Source of the DNA: a bacterium
Lineage (GTDB): Bacteria; Zhuqueibacterota; Zhuqueibacteria; Residuimicrobiales; Oceaniaggregativiventaceae
Assembly: GCA_029565675.1 (NCBI GenBank)
Contig: JAKQNP010000010.1
Coordinates: 1-55,669 of the forward strand
Direction: 5' to 3'
DNA length: 55,669 nucleotides
The notes beneath the pieces were generated by a model, which did not search any database, was not told the origin of the DNA, and saw only the letters and a list, made by a program, of their open reading frames with translations. This document shows, in pieces, positions 1-55,669 of this stretch. The translations under genes were made by a program, and so were the position numbers. Every line of letters starts with the position of its first letter. Positions within the stretch are counted from its first letter, which is position 1.

Positions 1-97
1 CGCTGAATTTTTTTGTGATTCTCATTTCATCCCACAGGGTTTAACTCCGCGGGATAGGGATTGGCAGCCAGAACGCGACGTGGGCAAAGCCCCATCA

Positions 98-235
98 CCG
101 CAGGGCTTGTCCCTGCGGGATGATGATCGAAAACCAGAAAAATGCCACACCATTGCCCATCCCCCCCAAAAAAGGATGGTTTAGGGTCTCGTTTTCTGGC
201 TATCAATCACCGCTCCGCGGGGACAAGCCCCGCGG
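98..235. repeat. Two related GC hairpins
   Basis: Perfect 8-bp arms CCGCAGGG/CCCTGCGG with a 5-nt loop lie at 98-118, and CCGCGGGG/CCCCGCGG with loop ACAAG at 215-235. The same type, a GC arm followed by a CAAG loop, starts both composite repeats near 15.2 kb and 22.25 kb. This is an interspersed palindromic repeat of unknown function. Confidence 0.6.
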
Positions 236-337
236 GGGCGAAAATTGGGCACACCCGCACCCGGCATTGCCAAACACCCTGGAACCAGACGCCGCAAACA
301 AAACAACCCAAGCCGCACAGCCACCCCACAAAATCGA

Positions 338-421
338 GCGGAGCGCGACCCCGCAGGCCGCCGCTCTTGCGGCCGAGGAGGCGCGCGCAGCCGCCCGAGG
401 ATCACGGCTTGCGCCCTGAAA
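338..421. repeat. 84-bp GC-rich dispersed repeat, copy 1
   Basis: By eye this stretch is identical over 84 bp to 7481-7564, and a diverged copy lies at 4073-4157. It contains an internal GC palindrome. All three copies sit in gene-free DNA around the TonB-receptor and FlgD-tailed genes. Confidence 0.75.
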
Positions 422-431
422 GTTCAAAGTC

Positions 432-466
432 AAAGGTAAAAGGTAAAAGGTAAAAGGCAAAAGGTG
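432..466. repeat. Heptamer tandem repeat (AAAGGTA)n
   Basis: Five consecutive 7-bp units read AAAGGTA, AAAGGTA, AAAGGTA, AAAGGCA and AAAGGTG. A shorter run of three units lies near 7675-7695. It is a short tandem repeat that could change length by slippage. Confidence 0.8.
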
Positions 467-526
467 CCAAGCTCCAAATACGAAAAGAGATAGACGGAGG
501 TGAAATAGAGAAAGTGAAAATTTTAA

Positions 527-634
527 GTGCCAAGTGCGAAAGTAAAAAAACCTTTATCGAGCACCATTGTTGGGATTTAATTTGCCGGCAGAGCCGGCGA
601 GATGCATTCCCAGGCATAGCCTGAGAATGAGAAA
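527..634. repeat. 108-bp dispersed repeat, copy 1
   Basis: This copy aligns without gaps to 7807-7914, with three mismatches by eye. It ends in an imperfect hairpin of the form CCCAGGC-AGA-GCCTGGG; that hairpin alone recurs near 3912. It lies just upstream of the TonB-receptor promoter. Confidence 0.75.
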
Positions 635-664
635 AAAACCCTATGAAAAAAAGGCAAAACATTC

Positions 665-693
665 TTGACATTTTACCCCATTATTAGTATATA
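665..693 (+). promoter_or_regulatory. Sigma-70-type promoter for the TonB-type receptor
   Basis: TTGACA at 665-670 and TATATA at 688-693 are separated by exactly 17 bp. The predicted start of transcription is near 700, about 60 nt before the ATG at 761. The match to the bacterial consensus is strong, but activity is inferred. Confidence 0.75.
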
Positions 694-760
694 AATATCG
701 TGCTGTTTTTTTTTCAGTTAAATTAGGTGCTCCAAATCAGAATCCAGGGAGATCTGAGAA

Positions 761-3535
761 ATGGGAAAAAACCGAGCAACCCATGCCACAGTCGTTCTGT
801 TTTGCTCTTGGATGCTGCTCTTTTCCGGCGGTTCTCCTGCCTCTTCAAACATACTCGATGCGGAGCGTGAATCGCCGCGGTCCGCCTTTGCCGCACGATC
901 GACAGCGCCCCGTCTGTCCGAACCGCCTGTAGAGCCGACAACCCTTCGGACGGTTATCGCCCCATCGCTCGAAAACCGGGTGCTTTTCGATTCGACCTTG
1001 ATCGATCATCAGCTGCCCGTCCTGGACCTCAACGCCCTGTTGCTCACCTCGATCGCTGCCCAGGACATGCGCGGGGCCAACAAAGTCGGCGTCGAGTACC
1101 GAATCGACGGGGTCAACATCACCGATTTCTTTGCACCCAGCGGCAGGGGTTCGCAGGGTTATTCGATGATCAAGCGCGAGATCACGGCGCCGAGCAGCCT
1201 CACCGGACGGTTTGAAGACAATTCCATTCTTTCCCCAGGCGGCCGAAACATCGGCATGGTGCAGACCCTCCTCGCGGTCCCGACTGGATTGGTGCAGCAG
1301 GTGCAGGCCATCGCCGGCACAGTCCCGACCGAATACCCTGCGCCGGGCGGGTTGATCGACATCGCCTCCCGCAACGGCGGCAGCAGGCTTTCCGCCCGGA
1401 TCCATGCGCGCTCCAGCCTCGGTGGCCTCAAGCATGCCGGGCCGGACGTGTATGACGCCAAATCCTCCGACGCCCTTGCCGGCCAAAGCGCTGCTGAGGC
1501 CTATCTGAGGTATAAAGCATCAATGATGGCCGGAGACGCAGGGTCACAGGCTGAGGCTGCATATATGACCTGGGAACCCGGCAAATATTCTTACGGCGAA
1601 GAGCCGCGCCTCGACGCCGAGTTCACTCTCGGCGGACCGCTGACCTCCCGGGGCGATTTCTTTTTCTCCGCCTCGCTGCTCAACGATCACGGCCGCTTTC
1701 CCGGCGAGTTCCAGCGCCAAATCGAGGGATCGCTCAAACTCAATTACCGCCTCACTCCTTCCAACCAGCTGACCGCCATGGGTATGCTGCAAGACGGCGG
1801 CAAACTCGGCGGCTGGTACAACCGCTATTACACCTACTCTTACCAGTTTTTCCTCGAAGGCCAGCCGGTCAATCAGAACCTCGCCTATCTGGGCTATCTG
1901 AAACACCGCCATACCTTCGACGCCCGGACGGTGCTGGAAAACACCATCAGCCTGGTCGGCAACCAGCGCACCTATGGTTTTGCCCCTAAAAACGGCAAAC
2001 TTTTATACGACGATTATGGCGACGAATTCCTCATCATCGACTCGGCGGAAAAAGCGGAACACTATTTGATTGATCCAGACCGTATCTTTCATCCGTTCGG
2101 CTCTGGCGGTAGCGGGTTCTTTGAGTTGCCTACTTTCGGAAATCTGGGGCGTTATGGCAAGGCTGCCTATTCCTATGAAAACTACGAGACCCGTTCCCTT
2201 AGCCTTAACACCAACCTGTCCAGCCAGGTCGATCGGCATCATCAGATCAAGACCGGTTTGGAATACACATCCACTTCGATCGACGTTTTGACCCACAACC
2301 TTTCCGCCGGATGGATGCCGGCACCCTTTCAATTCGTCATGAACGACTATACCGTCCATCCCTGGAACCTGGGCGCTTTTGTGCAGGACCGCATCGAATA
2401 TGAGAGTCTGATCGCCACGGTCGGCCTGCGATTCGACGGCTACAGCATGGACACCCGCAGCGTCAAAGATCTGTTCAACCCCGGTCTCTGGGACACCACC
2501 GCATATGGCATGGTGTTTCTGGCGCAGAATCTGGGCGACAAAAACGACCCGCGGTTCTTTTTCAGCCCGCGCCTGGCCGTCTCCCACCCCATCGGCGAGA
2601 ACTCGTCCATGCACTACAGCTGGGGCATCACCACCACCCCGCCGAACAAGGCCTACTGGCTGCAGGATTACGGCGTGTTGGGCAATATCAGTCTGCCGCA
2701 AATCCGGGATGCCGATCCGCAGCCGGAAAAATCCATTGCCTATGAAATCGGCATGAGCGCCGCGCTGACTCGGGAAATCGGCGCTGACCTGACCGCATTC
2801 TATCGCGATAACCGCAACACCCAGGTCCTCACCTACGAGATCTCGGCTTATAAGGGTCAGCCCTTTGCCCGGTCGAATTTTTACCTGAACAGCGGCTATC
2901 GCGACAGCCGCGGACTGGAGCTGACGCTGTGGAAACGCCCTTCCCCGGATCGCGTTTTCGGCATCGTCGATCTCTCCGGCACCCTGAGCGCGGCGTATGC
3001 CATTGACTCGCCAGCCGCCAGCGCCCTGTCGCTGGTGGAGGACGAGCCCTTCCGCACCGATCTGGTCGCCGGCACGGAAGACGAGCTATTCGACCCGGAC
3101 CTGCGATTTATCTTTCCGTTCCTGACCCGCTCCTACCCGGACTGGAATGCCAAGCTCACCCTGTTGTTCGATTTTCCCCTGGATTTCCGCCTGTCGACGG
3201 TCACCACCTACCGCAGCCCCTGGCGCTACAGCAAGACCGTCGGCGTCACCAATACCCGGTACGAGGAAAAACTCGATGGGGACATTTTTTTGCAGACCGA
3301 TATGCGACTGAGCAAAACCTTTGCGATCGGAAAATTCCACGCCGGGTTCTTTTTCGAAGCATACAATGTCTTTGATCGGTTGAATATCCTGGCATATGAG
3401 ACCTATATCTCCAACAAACTGTACGAAACAGACGGCAATCCCTGGGGACCCCTGAACCGGCCGTGCAACAATTTCGGCATCCCCTATGCCGGCATCACGC
3501 GCGAGCTGTATGCGGGATTCGAGGTGTCGTTTTGA
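761..3535 (+). CDS. TonB-dependent receptor-like outer-membrane protein
   Basis: This 924-residue protein has a hydrophobic N-terminal signal segment (about residues 9-28). A plug-like domain follows, with the motif GVEYRIDGVNITDFF near residue 115 and a glycine-rich end near 190-200. The remainder is rich in alternating aromatic and polar strands, as in a 22-strand barrel, and the protein ends in ELYAGFEVSF with a terminal Phe, typical of outer-membrane barrels. Such proteins import or bind ligands using TonB energy. No clear TonB box or carboxypeptidase-like N-terminal domain stands out, so it may be a divergent plug-barrel protein. A purine-rich GGGAGA lies upstream of the ATG, and a good promoter precedes it. 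The ligand is unknown. Confidence 0.8.
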   Translation: MGKNRATHATVVLFCSWMLLFSGGSPASSNILDAERESPRSAFAARSTAPRLSEPPVEPTTLRTVIAPSLENRVLFDSTLIDHQLPVLDLNALLLTSIAAQDMRGANKVGVEYRIDGVNITDFFAPSGRGSQGYSMIKREITAPSSLTGRFEDNSILSPGGRNIGMVQTLLAVPTGLVQQVQAIAGTVPTEYPAPGGLIDIASRNGGSRLSARIHARSSLGGLKHAGPDVYDAKSSDALAGQSAAEAYLRYKASMMAGDAGSQAEAAYMTWEPGKYSYGEEPRLDAEFTLGGPLTSRGDFFFSASLLNDHGRFPGEFQRQIEGSLKLNYRLTPSNQLTAMGMLQDGGKLGGWYNRYYTYSYQFFLEGQPVNQNLAYLGYLKHRHTFDARTVLENTISLVGNQRTYGFAPKNGKLLYDDYGDEFLIIDSAEKAEHYLIDPDRIFHPFGSGGSGFFELPTFGNLGRYGKAAYSYENYETRSLSLNTNLSSQVDRHHQIKTGLEYTSTSIDVLTHNLSAGWMPAPFQFVMNDYTVHPWNLGAFVQDRIEYESLIATVGLRFDGYSMDTRSVKDLFNPGLWDTTAYGMVFLAQNLGDKNDPRFFFSPRLAVSHPIGENSSMHYSWGITTTPPNKAYWLQDYGVLGNISLPQIRDADPQPEKSIAYEIGMSAALTREIGADLTAFYRDNRNTQVLTYEISAYKGQPFARSNFYLNSGYRDSRGLELTLWKRPSPDRVFGIVDLSGTLSAAYAIDSPAASALSLVEDEPFRTDLVAGTEDELFDPDLRFIFPFLTRSYPDWNAKLTLLFDFPLDFRLSTVTTYRSPWRYSKTVGVTNTRYEEKLDGDIFLQTDMRLSKTFAIGKFHAGFFFEAYNVFDRLNILAYETYISNKLYETDGNPWGPLNRPCNNFGIPYAGITRELYAGFEVSF

Positions 3536-4440
3536 GATGCAGACGAACGGCGAGGTGAAAGATGGAGCCGAATGCGAATTGAACAATCCTTTTGTAAAAT
3601 TTTTTAATCTGGTTCCGCTCCGGCCCTGTCCCGATGTTTTCTATCGGGGCTCTGCCCCGCTTGGGAGTGTTGTCGCGAAATCTGTTGAAAGGAAACAGCC
3701 GAGCCCGTCGTATTTCAAAAAGAATTCGACTCAACATAACGACATCATATTTAAATAAGCTAATAAGGTTAGAGTCTTGGGGGCGCCTGTTTGCTACTAA
3801 GGTCTTGAGAGCAAAAATAAGGTTTTGAACGGTGCGGAATGATACAATAGGCCAAAGAACCCGTCTTCAACGACAGAGATAAATTGGGGCAGAGACTCCA
3901 AAATGGATCCCCAGGCAGAGCCTGGGAACCAGATTGAAAAACGTTTTCACACAGTTCTTAAGCCCGTGGCTATATGTGTCGAGCGCAAATCTCCTGACGG
4001 GAATCGATCAGCCCCTAAATCGTCTGATCCGTTTTATCTATCAAACCCGCACATTCCGCCCCCAAACAGAATGCGGAGCGCGACCCCGCAGGCCGCTGTT
4101 TTTGTGGCCAAGGAAGCTCGCGAAGCCGACGGAGGCTCACGGATTGCGCACGCGAAATTCAGAAACGTTTTATCAGAGAGGTATTTTGCTCAACACAAAC
4201 ATTGACAGATTGTCCAGGAGCAAGACGTAACCGGAGGCGAACCAAATAATCATAATCGAGTTATTTGTCAAGATTTGCCGCCTCCATACCATCTGCGGAG
4301 CCCCGATAAAAATCATCATGATGAGCCGCCGAAGGCGAACCAGCGTACAAATGTGACGAGCGCGGAATGACAAAAATAAAAACCAACTGGCAAAGTATGG
4401 CGCCCCTGTCCAACCTGTATTCCTGGAAAGGTAAAATAGC
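3536..4440. other. Gene-free 905-bp region
   Basis: No convincing gene is visible between the receptor and the next secreted-protein gene. The region holds a CCCGAT/ATCGGG hairpin near 3631-3649, a CCCAGGC/GCCTGGG hairpin near 3912, and the diverged third copy of the 84-bp GC-rich repeat (about 4073-4157). A promoter for the downstream gene probably lies in the last 200 bp, but I could not pick one out. Confidence 0.5.
4073..4157. repeat. 84-bp GC-rich dispersed repeat, diverged copy 2
   Basis: The first 24 bases match the copies at 338 and 7481 exactly; the rest carries scattered substitutions but keeps the same order of blocks. It is an older copy of the same dispersed element. Confidence 0.6.
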
Positions 4441-6960
4441 ATGAAGAGCAGAATGGCCTTTCATCTCGTGCTTGTCCTGTTGTCTGCAACGGGTTCTGCT
4501 TTCGCCACTAAATATCCGGGTACCGGTGTCATCTCCTGCGGCGACTTTTGGACGAGCGTAACACCGACCGGTTTTGCCGGGATGACGACCACGAATACCG
4601 GCTGGAATCACCAGCGTCTTATCCGCACCGGCAACAACACTTTTTTTAGTCCGGGCGCCATGTATCCGGCCGGTGAAGAGATGCATCTGTATTGGGGCAG
4701 CTATGTGTGCATGTATGAAGCCAGTACCCGGGTGATCAATCTCACCGATACGGAACTTTCTGACGCGGATAAGCATTACATGCCCGTATTTTATCATAAT
4801 AATCTGGCTGCTTCAGCGCCCTCCAGCAACGGCGGCGAAATCGGTGTTGCTCCCTGGGTCGACGACAATCGCGATATGCAACTGTACACGGCATCCTGGC
4901 CGACCAACAACGGTCTCAAGTGCCGACTGCAGGTTCGAGGTTATACCCTCAATACCGCCAATCTGAACAATCAATTGATCTACGAACTGCAGGTGACCAA
5001 TACCGGCAACGCCGATTTCAATTGCGACGGTTTTATCGATATGCCGAATCACCGCATCGACGGTCTGACCCTGGAATGTCAGAACGGCGGCGGGGTCGGC
5101 GGGGTGTTCAGCAACACCAACAACGGCGGCCGCTCCTACTCTGGCGGTTGGGTGGAATCGCGCCTCTGCGGTTACGACGCCACCCCGGATGCCGAGGGCA
5201 ATCCCTGGGCGATCGGTTTCACCTTTCACACCAATATCAAGCCCGACACACTGACAACGGATCCGCTCACCCATGCCAATGCCTGGTTCGACGGCGAACG
5301 GAGCATCGGTTTCCGCAAAGCCTGGATGATTCCGTGGGATATTTTTGACGGCAACGTGTTTCTTGCCGTCAAACGCGGAACTATCGAAGACGGTCCAGCG
5401 GCGGCCGACAAAAAAACTCTGTATGACACCCATGCGATCGGCCAGGGCCCGCAGCGCGGCTGGTACTCGACCTATGTACACGGCGTTAAGGGCATTTCCG
5501 GCGGACAAAAGACCTTTCTGCAGAGCATGGGTGTTTTCTGCCAGGACGGTGGACGGACCCGGACCGCCGAACCTTTCGAGGCGATGCACCCGGATCCGAA
5601 CCACTTTTCCGTCTCGGATACCACCCGGTACACGGTTGGCGATCCGCTGAGTTGGGTCGATGTGGTCAAACCGGAAGCCGAGCGCGGCCGTCTGAACGGT
5701 GCGGTGAATTATCGCGGAGACTGGCTGCAAAACTGGGAACGCAATTTCCCGCAAACTCCCGAGCCCAAGATTCCCGCTGCAGATGAATGGCTGGCAGGCG
5801 GGACCTCGCGGGAATATTACGATTTTGACACCGAATACTTGTCTTGTGTCGGTCCTTTCGCCCTTGAAGTCGGCGAAACCATCACCTTTGTCTGGACACA
5901 ATTTGCCGGCCATCGCCTGCAAGGTGCCCGCCAGGCGGTGAAAACCGCGCGCGAGGCCTATGCGAACAACTTTGAGCTGCCAAAACCGCCGCCTATGCCG
6001 GATATGAAAATTTCCTCCTATTGGACTGCCGATAACAAAATGAAAATCCGCCTTGTGTGGGATGACCGGGCCGAAACGGCGGCCGACTTTGGCGGTTACA
6101 AGATCTACCGGGTCACTGTTTATTTGTTGGTCGATTATTCCCAGCTCGGCATCCGCTTCATGGACGCGCAGCATCTGCAGGGACCGGAAGCCATCGGCAT
6201 GACCGATGATCAGCTGGTCGCTGCCTATGCGGCACCCAATAACCCGAACAGCAACGTTGATCCGAGGCGGGTCAGGAAACGAAACGGCTCTCCTGCCGGT
6301 CCGTGGAAACTGCAGGCCTATATCGCCAAGGATCAACTGGGGAGCTATGCCAACACCAGCGAGGATGCCGGCACCTATGCGTATGAATGGTGCGACACGT
6401 CGGAAGAAGTCAATATTGGCTATAGCTACTATTATTATGTGGCGGCCTTTGACGACGAATCGGGGACCCTGGGGGGTGTCGCCTACGATCATCTGGAAAG
6501 CGGCAAGGACAACTGGAACGGGCGCTCGGGCGAATGGCAGGGGTATTATCATTTTGCTCCGGGCAGCACCGATTGGCCGACCTATAGCCTGCCCGGCCAG
6601 AAGGATCTCGGCGCACCGTTTTACAACCAGCTGCCCCGCGAACCTTCTACCCTTCCCCAGCCACAGAACGAAAATAAAATCAGAGTTAAACCGAATCCAT
6701 ACAAGGTACAGGCAAGACATGATATGGATTTTGAACACCGGGTCTGTTTTTACAATCTGGTCACCGACCTGCGCATCACCATCCTGGACCTGTCCGGCCA
6801 GATCGTTCAAGTGATCGGACACGAAGGATCCTACTATAACCGTTCGGTGTTTTGGGATCTGTGCAACGGGGCAGGCAAAGAGGTGGCCAGCGGCATGTAT
6901 ATCTGGATCGCCGAATACGAAGGCGGGAGTCAGCAGGGGTATGTGGCGATTCTGCGCTGA
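4441..6960 (+). CDS. Secreted protein with FlgD-like C-terminal sorting domain
   Basis: This 839-residue protein has a clear Sec signal peptide (residues 1-22, with an Ala-Phe-Ala cleavage context). A long body rich in Trp, Tyr, Gly and Asn follows, then a fibronectin-like stretch around residues 520-680. The C-terminal 85 residues contain PNPYKV, LRITILDLSGQIVQ and ASGMYIWI, the pattern of the FlgD-Ig or Por-type C-terminal domains used for export and surface anchoring in FCB-group bacteria. AAGG nine bases before the ATG could serve as ribosome binding site. I do not recognise the central region and assign no enzymatic role. It is likely exported and attached at the outer surface, and is co-oriented with the TonB-type receptor. 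Confidence 0.75.
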   Translation: MKSRMAFHLVLVLLSATGSAFATKYPGTGVISCGDFWTSVTPTGFAGMTTTNTGWNHQRLIRTGNNTFFSPGAMYPAGEEMHLYWGSYVCMYEASTRVINLTDTELSDADKHYMPVFYHNNLAASAPSSNGGEIGVAPWVDDNRDMQLYTASWPTNNGLKCRLQVRGYTLNTANLNNQLIYELQVTNTGNADFNCDGFIDMPNHRIDGLTLECQNGGGVGGVFSNTNNGGRSYSGGWVESRLCGYDATPDAEGNPWAIGFTFHTNIKPDTLTTDPLTHANAWFDGERSIGFRKAWMIPWDIFDGNVFLAVKRGTIEDGPAAADKKTLYDTHAIGQGPQRGWYSTYVHGVKGISGGQKTFLQSMGVFCQDGGRTRTAEPFEAMHPDPNHFSVSDTTRYTVGDPLSWVDVVKPEAERGRLNGAVNYRGDWLQNWERNFPQTPEPKIPAADEWLAGGTSREYYDFDTEYLSCVGPFALEVGETITFVWTQFAGHRLQGARQAVKTAREAYANNFELPKPPPMPDMKISSYWTADNKMKIRLVWDDRAETAADFGGYKIYRVTVYLLVDYSQLGIRFMDAQHLQGPEAIGMTDDQLVAAYAAPNNPNSNVDPRRVRKRNGSPAGPWKLQAYIAKDQLGSYANTSEDAGTYAYEWCDTSEEVNIGYSYYYYVAAFDDESGTLGGVAYDHLESGKDNWNGRSGEWQGYYHFAPGSTDWPTYSLPGQKDLGAPFYNQLPREPSTLPQPQNENKIRVKPNPYKVQARHDMDFEHRVCFYNLVTDLRITILDLSGQIVQVIGHEGSYYNRSVFWDLCNGAGKEVASGMYIWIAEYEGGSQQGYVAILR

Positions 6961-7233
6961 GATTTTTGGGGGGATGGATTAAAAAAGGATTCTCGCGTTG
7001 GTTCGCCAAAAGACCGAATTCCTTCAGGCACCGCAGCGGATCATCATCCTGCGTTCCATCCTTGAAAGGACGGGGTGAATCGGGTTGCAGCCATTTGCTA
7101 TAAATATTCCATCCCTGACGGGATGGAACAACCGGTCAGGGAAATCAATCGCTCGGAATGGCAGCAATAGACTCTGTAATGGCATACCTTTCATCCCGAG
7201 TCTGCTGGTTCTGTCTCGTTCGCCGGTTTTTTT

Positions 7234-7299
7234 GTCCCGTCAGGGACAACATATTTATAGCATCGAAACAGACAAACCCTCCGAGTCCCTTTAGGGACG
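7234..7299. repeat. Paired GTCCC/GGGAC hairpin repeat, copy 1
   Basis: Two perfect palindromes, GTCCC-GTCA-GGGAC (7234-7247) and GTCCC-TTTA-GGGAC (7285-7298), flank an AT-rich spacer containing ATATTTATAGCA. The same arrangement occurs at 15754-15821 and 22446-22513. Confidence 0.75.
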
Positions 7300-7480
7300 A
7301 AATAGGTATCTTGGGATTATCGCCAACGGGATTGGTTAGAGCATATACCGGAGCGTTGTCACATGGTGAACGGAAATCGCATCCTCAGGGCTCCCATCTT
7401 CCGGCGGGAATCGGTCAAACCACTCACATCTCCTGGCCTGATTTATCCACAAAACCCGCACTTTCCCTCCCCCGAATCCT

Positions 7481-7564
7481 GCGGAGCGCGACCCCGCAGG
7501 CCGCCGCTCTTGCGGCCGAGGAGGCGCGCGCAGCCGCCCGAGGATCACGGCTTGCGCCCTGAAA
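7481..7564. repeat. 84-bp GC-rich dispersed repeat, copy 3
   Basis: This stretch is identical by eye to 338-421. Together with the heptamers and the 108-bp repeat that follow, it mirrors the block upstream of the TonB-receptor gene in the same orientation. Confidence 0.75.
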
Positions 7565-7806
7565 ATTCAGAGATCTTTTATCAACAGGTTAACTGGAAAC
7601 ACGAACAACAATAAATCAGTTATGCGCAAGCCGTAGCCGAGGGCGAACTAAAAAGAGTAGCAAGTTCAAAGTCAAAGGTAAAAGGTAAAAGGTGTGAAGT
7701 TACAAATGCGAAAAGAGAGAGCCCGAGGCGAACAAGGAAAGAGAGTGCCAAAATCAAAGTGGGAAAGAGGGGCCAAAGGTAAAAGGAAAAAGGAAAAAGG
7801 AAAAAA

Positions 7807-7914
7807 GTGCCAAGTGCGAAAGTAAAAAAACCTTTATCGAGCACCATTGTTGGGATTTAATTTGCCGGCAGAGGCGGCGAGATGCATTCCCAGGCAGAGC
7901 CTGGGAATGAGAAA
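7807..7914. repeat. 108-bp dispersed repeat, copy 2
   Basis: It aligns without gaps to 527-634 with three mismatches by eye. It lies immediately downstream of the minus-strand radical SAM gene, and its terminal hairpin could help end that transcript. Confidence 0.75.
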
Positions 7915-7923
7915 TACCCGCTT

Positions 7924-9390
7924 TTATAGTCCCTTGCCGATTATAACCGTCCCGCCCGACAGCGTTTTGACCTCCTTCAGCGCGTCCATCACGCGCTGAA
8001 ACAACGAGCTAGAAAAATGCGGCAGCGGAATGCGCCGCTGGCCGTGCGCCGCATAGAGCCTACCCTCCTGCAGCAGGGTGTGCAACAACTCGGCGCCCAG
8101 AGCATTGCGGCCTCCGGATTCGGCGGCCACCTGCAGCGCCTCTTCAAGGGTCAGCAATTCCTCCGGCAGTTTCAATCCCTTGAGAAAATTGATCATCCGG
8201 GTGATGATGAACAGGGTATAGAGATCGTCCCGCCGCACCGCCTCGGTTTCGATGGCCATGGCGCTGGAGCGGGCCCGGGTATACTGTTCGGGAGTAAAAG
8301 CCGGAAAATCGGCTGCCAGGGGCATACCAGGGGTGAGATAGAACACGGAAGCGCCGAGCAGGACCGGCAGTGCGGCGTTGAAAGCCAAAGTGCGGATCTG
8401 CGAATCGAGCGATTCCTGCGGCAGTCCGAGTATCTGATAGGAAATAATGCGGAATCCGATTTGCACAGCCGCATCGATCACCTGAGCGTATTCCGCCAGG
8501 GTATGCGGCCGGCCCAGACTTTTTCGCACCCGATCGTCCATGCTGACCAGCGCCAGGTTGAGCTGGCGAAATCCGGCCCGCCACATCGCCTGCAGCAGCT
8601 CACCATCCAGATCGCGATAGGACATACCGTTCATGGCCAGGAACTCGATTTCGCCCACCGGAAAGCGTTCGACCAGCATCTCACACAATTCGAGCATGCG
8701 CCGGCGGTCAAAGCTCAGATTGTCGTCCTCGAAATCGAACAGCCGATAGCCCTGCGCGTTGCGCTGCTCGATCTCGGCAACAACCGATTCGACGGTGCGC
8801 GGCCGGTAGCGGTCGCCGAACACACAGTGCACCGCACAAAAGGCGCAGCGATAGGGACAGCCGCGCGAGCTGAGCACAAAGCAGAGAGGCCGGCCATCGA
8901 CCGCATAACGGTCGCGCGCCAGGTCGGAAAAATCGGGCATCGGCAGGTCATCGATAAGGTAATTTGCCTGCTCCGGATTATAGACCAGCTGACCGTCACG
9001 CCGCCACACCAGGTTCGGCACCTCGCTCCACGCTTTACCGGCCAGTTCAGCGCGCAGCCAATCGACCAGGGGCCGCTCGCCTTCCCCTCGCACCACCGCA
9101 TCGATGACCCGCGACTGCAGCAGATGCTCCGGCGTTGCCGTCGCATGAAATCCTCCGGCGATGACCGGCATCGGCCAGAGGCGCTTGATCGCCTCGGCAC
9201 AGTCGATTACCTGGCGCCAGTAAGGTGTAAACATGGCCGAGATGCCCACCCAGTCGGGTTTTTCTGCCGCCACCTTTTTGGCGATATCTTCGGGATCGCT
9301 GCCATAACGCGAATAGCGGTGAAAAGCGGAAAAAGGACTCTCGTCCACCTCGGCATAATAGTCGGCCAGATAGCGCAATTCGCGCGGCAA
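7924..9390 (-). CDS. B12-binding-domain radical SAM protein (main fragment)
   Basis: This reading frame encodes the body of a cobalamin-binding radical SAM enzyme. Numbered from a TTG at 9390, residues 1-100 form a B12-binding-like Rossmann region (KPDWVGISAMF, MPVIAGGFHAT). The iron-sulfur motif CxxxCxxC follows, at Cys178, Cys182 and Cys185, then a radical SAM barrel with DFEDDNLSFDR. Such enzymes cleave S-adenosylmethionine to start radical methylations or rearrangements; the substrate here is unknown. The TTG is unlikely to be the native start, because the missing N-terminus lies in another frame at 9429-9566 (see next entry). The gene stands alone, with a frame-restoring start only if one base were added. 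Confidence 0.8.
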   Translation of the reverse strand: MPRELRYLADYYAEVDESPFSAFHRYSRYGSDPEDIAKKVAAEKPDWVGISAMFTPYWRQVIDCAEAIKRLWPMPVIAGGFHATATPEHLLQSRVIDAVVRGEGERPLVDWLRAELAGKAWSEVPNLVWRRDGQLVYNPEQANYLIDDLPMPDFSDLARDRYAVDGRPLCFVLSSRGCPYRCAFCAVHCVFGDRYRPRTVESVVAEIEQRNAQGYRLFDFEDDNLSFDRRRMLELCEMLVERFPVGEIEFLAMNGMSYRDLDGELLQAMWRAGFRQLNLALVSMDDRVRKSLGRPHTLAEYAQVIDAAVQIGFRIISYQILGLPQESLDSQIRTLAFNAALPVLLGASVFYLTPGMPLAADFPAFTPEQYTRARSSAMAIETEAVRRDDLYTLFIITRMINFLKGLKLPEELLTLEEALQVAAESGGRNALGAELLHTLLQEGRLYAAHGQRRIPLPHFSSSLFQRVMDALKEVKTLSGGTVIIGKGL

Positions 9391-9428
9391 GGCTACGGTG
9401 CGTTTGCCGGCAGCAGCATGAAAATCGA

Positions 9429-9566
9429 TTATTTAACCTCGACCTCCGGGAGCCATTTGCGCACCGCCGCCTTGAGATAGGCCAATCCGAGCGGCTGCAG
9501 CCGAATCGGAGTGTCGTAAAAATCCTCCACCGGAGGCTGCAGCAACAACAGCTTTTTGCGCTTCAT
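9429..9566 (-). pseudogene. Frameshifted N-terminal piece of the radical SAM gene
   Basis: An ATG at 9566, preceded by GGGAGAG, opens a 45-codon frame reading MKRKKLLLLQPPVEDFYDT, a classic start of B12-binding radical SAM proteins, then QPLGLAYLKAAV. It stops at 9429-9431. The main frame continues as IIDFHAAAGK immediately after. Adding one A to the AAA run (complement of 9432-9434) would join both frames into a protein of about 547 residues. This is either a real one-base deletion or a sequencing or assembly error. Confidence 0.8.
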
Positions 9567-10243
9567 GCCTGCGCTCTCCCGCTGCCCCATTCGTCCGTCT
9601 CAGCAGCACCACATGTCCAGCGGCGGGCCGCAAACCAATGCGCCGGCTCCGCAGCTGTCCAGACCATCGCCTGCAACATCAAACCAGCCGCTGTTTCGCT
9701 TGTGTCCCAAGTTGTGTTGTTTGTCCGTTGTTGGCCACAGTTTGATCTGCGCCAACCCTCCAGACGCAAGCGAACAACCGAGCAGCCACACCGGTCACAG
9801 CAACATGGAAATACTTTATATCTTTTTGTCATTGATTTATAATAGGTTAAACAACTTTTAGAGTCCGGTAAAATAAACAACCAGCAACGCCATTCTAAAA
9901 CAGCTCTTCGATCTGTCCGGCAAAACCGCCGGTTTTCCGGCACAATTGTTGCCTAATTAAATGAGCCGAATGGAACTGCACCGACATCTGCTGCCAGCGC
10001 ACCCCCCTTCCTTTGCATCGCTGCCCGGATTCAGCGCCATGCACTGAATCCCGCAAAGTACATGTGTACCGCAACACACAGAGCGAAAAGAGCACAAAAC
10101 CACGAATAACAAATTTTGCACTGGTGTCCGGCTACCGGACACCAGTGCAAAATTTCAACTGATCGGTTTTATTGGGATTTGGCAAACACCCAATGTGAGT
10201 TGATTCGAACCTGCGACAAAGCAATAGCAAAGTGGAGGTTTTC
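9567..10243. other. Gene-free 680-bp intergenic region
   Basis: This region separates the minus-strand radical SAM gene from the small plus-strand membrane protein. Apart from the perfect 45-bp palindrome at 10111-10155 I see no gene or RNA; open frames here lack ribosome binding sites and protein-like composition. Confidence 0.5.
10111..10155. repeat. Perfect 45-bp palindrome carrying MITE tip sequences
   Basis: Arms of 21 bp (10111-10131 and 10135-10155) are perfectly complementary around the loop CTA. The arms contain CACTGGTGTCC, the same tip found at the ends of the 162-bp elements at 12761 and 31557, oriented as a left and right end facing each other. It could be an extreme deletion derivative of that element, or a terminator-like hairpin. 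Confidence 0.8.
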
Positions 10244-10372
10244 ATGCGCAATACAGCCGCATCCCGCGAATCCGGACAGGAAAAAGAGGCGCTGTTTCAT
10301 TGGCATGACCTCTTGGCTTTTTTCCTGTTCCTGTTGATGGCGATCTTTTTTTGGTCATCGATGAGCGGATGA
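10244..10372 (+). CDS. 42-residue single-span membrane protein
   Basis: The reading frame runs from ATG at 10244 to TGA at 10372, with a strong ribosome binding site GGAGG five bases before the start. Residues 1-20 are polar and charged (RESGQEKEALFHWHD). Residues 23-37 are strongly hydrophobic (LLAFFLFLLMAIFFW) and form one transmembrane helix, followed by a short tail ending SSMSG. It would be a small inner-membrane protein with its N-terminus probably in the cytoplasm. Function is unknown. It is convergent with the nitroreductase gene, 23 bp away. Confidence 0.55.
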   Translation: MRNTAASRESGQEKEALFHWHDLLAFFLFLLMAIFFWSSMSG

Positions 10373-10395
10373 TTGTGTAGCGGACAGGAATTGGC

Positions 10396-10911
10396 TCACC
10401 AGCGATCGTAGCGGACCAATTCGGAAAGAGATCTGCGTTTTTTCTCCCTTTTCTCATCCGCCGGATAACCAAGAGGGGTAAAGGCAACAGGTTCAGTCTC
10501 TTGCGGCAGGTTGAGAACCTCGCGAGCAGCCTGAGAATCAAAGGCGGCCACCCAACACGTTCCCAATCCCAGCGCTGTCGCAGCCAGGATCAAGTGATCC
10601 ATCGCGATGGTGGTGTCGACCATCGCGTAATTTTTGCCGTCTCTGCGGCTCCACGCTTCTCCAGGCAGAGCCACGGCGGCGATCAGCAGCGGAGCCTGGG
10701 TAAACCACTCGCGATGATAGATCCGTCGCAACTCCTCCTCGCGCCCTTGTGTCTGAATCACGATGAATTGAAAGGGCTGGCGATTGACCGCAGTCGGAGC
10801 CAAGCGCGCGGCATTCAGACACGCCTGCAGTTTTTCGTCCTCAACTTTCGTCTTGTGATAGGCGCGCACACTGAAACGCTCGGCGATGACCTCTAGACAA
10901 TCCATCCCCAT
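10396..10911 (-). CDS. Nitroreductase family protein
   Basis: This protein of about 171 residues matches the FMN-dependent nitroreductase fold. Near the N-terminus it has ERFSVRAYHKTKVEDEKLQACLNAARLAPTA with NRQPFQFIV, the usual FMN-phosphate binding region; AMDHLILAATALGLGTCWV lies in the middle; and the C-terminal LGYPADEK is typical. Such enzymes reduce quinones, nitro compounds or flavins with NAD(P)H. The length fits the smaller members of the family (170-200 residues). The third codon, ATG at 10905, has a better-spaced GAGG than the ATG at 10911, so the protein may start there. The physiological substrate cannot be told. Confidence 0.85.
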   Translation of the reverse strand: MGMDCLEVIAERFSVRAYHKTKVEDEKLQACLNAARLAPTAVNRQPFQFIVIQTQGREEELRRIYHREWFTQAPLLIAAVALPGEAWSRRDGKNYAMVDTTIAMDHLILAATALGLGTCWVAAFDSQAAREVLNLPQETEPVAFTPLGYPADEKREKKRRSLSELVRYDRW

Positions 10912-10979
10912 GTCCTCATTTTATTTTCCGTGCTGCATTCATTGAATCGCCTCGGCGGATAGCCGAGATCGTATTTCTT

Positions 10980-11183
10980 TCACAGCGCCAGATAAATCGC
11001 TATCTGCACCGCCAGCAGCAAAACGCTCCAGATGCGCAGATCGCGCCAGCGTTTTTGGTTTGGCGATTCGTGATAGACAAAAGATTTGGGCCGCAACGCC
11101 GCCCAGATGGCGACCGCCGTAAAAGTGAGCAAAGAAATCCATTTTGCCAGCGCCAGATACGACCAGGTTGTCCAGTTGATCAT
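10980..11183 (-). CDS. 67-residue membrane protein partner of the symporter
   Basis: This small protein has two hydrophobic helices, about residues 8-28 (YLALAKWISLLTFTAVAIWAA) and 49-67 (IWSVLLLAVQIAIYLAL), joined by a basic loop (NQKRWRDLR). Its ATG overlaps the stop codon of the upstream symporter gene in an ATGA arrangement, so the two are almost certainly cotranslated. Paired small membrane subunits occur with some sodium/solute symporters; the same role here is inference. I do not recognise a named family. Confidence 0.65.
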   Translation of the reverse strand: MINWTTWSYLALAKWISLLTFTAVAIWAALRPKSFVYHESPNQKRWRDLRIWSVLLLAVQIAIYLAL

Positions 11184-12745
11184 TCTTCCCCTCCCGACTC
11201 GGCGCGATCGCCCAGGCGTTTTTGAATTTCAGCGTCCGACATGACCAGGCCGTAGACCAGGCCCTCCAGTTTTTCGGTGGATTCCGGTCTGGTCAGAGCG
11301 CTGACCACCAGGGTGATGAGCAAACCGGCGACAAAAGACCACCAGGAGTAATAGAAATAACTGATCTCCATTTTCGCAAAAAGATAAACCGCAATCGCCA
11401 CCCCGCCGAACAGACCGCAGGTGGCGCCGATGCGATTGGCGCGACGCCAATAGATGCCCAGGAGGGTGATGGCAAAAGTCGGCCCCTGGAAAATCGACAG
11501 CACCGCCTGACCGGCGACGAACAAGCCGGGAAAGCGGGTCATGACCGGCGCGATAAAAATCGCGATCACGATGAACGATGCGGTCATGATGCGGCCGACC
11601 AGCAGATAATGTCTGGAGCTCGCTTTTTTGACGATCAGGGCCTGATAGAGGTCGCGAGTCCACAGGGTGGCCGCGGAATTGACCACCGAATCGACGCTCG
11701 AGATCAATGCGGCGATAAAAGAAGCAAAAACGAGCCCGGCAAGTCCGGTGGGCAGCAGCGTTTTGATCAACCAGGGGTAGGCTTTGTCCATTTCAGGGCC
11801 GACCAGGTTGGGATTGAGTGCCAACGCGATCAATCCCGGCAATATGGTGATGACCGGTATAAGGGTTTTGGGTATCGCGGAAAACAGCATGCCGGCCTTG
11901 GCATCCCACTCGCTGCGCGCGCCCAGGGTGCGCTGAATGATCGCCTGGTTGCAGCACCACCAGGCCGGCGAGGCCACAAACGCCAGGCCGAAAATCACCC
12001 CCGGCCACGGATAGACCGGATGGTCTGCCGGCAAAAAAAGGCGCAGATGGTCCGGATGGGATGCCGACAGGGTATTCACGAGTCCTGACCAGCCGCCCAG
12101 AGCCCACAAGCCCAAAACAGACAGCATGATGCCGCCGATGAACATCACCAACACCTGAATGACATCCGTCATCGCCACCGCCGCGAGTCCCCCGGAAATC
12201 GTGTACAGGCCGATGATCAGCGCGGTTAAGACAATACCGATATAGACCGGCAGGCCGAGGATCTCCACGGTCAACGGGATGCCGATGTACTCTTCCAACA
12301 TCAGTCCGCTGGCCCAAAAGAACTGCCCCAGCAGAAAAACCATAAACGCGCCCCAGAGGATGGTCTGCACCACCCGGATCAGCTGGTTGTAGCGCCGGCC
12401 GAGAAACTCCGGCACCGTATAGATCCCCGCTTTCCAGTAATAGGGGATGAACAGCAGCGCCGAGAGGATGATCGCCGGAATGGCGCCGATCCATTCGTAA
12501 TGCGCCTGGGTGATGCCGAAGCGATAGGCGCCGCCGGCCGCGCCGACATAATCGGTGGCGCCGATATTGGTGCCGATAATGGACAGGCTGATGATCCACC
12601 ACGGCAACATGCGGCCGGCGAGAAAATAGTCCTGCTCGTCCTTGACAAAGCGCTTGAAGTAGAATCCAAAAGCCGGTATTGCAGCCATGTAGGCGATGAC
12701 AATAACCAAGTCGATCCCGTGGATGTTGATCTGCTGCAAAATCAC
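11180..12745 (-). CDS. Sodium/solute symporter (SSS family)
   Basis: This 521-residue integral membrane protein has about 13 predicted helices and typical SSS features. Near the N-terminus are FYFKRFVKDEQDYFLAGR and MLPWWIISLSIIGTNIGATDYVG, the first broken helix of the LeuT-type fold. ISGGLAAVAMTDVIQVLVM is the conserved mid-protein motif, and SSVDSVVNSAATLWTRDLY is the late motif that helps bind sodium. It would import a sugar, amino acid or similar solute with Na+. The substrate is unknown; the overall look is closest to SGLT-like sugar transporters. A 67-residue membrane protein overlaps its 3' end, and a MITE-like element lies 15 bp upstream of its start. Confidence 0.85.
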   Translation of the reverse strand: MILQQINIHGIDLVIVIAYMAAIPAFGFYFKRFVKDEQDYFLAGRMLPWWIISLSIIGTNIGATDYVGAAGGAYRFGITQAHYEWIGAIPAIILSALLFIPYYWKAGIYTVPEFLGRRYNQLIRVVQTILWGAFMVFLLGQFFWASGLMLEEYIGIPLTVEILGLPVYIGIVLTALIIGLYTISGGLAAVAMTDVIQVLVMFIGGIMLSVLGLWALGGWSGLVNTLSASHPDHLRLFLPADHPVYPWPGVIFGLAFVASPAWWCCNQAIIQRTLGARSEWDAKAGMLFSAIPKTLIPVITILPGLIALALNPNLVGPEMDKAYPWLIKTLLPTGLAGLVFASFIAALISSVDSVVNSAATLWTRDLYQALIVKKASSRHYLLVGRIMTASFIVIAIFIAPVMTRFPGLFVAGQAVLSIFQGPTFAITLLGIYWRRANRIGATCGLFGGVAIAVYLFAKMEISYFYYSWWSFVAGLLITLVVSALTRPESTEKLEGLVYGLVMSDAEIQKRLGDRAESGGEE

Positions 12746-12760
12746 CCTCCTATTCTATGA

Positions 12761-12922
12761 CACTCGTGTCCCATCTTCAGATGGGACACCTTTCACCAAA
12801 TCTAACAATATCTGAAAGTTGTAACGATTTTCATCTAGTATCGATTTGAATGGCATCCGATTATTTTGTCGCTGTAATTATTAGAGTTAAGTTGGGCGGT
12901 GTCCCTTGTTGGGACACCAGTG
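12761..12922. mobile_element. 162-bp MITE-like element, copy A
   Basis: Terminal inverted repeats of 12 bp (CACTCGTGTCCC and the complement of CACTGGTGTCCC, one mismatch) bound a non-coding, AT-rich interior. The element is flanked by ATTCTATGA on the left and ATTCTACGA on the right, a 9-bp target duplication with one mismatch. A second copy of equal length lies at 31557-31718. Each end can also fold into a local hairpin. No transposase is encoded, so it must be mobilised in trans. Confidence 0.85.
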
Positions 12923-12969
12923 ATTCTACGACAGCGTTGGTTTCGCTCCCCGGATTAGGAGCAGTTTGA

Positions 12970-13539
12970 TCAACTCGCCTTCTCCAAGTCGCGCAGCGCA
13001 AAGAGAACCGCTTTGCGCATCCGCAAACCGGCATGAGAGCCCGAGACGGCATCGATCGGCAAAAAATCGTAGCGGTTGCCTTTTTTGAGATAGGCAATCC
13101 AGAAGGGATAACCGATCAGAAACGGCCGGCGCAGTTCAGTGCCAACCAGAGCAGCCGATTTGAGTCGACGCGATCGCAGAGCCGTATCCTGCAACTCTTG
13201 TTGCGCCAGTTTATGCGCGTTTTCGCTGGTCAGACGCGGCGCCAAACAGAGCGGCGGAGCTTTAACCGACGGCGGCGGCAAATCCGGATCCAGAACAAAA
13301 GCCGCTCCGTCCATCGCCTCGACTCCAATGGCCGCCGAGGCGGTTGGTTCGCCTGTCTTGCCGCAGGGGAAAACCCACAGAGGCAAGACCAGCACTTCCA
13401 GTCTGCGGATCACCGGCGGTTGCCGCCAGAGCATCCAGCGCCGCGGACGCGAATAGACGGTGGCTCGTTCATGCGCCTCTGCCTCAGCAACCAGCACCGG
13501 CAATGAACCGACCGCTTTTGTGTCGGCAGGATCGCTCAC
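12970..13539 (-). CDS. Hypothetical protein, 189 residues
   Basis: I do not recognise this protein. The N-terminal half has RRWMLWRQPPVIRRLEVLVLPLWVFPCG; the C-terminal half has RRPFLIGYPFWIAYLKKGNRYDFLPIDAVSG followed by a basic amphipathic tail. There is no signal peptide or clear transmembrane helix, although the middle is proline-rich. Its start overlaps the stop codon of the small membrane-protein gene upstream, so the two are probably translationally coupled and may act together at the membrane. Confidence 0.6.
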   Translation of the reverse strand: MSDPADTKAVGSLPVLVAEAEAHERATVYSRPRRWMLWRQPPVIRRLEVLVLPLWVFPCGKTGEPTASAAIGVEAMDGAAFVLDPDLPPPSVKAPPLCLAPRLTSENAHKLAQQELQDTALRSRRLKSAALVGTELRRPFLIGYPFWIAYLKKGNRYDFLPIDAVSGSHAGLRMRKAVLFALRDLEKAS

Positions 13540-13763
13540 GATCGCCGCCGACCTTTGCGGAGCATCGTGACCCCGATGCCGATCAACACCAGTGCAGCAA
13601 CCAGGTTGGCGCCGACGGCGCGGGTATGCGGGACGTAGCTGGTGCCGCTGACAAAAAAGATAGAAATCAACACCAACACCCCAAAGACGGTCCAGAAAGT
13701 GCCGATGAGCAAAAACGGGTTGAATGCAGGCTTTGGTGCGGCAGATGTTTTTTTCTCAGTCAA
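13536..13763 (-). CDS. Small membrane protein coupled to the 189-residue protein
   Basis: The best-supported start is a TTG at 13763 with AGGAG about six bases upstream, giving 75 residues beginning MTEKKTSAAPKPAFNPF. An ATG at 13847 in the same frame would add 28 residues but lacks a ribosome binding site. Two hydrophobic helices are visible (LLIGTFWTVFGVLVLISIFFV and VGANLVAALVLIGIGVTML), with a basic tail RKGRRRS. The stop codon overlaps the ATG of the next gene. Function is unknown. Confidence 0.6.
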   Translation of the reverse strand: MTEKKTSAAPKPAFNPFLLIGTFWTVFGVLVLISIFFVSGTSYVPHTRAVGANLVAALVLIGIGVTMLRKGRRRS

Positions 13764-13847
13764 TTCATTCTCCTGCGGCTTGATCGATCTCATGGTGGTC
13801 TGGAAATCCCAGTTGATTGGCCAAAATCGATGACGAAAGTCAGACAT

Positions 13848-14424
13848 TCAGACAAAAGTTAGTGCAATATAAAACACTGTCGGCACTCACGCAAGCAGCA
13901 AATCGATGCTGGCTGCTTTTTGTCGTTTCCAACCCCGCAAGGTCGTCGACCGATCGCTCGCTGACAATCGCCTTTTCCTGTTTTGCTGTTCGTTTTCTCT
14001 TCCCCTGGCGATCAGCAACGGCAGCCGGCGGGAATGCGGGGGGATATAAAAAAGAAGATGAGGATGGGACCCGGATTCGGTGCAAAGCACCAAAATCCCA
14101 ATAAATACAATGCTATGTTTTCACCAATCGGGTGGGAATGGTGGCTTCTGTAAACAACATAAAATTATAAAGATACTTTTTGTTGGATTTTGTTGACACA
14201 GAATCCGGGTGGGACTTGAGGTGGTTGTTAACAGTGGAAGTATTCTTGTTGGGGTCAGGATGGCGCTGTTCGCGATAGCTGTGAACAGCCGATGGTTAAA
14301 AGCCAGATGGGAATATCGCCTGCAGAGACAGCGATTGACAGAGATGACAACACTTCGCGGTCGTTTACCCTTGTGAAATCAATCATGCAGCAAATTGCCT
14401 GCAGAGTTTGATTCGGACGCATCT
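13848..14424. other. Gene-free 577-bp region
   Basis: No gene is visible. The stretch contains a hairpin repeat at 14066-14100 (GGTGC-AAA-GCACC core) that recurs inverted at 36294-36325, and several AT-rich segments. It separates the unknown membrane-protein pair from the flavin reductase gene. Confidence 0.45.
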
Positions 14425-14964
14425 TCAGGAGCGCACCGTGCCGATTTTGATCGAACCTTCCTGAGCGATCACGTGAAAACCAGGTTCTTCTGCGATTGCC
14501 ATGAGATGTGGCTTGGGATCTTCATTGACCCACGAGGCCACGACCTGGCCGACAAACAACGTATGGTCGCCGGTGTCGAGTTGGGCCACAAGCTTGCATT
14601 CAAAGCTGCACAGGGCGCGTTGGACCAGAGGAGCTTTGACAATCGTGCCGGGATCGCGGCTGAACCCGCATTTCTCGAAGCGATCCACGTTTTCATTGTT
14701 GGGCAAACCGCAGATCAGCACCTCTTTGGCCAAATCGGTTCCGGGAACCGCCAGGACAAATTCCCGGCTGCTGCTGATGATCTTGTTCAAGCGGCGCTGC
14801 TTGCCGATGGCCACGGCGATCATCGGCGGTCGAAAAGAGGCGCGCATTTTCCAGCCGACGGTCATGATGTGCTGCCGGCCGTCCGTGTCGATTCCGGTGA
14901 CAAACACTACCCTTTCGGGTGTGCTCCACAGCTCCATGGCTTCTTTAAAGGTCACCTGTTTCAT
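14425..14964 (-). CDS. Flavin reductase-like, FMN-binding split-barrel protein
   Basis: This 179-residue protein starts at ATG 14964, with GAGGAA well spaced upstream. MTVGWKMRASFRPPMIAVAIGKQRRLNKIISSSREFVLAVPG is the characteristic FMN-binding segment of the flavin reductase-like family, where a split beta-barrel holds FMN. The later CSFECKLVAQLDTGDHTLFVGQVV is the second conserved block. Members reduce flavin for a partner monooxygenase or act as FMN-dependent oxidoreductases. No monooxygenase partner is nearby. The function is therefore known only at family level. Confidence 0.85.
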   Translation of the reverse strand: MKQVTFKEAMELWSTPERVVFVTGIDTDGRQHIMTVGWKMRASFRPPMIAVAIGKQRRLNKIISSSREFVLAVPGTDLAKEVLICGLPNNENVDRFEKCGFSRDPGTIVKAPLVQRALCSFECKLVAQLDTGDHTLFVGQVVASWVNEDPKPHLMAIAEEPGFHVIAQEGSIKIGTVRS

Positions 14965-15261
14965 GCGCTTGTTCCTCAAAAAGGTATCGCCCCCTGCAGG
15001 GGCTCTAAACATCTTTGGCCTCTCTCGCTTGCGAAAATCTGCAACAGCCCGCAACAGCAATCAAACAGAACTCCGCATCCCGGCTTGTTGCGGAACAGTC
15101 ATTCTTGTGCGATCAAAGATATCAAAAAGCGGGGTGAAAAGCAAAAATAAAAGAGCAAGATGTGAATTATTATGTTTGGTGTGATGGCTGCCAATCACCA
15201 TCCCGCAGGGGCAAGCCCTGCGGGGATGGGGGCAATAGATTTCCAACTATCCAAAACCTGT

Positions 15262-15709
15262 CGCCCCCTGCGGGGGCTTGGGGCTTTCAGCCCTCTTGCT
15301 TTCCACGGGCTCACGCCCGTGGCCAATATCCGACGCCCCCTGCGGGGGCTTGGGGCTTCCAGCCCTCTTGCTTTCCACGGGCTCACGCCCGTGGCCAATA
15401 TCCGTCGCCCCCTGCGGGGGCTTGGGGCTTCCAGCCCTCTTGCTTTCCACGGGCTCACGCCCGTGGCCAATATCCGACGCCCCCTGCGGGGGCTTGGGGC
15501 TTCCAGCCCTCTTGCTTTCCACGGGCTCACGCCCGTGGCCAATATCCGACGCCCCCTGCGGGGGCTTGGGGCTTTCAGCCCTCTTGCTTTCCACGGGCTC
15601 ACGCCCGTGGCTAATATCCGACGCCCCCTGCGGGGGCTTGGGGCTTTGGGCCATCTCGCGTTCCACGGGCTCGCGCCCGTGGCTAGAATCTATCGCCCCC
15701 TGCGGGGGC
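15262..15709. repeat. 72-bp tandem repeat array
   Basis: Units start at 15262, 15334, 15406, 15478, 15550, 15622 and 15694 (the last partial), exactly 72 bp apart. Each unit has two hairpins, GCCCCCTGCGGGGGC and one made of CCACGGGC/GCCCGTGG arms. The period is a multiple of three and stop codons are absent, so long artificial reading frames of 24-residue repeats appear on both strands. Units differ by only a few bases, suggesting recent expansion. Confidence 0.9.
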
Positions 15710-15753
15710 TCAATCATGAGAGTGCAAAATTGACTGGCTTTGGAGTTTGGGCC

Positions 15754-15821
15754 GTCCCGTCAGGGACGCGATATTTATAGCAACCGATCATGTGATTCTA
15801 TCCCGCGTCCCTTTAGGGACG
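15754..15821. repeat. Paired GTCCC/GGGAC hairpin repeat, copy 2
   Basis: GTCCC-GTCA-GGGAC lies at 15754-15767 and GTCCC-TTTA-GGGAC at 15807-15820, with ATATTTATAGCAA between them. It forms the right end of the left composite repeat. Confidence 0.75.
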
Positions 15822-15835
15822 CCATATGCAGAGCA

Positions 15836-16044
15836 ATGGCTATCACCTGTCGCCTCTTGCAGGGGCTTGCCCAACCAGGCAAAGATCTCGTAAGAGAAAG
15901 ACAATTCTAAACGTCTACATTCGTTGATCACGCGTTGACGAAAACCCGCGCAGCGGGCGGCGGATCCTGGCCCAGGGCGTCAGCCCTGGGAATCAGGCGA
16001 TCCTTACAATCCCCAAGCCCGCGCAGCGGGCGAAAGACCCTGGC
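15836..16044. repeat. Further hairpin repeats downstream of the LPP20-like gene
   Basis: Two copies of GCCCGCGCAGCGGGCG-type palindromes (about 15940-15953 and 16018-16033) flank a CCCAGGGC/GCCCTGGG hairpin near 15971-15990. One of these may end the minus-strand DGR transcript, although no T-run marks a standard terminator. Confidence 0.5.
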
Positions 16045-17919
16045 CTATTGATGGATTTTATAATTCGCGGTGCGGATCAGCTCGTCCTTGCTCCATGCAT
16101 TGGGCTGCCAGGCGCGCACATAGATGAGCGGGTCCGTTTCGCGAAAATCGATGAGCAGAAACAGATAGCCTTCGTCCGCATAGGTAGTGGATGCATAGCT
16201 CTGCCGCATTTCCACCCCATAGACGCTGTCCTGGGTGTTCTTTTTGACTATATCAAAGGTACTGAAATCGAGTGAGATATCCTGATTTTGAGTAAAAATC
16301 TGTTTCTGGCGCTCCAGATAGAGTTGTTTGCTGAGGCGAAGATATTCATGGTCTGGCTGAGCGCCCAGTTTTTCATAGCGAACGACATTTTCGGCTAGTT
16401 TGCGCCGTTCCAGTTTGCGGCCGACAATAATGATGGCGTCCTCGGCAAACATCAAATCCACGGTGGGCAAATCGCGTGTCAAGTATGCGGTGCGGTATTT
16501 TTCCAAAAACTTGATGATCTGCTGCCGGTTTCTCCAATCTGCACCGATCTTTGCCTGGCGGACAAAATGCTGATAAAGGTTTTCGGTGATGCACACATTG
16601 AGATCGCAGAGCTTGCCTTCCGGAGTGAAATCGAGCGTCAGGTATTCGGTGCTCTCCTTGTTCAGCGTGGGATAGCGGTGCAGCATGCGGATGCGCCGCA
16701 ACTCCCAGCCGTCTGCAGTTCGGGTCAGCGCAGCGGCTATGTTCTGGTCGAGCGGCCGCGGGCGGTTGTACTTGAGGTAATCGGCGATCTTGACCGCCAA
16801 AAAATCATCGCTGGCAAAGGCGTGTCTGGCACCGGCCGGATCGCCGGCAGCGACGACATCGAGGAATTTTCGCACCTGGTCAAGAATAAGCGGTGCTACG
16901 TCAACGTCCTCGGTAAAATCCAGTTTGACGGCAAATGTGCCCGGCGAAACGCTGCGGATTAGGGCGCGCACGGGCGTGCTGTTTGGCACAGGTGACTCAT
17001 TATCCTCGTTCGGTTCAACCACGGCCGCATCATCTGCGGTGGAGAAGAGGCGCACCTTGTGCTGGCCGGTGAATTCGGGTTTGATCACGAGATCCCACAG
17101 GGTGGCGACGCTCTGGATTTCATTGCGCGATTCATAATAGGCATATTTGGGCTGCACCTTGATCTCGGCAAAATGGACAGCTGCGCCCAACAGTTGAAAG
17201 GCGGCCCGGCCGTCCCGGCCGCTGACCGTCACCTGGCGGCTGCCGTCCCAAAAGGTAAAATCGAGAGTCGACACCGGCCGACCGCCATAGAGGATCTCCA
17301 CCATCACCTCGCGTTCCTGCGGCGAAATGTCCCGGGCGGAAATGAAACGAAAGGCAAGATCGGAGACGAGGCGGTCGATGCGCAGCGGGATTTCAGTGGT
17401 ATAGTTGATGCCGTTGTGGACCACAAGTTGATCCGGCAGAGAATTGATCAGTATGGCAACGAAATAATAATATTTCAATGCTTGAGCCAGATGCAGTTCC
17501 TCAGCCAGAGCATTCGCTTTGGCAGCCATCTCGGCAATCAGCTGTTTGCGCTCCGCGAAAATCTGTTCCACCTGGGATTTTTTCAGATAGACGAAAACCT
17601 CGTACTTGTTTTCGGCGAGCAACCGGGGCGGCAGTTGTTCGACATTTTTCAATGTGGCCATGGTATGGGTCTTGACGATACTCTCGACCTTTTCCTGATA
17701 GTTCTGTTCTTTTTCGGCGACAACGCGCTCGAAAGAACTCGAAACCTGCATTGCGATCATTTTGCACAGGTTATCAGCGGCCAGATTGAGTGCCTCAGCA
17801 ACAGTGGTGGCTTCGCCCGAGCCATAGTAATAGTCACCTGATCGGATGATCAGCTCTTTTTCTGCCGCTGACAATTGGCAACAGCCGAGCAACAGCAGTG
17901 TCAAAATAACTCTTTGCAT
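16045..17919 (-). CDS. LPP20-like secreted or lipid-anchored protein downstream of the DGR RT
   Basis: The 624-residue protein starts at ATG 17919, preceded by GGAGG six bases upstream. Its signal peptide MQRVILTLLLLGCCQLSA carries LLGC, a possible lipobox. Residues about 15-130 resemble LPP20-type lipoproteins: a GSGEATTVAEALNLAADNLCKMIAMQV helix, then YEVFVYLKKSQVEQIF. The rest has a beta-rich middle (VMVEILYGGRPVSTLDFTFWDG), a stretch like NTF2-type folds (FLEKYRTAYLTRDLPTVDLMFAEDAIIIVG) and no recognisable catalytic motif. It lies 110 bp after the RT stop in the same direction and inside the bracketing repeats, so it may be part of the DGR transcript and act with the variable protein at the envelope. 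That link is inference. Confidence 0.65.
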   Translation of the reverse strand: MQRVILTLLLLGCCQLSAAEKELIIRSGDYYYGSGEATTVAEALNLAADNLCKMIAMQVSSSFERVVAEKEQNYQEKVESIVKTHTMATLKNVEQLPPRLLAENKYEVFVYLKKSQVEQIFAERKQLIAEMAAKANALAEELHLAQALKYYYFVAILINSLPDQLVVHNGINYTTEIPLRIDRLVSDLAFRFISARDISPQEREVMVEILYGGRPVSTLDFTFWDGSRQVTVSGRDGRAAFQLLGAAVHFAEIKVQPKYAYYESRNEIQSVATLWDLVIKPEFTGQHKVRLFSTADDAAVVEPNEDNESPVPNSTPVRALIRSVSPGTFAVKLDFTEDVDVAPLILDQVRKFLDVVAAGDPAGARHAFASDDFLAVKIADYLKYNRPRPLDQNIAAALTRTADGWELRRIRMLHRYPTLNKESTEYLTLDFTPEGKLCDLNVCITENLYQHFVRQAKIGADWRNRQQIIKFLEKYRTAYLTRDLPTVDLMFAEDAIIIVGRKLERRKLAENVVRYEKLGAQPDHEYLRLSKQLYLERQKQIFTQNQDISLDFSTFDIVKKNTQDSVYGVEMRQSYASTTYADEGYLFLLIDFRETDPLIYVRAWQPNAWSKDELIRTANYKIHQ

Positions 17920-18029
17920 TCCGATCCTCCACCAGCTGGTCATTTTTTGGTCCGCATCAAGATATCGAAAAGCTGCAGCAAAAGCAAAAATAAAAGCACC
18001 TGGGTGTAAAAAGTTGATCTGGTTTGGCT

Positions 18030-19082
18030 TTAAATCAAGTCACATCCTGAAAATATCTTTTTCCGCACCCGAAAACTGTCAGCCTGAATCGCATGTCCCA
18101 GCCAACCCGAAATGGACAGCCGAATTGTCTGCAAATCGATTGCACCCTTTTCATACTCGTGTTTCATCTTTTCTAAACGACGGCGAAAACGCAGGATATT
18201 TTCCTTTGGCAATATCCGATGATATGGAAAAATTCGATAGCCAAGAAAGGCAAAACCGCAACGAACCGGCATCACCTGGAATTTATTGGGGTGAATAATC
18301 AGGCGATACCGCAATAATAAGGACTTGATCGCCTTCCCCCATTCCCAGAGTTCTTTTTTACTTCTACCAAAAACTATAAAATCATCAACATAGCGAATGT
18401 AACCCGGACAGCGCAAATCTTCTTTGACAAAATGATCGAGTGGATTGAGGTACACATTGGCAAAAAATTGCGAGGTTTGATTGCCGATCGGCAATCCGCG
18501 CCGCCTATCCAAGGGTGTAAACAGATTGTCTCCTGGGAAATAACAAAGACAGAATTCCTGTTCATTGCTGCCGTCGATAATCCGGTCGGCAAGCCACAGC
18601 ACATCGCGATCTTTGATCCTGCGTCGAATTAGATTTTTTAAAATCTGGTGATCGATGCTGGCAAAGTACTTGCGGATATCGCACTTGAGAACATAGGTGA
18701 ATTGTGCTGCATAGTGCGAACATCTTTTGACGGCAGCATGTACCCCTTTGCATTTGCGATTGGCATAGGAATCAAAGATAAATCCGGGTTCAAACAGCGG
18801 CTCGAGGATATTGCACAGGGCATGATGCACCACGCGATCCCGAAATGGAGCGGCCGAAATCATCCGCGTCTTTTTTTCATAGACGAAAAATGTTCGATAG
18901 CCTCCAGGCCGATACTGTTTATTCTTAAGATCGGCTTGCAGGCGAAACAGCTCTTCTTCCTGACGGAAGGCATAATCGGCGCAATCCGTGCGCTGTTTTT
19001 TACCCAGCAATGCTTTGTGGAAAGCCAAATACAGATTGTCAAATTCGACCAGGCGGTCGAACAGATTTCCTGTTCTCTTCAT
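18030..19082 (-). CDS. DGR-type reverse transcriptase
   Basis: This 350-residue protein is a reverse transcriptase of the diversity-generating retroelement class. Visible motifs are RMISAAPFRDRVVHHAL (residues 73-89), the first catalytic Asp in KCDIRKYFASID (Asp135), GLPIGNQTSQFFANVYLNPLDHFV (196-219) and YVDD at 231-234. The segment IGNQTSQ fits the (I/V/L)GxxxSQ motif typical of DGR enzymes; group II intron and retron RTs differ there. No maturase or endonuclease domain follows, and the length is normal for the class. It copies the TR-containing RNA into cDNA with errors at adenines. It follows avd and TR with a 230-nt spacer that probably forms part of the priming RNA. Confidence 0.93.
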   Translation of the reverse strand: MKRTGNLFDRLVEFDNLYLAFHKALLGKKQRTDCADYAFRQEEELFRLQADLKNKQYRPGGYRTFFVYEKKTRMISAAPFRDRVVHHALCNILEPLFEPGFIFDSYANRKCKGVHAAVKRCSHYAAQFTYVLKCDIRKYFASIDHQILKNLIRRRIKDRDVLWLADRIIDGSNEQEFCLCYFPGDNLFTPLDRRRGLPIGNQTSQFFANVYLNPLDHFVKEDLRCPGYIRYVDDFIVFGRSKKELWEWGKAIKSLLLRYRLIIHPNKFQVMPVRCGFAFLGYRIFPYHRILPKENILRFRRRLEKMKHEYEKGAIDLQTIRLSISGWLGHAIQADSFRVRKKIFSGCDLI

Positions 19083-19312
19083 CTGCAGTCCGTTTTCATG
19101 CTAATTAGGGCAATAAGGAGCGCACACTCACATGCCGCAGCAGTCTCGAAAAAAACGGCTAGACCGTTCAAGGGGCTTTCGACAGTGCTACTCGCCCCTT
19201 GCCGGCTGTTATCTCTTTCGGCCCGCCGTTGCGGCTGACCAGGGAACAGATCTGTGAATCCGCAGCACCAGCCGTATCTTCGTAAAGAAACAGCATTTTG
19301 GCTCGGGGAATA

Positions 19313-19436
19313 ACTGCGCAGGGCGGGCCACCCGGAACCCGTTGTTGTTGTTCCTGTTGTCGGGGTTATTCCTGTTGCGATTGGAAGCGCGGCAATTGTT
19401 TGGATTGTTGTTCCACGAGCCGCCGCGCAGCACCCG
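19313..19436 (-). repeat. DGR template repeat (TR)
   Basis: These 124 bp align without gaps to VR at 19888-20011. On the coding strand TR has 33 adenines, mostly in AAC and AAT codons, so it would read as [27 protein letters not shown] in the frame of the target. All 22 TR/VR differences fall on these adenines. TR lies 17 nt after the avd stop and 230 nt before the RT start. It serves as an RNA template, not as a gene. Confidence 0.95.
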
Positions 19437-19452
19437 CGCCGCCCTTGCCGAT

Positions 19453-19791
19453 CTATTCCCTCCTGGCTCGCTTGAGCCAAGCTCCCAAAAGATTGCCGAT
19501 CTCAACCGACATCCGCGCGACGTGTTCGAACTGGCCGAGGGACAGCAATTTCATATCGCGACACAGGCGCAAATGGTGACGCAATTTTTCCATCTCGATG
19601 TCGGCCTGTATGAGGTCGACTTTGGCTTCACCACGTTTGACTGCAGCGATCAGATATTCGTAAAAATCCAGCGCGCTGTTTTGCACCCGCAGTGCCATCA
19701 CAAAACGCTGCGATTTTGGGAACTTGAGCGTCGTTGCCAAAAGCCAGACCAGCAGATCGTGGGTTTTCAAAAAAATAGGCGACTCTTTCAT
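19453..19791 (-). CDS. Avd, DGR accessory variability determinant
   Basis: This 112-residue protein matches the helical-bundle Avd family. Diagnostic segments are [29 protein letters not shown] (residues 7-35), [12 protein letters not shown] (40-51), [30 protein letters not shown] (64-93) and [11 protein letters not shown] (97-107). Avd forms a basic pentameric barrel that binds the RT and nucleic acid and is needed for mutagenic retrohoming. The start at 19791 is chosen because homology begins there; an ATA-less upstream extension to 19872 would cover the hairpin region and is not protein-like. It sits between VR and TR, the commonest DGR order. Confidence 0.92.
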
Positions 19792-19815
19792 CCAGCCCCC
19801 GAATTGGATAAATCG

Positions 19816-19834
19816 CCGGGGGCTGCGCCCCCGG
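19816..19834 (-). promoter_or_regulatory. GC hairpin downstream of VR
   Basis: CCGGGGGC and GCCCCCGG form a perfect 8-bp stem with the loop TGC, about 52 bp after the end of VR and just before avd. In the Bordetella phage DGR, a similar 8-bp GC-rich hairpin beyond the target gene stop aids retrohoming. The same role here is inferred from position and shape; the distance is larger than in the phage. Confidence 0.5.
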
Positions 19835-19885
19835 ACCCCGGACAGAAAACAGAAAACCAGAAAACAGATCACAGAAACTCAAACC

Positions 19886-22078
19886 TCACTGCGCAGGGCG
19901 GGCCACCCGGAACCCGATGCTGCCGGACCTGCCGTCGGGGTTATACCAGGCGCGACTGGAAGCGCGGCAATCGAGCGGACTGCCGCCCCACGAGCCGCCG
20001 CGCAGCACCCGATACTCTCCCGAAGCCGGCCCCTGCGGGTCGCGCGACGAACTCTCTTGGTAATAATCACTGGCATACCAGTCCGCGCACCATTCCCACA
20101 CATTGCCGCTCATATCGTATAACCCCAGTGCATTGGCCTTTTTGCCGGCAACCGCATGAGTTGTACGGCCGCTGTTGCTGTTGTACCAGGCATAATCGCC
20201 GAGTTGGCTTTCAATGCTGGTCCCGCTCCATTTGACTTTTTTACCCCCTTCCCGCGCCGCATACTCCCACTCCGCCTCGATCGGTAGCCGCAATCCCGCC
20301 CATTTGCAGAACGCCGTTGCATCTTTCCAAGTGACTCTCACAATCGGATGGTTATCCTGCCAACCCCAGGATGGCGCATCAGGCATCGAACGGCCGGTGG
20401 CGCTGCAAAACGCCCGGTATTGCCCCACCGTCACCTCGGTTTTGCCCAGATAGAAATCGCCTACCGTCACCCGGTGCACCGGCTTTTCATCATCCTGCCC
20501 ATCGCCAAAGGTGTCGCCCATGTCAAAGCTGCCGCCCCTGACCAGAACAAACTCGATGCCGGTTTTGGGGTCGCGCCAGGTCCCGGTCGCCGAACCAGCC
20601 GCCGGCGGCGATACCGCCACGACCGCCTTTTCCAGCGTCACGCTGCGGGTGAGCTTTTCCCCTTCCTTTAAAACCAGCGTCTCCTGTTTGTCCGCATAGC
20701 CGCTCAGGCTCACCTTGAGCGTGTAGCTCCCCACCGGCACATCGCTGAAACTCCTGGCGCCCACTGAGGTAAAACTCTCTCCCGCGTCGCCGCGCAGCTC
20801 CACTTTGGCGTCGAACGGCACCACCGCCACCTGGATCGTGCCCGTCGGCACCTGCGGCAGCAGCTCCACCGTCTCGACTGCGCCTTTGCGCAGGGTCAAA
20901 CGCCGCTCCACTGGCAGCGCCTTGGCCATCTCGGCGCGCAACACCACCACCGACGGCTCCAGCCGGATGTTTTCCAGCTGCTCCACCTTGCTGCCGTTCA
21001 GATAGACCGTGGCGCCCGGTCGCGTGCGAATGGTCAACACGGCAAAACTCGCCTCGCTGACCAGTTCGACCGTTTTCTTCTCCCCCCGCGCCAGCGCGAT
21101 CTCTTGCTCGACGGTCTCGTAATGCGCGGATTTGGCCTTGATGCGATAGGTCCCGGGCGCCAGCCTTTGAAAGGTGTGCGGAGTCTGGACGTTTTGCGCC
21201 CGGTCGTTCAAATGGATTTCCAGACTGCTCTGCGGACGGCTGGCGATCGTCAATTCGCCGAAATCGGGCTGCAGGGAAAACCGCTTGCGGCCCATAGCCG
21301 GCTGAATGTCGAGATAATCCTCATAGGGCACATACCACTCTTTTTCGATGCGAATGGCGTAACGGCCGCTGGCATAAAAACTGCTCACCGGCGTCGTGCC
21401 CAGTTTCAAGCCATCCAGATAGACCAACGCGCCCGACGGCTCGCTCTCGATCTGAATATTGACTTCCTGTTTGATGTTGAGGGTATATTCGAAAAAGTTG
21501 TTTTTCTCGTCCGCATAGATGGTGGTGTTCATCGGTTCGTAACCCGGCTTGATCAGCCGCAGCGTGTGGTTGCCGACGCTCACCGTGTGCTTTTTTTCTT
21601 CGCCGCGGCTGACCTCATCGATAAAAACCTCGGCACCCGGCGGGTTCGTGAGAACGGTGACCGCGACCTCGCCCGGTTTGGCATCGCCGGCCACCTTGAT
21701 CTCCCAGATCCGCCTTTCCTGCAAAGCGATGCCCACCTCGGAGAGAATGAGCTTGAGCGGTTCAAAGCCGCTGTGAAAAATCTGCAGCACCCGCTCGTCG
21801 GGCGACAGGTAGACAAGATCCTGGCCCGGCTGGTCATCCACCTTGACCACGTTGTTGTAGGAATCGTACTTGAATCCCTCCATGTCCGAGACCACCTTGA
21901 CGGCGCTGCAAATGCGGCCGTTGGCGTCGAGATTGGAAGCGCCGACAAATTCGCTCTCCAAAAGCTCGGGACGGTCGACCAGGCGCAACTGGTTCAACTG
22001 CGCCCCACAAGGCGAGACAAAAGTGAACAGCATAACAACAAGCAAAAAGCAAGGCAGGAGTCTGATCGTTCCGTTCAT
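19886..22078 (-). CDS. DGR variable protein: PEGA repeats plus FGE/C-type-lectin domain
   Basis: This 730-residue protein is the target of the DGR. A Sec signal peptide (residues 1-27, ending CGAQ) is followed by an uncharacterised domain (about 30-135). Five PEGA-like repeats follow at about 139-200, 205-268, 275-340, 345-406 and 412-483; examples are TNPPGAEVFIDEV and ESEPSGALVYLDGLKLG. A formylglycine-generating-enzyme-like domain fills 500-730, with FVLVRGGSFDMGD, LRLPIEAEWEYAAR, LGLYDMSGNVWEWCADWY and [10 protein letters not shown] covers residues 690-730, where this fold displays its ligand-binding surface, so the protein is a probable surface receptor with a variable tip, not a sulfatase activator. 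The gene opens the DGR operon. Fourteen residues differ from the TR translation. Confidence 0.93.
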   Translation of the reverse strand: MNGTIRLLPCFLLVVMLFTFVSPCGAQLNQLRLVDRPELLESEFVGASNLDANGRICSAVKVVSDMEGFKYDSYNNVVKVDDQPGQDLVYLSPDERVLQIFHSGFEPLKLILSEVGIALQERRIWEIKVAGDAKPGEVAVTVLTNPPGAEVFIDEVSRGEEKKHTVSVGNHTLRLIKPGYEPMNTTIYADEKNNFFEYTLNIKQEVNIQIESEPSGALVYLDGLKLGTTPVSSFYASGRYAIRIEKEWYVPYEDYLDIQPAMGRKRFSLQPDFGELTIASRPQSSLEIHLNDRAQNVQTPHTFQRLAPGTYRIKAKSAHYETVEQEIALARGEKKTVELVSEASFAVLTIRTRPGATVYLNGSKVEQLENIRLEPSVVVLRAEMAKALPVERRLTLRKGAVETVELLPQVPTGTIQVAVVPFDAKVELRGDAGESFTSVGARSFSDVPVGSYTLKVSLSGYADKQETLVLKEGEKLTRSVTLEKAVVAVSPPAAGSATGTWRDPKTGIEFVLVRGGSFDMGDTFGDGQDDEKPVHRVTVGDFYLGKTEVTVGQYRAFCSATGRSMPDAPSWGWQDNHPIVRVTWKDATAFCKWAGLRLPIEAEWEYAAREGGKKVKWSGTSIESQLGDYAWYNSNSGRTTHAVAGKKANALGLYDMSGNVWEWCADWYASDYYQESSSRDPQGPASGEYRVLRGGSWGGSPLDCRASSRAWYNPDGRSGSIGFRVARPAQ
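19888..20011 (-). repeat. DGR variable repeat (VR)
   Basis: VR encodes residues 690-730 of the target protein plus the first base of its stop codon. Substitutions from TR change residues 698-700, 702, 703, 708, 710-712, 716 and 718-721, all in the lectin-fold tip. Scaffold residues ([20 protein letters not shown]) are kept. The last 29 bp (19888-19916) are identical to TR, GC-rich and almost free of adenine on the coding strand, as expected for the mutagenic-homing start region. Confidence 0.95.
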
Positions 22079-22244
22079 CGCATAACCCCGCTGGTAGACA
22101 AATCTGCTGTGGATATCCCCTTTGCAAAAAGGTACGAAAACGGTGTGTCGAAGCCAAGAAAATTTTGCGAAAATAGGTTATTTTTTGCAAGAGTTCTGTT
22201 GATAGATTTTTCGTTTCATTTTTCGTTTCATTTGTTCTGGCCAT
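22079..22244. other. Presumed promoter region of the DGR operon
   Basis: These 166 bp separate the variable-protein ATG from the right composite repeat. GGGG lies nine bases before the start. I found no strong match to a sigma-70 promoter, so expression may be weak or use another sigma factor. Confidence 0.35.
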
Positions 22245-22527
22245 CAATCACCATCCCGCAGGGACAAGCCCTGCGGGATGGGGGCAATAGATTTCCAACT
22301 ATCCAAAACCTGTCGCCCCCTGCGGGGGCTTGGGGCTTTCAGCCCTCTTGCTTTCCACAGGCTCGCGCCCGTGGCCAATATCCGACGCCCCCTGCGGGGG
22401 CTCAATCATGCGAGTGCATAATTGACTGGCTTTGGCGTTTGGACCGTCCCGTCAGGGACGGGATATTTATAGCAAACGATCACCCGATTCTATCCCGCGT
22501 CCCTTTAGGGACGCCATATGCAGAGCA
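22245..22527. repeat. Composite repeat, right copy (single unit)
   Basis: This has the same order and orientation as 15192-15835, but only one 72-bp unit (22314-22385). It ends with the paired GTCCC/GGGAC hairpins at 22446-22512. With the left copy it brackets the DGR and the LPP20-like gene as direct repeats. Confidence 0.85.
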
Positions 22528-22596
22528 GATTCGCGAAATCATACAAAAATATCACATTCCTGGACAATTGAGTTCTTGCAGCAGGCGAAAAAGATT

Positions 22597-24180
22597 TCAC
22601 GGTTGAGCGGCAGATGGTGGAATTCGGTAGACAAAGTAGCGCTCATCCGTGACGATGGCGCTAAGAAAAGTTTTTTCTGCTTGTTCACCGGTCAGCAAAG
22701 CATAATTCAGCACCAGCACCGCCTCTGTTCCGGCTTCCCGAGCCATTCTCCGGGCGGTCTCGAGCATCAGGTGCTGGCGGGTAGTGTCGGTTCTGACCCG
22801 TTTCAGGGGCAGATTTTGCCGGGACGGGTGGCTCCATTTGATCTCATAACCCATAGAACCAATTTCCGGATAAAAAAACCGCCGCCCCAGCCAACCGGCC
22901 ACCGGCATGGCGGCAAAGTCCTGATCGCCGATCAGTGGATTTGCTTCTGAAACGGTCTTTTGCAGATAGCGGGCAACCTCCCTGCTGGCGGAAAAAGGAT
23001 AGCGGCCGTCGATGATCAGAGCCGGCAGCAGTGCCAGCGCGTTGACAGCGAGTAGTCCGGTTTCTATGGCAGCGCGCCAATCGATTCTCGACCTGTGTGC
23101 TTTTCTCCTTTCCGAACGAAGCGATTTTTCACGAAACGAACTCGACAGAATCAGGGCAGCGATGAAATGGAGATAGAGATACCCATGGTGTCGCTGGTAG
23201 CCGGTATAGACTGAACTGAAAAAAAACAGCAGAGCAGCCCACCCGAGAAGTAAAAAAATCACCAACACCGGCCGTCGCGCAAACAGCAGCGGTACGACAA
23301 CGAGCAGGAGGAGCGACAGCGCGTTCTGCGCCGGGCCGTCGGCTACGATCGAGCGGTTCCAGAAGTCGATCCGCAAGGGCGGCAGCGGCACGATGCCGCA
23401 CCATACGGTTTTGAGCGCCGCCATGGCCCGCGACGGTTCCCACTGCGGCTGGATTCCGCTGCTCCAGGGCACCTCGTCGACTGGCATCGACTGCCAAATA
23501 CTTAATCCAACGGCGACCAGCAGAATTCCTGTTGCCAGCAGCAATTGAGGGCGTCCGATTTGTGCCGGATGGACGGCGATTTCCGGACGCCACCGTTCCG
23601 CAAACACCAGCCAGGCGATTCCGCCGGCGAAAACCGCGTTTAGGATATGCACGTTGATCATCAGCGCCAGGATCACTGCAATCAGCCAGAGCCTTTTCTG
23701 CCGCTGCGGGTAGAGCAGAACTGCGCCGATCAACAACAGCAGCGACAAGCCATAGGAACGGGCGATGGTGCCGTATTCGTAGACCCAGTAATAGCTCATC
23801 ACCAGGAGCAGCCTTCGCCCGCGGCTCAACGGCGCATGACGCAGCAGCAGAAAAGCCGAAAAAGCCACCACCACCCCGTTCAGAATCGCCATGGAGAACA
23901 GGGTCCCGCCAATTCGCTGCAAACCGGCCAGCAGCAGATACCACAACAGGGGGTGACCAACCTTGCGCAGGGTTGCAATGAGTTCGGGCATGCTGCGGTT
24001 TTGCGCGACCATCCAGGCTTCAAGTTCGTCGCGCCACATCTCATGATTAATGACGCTCAGGGCGCAGAGCACGGCAAACAGCAGGGTGCCGAGCCAGGCA
24101 AAGGTCGCCGGCGTCAAGCGGTCAAGCATGCATAGCTTGGCTTCTGAAAGATTGAATGTGGGATTTGCGGATTTCATCAT
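22597..24180 (-). CDS. GT-C-like polytopic membrane protein (putative glycosyltransferase)
   Basis: Starting at the ATG at 24180 (GGGGG about eight bases upstream), the protein has about 527 residues and some ten transmembrane helices. An early luminal loop has INHEMWRDELEAWMVAQNRSMPELIATLRKVGHPLLWYLLL. It carries the Asp-Glu pair (RDELEAW) and the GHPLLWY motif seen in lipid-phosphate-sugar-dependent GT-C enzymes of the PMT/ArnT type. The C-terminal 120 residues form a soluble domain (NPLIGDQDFAAMPVAGWLG). It probably transfers a sugar from a polyprenyl-phosphate donor on the periplasmic side; donor and acceptor are unknown. The methyltransferase-GT2 fusion gene immediately upstream, which may make such a donor, is on the same strand. 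Confidence 0.7.
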   Translation of the reverse strand: MMKSANPTFNLSEAKLCMLDRLTPATFAWLGTLLFAVLCALSVINHEMWRDELEAWMVAQNRSMPELIATLRKVGHPLLWYLLLAGLQRIGGTLFSMAILNGVVVAFSAFLLLRHAPLSRGRRLLLVMSYYWVYEYGTIARSYGLSLLLLIGAVLLYPQRQKRLWLIAVILALMINVHILNAVFAGGIAWLVFAERWRPEIAVHPAQIGRPQLLLATGILLVAVGLSIWQSMPVDEVPWSSGIQPQWEPSRAMAALKTVWCGIVPLPPLRIDFWNRSIVADGPAQNALSLLLLVVVPLLFARRPVLVIFLLLGWAALLFFFSSVYTGYQRHHGYLYLHFIAALILSSSFREKSLRSERRKAHRSRIDWRAAIETGLLAVNALALLPALIIDGRYPFSASREVARYLQKTVSEANPLIGDQDFAAMPVAGWLGRRFFYPEIGSMGYEIKWSHPSRQNLPLKRVRTDTTRQHLMLETARRMAREAGTEAVLVLNYALLTGEQAEKTFLSAIVTDERYFVYRIPPSAAQP

Positions 24181-24225
24181 CGATATCGCCCCCAAAATCA
24201 TGGTTGATCGCAAAAGAAATGGAGT

Positions 24226-25644
24226 TCAGATGAACTTGAGTTTGCGCGCTGCGAAAATGGACATGCGTAACAGCAGCCAGCCATGGGCGAAGCGGCGGAT
24301 CTGCGTCTCGCCATAACGCCGCTGGCGATAGCGAACCGGCAGATCGACAATCCGGAGATTCAGATGCGCGGCTCCGAAGAGCAGATCGAAATCGCCAAAG
24401 GGATCAAAATCACCAAAAAAAGCGCGCTGGTTGCGGATCGAGATATAATCCTCGCGCAGCAGCACCTTGGTGCCGCACAGGGTATCCTTGAGCCGCTGCC
24501 CGAGCAGCCAGCTGAAGAGCAGTCCGAAAAATTTGTTGCCCAGGAGGTTGAGCGTACGCATGGCCTGGGTCTCCATGGGATAGATCAGCCGGTTGCCATT
24601 GATCAGTTCGCCGCGGTTCTGCTGCAGGGCGCGATAGAATTTCGGCAGGTCTTCCGGTAGCACGGTGAGATCGGCGTCGAGGATCATCAGCACTTCTCCG
24701 GTAGCGGCAGCAAAACCTTCTCGAACCGCGTTGCCCTTGCCCCTGCCGCCTTGCTGCAAAACCCGGATGGCGTGTTGTGGATAGAGTGTCTGAACCCGCA
24801 GCATCTCGTCGTAGGTTCCATCCGCCGAATGTCCTTCGACAAAGATCATCTCCTGGCAACGGCCAAATGCCGGCATGCGCCGCACCGCATTCTCGATATT
24901 GCCCTTTTCGTTGCGCGCCGGAATGACAACGGAAACCGACATTTCGCGCTCCATAGCCATTGGACGCATGCTGCGGGCAACCGTGATCTGCACCAGGCAG
25001 AGGCGATTGAGCAGAGGCAGATTGGCAAGGATACGGTTGAAAACCACATCAAGCAGCGGGATATATTTGGGCAACAGAATCCTGCGCTCTTGGCGGATGA
25101 CCTGCAGTTCTTCCAGAGCCAGAAAAGCGGCGATATCATGCAACGAGAGCCAGTTCTGGATCGCTTCCGGCTGCTTGAGGCCGAGCCGCTCCGCCATCCG
25201 GAGCATGGGTTGCCACAGATAATTGTAGTTCGTGATCACCACTCGGGTCCGGTGAGAACAGAGCGCACACACCCGTTGCAGAACGGTCTGAATATCTTGC
25301 AGCGAGCCCAGTGTATCCGAGAGCAGGATATAGTCTAGCGGCGGCTGCACCTCGAGTTCGTGCGCATCCTGCACCTCGAAGTGCAGCTGGGGAAAACGTC
25401 TGCGGGCGAAGTGGATCATCTCCGGAGAAAAATCGATGCCCACCCCCCTTGCAGGCTGCAGTGCAGCGAGCAGATCGCCGATGCCGCAGCCTATCTCCAA
25501 AACGGTACTGCCGCGGGGGATTATCGCAGACAGGTAGTGCTCGAGTAAACGATAATAATGGCGGTTTTTCCGCCGCCAGCGCAGCCGATGTTTGGCCAGA
25601 CGGTCGTACAAGTCCCACGATGTGGAGTTGGCTGGATCGGTCAT
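24226..25644 (-). CDS. Methyltransferase and GT2 glycosyltransferase fusion
   Basis: This 472-residue protein joins two domains. Residues 1-225 are a class I SAM-dependent methyltransferase with VLEIGCGIGDLL (48-59), GVGIDFSPEMIHFAR and the post-motif LDYILLSDTLGSLQD. From residue 236 a family 2 glycosyltransferase begins with SVSVVIPARNEKGNIE, the DAD motif at 323-325 (MILDADLTVLPED) and GNKFFGLLFSWLLGQRLKDTLCGTK, a signature of dolichol- or polyprenyl-phosphate sugar synthases. The GT2 part may load a sugar onto polyprenyl phosphate for the GT-C protein encoded next. The target of the methyltransferase part is unknown. The fusion is uninterrupted in one frame. Confidence 0.85.
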   Translation of the reverse strand: MTDPANSTSWDLYDRLAKHRLRWRRKNRHYYRLLEHYLSAIIPRGSTVLEIGCGIGDLLAALQPARGVGIDFSPEMIHFARRRFPQLHFEVQDAHELEVQPPLDYILLSDTLGSLQDIQTVLQRVCALCSHRTRVVITNYNYLWQPMLRMAERLGLKQPEAIQNWLSLHDIAAFLALEELQVIRQERRILLPKYIPLLDVVFNRILANLPLLNRLCLVQITVARSMRPMAMEREMSVSVVIPARNEKGNIENAVRRMPAFGRCQEMIFVEGHSADGTYDEMLRVQTLYPQHAIRVLQQGGRGKGNAVREGFAAATGEVLMILDADLTVLPEDLPKFYRALQQNRGELINGNRLIYPMETQAMRTLNLLGNKFFGLLFSWLLGQRLKDTLCGTKVLLREDYISIRNQRAFFGDFDPFGDFDLLFGAAHLNLRIVDLPVRYRQRRYGETQIRRFAHGWLLLRMSIFAARKLKFI

Positions 25645-25921
25645 AGACAGGGTCTTTGACGGTTTGCAGATCGATGCTATTTTTACTGTAAAAAGAAAAA
25701 TCGAAAGTTACAAGGGCAAAAAGGCTTTATGCCCACACCTGTTCCCCATTCCCTTTAAACGCTGCAAAACTCTGCCGCCGCGACCGCTGTGCGTTCGCAC
25801 AGGAAAACCATGAAATCCTCCCTATCGCTTTTCTCTTGTTCTGAAAAATCATTTTTCGTATTGTCAAAATGGTGATGCAAAAAGCAACCGATCCGCTGAA
25901 TCCTATTCCAAGGACTGCCGC

Positions 25922-27334
25922 ATGTCTGTCGTGCCGCATTTTTCTCTCGAATCCCTGCCGCCCCATTCCGCAACCCGGGTGAAGGCGCTGTTGCAGCGTT
26001 TGGGCGCCACGCCGAATCCACAGATCGCCGTGCGGGCGCCGGGCCGCGTCAATTTGATCGGCGAACACACCGATTACAACGGCTATCCGGTGATGCCGAT
26101 CGCCATGGAACGCGAGATCCGGGCAGTGGCGTCGGCCACCGGCGGGCACACGATCGAGATCGCCAACAGCGATCCGCATTTTTCACCGCGCCGCATCGAT
26201 CTGACCCGCCCCCTCACCCCCTTTGCCGCCGGCGACTGGGGCAACTATTTTCTCGCCGCGCTCAACGAACTCGAGCCCGATCTAGAGCCGCGCGGTTTTA
26301 CCGCCATTTTCGACGGCGATCTGCCCGAGGCAGCAGGGTTGTCCTCTTCTTCCGCACTGGTGGTCGCCTCGGCGCTCGTTCTGATCGGCATGAGCGGCGT
26401 TGCGATCGATCCGCTGCACCTGGCCGAACGGCTGGCGCGGGCGGAGCATTTCGTCGGCACCGCCGGCGGCGGCATGGATCAGGCCATCTCGCTGATGGGC
26501 AAAGCGGGCCGGGCCTTGCGCATCGATTTCTTCCCGCTGCGCACCCGCGCCCTGGCCCTGCCGCCGGATGTGCGCGTGGTGATCTGCCACTCGTGCGTCC
26601 GCGCCCCCAAGAGCGAAGCGGCGATGCAGGAATACAACCGCCGGCCCATCGAATGCCGGCTGGCAGCCGCACTGATCGCCGCGGAAATCCGCCGGCGCTG
26701 CGCTTTCCCCGCTGCAGTCGAGCGTCTGGCCGATGTGGACCGCAGCCGGATCCCGCTGCCGGCAGCCGAGATCGACCGGATCATCGCTTCGGCTCTGACT
26801 CCGGCCGCTCAGACTCTGGCACAGCTGGCACAAAAACTGGGGCGCAGCGAAGCGAGCCTGCTCGAGACCGAGCTCTCCCCCTCGCCCCGCTTTCGGCTGC
26901 AGCCGCCAGCCGACGGATTCCAGGTGCAACGGCGCTACCGCCACGTCGTCGGCGAAGCCGAGCGCGTCGAAAAGGCAACCCGGGCTCTGGAGAGCGGCGA
27001 TGCAGCTGCTCTCGGCAGGCTGATGGACGCCTCCCATGCCAGCTGCCGCGACGATTACGGGATCAGCACACCCGAACTGGACGAGCTGGTCGCCCTCGGC
27101 CGTGAGGCGGGTTCGCTCGGGTCACGTCTGACCGGCGCCGGATTCGGCGGCTGCACGGTTCATCTCGTGCCCGCGGAACAAGTCAAGGTGTTCAAAGAGA
27201 GGGTGTGGCGCAGTTATTATCGCACCTATCTTCCCGGCCGGCGGCCCGACCTGGCGACAGGGGATGATCCGGATAAAGTGATGTTCGAAACAGGAGCGGC
27301 GGCGGGAGCGGGATTTATTGATCTGATCGAGTAG
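25922..27334 (+). CDS. Galactokinase
   Basis: The 470-residue protein has all three GHMP-kinase motifs of galactokinases. They are the family signature GRVNLIGEHTDYNGY at 41-55, the ATP-binding loop GLSSSSAL at 139-146, and GSRLTGAGFGGC near residue 400. It phosphorylates galactose to galactose-1-phosphate in the cytoplasm, the first Leloir step. It is longer than the usual 380-400 residues because of an extended middle region (about 235-330), as in some eukaryotic-size members. AAGGA lies eight bases before the ATG. No galT or galE neighbour is visible. Its 3' end overlaps the convergent RmlD-like gene by 20 bp. Confidence 0.92.
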   Translation: MSVVPHFSLESLPPHSATRVKALLQRLGATPNPQIAVRAPGRVNLIGEHTDYNGYPVMPIAMEREIRAVASATGGHTIEIANSDPHFSPRRIDLTRPLTPFAAGDWGNYFLAALNELEPDLEPRGFTAIFDGDLPEAAGLSSSSALVVASALVLIGMSGVAIDPLHLAERLARAEHFVGTAGGGMDQAISLMGKAGRALRIDFFPLRTRALALPPDVRVVICHSCVRAPKSEAAMQEYNRRPIECRLAAALIAAEIRRRCAFPAAVERLADVDRSRIPLPAAEIDRIIASALTPAAQTLAQLAQKLGRSEASLLETELSPSPRFRLQPPADGFQVQRRYRHVVGEAERVEKATRALESGDAAALGRLMDASHASCRDDYGISTPELDELVALGREAGSLGSRLTGAGFGGCTVHLVPAEQVKVFKERVWRSYYRTYLPGRRPDLATGDDPDKVMFETGAAAGAGFIDLIE

Positions 27335-28220
27335 ATCCGGATTCGGGCGAAGAATGTCGCGCAAAATGAAATTGCAGCCCGGTTTCGGTATCCAGCAAAG
27401 GTGTGCGCAAAACCTGTCGGGCGCGGTCAATGCACAGCGACACGTCCCGTGGCCGCGGCGCCGCCTGCTGATGATCATCCATGCTCACCGGCTGCAGCAG
27501 GCTTTCGGGATAGCCGCCGGTCCGACACAGTTGCTGCCCGAAAGCAAATCGATCGATGCGGTTGGCGCCGCCGAGATGGAGGGTGCCGACAAAATCCGAT
27601 TCGGTCAGCTCAACAAGCGCGGCGGCCAGATTCTCCACCCAGATCGGCGTGCGGTACTGATCCACATAGAGCGAGAGCAGATCTTTGCGCCGCAGCGCGG
27701 CTTCCATCCATTCGCTGAAGGAAGTGCCGCCGTAAAATGGCCGGCCATAGATCAATGCGCTGCGGATGATGACGTGGTTGGGACAGCTGTCACGAACCAG
27801 CTGTTCTGCTTCGACTTTGGTGCGGCCGTAAACCGACAGCGGTGCGGTTTTGTCGGTTTCCCGATAATTCCCCCGGCGACCGTCGAAAACCATATCGCTG
27901 GAAAGATGGATCAGACGGCAACGATTGCGGCCGCAATATTCCGCCAGAACCATCGGCACCAGGGCATTGATTTGCCGCGCCGCGGCAGGCTCAGCCTCAC
28001 AGCGATTCAAATCGCTCCAGGCCGCCGTATGGATGATAACCGTCGGAGAAAGACGCCGCAACAACTGCTTTAGGGCGGCTCGATCGGTCAAATCGATCGC
28101 CAAAACCTCCCCATCGATCGACGGCTGCAGCGAACCACCGCTGATGCCGACCGCATCGTCGTGCAAGTGACGCCAGAGATGTCCTCCCAGAAATCCGCTG
28201 ATACCGGTTACCAGAACCAT
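27315..28220 (-). CDS. RmlD-like NAD(P)-dependent sugar-nucleotide reductase
   Basis: Starting at ATG 28220 (GGGAGA eight bases upstream), the protein has about 301 residues. The Rossmann motif VTGISGFLGGHL at the start, the segment RLIHLSSDMVFDG, the catalytic YGRTKVEAE (Tyr-xxx-Lys) and PIWVENLAAALVEL identify an extended short-chain dehydrogenase of the dTDP-4-dehydrorhamnose reductase type. The exact substrate cannot be assigned, and no rmlABC partners are present. A second RmlD-like gene lies at 32482. The 3' end overlaps galK tail to tail. Confidence 0.85.
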   Translation of the reverse strand: MVLVTGISGFLGGHLWRHLHDDAVGISGGSLQPSIDGEVLAIDLTDRAALKQLLRRLSPTVIIHTAAWSDLNRCEAEPAAARQINALVPMVLAEYCGRNRCRLIHLSSDMVFDGRRGNYRETDKTAPLSVYGRTKVEAEQLVRDSCPNHVIIRSALIYGRPFYGGTSFSEWMEAALRRKDLLSLYVDQYRTPIWVENLAAALVELTESDFVGTLHLGGANRIDRFAFGQQLCRTGGYPESLLQPVSMDDHQQAAPRPRDVSLCIDRARQVLRTPLLDTETGLQFHFARHSSPESGSTRSDQ

Positions 28221-28540
28221 AGCAAAATCTCCCGCCAAAAAGAACAGGACAGCGACGACCAATCGTCAAATGCGAAAATCGCTCCCTAGATTTGCCGTCC
28301 CGGAGTTCTATTGTCGACAGCTCCAGGTCATTGGTGAAGCATTTCACCGAATCGCAACCCGGTCGAGCATCGGCGATTTACTTTGTCCCGGACAAACTCT
28401 GCAAGTGAAAAAAGGGTTGTATTTCAGTTTCGAAATAGGTAACTTTTTCCCGCTTGTGTTTCAATCGACAGCATCAGGTGTGGATTGGCTGTCGAATTCT
28501 TCTGACTTTGAAAATCGCAAACTATCCGCAGGAATCGAAT
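28221..28540. other. Divergent intergenic region of 320 bp
   Basis: This region lies between the RmlD-like gene and the M23 peptidase gene, which diverge, and should contain both promoters. I see no repeat or RNA. Open frames crossing it are not protein-like. Confidence 0.4.
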
Positions 28541-29845
28541 ATGTGTTTTGCCCGTTTGTCTTTATCTCTATTGTTCCTCTGCATGGCCTGTCGACCGCAA
28601 TGGGAAGCCAGGGAAAACCTGGCCCCGACAACTGCGGATCCGATCCAGCACAATCTGACAACCACTTCCGGCTCGGTGCGTTCCGGCGATACTCTGGACA
28701 AGATTTTGCAAAGCCTGAAACTGGATAACGGTTCAGCTCAGCAGATCATCGCCGCATTTGCAAATGTTTATGATGTCAGAAAAATTCAGCCCGGTCGTTC
28801 TTTTGCCCTGGCAACCGATTCCTGCCAAACCGTGCACGAATTCGCCTATCATGCCTCACCGGAATTGACAATTGTGGTAAAACGCGATTCCAGCGCCGCC
28901 TATTCGGCGGAAAAGAAAGAGATCCCTTTGCACATCGAAGTGGTTTCTCTATCGGGGATCATCGAAACTTCGCTCTATGATGCTGTGCTCCGATTGGGCG
29001 AAACACCCGAGCTCATCATCGCTTTCAGCGATATCTTTCAATGGGACATCGACTTTTTCACCGATCCGCGGCAGGGGGATACCTTTCAGCTCATCTATGA
29101 GAAAATCAGTTCAGCCAACGATCGAAACACCTTTCTCCGCTACGGCCGCATTCTGGCGGGCAGCTATACACAAAAAGACACGACCTATTCGGCGTTCTAT
29201 TTCGAAAACAGCGATGCAAAGGGCGGCTACTATGACGCGCTCGGCCGCACCTTTCAAAAAACATTTCTCAAGTCTCCGCTCAATTACACCCGCATCTCTT
29301 CGCACTTTACCGGCGCACGGCGCCACCCTATTCTCAAGATTGTCAGACCGCATTATGCAGTGGATTTTGCCGCGCCGACCGGCACACCGGTATCGGCAGC
29401 GGGCGACGGGGTGGTGATCGCAAAAGGCTATGACAAAGGGCTGGGCAATTTTATCAAAATCCAGCACACCAACAAGCGCTATGTCACCCGCTACGGCCAT
29501 CTGAACGGATTTGCTCCGGGCATCGAAAAAGGCAAACCGGTTCAGCAAAAGCAGGTGATCGGCTATGTGGGCAAGACCGGACTGGCGACCGGCCCACATC
29601 TCGACTATGCGTTTTATGACAACGGCCGCCCGATCAACCCGCTGAAAATCAAAGCCAGTTCCGGTGAGCCAATTGGCGAAAAAGATCGCGATCGTTTTGA
29701 GCAACTGAAAATCGGGAGGATGGCACAGCTCCACCGAGCCGCTTTGGCGATGGAGTATATCAACATTTTCACCACCCGTTCGGCAACGGATGACACGCTG
29801 GAAATCGCCGCCGGCCGCGGGCCTCTAACCGCTTTTTACAAATAG
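28541..29845 (+). CDS. M23-family peptidoglycan peptidase, probable lipoprotein
   Basis: From ATG 28541 (AGGA eight bases upstream) the protein has 434 residues. The signal segment MCFARLSLSLLFLCMAC ends in a Cys, suggesting a lipid anchor. A LysM/OapA-like region follows (SGDTLDKILQSLKLD, KIQPGRSFAL). The C-terminal M23 domain has the zinc ligands in RHPI and HYAVDFAAPTGTPV, then GHLNGF and GPHLDYAFYDNG. The final motif is His-x-Asp where many members have His-x-His, a variant found in numerous M23 proteins. It would cut peptidoglycan cross-links or act as a regulator. The last 10 bp overlap the convergent LOG gene. Confidence 0.87.
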   Translation: MCFARLSLSLLFLCMACRPQWEARENLAPTTADPIQHNLTTTSGSVRSGDTLDKILQSLKLDNGSAQQIIAAFANVYDVRKIQPGRSFALATDSCQTVHEFAYHASPELTIVVKRDSSAAYSAEKKEIPLHIEVVSLSGIIETSLYDAVLRLGETPELIIAFSDIFQWDIDFFTDPRQGDTFQLIYEKISSANDRNTFLRYGRILAGSYTQKDTTYSAFYFENSDAKGGYYDALGRTFQKTFLKSPLNYTRISSHFTGARRHPILKIVRPHYAVDFAAPTGTPVSAAGDGVVIAKGYDKGLGNFIKIQHTNKRYVTRYGHLNGFAPGIEKGKPVQQKQVIGYVGKTGLATGPHLDYAFYDNGRPINPLKIKASSGEPIGEKDRDRFEQLKIGRMAQLHRAALAMEYINIFTTRSATDDTLEIAAGRGPLTAFYK

Positions 29846-30738
29846 AGATAACGCCGTTTACCGACAAATTCGGATTCGAAATGGTCGCGCAAAAGCTCGA
29901 ACGCGTCGTCTACCGAATCCACCTTGTGAAACAGCTTGAGATCCTCTTCGGAAATCACCCCCCAATCAGCCATCTGCTGAAAATCAACTATCCGATCCCA
30001 AAAATCGCTGCCGTAGACGATAACCGATATGGGTTTTGATATCTTTTGTGTCTGCCGCAAGGTCAGCAACTCAAAAAGCTCATCCATGGTGCCGAAACCA
30101 CCCGGAAAAATCACAAGAGCTTTGGCGAGATAGACGAACCAGAACTTGCGCATAAAAAAGTAGTGGAACTCGAAAGACAGGCCATCGGTGATGTAGGGAT
30201 TGGGATCCTGTTCATGCGGGATGCTGATGTTCATGCCGATGGACTGGCCGCCGGCTTCCGTTGCGCCCCGATTGGCAGCTTCCATGATCCCGGGGCCGCC
30301 GCCCGAGCAGACGATAAAGCGCTGATTGTCTTCCAGGCTTTGGCTCCACTGGGTGAGGCGAAAAGCCAGTTCTTGGGCATCCCGATAATAGCGCGACATG
30401 TCGACCTGGCGCTGCAAGCGATTCAGTTCCTGGCGCCGGCGATCGTTTTCTTTGCCCTGGGTCTTTTTTTGCTTCCGCGCAAAACTTTTCAACTGCTTTT
30501 CGGCTTCTTCCGGCGAGAGAATACGGGCTGAGCCGTAAAAAACCACCGTGTCCTTGATCGAATTCTTGCGCAAGCGCTGCAGAGGTTCGAGGTATTCGGC
30601 CAGGATACGGATCGGCCGCGCTCCGGCACTCTTGAGAAAAAACGTATTCTCATAGGCTTTGAACAGATGAGATTTTGGCGAGTTGTCGTTTGCTACCTGA
30701 TCATCGAGCGGATCGAATTCAACTTTATCGGTCATCAT
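29836..30738 (-). CDS. LOG-family protein (TIGR00730-like nucleotide phosphoribohydrolase)
   Basis: The 300-residue protein carries the two LOG motifs, SGGGPGIMEAANRGA and PGGFGTMDELFELL, that bind a nucleoside monophosphate and the catalytic Arg and Glu. Members hydrolyse cytokinin riboside or purine nucleoside 5'-monophosphates to base and ribose-5-phosphate. A charged N-terminal region with many Lys and Gln residues (about 85-110) is longer than in the smallest members. It lies 22 bp after an alpha/beta hydrolase gene and overlaps the convergent M23 gene by 10 bp at its 3' end. Confidence 0.88.
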   Translation of the reverse strand: MMTDKVEFDPLDDQVANDNSPKSHLFKAYENTFFLKSAGARPIRILAEYLEPLQRLRKNSIKDTVVFYGSARILSPEEAEKQLKSFARKQKKTQGKENDRRRQELNRLQRQVDMSRYYRDAQELAFRLTQWSQSLEDNQRFIVCSGGGPGIMEAANRGATEAGGQSIGMNISIPHEQDPNPYITDGLSFEFHYFFMRKFWFVYLAKALVIFPGGFGTMDELFELLTLRQTQKISKPISVIVYGSDFWDRIVDFQQMADWGVISEEDLKLFHKVDSVDDAFELLRDHFESEFVGKRRYLYL

Positions 30739-30760
30739 TTCTCCCGAGTTTGAAGTGGAA

Positions 30761-31510
30761 TTAAAAATGGCGTTTCAGCCAGATCGCGGTTTGTCGAATC
30801 ACCTGTTGCCGATGTGCGGGCTTTTGAAAGGTGTGACCGCCTTCCGGAATCTCCATAAAATCAGCCGGCGGCTGCGCGATCTTTTGCAGCTCTCGGAAAC
30901 CTTGCACAAAGAGCGGAGCATCAGCCGTCCCCTGGAGAACCAGTTTGGGCAAGGTGATGGCGGCGAAAGCCTTTTGCACGTCATATGAGACGGCATCGAA
31001 CAAAAACTCGCGCCGGATCAGCCAGCCGTCGTGTTCATAGACTGCAGCAGTCTCTGCAGCTGCCTGGGGATCTTTGATAATCGACTCGAATAGTCTTTGC
31101 ATATCCGGAACGGTCGACCACAAGACAAGCGCCTCAATATCCAAGTCGGCAGCAGCCAGGATAGCGGTAGCCGCGCCCATGCTGCTCCCCAGTACCGCAC
31201 AACGGGCAAAGCCTTTTTCGCGGGCCCAGGCCAGCGCATCGCGCAGATTGACGATGTTGCGGCTGACCAGAGTTTCGGCAAATTCGCCTTCGCTGTCACC
31301 AGACCCATAAAAATCGAACCGAAAAACATTGTAACCATGCCTGGCAAATTCACGCGCAGCTTCAACAAAAAGCCGTCGATTTTCGGCTTTATGGCTGGTA
31401 AAGCCGTGGCACATCACGATCAGCTTGTCTGTCTGCGCCGTGTGCAGCATACCGACGCACTGCTTTCCCATACTTGTAAAAACCTGTGGACTTTCTTCAC
31501 GCAAAGCCAT
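30761..31510 (-). CDS. Alpha/beta hydrolase
   Basis: The 249-residue protein starts at ATG 31510 (GAGG nine bases upstream). It shows the oxyanion region VMCHGFTSHKAEN, the nucleophile elbow GSSMGAATA, the acid near LQGTADAPL and the C-terminal His in EGGHTF. These give a Ser-Asp-His triad typical of serine aminopeptidase or BAAT-like esterases. There is no signal peptide, so it is cytoplasmic. Substrate unknown. It is probably cotranscribed with the LOG-family gene. Confidence 0.85.
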   Translation of the reverse strand: MALREESPQVFTSMGKQCVGMLHTAQTDKLIVMCHGFTSHKAENRRLFVEAAREFARHGYNVFRFDFYGSGDSEGEFAETLVSRNIVNLRDALAWAREKGFARCAVLGSSMGAATAILAAADLDIEALVLWSTVPDMQRLFESIIKDPQAAAETAAVYEHDGWLIRREFLFDAVSYDVQKAFAAITLPKLVLQGTADAPLFVQGFRELQKIAQPPADFMEIPEGGHTFQKPAHRQQVIRQTAIWLKRHF

Positions 31511-31556
31511 CAAAGCTGCCTCATGTTAATCCAAACCATCAACAATCACCCTCTGC

Positions 31557-31718
31557 CACTCGTGTCCCATCGTCAGATGGGACACCTTTCACCAAATCTA
31601 ACAATATCTTAAACTTGTAATGATTTTGGTCTAGTATCGATTTGAATGGTATCCGATTAAATTATCGCTGTAATTATTAGAGTTAAGTTGGGCGGTGTCC
31701 CTTGTTGGGATACCAGTG
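31557..31718. mobile_element. 162-bp MITE-like element, copy B
   Basis: It has the same length as copy A at 12761-12922 and about 90 per cent identity by eye, with the tips CACTCGTGTCCC and GGGATACCAGTG. It is flanked by perfect 9-bp direct repeats ACCCTCTGC at 31548-31556 and 31719-31727, clear proof of insertion. It sits between two genes without disrupting either. Confidence 0.88.
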
Positions 31719-31733
31719 ACCCTCTGCAGACGA

Positions 31734-32450
31734 TTACAGGCGACCGAACAAGCTCATGAATTTCAATTTCCAGACCATCCAGATCGCTTCGCGGACGATT
31801 CTTTTGGACATCTTGGAAGCGCCGGCCACCCTATCGGTAAAGATAATGGACACCTCCCGGATGCGATAACCTCTTTTCCAGGCGCGAAAATTCATTTCGA
31901 TTTGAAAAGAATAGCCGTCGGATTGGATCCTCTGCAGATCGATGCTTTCGAGCACGCGGGCGCGAAAGCACTTGAAGCCGCTGGTGCAGTCGCGGATCGG
32001 CATACCGGTGATCAGGCGAGTGTAGGTACTGGCGCCGACGCTGAGCAAAAGCCGGCTGAGCGGCCAGTTGACCACATTGACCCCGTTGATATAACGCGAG
32101 CCGATCACGAGATCGGCTCTATGCGCCGCCTCAAGAAGTCTGGGCAGGTCTCGCGGATCGTGGGAGAAATCAGCGTCCATTTCGACGATAAAGTCAAATC
32201 CCGATTGCAGCGCGTAGGTAAAACCCGCCACATAAGCAGTGCCCAGGCCGAGTTTTTTTTCCCGCTGCAAAAGATGCAGCCGGGGTTCGTTTTTCGCCAG
32301 TTCAGCGACACACTCACCTGTCCCATCCGGAGAATGATCATCGACGATCAAAATCTCCAGGCCGTCGATATTCTGTCCAAGCACCGCCGGAATCAGTCGA
32401 TCGATATTTTGCCGTTCGTTGAAAGTGGGAATAATGACAAGCGTTTTCAT
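31734..32450 (-). CDS. Polyprenyl-phosphate mannose synthase-like GT2
   Basis: The 238-residue protein begins MKTLVIIPTFNERQNIDRLIP and continues with ILIVDDHSPDGTGE and the DxD-type motif MDADFSHDPRDLP near residue 91. DLVIGSRYINGVNVVNWP and GASTYTRLITGMPIRDCTSGFKCFR are hallmarks of dolichol- or polyprenol-monophosphate mannosyltransferases. It would load mannose from GDP-mannose onto polyprenyl phosphate at the inner membrane. The protein lacks a C-terminal membrane domain, like the soluble bacterial and yeast-type short forms. GAGAG precedes the ATG. Its product could feed the TMEM260-like or GT-C-like transferases in this window. Confidence 0.88.
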   Translation of the reverse strand: MKTLVIIPTFNERQNIDRLIPAVLGQNIDGLEILIVDDHSPDGTGECVAELAKNEPRLHLLQREKKLGLGTAYVAGFTYALQSGFDFIVEMDADFSHDPRDLPRLLEAAHRADLVIGSRYINGVNVVNWPLSRLLLSVGASTYTRLITGMPIRDCTSGFKCFRARVLESIDLQRIQSDGYSFQIEMNFRAWKRGYRIREVSIIFTDRVAGASKMSKRIVREAIWMVWKLKFMSLFGRL

Positions 32451-32481
32451 CGGCTCTCTTTCAGATTCGGGTGGTCTGGTT

Positions 32482-33390
32482 TTACGTCTTGGAGCGGGCT
32501 GAAAACGATTCGACCTGTTTTTTGAGTGTGAGCAATCCGCCGCGGGCGTCGCTCAATTCGATTCCGAGCTGTTGCATGGCCTTGTCCACCACCAAACCGG
32601 AATTCAATGGCCGAGGAGCGGCCTGATGCAACTCGGCTGTGGTGATCGGCAAAATCAACTGGTTGTCCAATGCGAAAATTTCAGCGATCAGTCGGGCGAA
32701 AGAAAAACGATCGATCAGCTCACGGCCGGCAATATGATAAATTCCTGATGCATCTTCATCGATGATTTTCCACAAACCAAGCGCCAATTCATCGGCTAGG
32801 GTGGTGTTGCCGATCTGATCAGTTACGATGCGAATCGTTCGGCCGCTGGAAAGTTCATCGATCACCCAGGTAACAAAATTCGGGCGGCCTTCTGCTGTCA
32901 AGCCGTATAAAACCATGGTCCGGACAATGGCGAATTTAATCGTCGAGGATCGCAACACATTTTCGCTCGCCAATTTCGAGCGGCTGTAGAAACCTTGCGG
33001 GTTCGGCAGGTCCTCTTCGCGATACGGTCCGTTCTTGCCGTCAAAGACATAGTCGGTCGAAATATGGACGACACGCGCGCCGATTTTCCGGGCGGCATAG
33101 ACGAGATTCTCGACTGCCGTCACATTTGCGTTCCAGCACAGCTCGCGTTCGGTTTCTGCGCGATCCACATGAGTGTAAGCCGCTGCATTGATGATCCATT
33201 GCGGCCGCCACTCCTCCAGCTGTTTGTGTACCGCCGAGCGATCGGTCAGATTCAGCGAGCGATAGCAGTCAGCCGGACACACCACTCCCTTCTCGTGCAA
33301 ATCCACTCCCCATACATCTACGCTATTGGGGCGCAGTTCTACACACTTTTGTCCCAGCAAACCGTTGCATCCGGTGACGAGCACACGCAT
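32482..33390 (-). CDS. RmlD-like dTDP-4-dehydrorhamnose reductase family protein
   Basis: This 302-residue extended short-chain dehydrogenase has VTGCNGLLGQKCVEL at the N-terminus, VVHISTDYVFDGKNGPY, the catalytic YSRSKLASE and a C-terminal RPLNSGLVVDKAMQQLG, all typical of RmlD. It would reduce a 4-keto sugar nucleotide, perhaps in rhamnose synthesis, but the rest of that pathway is not in the window. AAGGA seven bases upstream supports the start. It is a distant paralogue of the gene at 27315-28220. Confidence 0.88.
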   Translation of the reverse strand: MRVLVTGCNGLLGQKCVELRPNSVDVWGVDLHEKGVVCPADCYRSLNLTDRSAVHKQLEEWRPQWIINAAAYTHVDRAETERELCWNANVTAVENLVYAARKIGARVVHISTDYVFDGKNGPYREEDLPNPQGFYSRSKLASENVLRSSTIKFAIVRTMVLYGLTAEGRPNFVTWVIDELSSGRTIRIVTDQIGNTTLADELALGLWKIIDEDASGIYHIAGRELIDRFSFARLIAEIFALDNQLILPITTAELHQAAPRPLNSGLVVDKAMQQLGIELSDARGGLLTLKKQVESFSARSKT

Positions 33391-33484
33391 AATCTGATCC
33401 TTGTTTCATAAATCCTTGACCCAACCCAGTTGAGATCGGCAGAGGTCGCACGGGTGATTTCCGAGCTCCTGCTCCAGAGAAAAA

Positions 33485-33943
33485 CTAAAGTTTGCTGCCC
33501 TGGCGGCGAAAATCAGCCAACCGCTTCCGGACTCGTTCATCCTGTAGCGCCACAATTTCCGCTGCCAGAATGGCGGCATTGCCAGCGCCGGCTTTGCCAA
33601 TCGCCATACAGGCAACCGGGATGCCCTTGGGCATCTGGACGATCGAATAGAGCGCATCGACTCCGTTTAAAGCCGATCCTTCGAGAGGAACACCGATAAC
33701 CGGCAAAGTGGTAAAAGAGGCAATCACGCCCGGCAGATGGGCGGCCATGCCGGCACCGGCGATGATCGCCGAAAAGCCTTTTTCCCGCGCCGAGCGGCTG
33801 AAAGCGGCGGTTTCTTCCGGTGTGCGGTGGGCTGACAGCACCAGCGTTTCAAAATCGATGCCGAAAAAAGTGAGAAATTTTTCCGCTTCGGTCATCACTT
33901 CCCGATCGGAGGTGCTGCCCATAACGATTGCAACTTTGGCCAT
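33485..33943 (-). CDS. 5-(carboxyamino)imidazole ribonucleotide mutase
   Basis: The 152-residue protein is PurE, an enzyme of purine synthesis that moves the carboxyl group of N5-CAIR to make CAIR. Evidence is the start MAKVAIVMGSTSDREVMTEA, the active-site segment LSAHRTPEETAAF (His), IIAGAGMAAHLPGVIAS and LPVIGVPLEGSALNGVDALYSIVQMPKGIPVACMAIGKAGAGNAA. An upstream in-frame extension is not protein-like, and GGGAG precedes this ATG. No purK is adjacent. Confidence 0.95.
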   Translation of the reverse strand: MAKVAIVMGSTSDREVMTEAEKFLTFFGIDFETLVLSAHRTPEETAAFSRSAREKGFSAIIAGAGMAAHLPGVIASFTTLPVIGVPLEGSALNGVDALYSIVQMPKGIPVACMAIGKAGAGNAAILAAEIVALQDERVRKRLADFRRQGSKL

Positions 33944-33984
33944 AGGGTGCTCCCGTCGATTTTTGTTTGTGCAAGTGGACAAAT

Positions 33985-35043
33985 TTACATGACAAGTTGA
34001 GCAGCGGTCTTGAAGGTGTTGGCCATTTGATCCAGCTGGCGCATAAAAAGCCATTTTCGTTCGCCCGGCCGCAAAACGCTCAAATCGATCAAATAGAGGC
34101 GATTGTCGTGCGGGCTGAAAAAACCATAGGTGCGGAAAGGACCGCCTACCGAGTATTGCTCGTTCAACCAAACCCCATCCAACCGGATGGCATACAGCTC
34201 CTTGAATTCCACATCTTGTTCTTCAATGCGAATTTGCTCATCTTCATAGATGATGTCGCCACCAAAATGGTCGGCAGCCAGACGATTTCGGTTGGCGATC
34301 ATCCACTCGCGGCTGAGCATGGAGGGATCTTCACAGGGCTCCCAGTAAACCGCCAGATTGCGCTGATCGCCGAGGCTGCCAAGCCGGCGCAGCCACAGGA
34401 AACGCGCCGCCGCTGAATCGACGGCCACAATATAATCGTGTTGAACACGGATTTGATAACCCTGGCTGTCGAGAATTTGCTTTTCGATATCGAACTGTTC
34501 GTGAGAGGAATAGAGAGATTGCTGGACAATCGAATTTGCATGACCGTTGATGATGTTAAAGATCACCTCGCCGTTGGTGGCAAGCCGGCTCTTGAGCGTT
34601 TCCAAATCGCGGCCGATCACCGCAACCAAAAGCTGCCCGCGCGACCAGGCATCCTTTTTCTGAAACAGAAAACTGCTGTCCTGTTCCACGCGCTCCCGCG
34701 CGGCTGGAGTCAGCAGTTGATCGACAATCTGTTTGTCAGCTCCCTTGGAATCAAGCGTGCTGATAAAAAGAATATGCGGATAGCGCTTGAGATTGCCGAT
34801 CGCACTGGGTGGTTGCACGACAACATTGAGCATTTTTTCCGGTTGAGGGGTAAATTTTTCCCGCTCGACTGCCGACCGCACCAATGGTTCAATTTGAAGC
34901 CACAGGGTCGAATCGGCGAGCGTGATGACCCGATCGACAGAGCCCAACGTGCGCGGCTTTTGGTCGCAGCTGCTGAAAAAGGACAGCGCCACTATCAGCA
35001 GCAACATCCAGACTCCAAGTGCAAATCGATTTGCAGAGTTCAT
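33985..35043 (-). CDS. DUF4837-family lipoprotein
   Basis: The 352-residue protein starts at ATG 35043, with GGAGG just upstream. Its signal peptide ends SFFSSC, a plausible lipobox. The body resembles DUF4837 proteins of Bacteroidetes and relatives: VDRVITLADSTLWLQIEPLVRSAVE, FISTLDSKGADKQIVDQLL, KKDAWSRGQLLVAVIGRD and GVWLNEQYSVGGPFRTYGF. No enzymatic function is known for the family. It is an envelope protein on the same strand as the flippase-like gene upstream and purE downstream. Confidence 0.8.
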   Translation of the reverse strand: MNSANRFALGVWMLLLIVALSFFSSCDQKPRTLGSVDRVITLADSTLWLQIEPLVRSAVEREKFTPQPEKMLNVVVQPPSAIGNLKRYPHILFISTLDSKGADKQIVDQLLTPAARERVEQDSSFLFQKKDAWSRGQLLVAVIGRDLETLKSRLATNGEVIFNIINGHANSIVQQSLYSSHEQFDIEKQILDSQGYQIRVQHDYIVAVDSAAARFLWLRRLGSLGDQRNLAVYWEPCEDPSMLSREWMIANRNRLAADHFGGDIIYEDEQIRIEEQDVEFKELYAIRLDGVWLNEQYSVGGPFRTYGFFSPHDNRLYLIDLSVLRPGERKWLFMRQLDQMANTFKTAAQLVM

Positions 35044-35208
35044 TTTCCCTCCTTGCGAACACGGTTTGCTGCACGAAAAAAATGGCAGAAACGCAAAGCG
35101 ACCCAGCAAATGGGATCGCGTTGCGGATTGGCGATTAAAAAGTCTTGTTTTGCCGTATTCGTCTGTGCTGATCGCATGATGCGATGCTGAATGCGCCGGC
35201 GCCGACCA

Positions 35209-36261
35209 TCAAGCCGCCTTGTCTATGGCTCGCTTCGACGACCTGGTTTTTTTCTCGCGGCGCAGCATAAAAATCAAACCACCCGGCACAGATGATGCAA
35301 CGCCAACCAGATAAGCCAGGAGTTCAAAAGCTGTGACCTTGACTGGTGGAATTGCAGCCTGACCGAACAAAACGACCGCGCTCTGCTCACGGACACCGAT
35401 TCCGCCCAGGGAAATCGGTAAACTGGACAGCAGAGCGACAACCGGAATGAAAATAAAAAACAGCACCAGATCGACTTGCGCAGAGAGGGCCCGTGCAGCT
35501 CCATAATGGGTTAAAATTCGCAGAGCCTGCACGACCATAGAAAGACCAAAGAGCCCGACCAACAATCGGCGCTGCTTGCGAAACGAATGGATGCCGAAAT
35601 AGAGCTGTTTAAGCTTGCTATAAAAAGCTGTGGGAATCATCCATCGGACCAGGCCAAAAGCGCGACGCGCCGTTTTTTCATCAAAGAGGACAACCAGCGC
35701 CAAAATCCATCCTGCCAGGATCACCGCGATCAGATAGAGCATTTGTCGTGAAGCCAAAGACTGGATCCAATAAAGACCCATCGCCATCGCCAGGGTGGTC
35801 AGCGCAAAAAAACCCAACAAGCGATCCAAAAAAACCGTGGATACCGCGCTGGTCAAATCGCCAGTGGTTTTATTGATGTCATAAACGCGAAAAGCGTCGC
35901 CGCTGATGTAACCGAGTAGAAAATTATTAAAGAACAAACCGACATGATAATAGGACAACACCTGCCACCATCTTAAGCGCGCTCCATATCTCTGCAACAA
36001 CAGGTACCATTGCATGGCACCGAGCACGTTGCTGCAGACGATGGTCGCCAGACTGACCGCCAACCACACCCAGCGCAGACCGCTGAATTGGTGGACCATG
36101 TTTTCCAGTCCGATCCTGTGCAAAAGCCAGGTGATCAGCAAAATGCTGACCGCGACCTTTACCAGCGGCACCCCCCAACGTCTGCCCAGAGATGCTCTGC
36201 TGCTTTGCTGCCCATTCAAAAAAACTCTCCTGTCCTGCCCGGCAAGTATGGCTCTTTTCAT
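35209..36261 (-). CDS. Flippase-like membrane protein (LPG_synthase_TM/UPF0104)
   Basis: The 350-residue protein has about eight transmembrane helices. It carries the family motifs LGYISGDAFRVYDINK near residue 115, STVFLDRLLGFFAL, and the C-terminal LPISLGGIGVREQSAVVLFG. This is the integral-membrane part of lysylphosphatidylglycerol synthase and of many stand-alone proteins encoded beside glycosyltransferases. It may flip or handle a lipid-linked substrate. It neighbours the TMEM260-like gene on the same strand. Confidence 0.85.
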   Translation of the reverse strand: MKRAILAGQDRRVFLNGQQSSRASLGRRWGVPLVKVAVSILLITWLLHRIGLENMVHQFSGLRWVWLAVSLATIVCSNVLGAMQWYLLLQRYGARLRWWQVLSYYHVGLFFNNFLLGYISGDAFRVYDINKTTGDLTSAVSTVFLDRLLGFFALTTLAMAMGLYWIQSLASRQMLYLIAVILAGWILALVVLFDEKTARRAFGLVRWMIPTAFYSKLKQLYFGIHSFRKQRRLLVGLFGLSMVVQALRILTHYGAARALSAQVDLVLFFIFIPVVALLSSLPISLGGIGVREQSAVVLFGQAAIPPVKVTAFELLAYLVGVASSVPGGLIFMLRREKKTRSSKRAIDKAA

Positions 36262-36293
36262 CTCAGTGTGTGGCCATCAAACCGATTTTTTGT

Positions 36294-36325
36294 GAGATTC
36301 GGTGCTTCGCACCAAATCCGGGTCC
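36294..36325. repeat. GGTGC hairpin repeat
   Basis: This is an inverted copy of 14066-14100. The core GATTCGGTGC-TTC-GCACCAAATC forms a hairpin and runs up to GGGTCC. It sits exactly at the 3' end of the TMEM260-like gene, where it may affect transcript ends. Confidence 0.55.
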
Positions 36326-38988
36326 TATTCTCCGGAGGAGAGCGTTTGGCTTGTGGTGTCGGCGCGCTGAGAATCCGCTTTCGCCCGAATCGATCCCAAT
36401 CGGTTGGCCGCTTCGCGGTCCTCGGGATGATCTTTGAGCCATTTTTCCAAAAGCTCGATCGCCTCATCATACTGCTTGATGTTCTCGAGAGAAGAGATCA
36501 GCGATCCATAGGCAAAGACATTCTCGGGATCGCGGGACAAGATCAGGCGCAAACGGCTGATATATTCTTCCGGTCGATTGACCAATTCATACATTTTACC
36601 GAGCTGCATGGACAGGCGAAAATCGGGAATCGGAATAACCTCTTCAGGGATAACTTTTTGCATAAAGTCGAGAGTGCCTTCGAGCTTTTTGTAATCCTCC
36701 TTGACGAAATATTCGCGTACCAGGCGCAGATAAGCAGCGCGATAATTCTGCAACAGTCCGACGATGTTGTCGTTGAAATAGACATCGGGGTTGTTCAGAT
36801 TGCGATATTGAAAACGCTCAGTCAGATTCTTCTCCAGCAGCTCTGTATCGACGCGGTCGACGCGGTAAGGGACGAGTTTGAACGTCAATCCGTCCATGCG
36901 CAGATAGTCATCGAAATTGAGTTTGTTGTCATTGGAAACCGTGACGGCAAAATAGACCGGTTTGCGCCAATTGTTGGCGTAAATGATGTTCAAGATCATG
37001 AAATCCTGCACCCGCAAACCCTGGCCGAGAATCGTCGGTGCCACTTCAACGCGAATATGGTCAACGGGCGGTTCCGGAATTTCATCGTCGCCGTAGATTC
37101 TCTGCAGACCGGCCAGGGCGCTCAGCCGTTCAGAATCGGGTACAGGAATTTTCAGGGTTTGTTTCTGCCAGCGCATAATATCCAGCTGATCGATTTCAGC
37201 CAAAGAAAGCGAAATGGGCACTCGAGGTTCTTCTGTCTTGAGCTGTTTGATGTACCAGGGAGTGTTCAAAAGGCTGAGGTTGACCACCCGAACATCCGGT
37301 CGGATGTTGTTGACAAACTGCAAAAACCAGAGCGGAAAAGTATCGTTGTCGCCATTGGTGAACAAAATCGCATCCGGTTCGCATGATTGCAGGATGTTGT
37401 AGGAATAGTCATAGGCGACATAATTGCCGGTTCGGTCGTGACTTTCATAGTTAAAAGCCAACAGTTTGACCGGGGAAACGATAAACAACAGAAGCGTGAT
37501 TCCTGCCATTGTCAACCACAGCATGCGCGGCTTTTTGATCGCCTCCTGGACCCACTCCAACAGGGCGGTCAAGCCCATCCCAATCCAGATCGAAAAAGCA
37601 AAAAACGATCCGACATAGACATAATCTCGTTCACGCGCCTGCGGATCCTCCTGATTGAGATAGAGGACGATGGCCACTCCGGTCAGAATCAAGATAGCGA
37701 AAATGCTGAGCGCATGACGCCAATGGCGATAGAAATGGTGCACCATGCCGATCAGTCCGATGAGGAACGGCAAGGCAAATAGGCCTCGCGCGGTTAAATC
37801 CTCCTGTATGAAGCCATCCTGACCGAGAGTTGCGCCTTTGCCTATAAATTGCCAGCTGAAATAGCGCAAATACATTTTCTTGATTTGATAGTTCCACAAA
37901 AAGTCCATTTGCTTGTTGAAACTGTGCATAGCGTAAGAGCGGTTCGGATACATCTGTTTGTATTCATACTCATGGCGGATTCCCGGATACCGCCGCGGCA
38001 ACCATCCCCACGTTCCATATTGCTCGCGGTTGACATATTTCACCATATTTTCCATGGTTTCGGGATCATTCTCATCAATCGCCGGATTCAGTCCTGATCG
38101 GATATAGAGCATTGTATAAGTTGAGTAGCCGGTAACGACCAGGAAAAAGGCCATCAACGAGACTGCCAAAATGGTTTTTTTATTCTTTACTGCGTAGATA
38201 ATCAGCGAGAAGACAAAAAGCAGCAAAATAACCACCGACCAGATCGAAAACTTGCCGGCCATGCGCGGGAGCCATTGTACGATGCCGGGATAAATCGCCG
38301 CAAAGACAACGGCAGTCAACAAGCCCAGAACCAGTACGTTGACCAGGGTAATTTTTTCACCGCGCAGTTCGATCACTTTGTAGTAGACAATCATAAATAC
38401 AGCCGGCAACATGAGGATCATTTGCAGATGCACGCCAATGGCCAAACCGACGAGATAGGCGATCAACAACAGGTAGCGCTCCGAGCCGTTCTCTTCAGTT
38501 TTTTCCAGCCAAACGAGAATCAGCCAAAAAATGATCGCCGTAAAAAACATGCTGATGGCATAGACCTCGGCTTCGACCGCATTGAACCAAAAGGTATCAG
38601 TGAAAGCAAAACTGAGCGCTCCCAGCAGACCGCTGAAAACCAGAATGAACAAATCCTGGTTGGACTTTGGTGTTCCGCGCCACTGTTTGATCAATCGAAC
38701 AATGATCAAGTAGGCGAGCATGACTGTTAGAGCGGAAGTCAGAGCGGAGATCAGATTGACTCGCAGAGCGATATCCTGTGCAAAAGGAATCATGGAAAAA
38801 ATCCGCCCGATCAGCAGATACAAGGGCGCACCCGGGGGATGCGGAATACCCAGAATATGGGAACAAGCGATAAACTCACCGCAATCCCAAAATGATACGG
38901 TTGGAGCGATGGTGCGCAAATAGATGAACAGGGAAGCCAAAAAGGCAAACGCCGCTGCGATTCGGTTGATCAGTTTTTCGTTTTGCAT
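36325..38988 (-). CDS. DUF2723/TMEM260-like membrane protein (putative protein O-mannosyltransferase)
   Basis: From ATG 38988 (GGAGAG five bases upstream) the protein has 887 residues. The N-terminal half has 10-12 transmembrane helices with the DUF2723 signature TIAPTVSFWDCGEFIACSHILGIPHPPGAPLYLL. A middle segment has GLTALLEWVQEAIKKP and the luminal YSYNILQSCEPDAILFTNGDNDTFPLWFLQ. The C-terminal soluble part has TPR-like repeats (NVFAYGSLISSLENIKQYDEAIELLEKWL). Human TMEM260, of the same family, is a protein O-mannosyltransferase using dolichyl-phosphate mannose; applying that role here is inference, supported by a mannose-synthase-like GT2 at 31734-32450. The upstream in-frame extension overlaps the GT4 gene region and is rejected. 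Confidence 0.85.
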   Translation of the reverse strand: MQNEKLINRIAAAFAFLASLFIYLRTIAPTVSFWDCGEFIACSHILGIPHPPGAPLYLLIGRIFSMIPFAQDIALRVNLISALTSALTVMLAYLIIVRLIKQWRGTPKSNQDLFILVFSGLLGALSFAFTDTFWFNAVEAEVYAISMFFTAIIFWLILVWLEKTEENGSERYLLLIAYLVGLAIGVHLQMILMLPAVFMIVYYKVIELRGEKITLVNVLVLGLLTAVVFAAIYPGIVQWLPRMAGKFSIWSVVILLLFVFSLIIYAVKNKKTILAVSLMAFFLVVTGYSTYTMLYIRSGLNPAIDENDPETMENMVKYVNREQYGTWGWLPRRYPGIRHEYEYKQMYPNRSYAMHSFNKQMDFLWNYQIKKMYLRYFSWQFIGKGATLGQDGFIQEDLTARGLFALPFLIGLIGMVHHFYRHWRHALSIFAILILTGVAIVLYLNQEDPQARERDYVYVGSFFAFSIWIGMGLTALLEWVQEAIKKPRMLWLTMAGITLLLFIVSPVKLLAFNYESHDRTGNYVAYDYSYNILQSCEPDAILFTNGDNDTFPLWFLQFVNNIRPDVRVVNLSLLNTPWYIKQLKTEEPRVPISLSLAEIDQLDIMRWQKQTLKIPVPDSERLSALAGLQRIYGDDEIPEPPVDHIRVEVAPTILGQGLRVQDFMILNIIYANNWRKPVYFAVTVSNDNKLNFDDYLRMDGLTFKLVPYRVDRVDTELLEKNLTERFQYRNLNNPDVYFNDNIVGLLQNYRAAYLRLVREYFVKEDYKKLEGTLDFMQKVIPEEVIPIPDFRLSMQLGKMYELVNRPEEYISRLRLILSRDPENVFAYGSLISSLENIKQYDEAIELLEKWLKDHPEDREAANRLGSIRAKADSQRADTTSQTLSSGE

Positions 38989-39076
38989 GAATCTCTCCGC
39001 ATTAGGATTTGTGCAGCCATCGAAATCGAATACTGCAGGTGCAGGGTTCGATTCCAGTGGATCGAAATGACTTCGA

Positions 39077-40210
39077 TCAAGAGTGTTTATTTTTAACAAG
39101 GATTCGTTCGATGATCTTCTGGGCGATGCCCGCCGAGGCATCCCAACTAAACCGCTCAGCCCATTGCCGCGCCTGGTGTGCCATTTCGCGCCGCCGTTGT
39201 TGGCGATTGAGAAGGAAGAGGATCTGTCGGCTCAAGGCCGTGACATCTCCATAGGCATAGAGCAAGCCGGTCTTTTCGTGCACGACCGAGTCGCGCAAAC
39301 CAGGTGAATCGGCAGCCACCACAGGCACGCCGCAGGCATTGGCTTCTATCACGGTCAAACCCCACCCTTCCTTGGATGATGGATTGACCGCCAGCCATAA
39401 TTGATTGAGACGCTCGATCTTTTCGGCCTGAGTGACAAAGCCGGAAAACTCGACGCGGTCCTGCAATCCCAGCTCAACGGTCAGACGCTGCAGGCGGTCG
39501 CGGTCATCACCATCGCCGACGATGACCGCGCGCAAATCCGGAATTTCCGCTGCCACCGCCGGAATCGCGCGCAAAAAATGATCGATGCTCTTGTATTTTT
39601 TCAATCGCCCTATATAGCCGATTGTCGGCTTTGCCGGTCGAAGCTCTTGTCGCACTCTATAGCTTTCGAGATCGACGCCGTTGGGCAAAAGATCGATCTC
39701 GGTCTGGATCCCCAGGGAGCGCAGTTCACTGCGGGTGCTCTCGGAGACAGCAGCAAAAGGAGTATGGCGATAAATGCGGGGGATCCATTTTTCCGCGCTG
39801 TAAACATATGCGGCAGCCGGCCAGGCTGCCTGAAGAAAAATGCTCTTTTGAAAAAGATGGTGCACCAAAGCCAGAATCGGTTCACGCACGTATAGCGGCG
39901 TATAGAACGGAATTTTATTGATATCGTCGATCACCAGATCGAAAGCACAACACCGCCGCAATTGTCGGTAGGCATGCGGTACGGCAAAATTAAAAGCGGC
40001 GCGGCTGGACCGTCGCACGATCGCCACGCCGTCGATCTCTTCCTCTGCAGCACTGTCTCGATAACGGCTGCACAGTACGGTCACCTGACAGCCGCGCTGT
40101 ACCAATCGTCTGCTGATCTCATGCAAATGGACCTCGGCACCGCCGCCCAAAGGATGCGAGATATCCTGCCAATTGATGGCCAGAATGTGCGCCGTTTCGC
40201 GATGTGTCAT
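39077..40210 (-). CDS. Family 4 glycosyltransferase
   Basis: The 377-residue GT-B protein has DISHPLGGGAEVHLHEISRRLVQRG at the donor-acceptor cleft, VTVLCSRY, then PTIGYIGRLKKYKSIDHFLRAI and PSSKEGWGLTVIEANACGVPVVAADSPGLRDSV, the C-terminal EX7E-type nucleotide-sugar site. It adds a sugar to a glycan or lipid at the cytoplasmic face of the inner membrane. Donor and acceptor are unknown. Its start overlaps the stop of the upstream methyltransferase gene (ATGA), so the two are coupled. Confidence 0.9.
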   Translation of the reverse strand: MTHRETAHILAINWQDISHPLGGGAEVHLHEISRRLVQRGCQVTVLCSRYRDSAAEEEIDGVAIVRRSSRAAFNFAVPHAYRQLRRCCAFDLVIDDINKIPFYTPLYVREPILALVHHLFQKSIFLQAAWPAAAYVYSAEKWIPRIYRHTPFAAVSESTRSELRSLGIQTEIDLLPNGVDLESYRVRQELRPAKPTIGYIGRLKKYKSIDHFLRAIPAVAAEIPDLRAVIVGDGDDRDRLQRLTVELGLQDRVEFSGFVTQAEKIERLNQLWLAVNPSSKEGWGLTVIEANACGVPVVAADSPGLRDSVVHEKTGLLYAYGDVTALSRQILFLLNRQQRRREMAHQARQWAERFSWDASAGIAQKIIERILVKNKHS

Positions 40211-40989
40211 TTGCGCCCGATCAGCCCGATATCCATGAATGTGTAAAAGGCCGGGCGCATTTTTTTCACCTTTTTGCCCGCCTGTTCACGCAGCCACCGT
40301 AAACCCGGAATTGAGGGCGGATAAAGCGGCAGATGCACTCCAACTTTTTTGCCGGTTTCGCGCATGGATCGATAGAAAAAACTCGGCCGCATCCAGTCGC
40401 CATAAGCATGGTGTATGGAAAACCCGGCGGTGCGGAAAAGCCTTTCGAGATCACGGATTGAAAACTCAGTTTCCCAGCCGGCAAACCACTTGTTGAGACG
40501 GATCAACAGGTGCTTGACCGCCGTATAGAGATGGTAGCGCTGCGGCACGTCGGCGAGGGCGAATCCCCCTTTTTTGATCACCCGATAATTCTCCGCCAAT
40601 ATACCTGAAGGATCGGCAAAGTGTTCCAGCAATCCCTGATGATACACGCCATCCAGGGATTCGGTTCGAAATGGCAAATGAAAAGCATCACCCTGAACAA
40701 GATAGACCGTTTTGCCTGTCTCGCGCGCCAATCGCTGCATAACCCGCAGCGAATTTTCCGCATAGTCGAGCAACACCACCCGGGCACCGCAATCGACCAG
40801 GCGCAAACCGTCACGGCCGCTGCCGGCGCCCACTTCACAAATCCAGCGATTCTCGAGCGGCATGGTGTTTTGCAGCTGTTCCACAATCCGCTTGCTGTTC
40901 GAATAGACGTCGCTGATGTCGCGCTTTTGCTGCCAAAAGCGTTCCCAGACGTTGCGGCTATGCTGTTTTTCTCTGTTCTGTGGGCTCAT
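40207..40989 (-). CDS. SAM-dependent methyltransferase
   Basis: The 260-residue protein has ICEVGAGSGRDGLRLVDCGARVVLLDYAENSLRVMQR (motif I and the acidic ribose contact) and LDGVYHQGLLEHFADP (post-motif), giving a class I methyltransferase fold. The C-terminal half has KKGGFALADVPQRYHLYTAVKHLL. It is coupled to the GT4 gene by a 4-bp overlap, which suggests action on the same glycan or lipid. A 219-bp gap without a gene separates it from recG. Confidence 0.88.
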   Translation of the reverse strand: MSPQNREKQHSRNVWERFWQQKRDISDVYSNSKRIVEQLQNTMPLENRWICEVGAGSGRDGLRLVDCGARVVLLDYAENSLRVMQRLARETGKTVYLVQGDAFHLPFRTESLDGVYHQGLLEHFADPSGILAENYRVIKKGGFALADVPQRYHLYTAVKHLLIRLNKWFAGWETEFSIRDLERLFRTAGFSIHHAYGDWMRPSFFYRSMRETGKKVGVHLPLYPPSIPGLRWLREQAGKKVKKMRPAFYTFMDIGLIGRK

Positions 40990-41208
40990 GCATCCGTCTG
41001 ATCAACCGTGATCGAATCCATGTCGGCGTAAAAACATTTTTGCCGACCAAAAACAATCGCATAAAAACCATCCTCTCCAGCGGCAAAACAACAATGCTGA
41101 AGGTTGCAGATTGGCTCTAAATTGAATCTGGACAAATAGATTAAGGACTTTAAACAATGAAAACAAGCTCTTTTTGACGTCAAGCCGCTTTGGGAAAAAG
41201 TTGCCTTT

Positions 41209-43317
41209 TCAGGCCATCCACACCATTTCGCGGGCATATTCCTTGAAATAGCCGGCAAAAAACCGATGCAGCGGCAGGTGGGCTTCGTCGCGCAGCTGCG
41301 GATCTTGTTCCACCAGGCGAAAAGCTTCGTCCCGGCACAGGCGCAACAGTTGAACGTCCCGCACCACATCGGCCATTCTGAATTGCGGAAAGCCGTGTTG
41401 CCGCACACCAAAAAATTCACCGGGACCGCGCAATTCGAGATCAACCTGAGCAATTTCAAAGCCATCGGTGGTTGCCGCCATCGTATCCAGGCGCTTTCGG
41501 GCTTCGTCATTGAGTTGGCCGTAGGCGATGAGAATGCAATAGGACTGCTGTGAGCCACGCCCGACCCGCCCGCGCAGTTGGTGCAGTTGGGTAAGGCCAA
41601 ACCGTTCAGCATGTTCGATCACCATGACCGTCGCATTGGGCACGTCGACGCCCACTTCGATGACCGTGGTGCTGACCAAAATCGAGAGGTCGCCGCGTTT
41701 GAATGCCCGCATGACTTGCTCTTTTTCGTCGCACTTCATGCGGCCATGCAGCAAACCGAGCTTTTGTTGCGAAAAAAAGGTCTTTTGCATGATTTCATAG
41801 CTGTCCACAGCGGCTTTGAGATCGAGTTTTTCCGATTCCTCGACCAGCGGAAAAACGATAAACGCCTGCGATCCCTCCATGACCTGTTTGCGCACAAAGG
41901 AATAAACCGCTGCGCGCTTGCTGCTCGACCGCCATGCGGTTTTGATCGGTTTGCGGCCGCCGGGCAATTCATCCAGTATCGATACATCCAAATCGCCGTA
42001 GAGCGTCAGCGACAGAGTGCGCGGAATCGGAGTGGCGGTCATGACCAGAACATCGGGATTCATGCCTTTTTCGCGCAGCAGAGCGCGCTGCATGACGCCA
42101 AAGCGGTGTTGTTCGTCGATGATCACCAGACCCAACCGGCGATAGCGCACATTTTCCTGGATCAACGCATGGGTGCCGACAACGACCTGTGCAGCGCCGG
42201 TCTCGATTTCGGCCAGTATTTCTTCACGCACCCGTTTGGTTTGACCGCCGATCAGCAGAACGGTTCTCACCCCGACCGACTCAAGCGACTGGCGCAAGGT
42301 CAGATAGTGCTGTTCGGCGAGGATTTCCGTCGGCGCCATCAAGACGGCCTGGTAATCGTTTTCCACCGCGATCAGGATCGCGATCATGGCAACCACGGTT
42401 TTCCCGGAGCCAACATCGCCTTGCAGCAGCCGGTTCATCGGTTTGTCGCTCTTCATGTCGGCGCGGATTTCGTGCAGCACCCGTTTTTGCCCGGCTGTCA
42501 GTTCAAATGGCAGCTGTTCGACCAAAGTTCGCACTTGTTGGCCGACGCGGGTAAAAGAAATGCCGTTGACCGCTTCCGTATCCTTTTTTTTGCGGTGCGC
42601 GATCAGCAATTCGACGAAGAAAAATTCGTCGAACGCCAGGCGATGCCGCGCCTTTTCCAACAAATCATAGTCAGCAGGAAAGTGTACCGCATAGAGCGCT
42701 TCGGGCAATGGCAACAGATGGTGGCGATCGCGGATCTCTTGCGGGAGGATTTCAGGAATGGAAATCCGATATTCTTGCAACGCCCGGTGCAGCAAACGCC
42801 TGAATCCGCGGCTGTCCAAGCCCACCCGCGCAAGCGCCTCTCCGGACGGATAAAGAGGGATAATCTTGCCGGTGTTGAGCAACTCACCGCCGCCGGATTC
42901 TGAAATCCGATCGAATTCGGGATGCACCAATTGCGGGCCGCCGAACAAAGTGATCTTGCCGCTGACCGCCAGCCATTCACCGGCTTTGAACAGTTTGTCC
43001 CAATAAAAAAGGCGAGAAAACCAGACACAAGTCAGGTAACCGGTGTCGTCGGCCAAAACCAGGTAAAACCGGTTTCGGCGGCCCTTTTTGATACCCATGT
43101 TCTTGATCTGGGCAAAAACTGTGGCCTCCTGACCGTCCTGCAATTTGCCGATCGGCACCACGCTCGAGCGGTCGAGGTACTTGCGCGGGAAATAATAAAA
43201 AAGGTCGCCGATGGTTTCGACACCCACGCCGGCAAGGGCGGCGGCCTTTTTCAGTCCGATACTCGGCAGATTTTTTACCGATTGTGCGATCAGGTTCTTT
43301 TGCGTCTCAACCGTCAT
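41209..43317 (-). CDS. ATP-dependent DNA helicase RecG
   Basis: The 702-residue protein has the RecG order: an N-terminal wedge domain with an OB fold (about 50-150), Walker A GDVGSGKT at 300-307, the RecG-specific DEQHRFG at 401-407, then MTATPIPRTLSLTLYGDLDVS, and the C-terminal helicase lobe with VSTTVIEVGVDVPNATVMVIEHAERFGLTQLHQLRGRVGRG. It remodels stalled replication forks and branched recombination intermediates. It follows the DUF4139 gene by 27 bp on the same strand. Confidence 0.96.
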   Translation of the reverse strand: MTVETQKNLIAQSVKNLPSIGLKKAAALAGVGVETIGDLFYYFPRKYLDRSSVVPIGKLQDGQEATVFAQIKNMGIKKGRRNRFYLVLADDTGYLTCVWFSRLFYWDKLFKAGEWLAVSGKITLFGGPQLVHPEFDRISESGGGELLNTGKIIPLYPSGEALARVGLDSRGFRRLLHRALQEYRISIPEILPQEIRDRHHLLPLPEALYAVHFPADYDLLEKARHRLAFDEFFFVELLIAHRKKKDTEAVNGISFTRVGQQVRTLVEQLPFELTAGQKRVLHEIRADMKSDKPMNRLLQGDVGSGKTVVAMIAILIAVENDYQAVLMAPTEILAEQHYLTLRQSLESVGVRTVLLIGGQTKRVREEILAEIETGAAQVVVGTHALIQENVRYRRLGLVIIDEQHRFGVMQRALLREKGMNPDVLVMTATPIPRTLSLTLYGDLDVSILDELPGGRKPIKTAWRSSSKRAAVYSFVRKQVMEGSQAFIVFPLVEESEKLDLKAAVDSYEIMQKTFFSQQKLGLLHGRMKCDEKEQVMRAFKRGDLSILVSTTVIEVGVDVPNATVMVIEHAERFGLTQLHQLRGRVGRGSQQSYCILIAYGQLNDEARKRLDTMAATTDGFEIAQVDLELRGPGEFFGVRQHGFPQFRMADVVRDVQLLRLCRDEAFRLVEQDPQLRDEAHLPLHRFFAGYFKEYAREMVWMA

Positions 43318-43344
43318 TCCTGTGCCGATTTATATCTCCAAATC

Positions 43345-44688
43345 TCAGCTCTTGATCAGGACGGTGTATTCGAAAACCGCCTCATCGCCTTTGGCAACCG
43401 GTACGGCGAACTCAACCATGTTGGCATCTTGCTTGACAATCCGCGGCGTCTTGCCGATGAATTCCCAATCGCCCCAAAACCTTTCCACCACATTCACCAC
43501 CACATCCTCTTCCTTGTGGTTGCGCAATTTGATCTCGATGGTTTCCCGCCGGACCCGCTGGTCGAGTTTTTCCATCCGTTTAACCGTGCGTTCCCCGACA
43601 AGGTCAAAAGCATTGCCGATGTGCAAATCGACTTTTTCATCTTTGGGCGTGTGATCGATCATGTCTTCGCCGATGAATTCCTGTGATCCGTCGCTGTCGG
43701 TTTTGTACACCCGGACCTTTCCTTTGGGCAGCGGCATACCCAGGCCTGCGTCCTGCGAATTTTTGAATTCCAGAACAACCGAAACATCCTTTGGACTGCG
43801 CTGACCGTCGTAAACAAACTTTTTCTCGATTTTGGCCTGCGCCTTGGGGAAAAGAGCGAGCTGTTTGATCTGCCGGTCGTTCAAGGTTGTCCGCCGCGGC
43901 AGGGTATAGAGATGGTATTCGAAAAAGGCTTTTTCTTCAAAACCGAAATCGGCCTGTGCTGCCATGGAGTTCTTCATCATCCGCGGCTGTGGCACAGCGG
44001 GCTGCGCGATATTGACATCGCCGGCGACCAGCTTTAATTTGGCGTTCTCGTAGGAAGCGCCCGAGCGGTTGTCGATCGACACCCAGGCGCTGAGATCCAT
44101 TTCGGTATCATTGGCGTTGGTTACCGCCACATATTCAGCATGCCAGCTCACCCCACGGGTTAAATAACTGATTTCACAGTTGTGGGAGCCGGCCTTTTTG
44201 TTCTGCAGGAGCCACACCAGGGTCGGTTGGGTCACCAGACCATCGGGGAGTTTGGGGAATTCGATGCTGGTAATGGTGGTGGCTTTGACCGTCAGCACTT
44301 TCTGGTCGCGGGTCGATAAAATCACGTCGCCGCCGCCGCTGTTCAACAGGGTGCCGGTGAGGATGTCGCCTTTTTCGGTGGCCACGACAACGGTTTGGTT
44401 GATATAGCGCTCCAACAACCGTTCAGTGCCGACGAGGTCGAATTCATAATTTTGCTCGATCAACTGCACGCTGCTGGGAGCGGTCAGAGATTTAAAATGC
44501 ACCGAGGTCGGATCGATCTGCGCCGCCACTCCGGCAAAACGATAGAGCTGCTCGCCGGCCGCCAGATCGATCGCCCGAATATCGCGAACGACTGCCAGAT
44601 TGTTGTTATAAACGGTTATGGCGACTTGTGATTGTCCGGAAGTGGCCAACAAACCCATCAAACCGACGACTTGCATTGTTTTCTTCAT
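43345..44688 (-). CDS. DUF4139 domain-containing secreted protein
   Basis: From ATG 44688 (GGAGG upstream) the protein has 447 residues. A signal peptide (about 1-20, MKKTMQVVGLMGLLATSGQS) is followed by VAITVYNNNLAVVRDIRAIDLAAGEQLYRFAGVAAQIDPTSV and ISYLTRGVSWHAEYVAV, then IEIKLRNHKEEDVVVNVVERFWGDWE, the conserved DUF4139 blocks. Function is unknown; such proteins are exported and beta-rich. A longer in-frame extension runs into valS and is rejected. It sits between valS and recG, probably in one transcript. Confidence 0.85.
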   Translation of the reverse strand: MKKTMQVVGLMGLLATSGQSQVAITVYNNNLAVVRDIRAIDLAAGEQLYRFAGVAAQIDPTSVHFKSLTAPSSVQLIEQNYEFDLVGTERLLERYINQTVVVATEKGDILTGTLLNSGGGDVILSTRDQKVLTVKATTITSIEFPKLPDGLVTQPTLVWLLQNKKAGSHNCEISYLTRGVSWHAEYVAVTNANDTEMDLSAWVSIDNRSGASYENAKLKLVAGDVNIAQPAVPQPRMMKNSMAAQADFGFEEKAFFEYHLYTLPRRTTLNDRQIKQLALFPKAQAKIEKKFVYDGQRSPKDVSVVLEFKNSQDAGLGMPLPKGKVRVYKTDSDGSQEFIGEDMIDHTPKDEKVDLHIGNAFDLVGERTVKRMEKLDQRVRRETIEIKLRNHKEEDVVVNVVERFWGDWEFIGKTPRIVKQDANMVEFAVPVAKGDEAVFEYTVLIKS

Positions 44689-44737
44689 ATGGTGATCCTC
44701 CTGTTGATCGCCCACCCACGCGCCCCCTTGGGATCGT

Positions 44738-47476
44738 CTAATTTCCCGCCAAACGGCTGAGATTGGCGCGCAATTTGACCAAATTTTCCTGAAAATCGCG
44801 CTGTTTCTGGCGTTCGTTCTCGACCACCGCCTGCGGTGCGCGAGAGAGAAAGCTCTCATTTTCCAACTTTTTTACCAAACCGGCCAACAGTCCTGAAAGT
44901 CGCTCGATCTCTTTGGTCAGTCGATTCTTCTCCACCTCGATGTCGATCAGATCGGCCAGTGGCAAATAGAGTTCGATTCCTTGAACCACTGCGCTGGCAG
45001 ACAGTTCCGGTTTTCCCGCACTCGTTTCGATGGTTTCGATCCGCGCCAGACGCTGAATGGTTGCGGCATGGTTCAGCAAAACCGATTTTTTGCGATCATC
45101 GGTCGTGCGCAAGATCAACGCGGCAGTCTTAGCCGGCGGTACGTTCATTTCGCTGCGCAAGGTGCGCAGAGCAGTGATGGTCTGTTGAACCAGTTCCATC
45201 TCTTTTTCCGCTTCAGGTGCCCGATAGCGGCGATCCGCTTGTGGATAGGCTTCCTTCATAATGGTCGGGACACCGGAACTGCTTCGCCGAACCGCGGCAG
45301 GCAGGGCTTGCCAAATCTCTTCGGTGATAAATGGCATGTAGGGATGCAACAAGCGCACAATCTGATCCAGTACCGCTACGGCCACACTGCGGGCGTTCTG
45401 CCGCGCTTGTGCATCTTGTGCGTCGTACAACCGCATTTTGACCATCTCGAGATACCAGTCGCAATACTCAGACCAGACAAAATCATAAATGGCGTGCACG
45501 GCATCATTGAAGCGAAAAGCGGTGTTGGCCTCGTCGACCACCTCGATGGTCCGGTGCAATCGGCTGAGTATCCATCGATCGGCGTGTTCGAGCTGATCGC
45601 GCTGCACCTGCTCGAAAGGCGGCAGTTCCTCTTCGCCGTGGTTCATCAACACAAAACGGGCGGCATTCCAGAGCTTGTTGCAAAACTTTTGCCCCATCTC
45701 CACCATCTGGTGGTCGAAGCGAATATCGCCTCCGAGCGGCGTCAGATAAACCATGGTCAAACGGATTGCATCCGCGCCATAGGCAGGCACTCCATGGCTG
45801 TAGCTTTCGTTGGATTCGCCGAAGGTTTTGATGGTCGTGGCGCTGTCTGCACCGTCGATCAACCACAAAGGATCCGGCGAATTGCCCAGCGATTTGGACA
45901 TCTTGCGATTGTCTTTGTCGCGAATCATGCCATTGAAATAGACATCTTTGAAAGGAATCTTGCCGGTAAACTCCAACGACGCCATGATCATGCGGGCAAC
46001 CCAGAAAAAGATGATATCCGGGCCGGTCACCAATGTATCGGTGGGATAGAAATAGTCGAGTTCACGGGTTTGTTGCGGCCATCCCAGGGTGCTGAACGGC
46101 CATAGCCAGGATGAAAACCAGGTGTCCAGAACATCTTCGTCCTGTCGGAGATCTGTGCTGTTGCAAGTCTGGCATCGATCCGGATCGGCAATCGCGATGG
46201 TGACGTGTCCCTTTTCGCAGTACCAGGCAGGGATTCGATGTCCCCACCAGATCTGTCTGCTGATACACCAGTCGTGGATATTTTCCATCCAGTGGAAATA
46301 GGTCTCTTCCCAGTGTTTGGGATGAAAGCGTATCTTGCCCTCCCGCACAACCTGTATGGCCGGTTGTGCAAGCGGTTCCATCTTGACAAACCATTGATCC
46401 GAGAGCAGCGGTTCGATCACATCATGGGTGCGATAACAGCGGGGCACTGGAATGATTTTGTCTTCCACCTGGCGCAACAGGCCGTTTTTCTGCAGATCAG
46501 CGAGAATCCGGTCGCGTGCCGCAAAGCGATCGAGGCCGGCATAGACGCCCGCGTCTGCGGTCATTCGCGCATCGGGACCGATCACCGAAATCTGCTGCAG
46601 ACCATGGCGCAATCCGACCGCAAAATCGTTTGCGTCATGAGCTGGCGTAATTTTGACCGCTCCGCTGCCCTTTTCGGGGTCCGCATGTTCATCGGCGATA
46701 ATCGGAATATCCCGATTCATCAGGGGCAGGCGAACCGTTTTGCCGATCAAATGAGCATACCGCGCATCCTGCGGGTGGACGGCGACCGCGGAGTCGCCCA
46801 ACATGGTCTCCGGGCGGGTGGTGGCGACAACGATCTCGCCGCTTCCATCGCTCAGCGGATAGGCGATATGCCAAAAATGGCCATTTTCATCGCTATAAAC
46901 GACCTCCTCATCGGCCAGCGCGGTGTTGGCGGCAGGCGACCAGTTGATCAGGCGTCTGCCGCGGTAGATCAATCCTTTGTTGTAAAGATCGACAAATACC
47001 CGGCGAACCGCAGTGCTGAGATTGTCATCCATGGTGAAACATTCGCGATCCCAGTCGCAACTGGCACCCAATTTGCGCAGTTGTTTGAGGATGATGCCGC
47101 CGTACTCATGGCGCCATTCCCACACCCGTTGGATAAATTTTTCCCGACCGAGCTCGAAGTGTTTGATTCCCTGCTTCTGCAAAGCAGCGATCACCTTGCT
47201 CTGCGTGGCAATTCCCGCATGGTCGGTGCCCGGCATCCACAGGGTTTCAAAACCCTGCATCTTCTTCCACCGGATCAAGACATCCTGGATGGTGTTGTTG
47301 AGAATATGGCCCATGGTCAGCATACCGGTGACGTTGGGAGGCGGAATCATAATGGTATAAGGTGTCTTGCTGCTGTTTGCATCTGCATGAAAAAATTGAT
47401 TCTCTTCCCAATAGGTGTACCATTTGCTCTCGACCTGGGAGGGATCGTAAATTTTGGCCAATTCTTTTTGTTCCAT
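44738..47476 (-). CDS. Valyl-tRNA synthetase
   Basis: The 912-residue class I synthetase has PPPNVTG at 45-51, a HIGH-type motif reading TMGH at 54-57, the editing-domain segment GSGAVKITPAHDANDF at 270-285, and KMSKS at 525-529. The anticodon-binding domain follows, and a C-terminal coiled coil (about 840-912) ends LVKLRANLSRLAGN. It attaches valine to tRNA-Val. Thr replaces the first His of the usual HMGH. A promoter and a structured leader are visible upstream. Confidence 0.97.
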   Translation of the reverse strand: MEQKELAKIYDPSQVESKWYTYWEENQFFHADANSSKTPYTIMIPPPNVTGMLTMGHILNNTIQDVLIRWKKMQGFETLWMPGTDHAGIATQSKVIAALQKQGIKHFELGREKFIQRVWEWRHEYGGIILKQLRKLGASCDWDRECFTMDDNLSTAVRRVFVDLYNKGLIYRGRRLINWSPAANTALADEEVVYSDENGHFWHIAYPLSDGSGEIVVATTRPETMLGDSAVAVHPQDARYAHLIGKTVRLPLMNRDIPIIADEHADPEKGSGAVKITPAHDANDFAVGLRHGLQQISVIGPDARMTADAGVYAGLDRFAARDRILADLQKNGLLRQVEDKIIPVPRCYRTHDVIEPLLSDQWFVKMEPLAQPAIQVVREGKIRFHPKHWEETYFHWMENIHDWCISRQIWWGHRIPAWYCEKGHVTIAIADPDRCQTCNSTDLRQDEDVLDTWFSSWLWPFSTLGWPQQTRELDYFYPTDTLVTGPDIIFFWVARMIMASLEFTGKIPFKDVYFNGMIRDKDNRKMSKSLGNSPDPLWLIDGADSATTIKTFGESNESYSHGVPAYGADAIRLTMVYLTPLGGDIRFDHQMVEMGQKFCNKLWNAARFVLMNHGEEELPPFEQVQRDQLEHADRWILSRLHRTIEVVDEANTAFRFNDAVHAIYDFVWSEYCDWYLEMVKMRLYDAQDAQARQNARSVAVAVLDQIVRLLHPYMPFITEEIWQALPAAVRRSSSGVPTIMKEAYPQADRRYRAPEAEKEMELVQQTITALRTLRSEMNVPPAKTAALILRTTDDRKKSVLLNHAATIQRLARIETIETSAGKPELSASAVVQGIELYLPLADLIDIEVEKNRLTKEIERLSGLLAGLVKKLENESFLSRAPQAVVENERQKQRDFQENLVKLRANLSRLAGN

Positions 47477-47521
47477 TCAAACCCTCTGCAAAATGCAGTT
47501 TTTTTATCAAACACCGAGAAC

Positions 47522-47559
47522 AGCAGATGATTTCGGCAGCCCATTTGCTGACATCTGCT
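47522..47559 (-). promoter_or_regulatory. Stem-loop in the valS leader
   Basis: AGCAGATG and CATCTGCT form a perfect 8-bp stem, with a possible inner CAGC/GCTG stem, about 46 nt before the valS start. It may control valS expression. I saw no T-box AGGGTGG-type sequence, so no known riboswitch class is assigned. Confidence 0.4.
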
Positions 47560-48031
47560 CGACTTGTGGATTGACTGCGCAACAGCGAGATCGGAAAGAC
47601 TGGATCAAGGCGCGGATCAGTAAAAGAGTTGATTTTGCAGCCAGCCAATGCTGGTCGTCAATTCCGGCGATCAGAGTCCAGATAAATTTTAACTAATTTA
47701 AAAATGTATAAAACAATACATTAATAGTCAACGCAATTCTCGTTTGCGCTTGATCGCCACACGGCTCTGTGGCACTACAGCCCGCACGCCACGCGAAAGG
47801 ATGCAGCCGCGCAGGCTTCTTTGGCGGCAAGAATTGACTTGCAGAAAAAGAGATAAAGACGTAAACTGAAATTCACCTGCACAGAATCCAGACAAAACCA
47901 TCTGACGAGTTTTTGCTCTTTGCGGTTTTCACCCTGGGTAGAGCATGATGGATCTGACCGGGATTCTGCGCGTGGTGCCAAGATAGGGAAAAAGAGGCGA
48001 ACAACAGCAACGAGACCAACCGCAGGAAAAA
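47560..48031. other. Divergent intergenic region between valS and rlmH
   Basis: This region of about 470 bp holds the valS promoter (47703-47731) and presumably that of rlmH, for which GATAAAG near 47852 is a weak candidate. No gene or repeat is visible. Confidence 0.4.
47703..47731 (-). promoter_or_regulatory. Sigma-70-type promoter for valS
   Basis: On the minus strand TTGACT (47726-47731) and TACATT (47703-47708) are spaced by 17 bp. Transcription would start near 47696, leaving a leader of about 220 nt before the valS start. Confidence 0.6.
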
Positions 48032-48499
48032 ATGAAAATCAAATTGTTGACAGTCGGCGAAATCAGCGATCCCTGCTGCCGTCAGCTGGCTGACAAATAT
48101 GGACAGCGCATCGACCATTATTTCCCGTTCGAGCGCACAGCAGTACGAGCGGAAAAACTGGCATCACTGCCGCCGCAGGAAGCGCTCTTGCGGGAGGCCA
48201 GGCGCATAGCCAATCAGATGCAAGAGGCGGATCACAGCGTTGTACTGGATCGCCGGGGCAAGATGCTCGATTCTCCGGGGTTAGCAGAATGGCTCAATCG
48301 CTCCGCTCTGCGCAGCATCAAGACGCTGTTGGTGATCATCGGCGGTCCCTACGGCGTCCATGAGAACCTGCAGCAAGCAGCTGACGAACGGCTTTCACTG
48401 TCGTCGATGACCATGGGGCACGAGTTGGCGGCCGTGCTTTTCCTCGAGCAGCTCTACCGCGCCTGCACCATTCTGCGAGGCGAAAAATACCACAAATGA
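48032..48499 (+). CDS. 23S rRNA pseudouridine-1915 N3-methyltransferase
   Basis: The 155-residue protein is RlmH, a SPOUT-fold methyltransferase acting on the 70S ribosome. It begins MKIKLLTVGEISDPCCRQLADKYGQRI, and has IGGPYGVHENLQQAADERLSLSSMTMGHELAAVLFLEQLYRACTI, the SAM-binding knot, followed by RGEKYHK at the end. Length and motifs are normal for the family. Confidence 0.95.
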   Translation: MKIKLLTVGEISDPCCRQLADKYGQRIDHYFPFERTAVRAEKLASLPPQEALLREARRIANQMQEADHSVVLDRRGKMLDSPGLAEWLNRSALRSIKTLLVIIGGPYGVHENLQQAADERLSLSSMTMGHELAAVLFLEQLYRACTILRGEKYHK

Positions 48500-48511
48500 G
48501 CGAAAATAAAA

Positions 48512-48538
48512 AATGCCTCTGTTGTCCACAAAGGCATT
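48512..48538 (-). terminator. Candidate minus-strand terminator
   Basis: AATGCCT/AGGCATT stem with a 13-nt loop, followed on the minus strand by TTTTTTATTTT. It lies about 110 bp after the khpA stop and could end the khpA transcript; it also sits just beyond the convergent rlmH stop. Confidence 0.55.
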
Positions 48539-48646
48539 CATCGCTTTCTGGTGTGCCAAAAAGGCAATTTACTGCAGAGCCTTGCCAAATAGAGCACGGC
48601 AAAACCGGTATCACAACTTTTCGAACACTTTTTCTTCGAAACCGAC

Positions 48647-48877
48647 CTACTCCAGAATTTCCAGAGTTGCATGTTTGCCAGCTTTGCGGGCGACTGCGCT
48701 GAGCAAAACACGGATCGCATGAGCAGTTCGACCATTCTTGCCGATCACTTTGCCCATATCGGGTTGCGCAACTTTGAGTTCATAAACAACTGTTGTTTCA
48801 CCGAAGACTTCAGAGACCTTGACTTCATCGGGATTATCCACCAGGTGTTTTACGATATACTCGACGAATTCTTTCAT
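48647..48877 (-). CDS. KH-domain RNA-binding protein KhpA
   Basis: The 76-residue protein has a single type II KH domain with [21 protein letters not shown], then [34 protein letters not shown]; the GKNG loop contacts RNA. KhpA proteins (also YlqC) bind RNA and act with KhpB in several bacteria. The gene usually neighbours rpsP, but here it stands alone with its own promoter. A GGAAGGGGA-type site precedes the ATG. Confidence 0.9.
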
Positions 48878-48987
48878 GCTGGTCCCCTTCCCTCAAGCTG
48901 ATTGCATAGCGCGCTACTCCGCAGCGGCATTGACACGGGCTGCGTGGCATGAATTAACCTCCCCACCTGTTGCAGTAGCCCAATAAA

Positions 48988-49016
48988 AATATATACACAT
49001 CCACATCAATTGTCAA
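48988..49016 (-). promoter_or_regulatory. Sigma-70-type promoter for khpA
   Basis: On the minus strand TTGACA (49011-49016) and TATATT (48988-48993) are spaced by exactly 17 bp, a near-perfect consensus. Transcription would start near 48981, about 104 nt before the khpA ATG. Confidence 0.75.
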
Positions 49017-49130
49017 GAGAAAATGAATATTTTTCATTTTGCAACCGAGTTTTTGCGCTCGCCCTCTATCTCCCTGCTGCTCACGCGCGGCAAAAAGCGA
49101 TGCAGAACGGTACAGCACCACAAAAAATAC

Positions 49131-49158
49131 TTGACAAATTGATCAATTCTGCTATATT
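49131..49158 (+). promoter_or_regulatory. Sigma-70-type promoter for groS-groL
   Basis: TTGACA (49131-49136) and TATATT (49153-49158) are separated by 16 bp, upstream of the CIRCE operator. Transcription would start near 49165. Confidence 0.75.
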
Positions 49159-49170
49159 TAAGCTCGACGA

Positions 49171-49197
49171 TTATCACTCGTCACAAGTGAGTGCCAA
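49171..49197 (+). promoter_or_regulatory. CIRCE operator (HrcA-binding site)
   Basis: TTATCACTC-N9-GAGTGCCAA matches the CIRCE consensus TTAGCACTC-N9-GAGTGCTAA with one mismatch in each arm. It lies just after the predicted transcription start and about 50 bp before the groS ATG. HrcA repressor bound here would control the operon by heat shock; hrcA itself is not in this window. Confidence 0.85.
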
Positions 49198-49246
49198 CAG
49201 CATCATTGTTTTTATTATTTTTAACTATTTTTATGGAGGTTGTTCT

Positions 49247-49531
49247 ATGAAACTAAAACCATTGGCGGATCGCGTGGTGGTTAAGCCCTTTGAGGCAGAA
49301 GAAAAGACACACGGATCGATCATCATCCCCGACACAGCCAAAGAAAAACCGCAAAAGGGCAAAATCGTGGCGGTCGGACCGGGCAAAAGAGCCGAAAATG
49401 GCACCGTGATACCGATGGAAGTCAAAGAGGGCAATATCGTTCTCTATGGCAAATATTCCGGCACCGAAGTCACTATCGACGGCGAAGATTATCTGATCAT
49501 GCGGGAAAGCGATGTGCTGGCGATCATCTAG
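49247..49531 (+). CDS. GroES co-chaperonin
   Basis: The 94-residue protein starts at ATG 49247 with GGAGG upstream. It begins [47 protein letters not shown]; the mobile loop is KTHGSIIIP and the roof region follows. It caps GroEL to make the folding chamber. groL follows after 75 bp in the same operon. An upstream in-frame extension to 49010 spans the promoter and CIRCE and is rejected. Confidence 0.97.
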
Positions 49532-49594
49532 TTTTGCACAAATTGTTGTTAATGAGAAAAATCGTGTTTTGCTGCAGATATCATGACTGAATAA

Positions 49595-51226
<1,632 letters not shown>

Positions 51227-51246
51227 TCTTGCCAGGCAAAAAAACC

Positions 51247-51278
51247 AAAAGCCCCGGCCGATATCGACCGGGGCTTTT
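51247..51278. terminator. Bidirectional terminator between groL and mutM
   Basis: AAAAGCCCCGG and CCGGGGCTTTT form an 11-bp stem with a 10-nt loop and T-runs on both strands. It can end groS-groL transcripts on the plus strand and mutM transcripts on the minus strand, whose stop codon begins at the next base. Confidence 0.9.
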
Positions 51279-52097
51279 CTATTTCTGGCATCGGGGACAA
51301 TAAAAAGTGGACCTGCCGGCGAGGGTTATTTTTTTGATAGCCGTGCCGCAAGCCAAGCAGGGTTGCTCGTGGCGACCGTAGACCGACAACTCGAGTTGAA
51401 AAAATCCAGGTTCACCTTCGGCCGAGCGAAAATCGTTCAATGTGGTGCCGCCGCGCCGGATTGCATCGCGAAGAACTTTGCAGACCGCCTGGACGATGCG
51501 CTCCGCCTCGGCCTTGTCAATCGAATGAACCGGACGAATCGGCGACACGCCGGCATGAAAAAGCGCTTCGTTGGCATAGATGTTCCCCACTCCCACGACA
51601 AAACCGGCATCCATCAATCGGCTCTTGATCGACTGCCTGCCGCGCAAAGAGAGCAGATATTCGGCAGTAAAGGCAGCGGACAGCGGTTCAACGCCAAGAT
51701 GGGCAAAGCGAACATAATCGGCCAGGGATGCCGGCGCCACCACTTCAACAAGGCCAAATCGACGCGGATCGCGATATCGCATCTGCCTATTGTTCAACAG
51801 ATCGAAAATGACGTGCGTATGTTTTTCTATCTCCGCTGCAGCCGGCACAACAGACAGCCTGCCGCTCATGCCCAGATGCAGCACCAGGGCAGCCTGATTC
51901 TGCAGACGGATGATCAAATATTTGCCGCGGCGATCCACCGCATGAATTTCCTGGCTGATCACCCAGCGGTCAAAATCATCCGGCACCAGCGGAAACCGCA
52001 ACGGTTGGCCGCTGAACCAGACGGTGATGATGCGGTTGCCTATCAACAGCGGGCGCAGCGAGCGCACCAGGGTTTCGATTTCCGGCAATTCCGGCAT
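51279..52097 (-). CDS. Formamidopyrimidine-DNA glycosylase
   Basis: The 272-residue protein begins MPELPEIETLVRSL, with the catalytic Pro1 exposed after Met removal and Glu2 next. It has LHLGMSGRL, the helix-two-turn-helix region VGNIYANEALFHAGVSPIRP, and a C-terminal zinc finger C-LACG-17-CPRC. It removes 8-oxoguanine and related lesions from DNA. The start at 52097 is fixed by the conserved MPELPE; GAGG lies upstream. Confidence 0.96.
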   Translation of the reverse strand: MPELPEIETLVRSLRPLLIGNRIITVWFSGQPLRFPLVPDDFDRWVISQEIHAVDRRGKYLIIRLQNQAALVLHLGMSGRLSVVPAAAEIEKHTHVIFDLLNNRQMRYRDPRRFGLVEVVAPASLADYVRFAHLGVEPLSAAFTAEYLLSLRGRQSIKSRLMDAGFVVGVGNIYANEALFHAGVSPIRPVHSIDKAEAERIVQAVCKVLRDAIRRGGTTLNDFRSAEGEPGFFQLELSVYGRHEQPCLACGTAIKKITLAGRSTFYCPRCQK

Positions 52098-52453
52098 TCG
52101 GGCACCTCGAAGATGTTCATGCAAGCCAAGAGTAAACGCGACAAATCATACCGACGACAATCTCGGCATCATGCCCGGAACCCTTGTGGATCGGCTGCCT
52201 TCTGCGGCCGGCTTTTTCCTGCGGCATCACGCGCACCGTCCGGATGGCGCGGCATCGAATCGCCTTTTCGTTTTCGGCCGGGCGTGATAAAAGGCGCTCA
52301 AGATCGATTTCAGGGATCAGGCCGGGGCCCGCAGACAACCCTAGAGGACAGAGTCGCCGGTCCGCCGCCAGCCGGGCATCGACCCGGATTGTGGCTGGGT
52401 GTTTGCTCTTGGACAGATTCCAGACTCCGCCAAGGCTATCGGTTAGGCTGGAA
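52098..52453. other. Gene-free region of 356 bp
   Basis: This region lies between mutM and a membrane-protein gene on the same strand. The minus-strand open frame across it has no ribosome binding site and a random composition, so I see no gene. Confidence 0.45.
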
Positions 52454-53017
52454 TCAGAGGCTTTTCCAATTGCTGCGCCGGTTGGGTTTTGCAGGTATCG
52501 GGCCCTGTTTTTCAAGTTCTTGCGTTTGGGCGAGACTGATACACTCGCGCACGATTGAGTAGATGCCCATAACATTGACCGGAACCGGCATCCGCGTTGT
52601 GCGAGCGAAAGGCTGAACAGGAATCAATTTGATGCCAGACGATTCGACTGTGCAGGTTTTGTACTCTTTCCAATACCCTGTTTTGCTTTCGCCGGAGTTC
52701 TGGCGAGAGAGGTAACGCACCCGATAACCATTTTTAAAAAGGGTCCATTCCTGTTTTTTGCCCTGATTGTTGAAACGTCTGACCAGTGGTGCGATGAAAA
52801 AAATGAGCCCATAGAGCAGGATTGCCGGTATCATTTTCAGCAAGGGCAGAAAATCGCGCAAAATCGGCCAGGCCACTATCGCAAGAGTCACGAGAATTCC
52901 CACCACAGTAAAAAACGTGCGATTGGCACGGCCAGGATTGACCATCCAGGATGTAATTTCACTCCCCAGATTGTGCAGATCCGCACCGCCAGAATCTCGA
53001 TTTAATATCATTTTCAT
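52454..53017 (-). CDS. Hypothetical two-helix membrane protein
   Basis: The protein has 187 residues from ATG 53017; a TTG at 53047 would add ten, and neither has a clear ribosome binding site. Two hydrophobic helices lie near residues 30-50 (TFFTVVGILVTLAIVAWPIL) and 58-78 (MIPAILLYGLIFFIAPLV). The C-terminal soluble half (EWTLFKNGYRVRYLSRQNSG, TGYWKEYKTCTVESSGIKLIP) looks like a PH-type beta fold. This arrangement resembles YcxB-like proteins, but I am not certain. Function unknown. Confidence 0.6.
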   Translation of the reverse strand: MKMILNRDSGGADLHNLGSEITSWMVNPGRANRTFFTVVGILVTLAIVAWPILRDFLPLLKMIPAILLYGLIFFIAPLVRRFNNQGKKQEWTLFKNGYRVRYLSRQNSGESKTGYWKEYKTCTVESSGIKLIPVQPFARTTRMPVPVNVMGIYSIVRECISLAQTQELEKQGPIPAKPNRRSNWKSL

Positions 53018-53127
53018 GGATGTTTTTTCGTCATGTTTCTGATTCAATCGCTCAAACAGCGCTGGCTTTCAAATTGTCTGCTCAGCAATATCCCTGTCGA
53101 AGAGACCATTTTCTCAATCAGAATCTA

Positions 53128-54957
53128 TCAAGATTGAATATCTTTTTCATTGACATGAACTTCAGTAGACAGATGGCGGAACCAGAAAAAGTAGAGGCCA
53201 AGCGATAAGGCCACCAAAGCGATCAAAAGCCCTACCAGGTTATCCCAACGTTGCATGACCAGCATCATCATAAAGAGGAAAAGCACGATCTGCCAGGGGA
53301 CCGCAAAGCTCGTGGCGATGATATCGCGTCGGTTTTCAGCATTGATCGCTTTCATCAGCACCGGTGAAAGTCGGTTCCGCACCGGGTTCCACAGACCAAA
53401 TGGCCGGGTGCGGCGATAAAAGTCCAAAAGAACGCCAGGCGCGGTCGGGCGGGTGAGCAACGAAACCACCACCATACCGATCAAAGAACTGCCGGCGGCG
53501 AACAGGAAACTGAAATACTCGGGAATCATCGGGAAAAAGAGCCGCTGCAAAACGGCTGCGATCATACCGCATATTGTGCCGGCGGCAAAGCCGTAGCCAT
53601 TCAGGCGCCACCAGTACCAGCGGGCCAGCATTGGGATGATCAGGCCGGCGCCGATGCTCATGGTGATCCATCCCCAAATGTCGTTGATGTTGCGAACAAA
53701 GACAGTAAACATCAAACCGAGTAAGACGATGATGATCGATGACCAGCGGCTATGCCGCATCAGCGACTTGGTGCTGGCTTTGGGATTGATATAGGTTTGA
53801 TAGATATCCTTGACCCAATAGGCAGCCCCGGCATTGACGGTTGAGTCAAAAGTCGACATGGCAGCAGCCATGAGGCCGGCGATCAGCAAGCCTTTGATGC
53901 CGGTGGGGACCAGTTCATTGATAACCGCAGGCAACACCGTTTCCGGATCCAGCACTGTTTGCTGGCCGGTTCCCAAAGCAATTCCCATCATGGCAATCGC
54001 CGCGATGAAGGGCCAACGAAAGGAGAGCAAAAAGATCCACAGCATGGAAAGGAGGCCGGTGTCGCGGTCGCTGTGCGCGGCCATGAAGCGTTGCAGCATA
54101 TAATTGCCGGTACCGCCGCTGCCTTCGATAGCAGTTTTGAAGAGATAGAAAATGATGGCGATGCCAAAGAGATTGTAGATTGAATAAGCGCTGTCGGCCG
54201 GCAATCCGAGATGCCATTTGGGGATTATGGAAGTCCATGCTTGACGAGTGGTTTCGAGGAGTTGAAAGGTGTGGTCCTTCATCGGTATGGAAACCGCGAA
54301 TGCTTCCGGCAAAGCAAATCTCGATACAGCCAACCAGCAGATATAGAGAATGGTGCCAAAGATCAGCAATCCCTGAAACACATCGGTCCAGACCACTCCA
54401 TACAATCCGCTGAGAACGGTATAGATCATTGCCAGCACAATCATGATGGTCGCTGCCCAAAATTCTGAAGAAAGGCCGAGCCACGCCGGAATGCCGAGAA
54501 ATTCGCCGATAAATTTGCCTGCCCCGATGGCGAAATAGGTGATCATGGCGATGGTCATGATGATCTGAGTGATCGCAGAGATCAAACGGGCGATATCACC
54601 CTCGCGTTCTTTGCCAAAGCGCAGATGCATCCATTCTGCCAAAGTCATGACTTCTGCACGGCGGTTCCACTTGCCCATAAAGATCATCAAAAAGGCCATG
54701 ATCAGGGTTACGCCGCCGCGGATTTCGATAAAAAACCCGCTGGCACCGAGGGCAAAGATAAATGCGGTATTGATCATTGTGCCGCTGATATCCAGATTGG
54801 AAGCCATGCCGGAAGCACCCAAAGCCCACCAGGGCAATGAGCGGTTGCCAAGAAAGTAGGAATCGATCCCCTCTTGCGCGCGTCGCTGCATGAGCAAACC
54901 GATCACAACGATTGCCAACAGATAGATGGACACAATGACATAATCGACGACTGCCAC
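53128..54957 (-). CDS. Sodium/solute symporter (SSS family), long form
   Basis: The 609-residue protein has about 14 transmembrane helices. Typical SSS motifs are GIDSYFLGNRSLPWWALGASGMASNLDISGTMI near the start, VLSGLYGVVWTDVFQGLLIF in the middle and MSTFDSTVNAGAAYWVKDIYQTY late in the protein. The C-terminus is longer than in the other symporter of this window, with two extra helices. It imports an unknown solute with Na+. No small partner gene follows this one. Confidence 0.87.
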   Translation of the reverse strand: MAVVDYVIVSIYLLAIVVIGLLMQRRAQEGIDSYFLGNRSLPWWALGASGMASNLDISGTMINTAFIFALGASGFFIEIRGGVTLIMAFLMIFMGKWNRRAEVMTLAEWMHLRFGKEREGDIARLISAITQIIMTIAMITYFAIGAGKFIGEFLGIPAWLGLSSEFWAATIMIVLAMIYTVLSGLYGVVWTDVFQGLLIFGTILYICWLAVSRFALPEAFAVSIPMKDHTFQLLETTRQAWTSIIPKWHLGLPADSAYSIYNLFGIAIIFYLFKTAIEGSGGTGNYMLQRFMAAHSDRDTGLLSMLWIFLLSFRWPFIAAIAMMGIALGTGQQTVLDPETVLPAVINELVPTGIKGLLIAGLMAAAMSTFDSTVNAGAAYWVKDIYQTYINPKASTKSLMRHSRWSSIIIVLLGLMFTVFVRNINDIWGWITMSIGAGLIIPMLARWYWWRLNGYGFAAGTICGMIAAVLQRLFFPMIPEYFSFLFAAGSSLIGMVVVSLLTRPTAPGVLLDFYRRTRPFGLWNPVRNRLSPVLMKAINAENRRDIIATSFAVPWQIVLFLFMMMLVMQRWDNLVGLLIALVALSLGLYFFWFRHLSTEVHVNEKDIQS

Positions 54958-55028
54958 GGTTCAACTCCTTCCCGGATTCAAGGCTGAAGAATAGCGAAAA
55001 ATGGTCAACACTTTTATTGGGCAACAGT

Positions 55029-55046
55029 ATCGACCTGACGGTCGAT
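55029..55046. promoter_or_regulatory. Inverted repeat upstream of the symporter
   Basis: ATCGACC-TGAC-GGTCGAT is a perfect palindrome with 7-bp arms, about 75 bp upstream of the symporter ATG. The size and spacing suit a regulator operator, but no regulator gene is nearby. Confidence 0.35.
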
Positions 55047-55165
55047 CTTTCAATAGCGCAGAAAAATAAATTGTGATAAAATCCAAGGCAATACTTCCAG
55101 GCGCGATTTGATCTGACAGGTAGTCAACATTTACAGCAGATCGATCGTTCAAGCAGCAATAAAAA

Positions 55166-55195
55166 CCGGGGCGCCGCTGATTAGCAGCGCCCCGG
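55166..55195 (-). terminator. Rho-independent terminator of the FlgD-tailed gene
   Basis: A 13-bp GC-rich stem with one mismatch (CCGGGGCGCCGCT against AGCAGCGCCCCGG) is followed on the minus strand by TTTTTATT. It lies nine bases after the stop of the partial secreted-protein gene. Confidence 0.88.
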
Positions 55196-55203
55196 CAATC
55201 GAG

Positions 55204-55669
55204 TTATTTCATGAACATCATCTTGTAGGTTTTTACAAAATCACCGGCGATCAGTTTGTAGAAATAAAGACCGCTGCCGACCAGCTGGCCAGTTCGATCG
55301 CGGCCGTCCCAGGTCGTCTGATAATAGCCGGGTTGCATTCTCTCACTCACCAGGGAAACCACTTCCTTGCCCAGAATGTCATAGACTATCAGGCGAACGT
55401 CGGCTGTATTCGCCACGCTGAAGGAAATGCGGGTTTCCGGGTTGAATGGGTTGGGATAGTTTTGTTCAAGTGCAAAGGTTGTCGGCACTTCAACCGCGAT
55501 TTGTTTCACACCGGTCGGCATCTTGGTGTCGAAATCCCAGGCGCTGTAGAAAATCGGGTCGATGCTGCCGAACTGGGCGTTGATCGTAAAGGTCGGCTGC
55601 GCATCGTCTATGTTCTCGATGTGGTTGTTGCCGTAGCCGCCCTCATTGTCACCGCCGCCAATGCCAAAC
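55204..55669 (-). CDS. Secreted protein with FlgD-like C-terminal domain (3' part)
   Basis: The frame stays open to the window edge, so the gene is truncated at its 5' end. The visible 155 residues begin in a Gly- and Asn-rich segment (GGYGNNHIENIDD), then FGSIDPIFYSAWDFDTK. The C-terminal 85 residues have FALEQNYPNPFNPETRISFSV, VRLIVYDILGKEVVSLV, WDGRDRTGQLVGSGLYFYKL and end KMMFMK. This is the FlgD-Ig or Por-like sorting domain that sends proteins to the surface in FCB-group bacteria. The function of the main body cannot be seen. Confidence 0.88.
   Translation of the reverse strand, partial: FGIGGGDNEGGYGNNHIENIDDAQPTFTINAQFGSIDPIFYSAWDFDTKMPTGVKQIAVEVPTTFALEQNYPNPFNPETRISFSVANTADVRLIVYDILGKEVVSLVSERMQPGYYQTTWDGRDRTGQLVGSGLYFYKLIAGDFVKTYKMMFMK

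Follow-up and report, generated by a model that had tools for sequence, protein, structure and literature searches.

A cellular DGR probably diversifies the binding surface of a TvpA-like receptor exported on a modular carrier

To our knowledge, the N-terminal parts of most cellular DGR targets have escaped recognition, and we know of no account of how their tips are recruited to carriers. The nearest described relative of the target reported here is TvpA of Treponema denticola (2Y3C), which shares with it an FGE-fold C-type-lectin tip, a C-terminal VR and adenine-specific variation that falls mainly on Asn codons. The solved structure of TvpA comprises the lectin domain only; the PEGA stalk and the N-terminal domain (residues 27-135) belong to our protein. 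Targets in T. denticola are mostly predicted lipoproteins and their accessory gene is HRDC (PMC4891356), whereas the accessory here is Avd. Mtd, from the DGR of phage BPP-1, likewise combines a C-type-lectin fold bearing the VR with TR, RT and avd. Mtd is a phage tail protein, however; our target starts with a signal peptide, and its gene is part of a cellular operon.

Also comparable are the cellular 'membrane-bound' DGR targets (Roux 2021, PMC8144416), which like ours are multi-domain exported proteins with a C-terminal VR. Modularity was proposed for that class; here a single genome displays it, since one stalk occurs with two types of tip and a conversion tract marks the place where they join. 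FISUMP (Fib_succ_major), a known DGR target domain (PMC4159848), tips stalks in this genome that are paralogous to our target, but unlike the published FISUMP targets these paralogues have no TR that we could find. The targets of NACHT/STAND conflict-system DGRs (PMC10907252) are NTPase sensors, whereas ours is a stalk predicted to be exported. An RT 54% identical to ours nevertheless lies by a NACHT-domain target region in genome G038, the only other genome with a close RT among the eight searched, so this group of RTs works on widely different kinds of target. The G038 locus (contig 96, L189:4863-8609) has a 119-nt TR/VR pair that differs at 13 positions, 11 of them at A, and both its NACHT-domain target and its RT are interrupted by stops.

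The window analysed is a 55,669-nucleotide stretch of bacterial DNA, and every window feature described below lies on its minus strand, except for the 72-nt repeats and the 169-nt direct repeat pair, to which no strand is assigned. The DGR target gene (19886..22078) encodes 730 amino acids in an intact frame. The initial annotation had read it as a signal peptide, five PEGA-like repeats and a C-terminal FGE/C-type-lectin domain carrying the VR, and inspection of the sequence, Pfam and a profile made from the protein's own repeats bear this layout out. The signal peptide (residues 1-26, 22001..22078) has its predicted cleavage site near GAQ/L, placed from the sequence and from the conserved '(F/G)AQ' end of its relatives; the model gives it a helix at residues 9-18 with low pLDDT. 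Conserved ends of this kind ('GAQ', 'FAQ') suggest that the leader is cleaved by signal peptidase I and is not that of a lipoprotein. The protein has no transmembrane segment, lipobox or sorting signal that fixes its location.

Residues 27-135 (21674..22000) form an N-terminal domain. It has no Pfam match, in keeping with the earlier remark that this part is not recognised. Predicted as a separate piece with its relatives, it is a confident beta-sandwich (AF2, mean pLDDT 90.3). Compared on its own with solved structures it has no obvious relative, the top matches reaching E 0.67 in Foldseek and Z 5.6 in VIA-align, which suggests that, as modelled, it shares with them just a common beta-sandwich arrangement. 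The PEGA repeats follow at residues ~137-201, 205-270, 273-345, 346-409 and 411-483 (20630..21670). Pfam detects PEGA at E 1.7e-41 (140 bits against a cut-off of 20.8), the protein's own profile counts five copies, and structure prediction upholds a PEGA fold, modelling five separate beta-sandwiches with pLDDT mostly 88-97. The full-length model combines a mean pLDDT of 91.7 with a pTM of 0.41, as expected of rigid domains on flexible joints.

The tip comprises residues 500-730 (19889..20581), with a Pfam FGE-sulfatase match over residues 509-727 (E 1.6e-60) and a sequence-based match to TvpA 2Y3C (E 1.5e-44). TvpA is also the best structural match of the tip model (497-729), with Z 32.6 and an rmsd of 2.0 over 224 residues at 40% identity; Mtd is among the other matches (Z 14.7). 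Residue 729 aligns with TvpA 329 and the VR alignment is ungapped, so the variable residues 698-721 correspond to TvpA 298-321, inside the TvpA VR (284-329). The variable residues of TvpA are reported to be exposed (PMC4891356). By analogy with that structure, the VR of our target should lie on an exposed, variable receptor face and not be buried, as the proposal of a displayed receptor implied.

What has varied is clear from the repeats themselves. The VR (residues 690-730, 124 nt, 19888..20011) is in frame and ends at the target's stop codon; the template repeat, TR, identified by its match to the VR, is also 124 nt long (19313..19436). The two align without gaps and differ at 22 positions, every one of them among the 33 adenines of the TR (P = 1.4e-16): 14 changes are A-to-G, five A-to-T and three A-to-C. 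Seventeen VR codons are changeable, enough by our computation for about 1e18 possible tips, and at 13 of them (residues 698-721) the amino acid differs from that of the TR. With every difference at a TR adenine and zero background mutations in 124 nt, the comparison argues for recent rewriting.

Target, avd, TR and RT stand in the canonical DGR order. The avd accessory gene (112 aa, 19453..19791) matches NCBIfam DivGenRetAVD with 85 bits against a cut-off of 80, and also bAvd; its true start is probably the ATG at 19791 rather than the GTG at 19872. The DGR-type reverse transcriptase (350 aa, 18030..19082) has the motif LPIGNQTSQ and matches RVT_1 (E 2.8e-23) and PHROG 1423 (E 5e-123). It is the sole RT of DGR type found in the genome; the two other RTs are distant (29% identity), one carrying the maturase domain of group II introns and the second unassigned. 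When IMG/VR was searched with the RT, 18 distant viral relatives were found (31-43%), none adjoining an FGE match.

A GC-rich hairpin with an 8-bp stem, CCGGGGGC-GCA-GCCCCCGG, lies at 19816..19834, ~53 nt past the VR; none of 100 shuffles gave its equal. Phage DGRs have a GC-rich hairpin with a GRNA loop 4-34 nt after the VR (PMC3240598). The window element departs from this form in its 3-nt loop as well as its distance. The same hairpin also follows a paralogous gene without a DGR (the C20 gene described below), where it has an 8-bp GC stem and a canonical GGCA loop 30 nt past the stop. The window hairpin is a candidate, either for a DGR target hairpin or for a repeat element.

How widely is this carrier found? 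A profile search with the 27-135 domain, run on 82 genomes of the phylum, returned 11 copies; five genomes hold them, and these belong to a single class. Every copy is tied to an FGE or FISUMP tip, so the N-terminal module always goes with a tip of C-type-lectin fold. In seven cases the tip is on the same protein: FGE in the window, in G003 (three genes) and in G025, and FISUMP in two paralogues from the window's own genome, on contigs C20 and C59. In the other four, one from G014 and three from G017, the N-terminal protein ends past its PEGA repeats in a hydrophobic helix that by eye looks transmembrane-like, and the tip is on the next gene, a large protein with a lipobox-like start that ends in FISUMP (three) or FGE (one). 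In this split system (L127, L128, L129 and L130), the long lipoprotein-like genes that follow the N-terminal domain, PEGA and TM-like helix carry BACON, PKD or Ig repeats before the FISUMP or FGE tip; L129 is seen as two overlapping frames and may be frame-shifted.

Only the window copy, among the 11, has a DGR beside it. The stalks of the two FISUMP-tipped paralogues are 57% and 52% identical to that of the window. Since the same genome holds this stalk with another lectin-like tip and no cassette, the tips appear to be interchangeable modules, FGE or FISUMP, on a modular carrier. Among 80 FGE relatives, sampled (not exhaustively) from genome contigs with their flanks, a related RT adjoins FGE at six loci, none of which has PEGA, and the other PEGA-FGE proteins of the sample have no RT in the fetched flanks. 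One relative from the FGE comparisons (L016:629-1339) has an Asn-rich C-terminus that reads like a TR. The literature we covered, which excludes most subscription papers, holds no description of a DGR target with PEGA architecture.

The carrier also has company. Downstream of the RT lies a gene of 632 codons (16045..17943) whose predicted exported product has weak Pfam matches to LPP20-like and NTF2-like (Cds6_C) domains. In G003 and G025 its homologues lie 3' of the genes that encode the N-terminal domain and an FGE tip. Another, on a Prevotella contig, adjoins a PEGA-FGE gene (E 3.9e-55); the N-terminal region encoded by that gene aligns weakly with the 27-135 domain (hhalign probability 75). 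From this recurrent neighbourhood we regard the LPP20/NTF2-like gene as a conserved operon partner of the carrier, and it offers a handle on function.

A second copy of the partner, 72% identical, lies in the same genome at the end of contig C1. C1 ends in 134 nt that exactly match the start of C20, and joining the contigs there puts this copy directly 3' of the C20 FISUMP stalk. The overlap sits in repeat-bearing sequence, so the adjacency is likely but not proven; C20 stalk and C1 partner likely make up a sister operon. Compared with it, the window shows homology over the stalk (20586-21991) and the partner (16045-18037), and the single large stretch without homology is the FGE tip with avd, TR and RT (20585-18038), in which just a 39-nt hairpin element has a counterpart. 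It is likely, on this comparison, that a FISUMP tip stands in the sister operon in place of the block of FGE tip plus DGR.

The joint between stalk and tip bears a mark of its own. Over the fifth PEGA repeat (residues 409-486, 20621..20855) the window and C20 genes are identical at 224 of 235 nt (95%), silent sites included, against 63% over the preceding 321 nt (Fisher P 9e-22). We read this tract as recent gene conversion at the stalk/tip joint. Elsewhere C20 and C59 are each other's closest relatives, and in PEGA5 they are not, which suggests that C20 received its PEGA5 from the FGE-type gene. Intragenic recombination has been proposed for DGR targets generally (Roux et al., PMC8144416), and a trace of it is visible in the aligned sequences of this pair. 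The FISUMP tip of the C20 gene (G000:C20:234-2336, L004) holds that gene's highest run of NNY codons (23/25, codons 632-661). No TR for it was found by DNA similarity across the genome, where the matches were the C59 paralogue and a FISUMP gene on C62. Given its NNY-rich codons and GGCA-loop hairpin, the C20 tip may be a former, second or remote DGR target.

We think it probable that a cellular DGR diversifies the surface with which an exported, TvpA-like receptor binds, and that this receptor sits on a modular carrier able to swap tips; ligand, location and activity we infer as follows. The RT, with Avd, would make cDNA from TR RNA, misreading it at A, and this cDNA would replace the VR, so that one constant stalk could bear as many as about 1e18 different tips. 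The signal peptide would export the stalk, which the N-terminal domain, the PEGA repeats and the partner protein would probably anchor in the periplasm or cell envelope, and the stalk would hold the tip out to ligands that vary, for example phages, other cells or surface polymers. PEGA domains are assumed to bind cell-wall or envelope polymers; this target may be displayed at the surface and bind the wall. Exchange of FGE and FISUMP tips would most likely proceed by recombination near the last PEGA repeat, and in the window operon the tip would bring its own mutator. The suggestion of a changeable receptor carried on a stalk is thus supported, within a larger picture in which the stalk is specialised for carrying tips, the tips appear exchangeable and a conserved partner gene shares the operon.

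Could the tip instead be an active formylglycine-generating or related enzyme? Its similarity to FGE enzymes is significant, and FGEs have two active-site, copper-binding cysteines. The first of them corresponds here to residue 699, which is Asn in the TR and Gly in the VR, and the second to Cys704; the catalytic site falls within the randomised segment. Because an active-site cysteine position is itself diversified, we rejected this reading as almost certainly wrong. A binding face could still have stopped changing: a relic DGR might once have diversified the tip and now be dead, leaving it as fixed as the tips of its relatives. We hold this to be improbable. The related DGR of G038, a genome of the same class, is broken by stops and the window hairpin is unusual, but the reading frames of RT, avd and target are all open and intact, and the VR differences are still confined to TR adenines, with no background mutations. 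Nor need the receptor face outward. Threat sensing has been proposed for some DGR targets in multicellular bacteria, periplasmic DGR targets are predicted in PMC10907252, and the TM-like helix after the PEGA repeats in G014 and G017 would suit a periplasmic sensor of envelope or internal threats. Such a sensor seems rather unlikely to us as against an outward-facing adhesin, however, since the G014 and G017 tips are on separate lipoprotein-like proteins with long BACON, PKD or Ig stalks, a layout that suits outward display, and the window protein has no signalling domain.

The history of the operon is more evenly poised. One possible reading, offered tentatively, is that the FGE tip with avd, TR and RT is a plug-in hypervariable tip cassette (~2.5 kb): recombination at the last PEGA repeat and in the intergenic repeat region would swap it for FISUMP tips in an operon whose stalk and partner are conserved. 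The FGE tree is poorly supported and does not show whether the window tip came from stalk relatives or from elsewhere. Alternatively, the sister operon may have lost its DGR, and the tip-plus-DGR block may never have been swapped in; this too is possible but doubtful. The hairpin that follows the sister gene, in canonical form, fits such a loss, as do the FGE tips paired with the partner gene in G003 and G025. Against it, the sister tip is FISUMP and shares homology with the C59 tip, not with FGE; even a loss would call for the tip to have been replaced at least once. If cassette swapping is right, tip-type switching and point hypermutation would be two layers of diversification on one exported receptor. 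Either way, a single genome pairs one presumably exported carrier with two kinds of lectin-type tip; their joint bears a recent conversion tract, and a mutator accompanies one tip only. With the window system, the modular recruitment that has been proposed for DGR targets can be put to a direct test.

Repeats surround the operon. An array of 72-nt repeats lies 3' of it (15179..15835) and includes a match to the Acido-Lenti-1 RNA (15591-15638), and repeat comparison places a further copy upstream of the target (22305..22527). These repeats have palindromic cores, and more copies occur upstream of the C20 stalk gene and on contigs C5, C25, C29 and C32. Another direct repeat pair, at 12755-12923 and 31551-31719, is 169 nt long and 92% identical, its members 18.8 kb apart.
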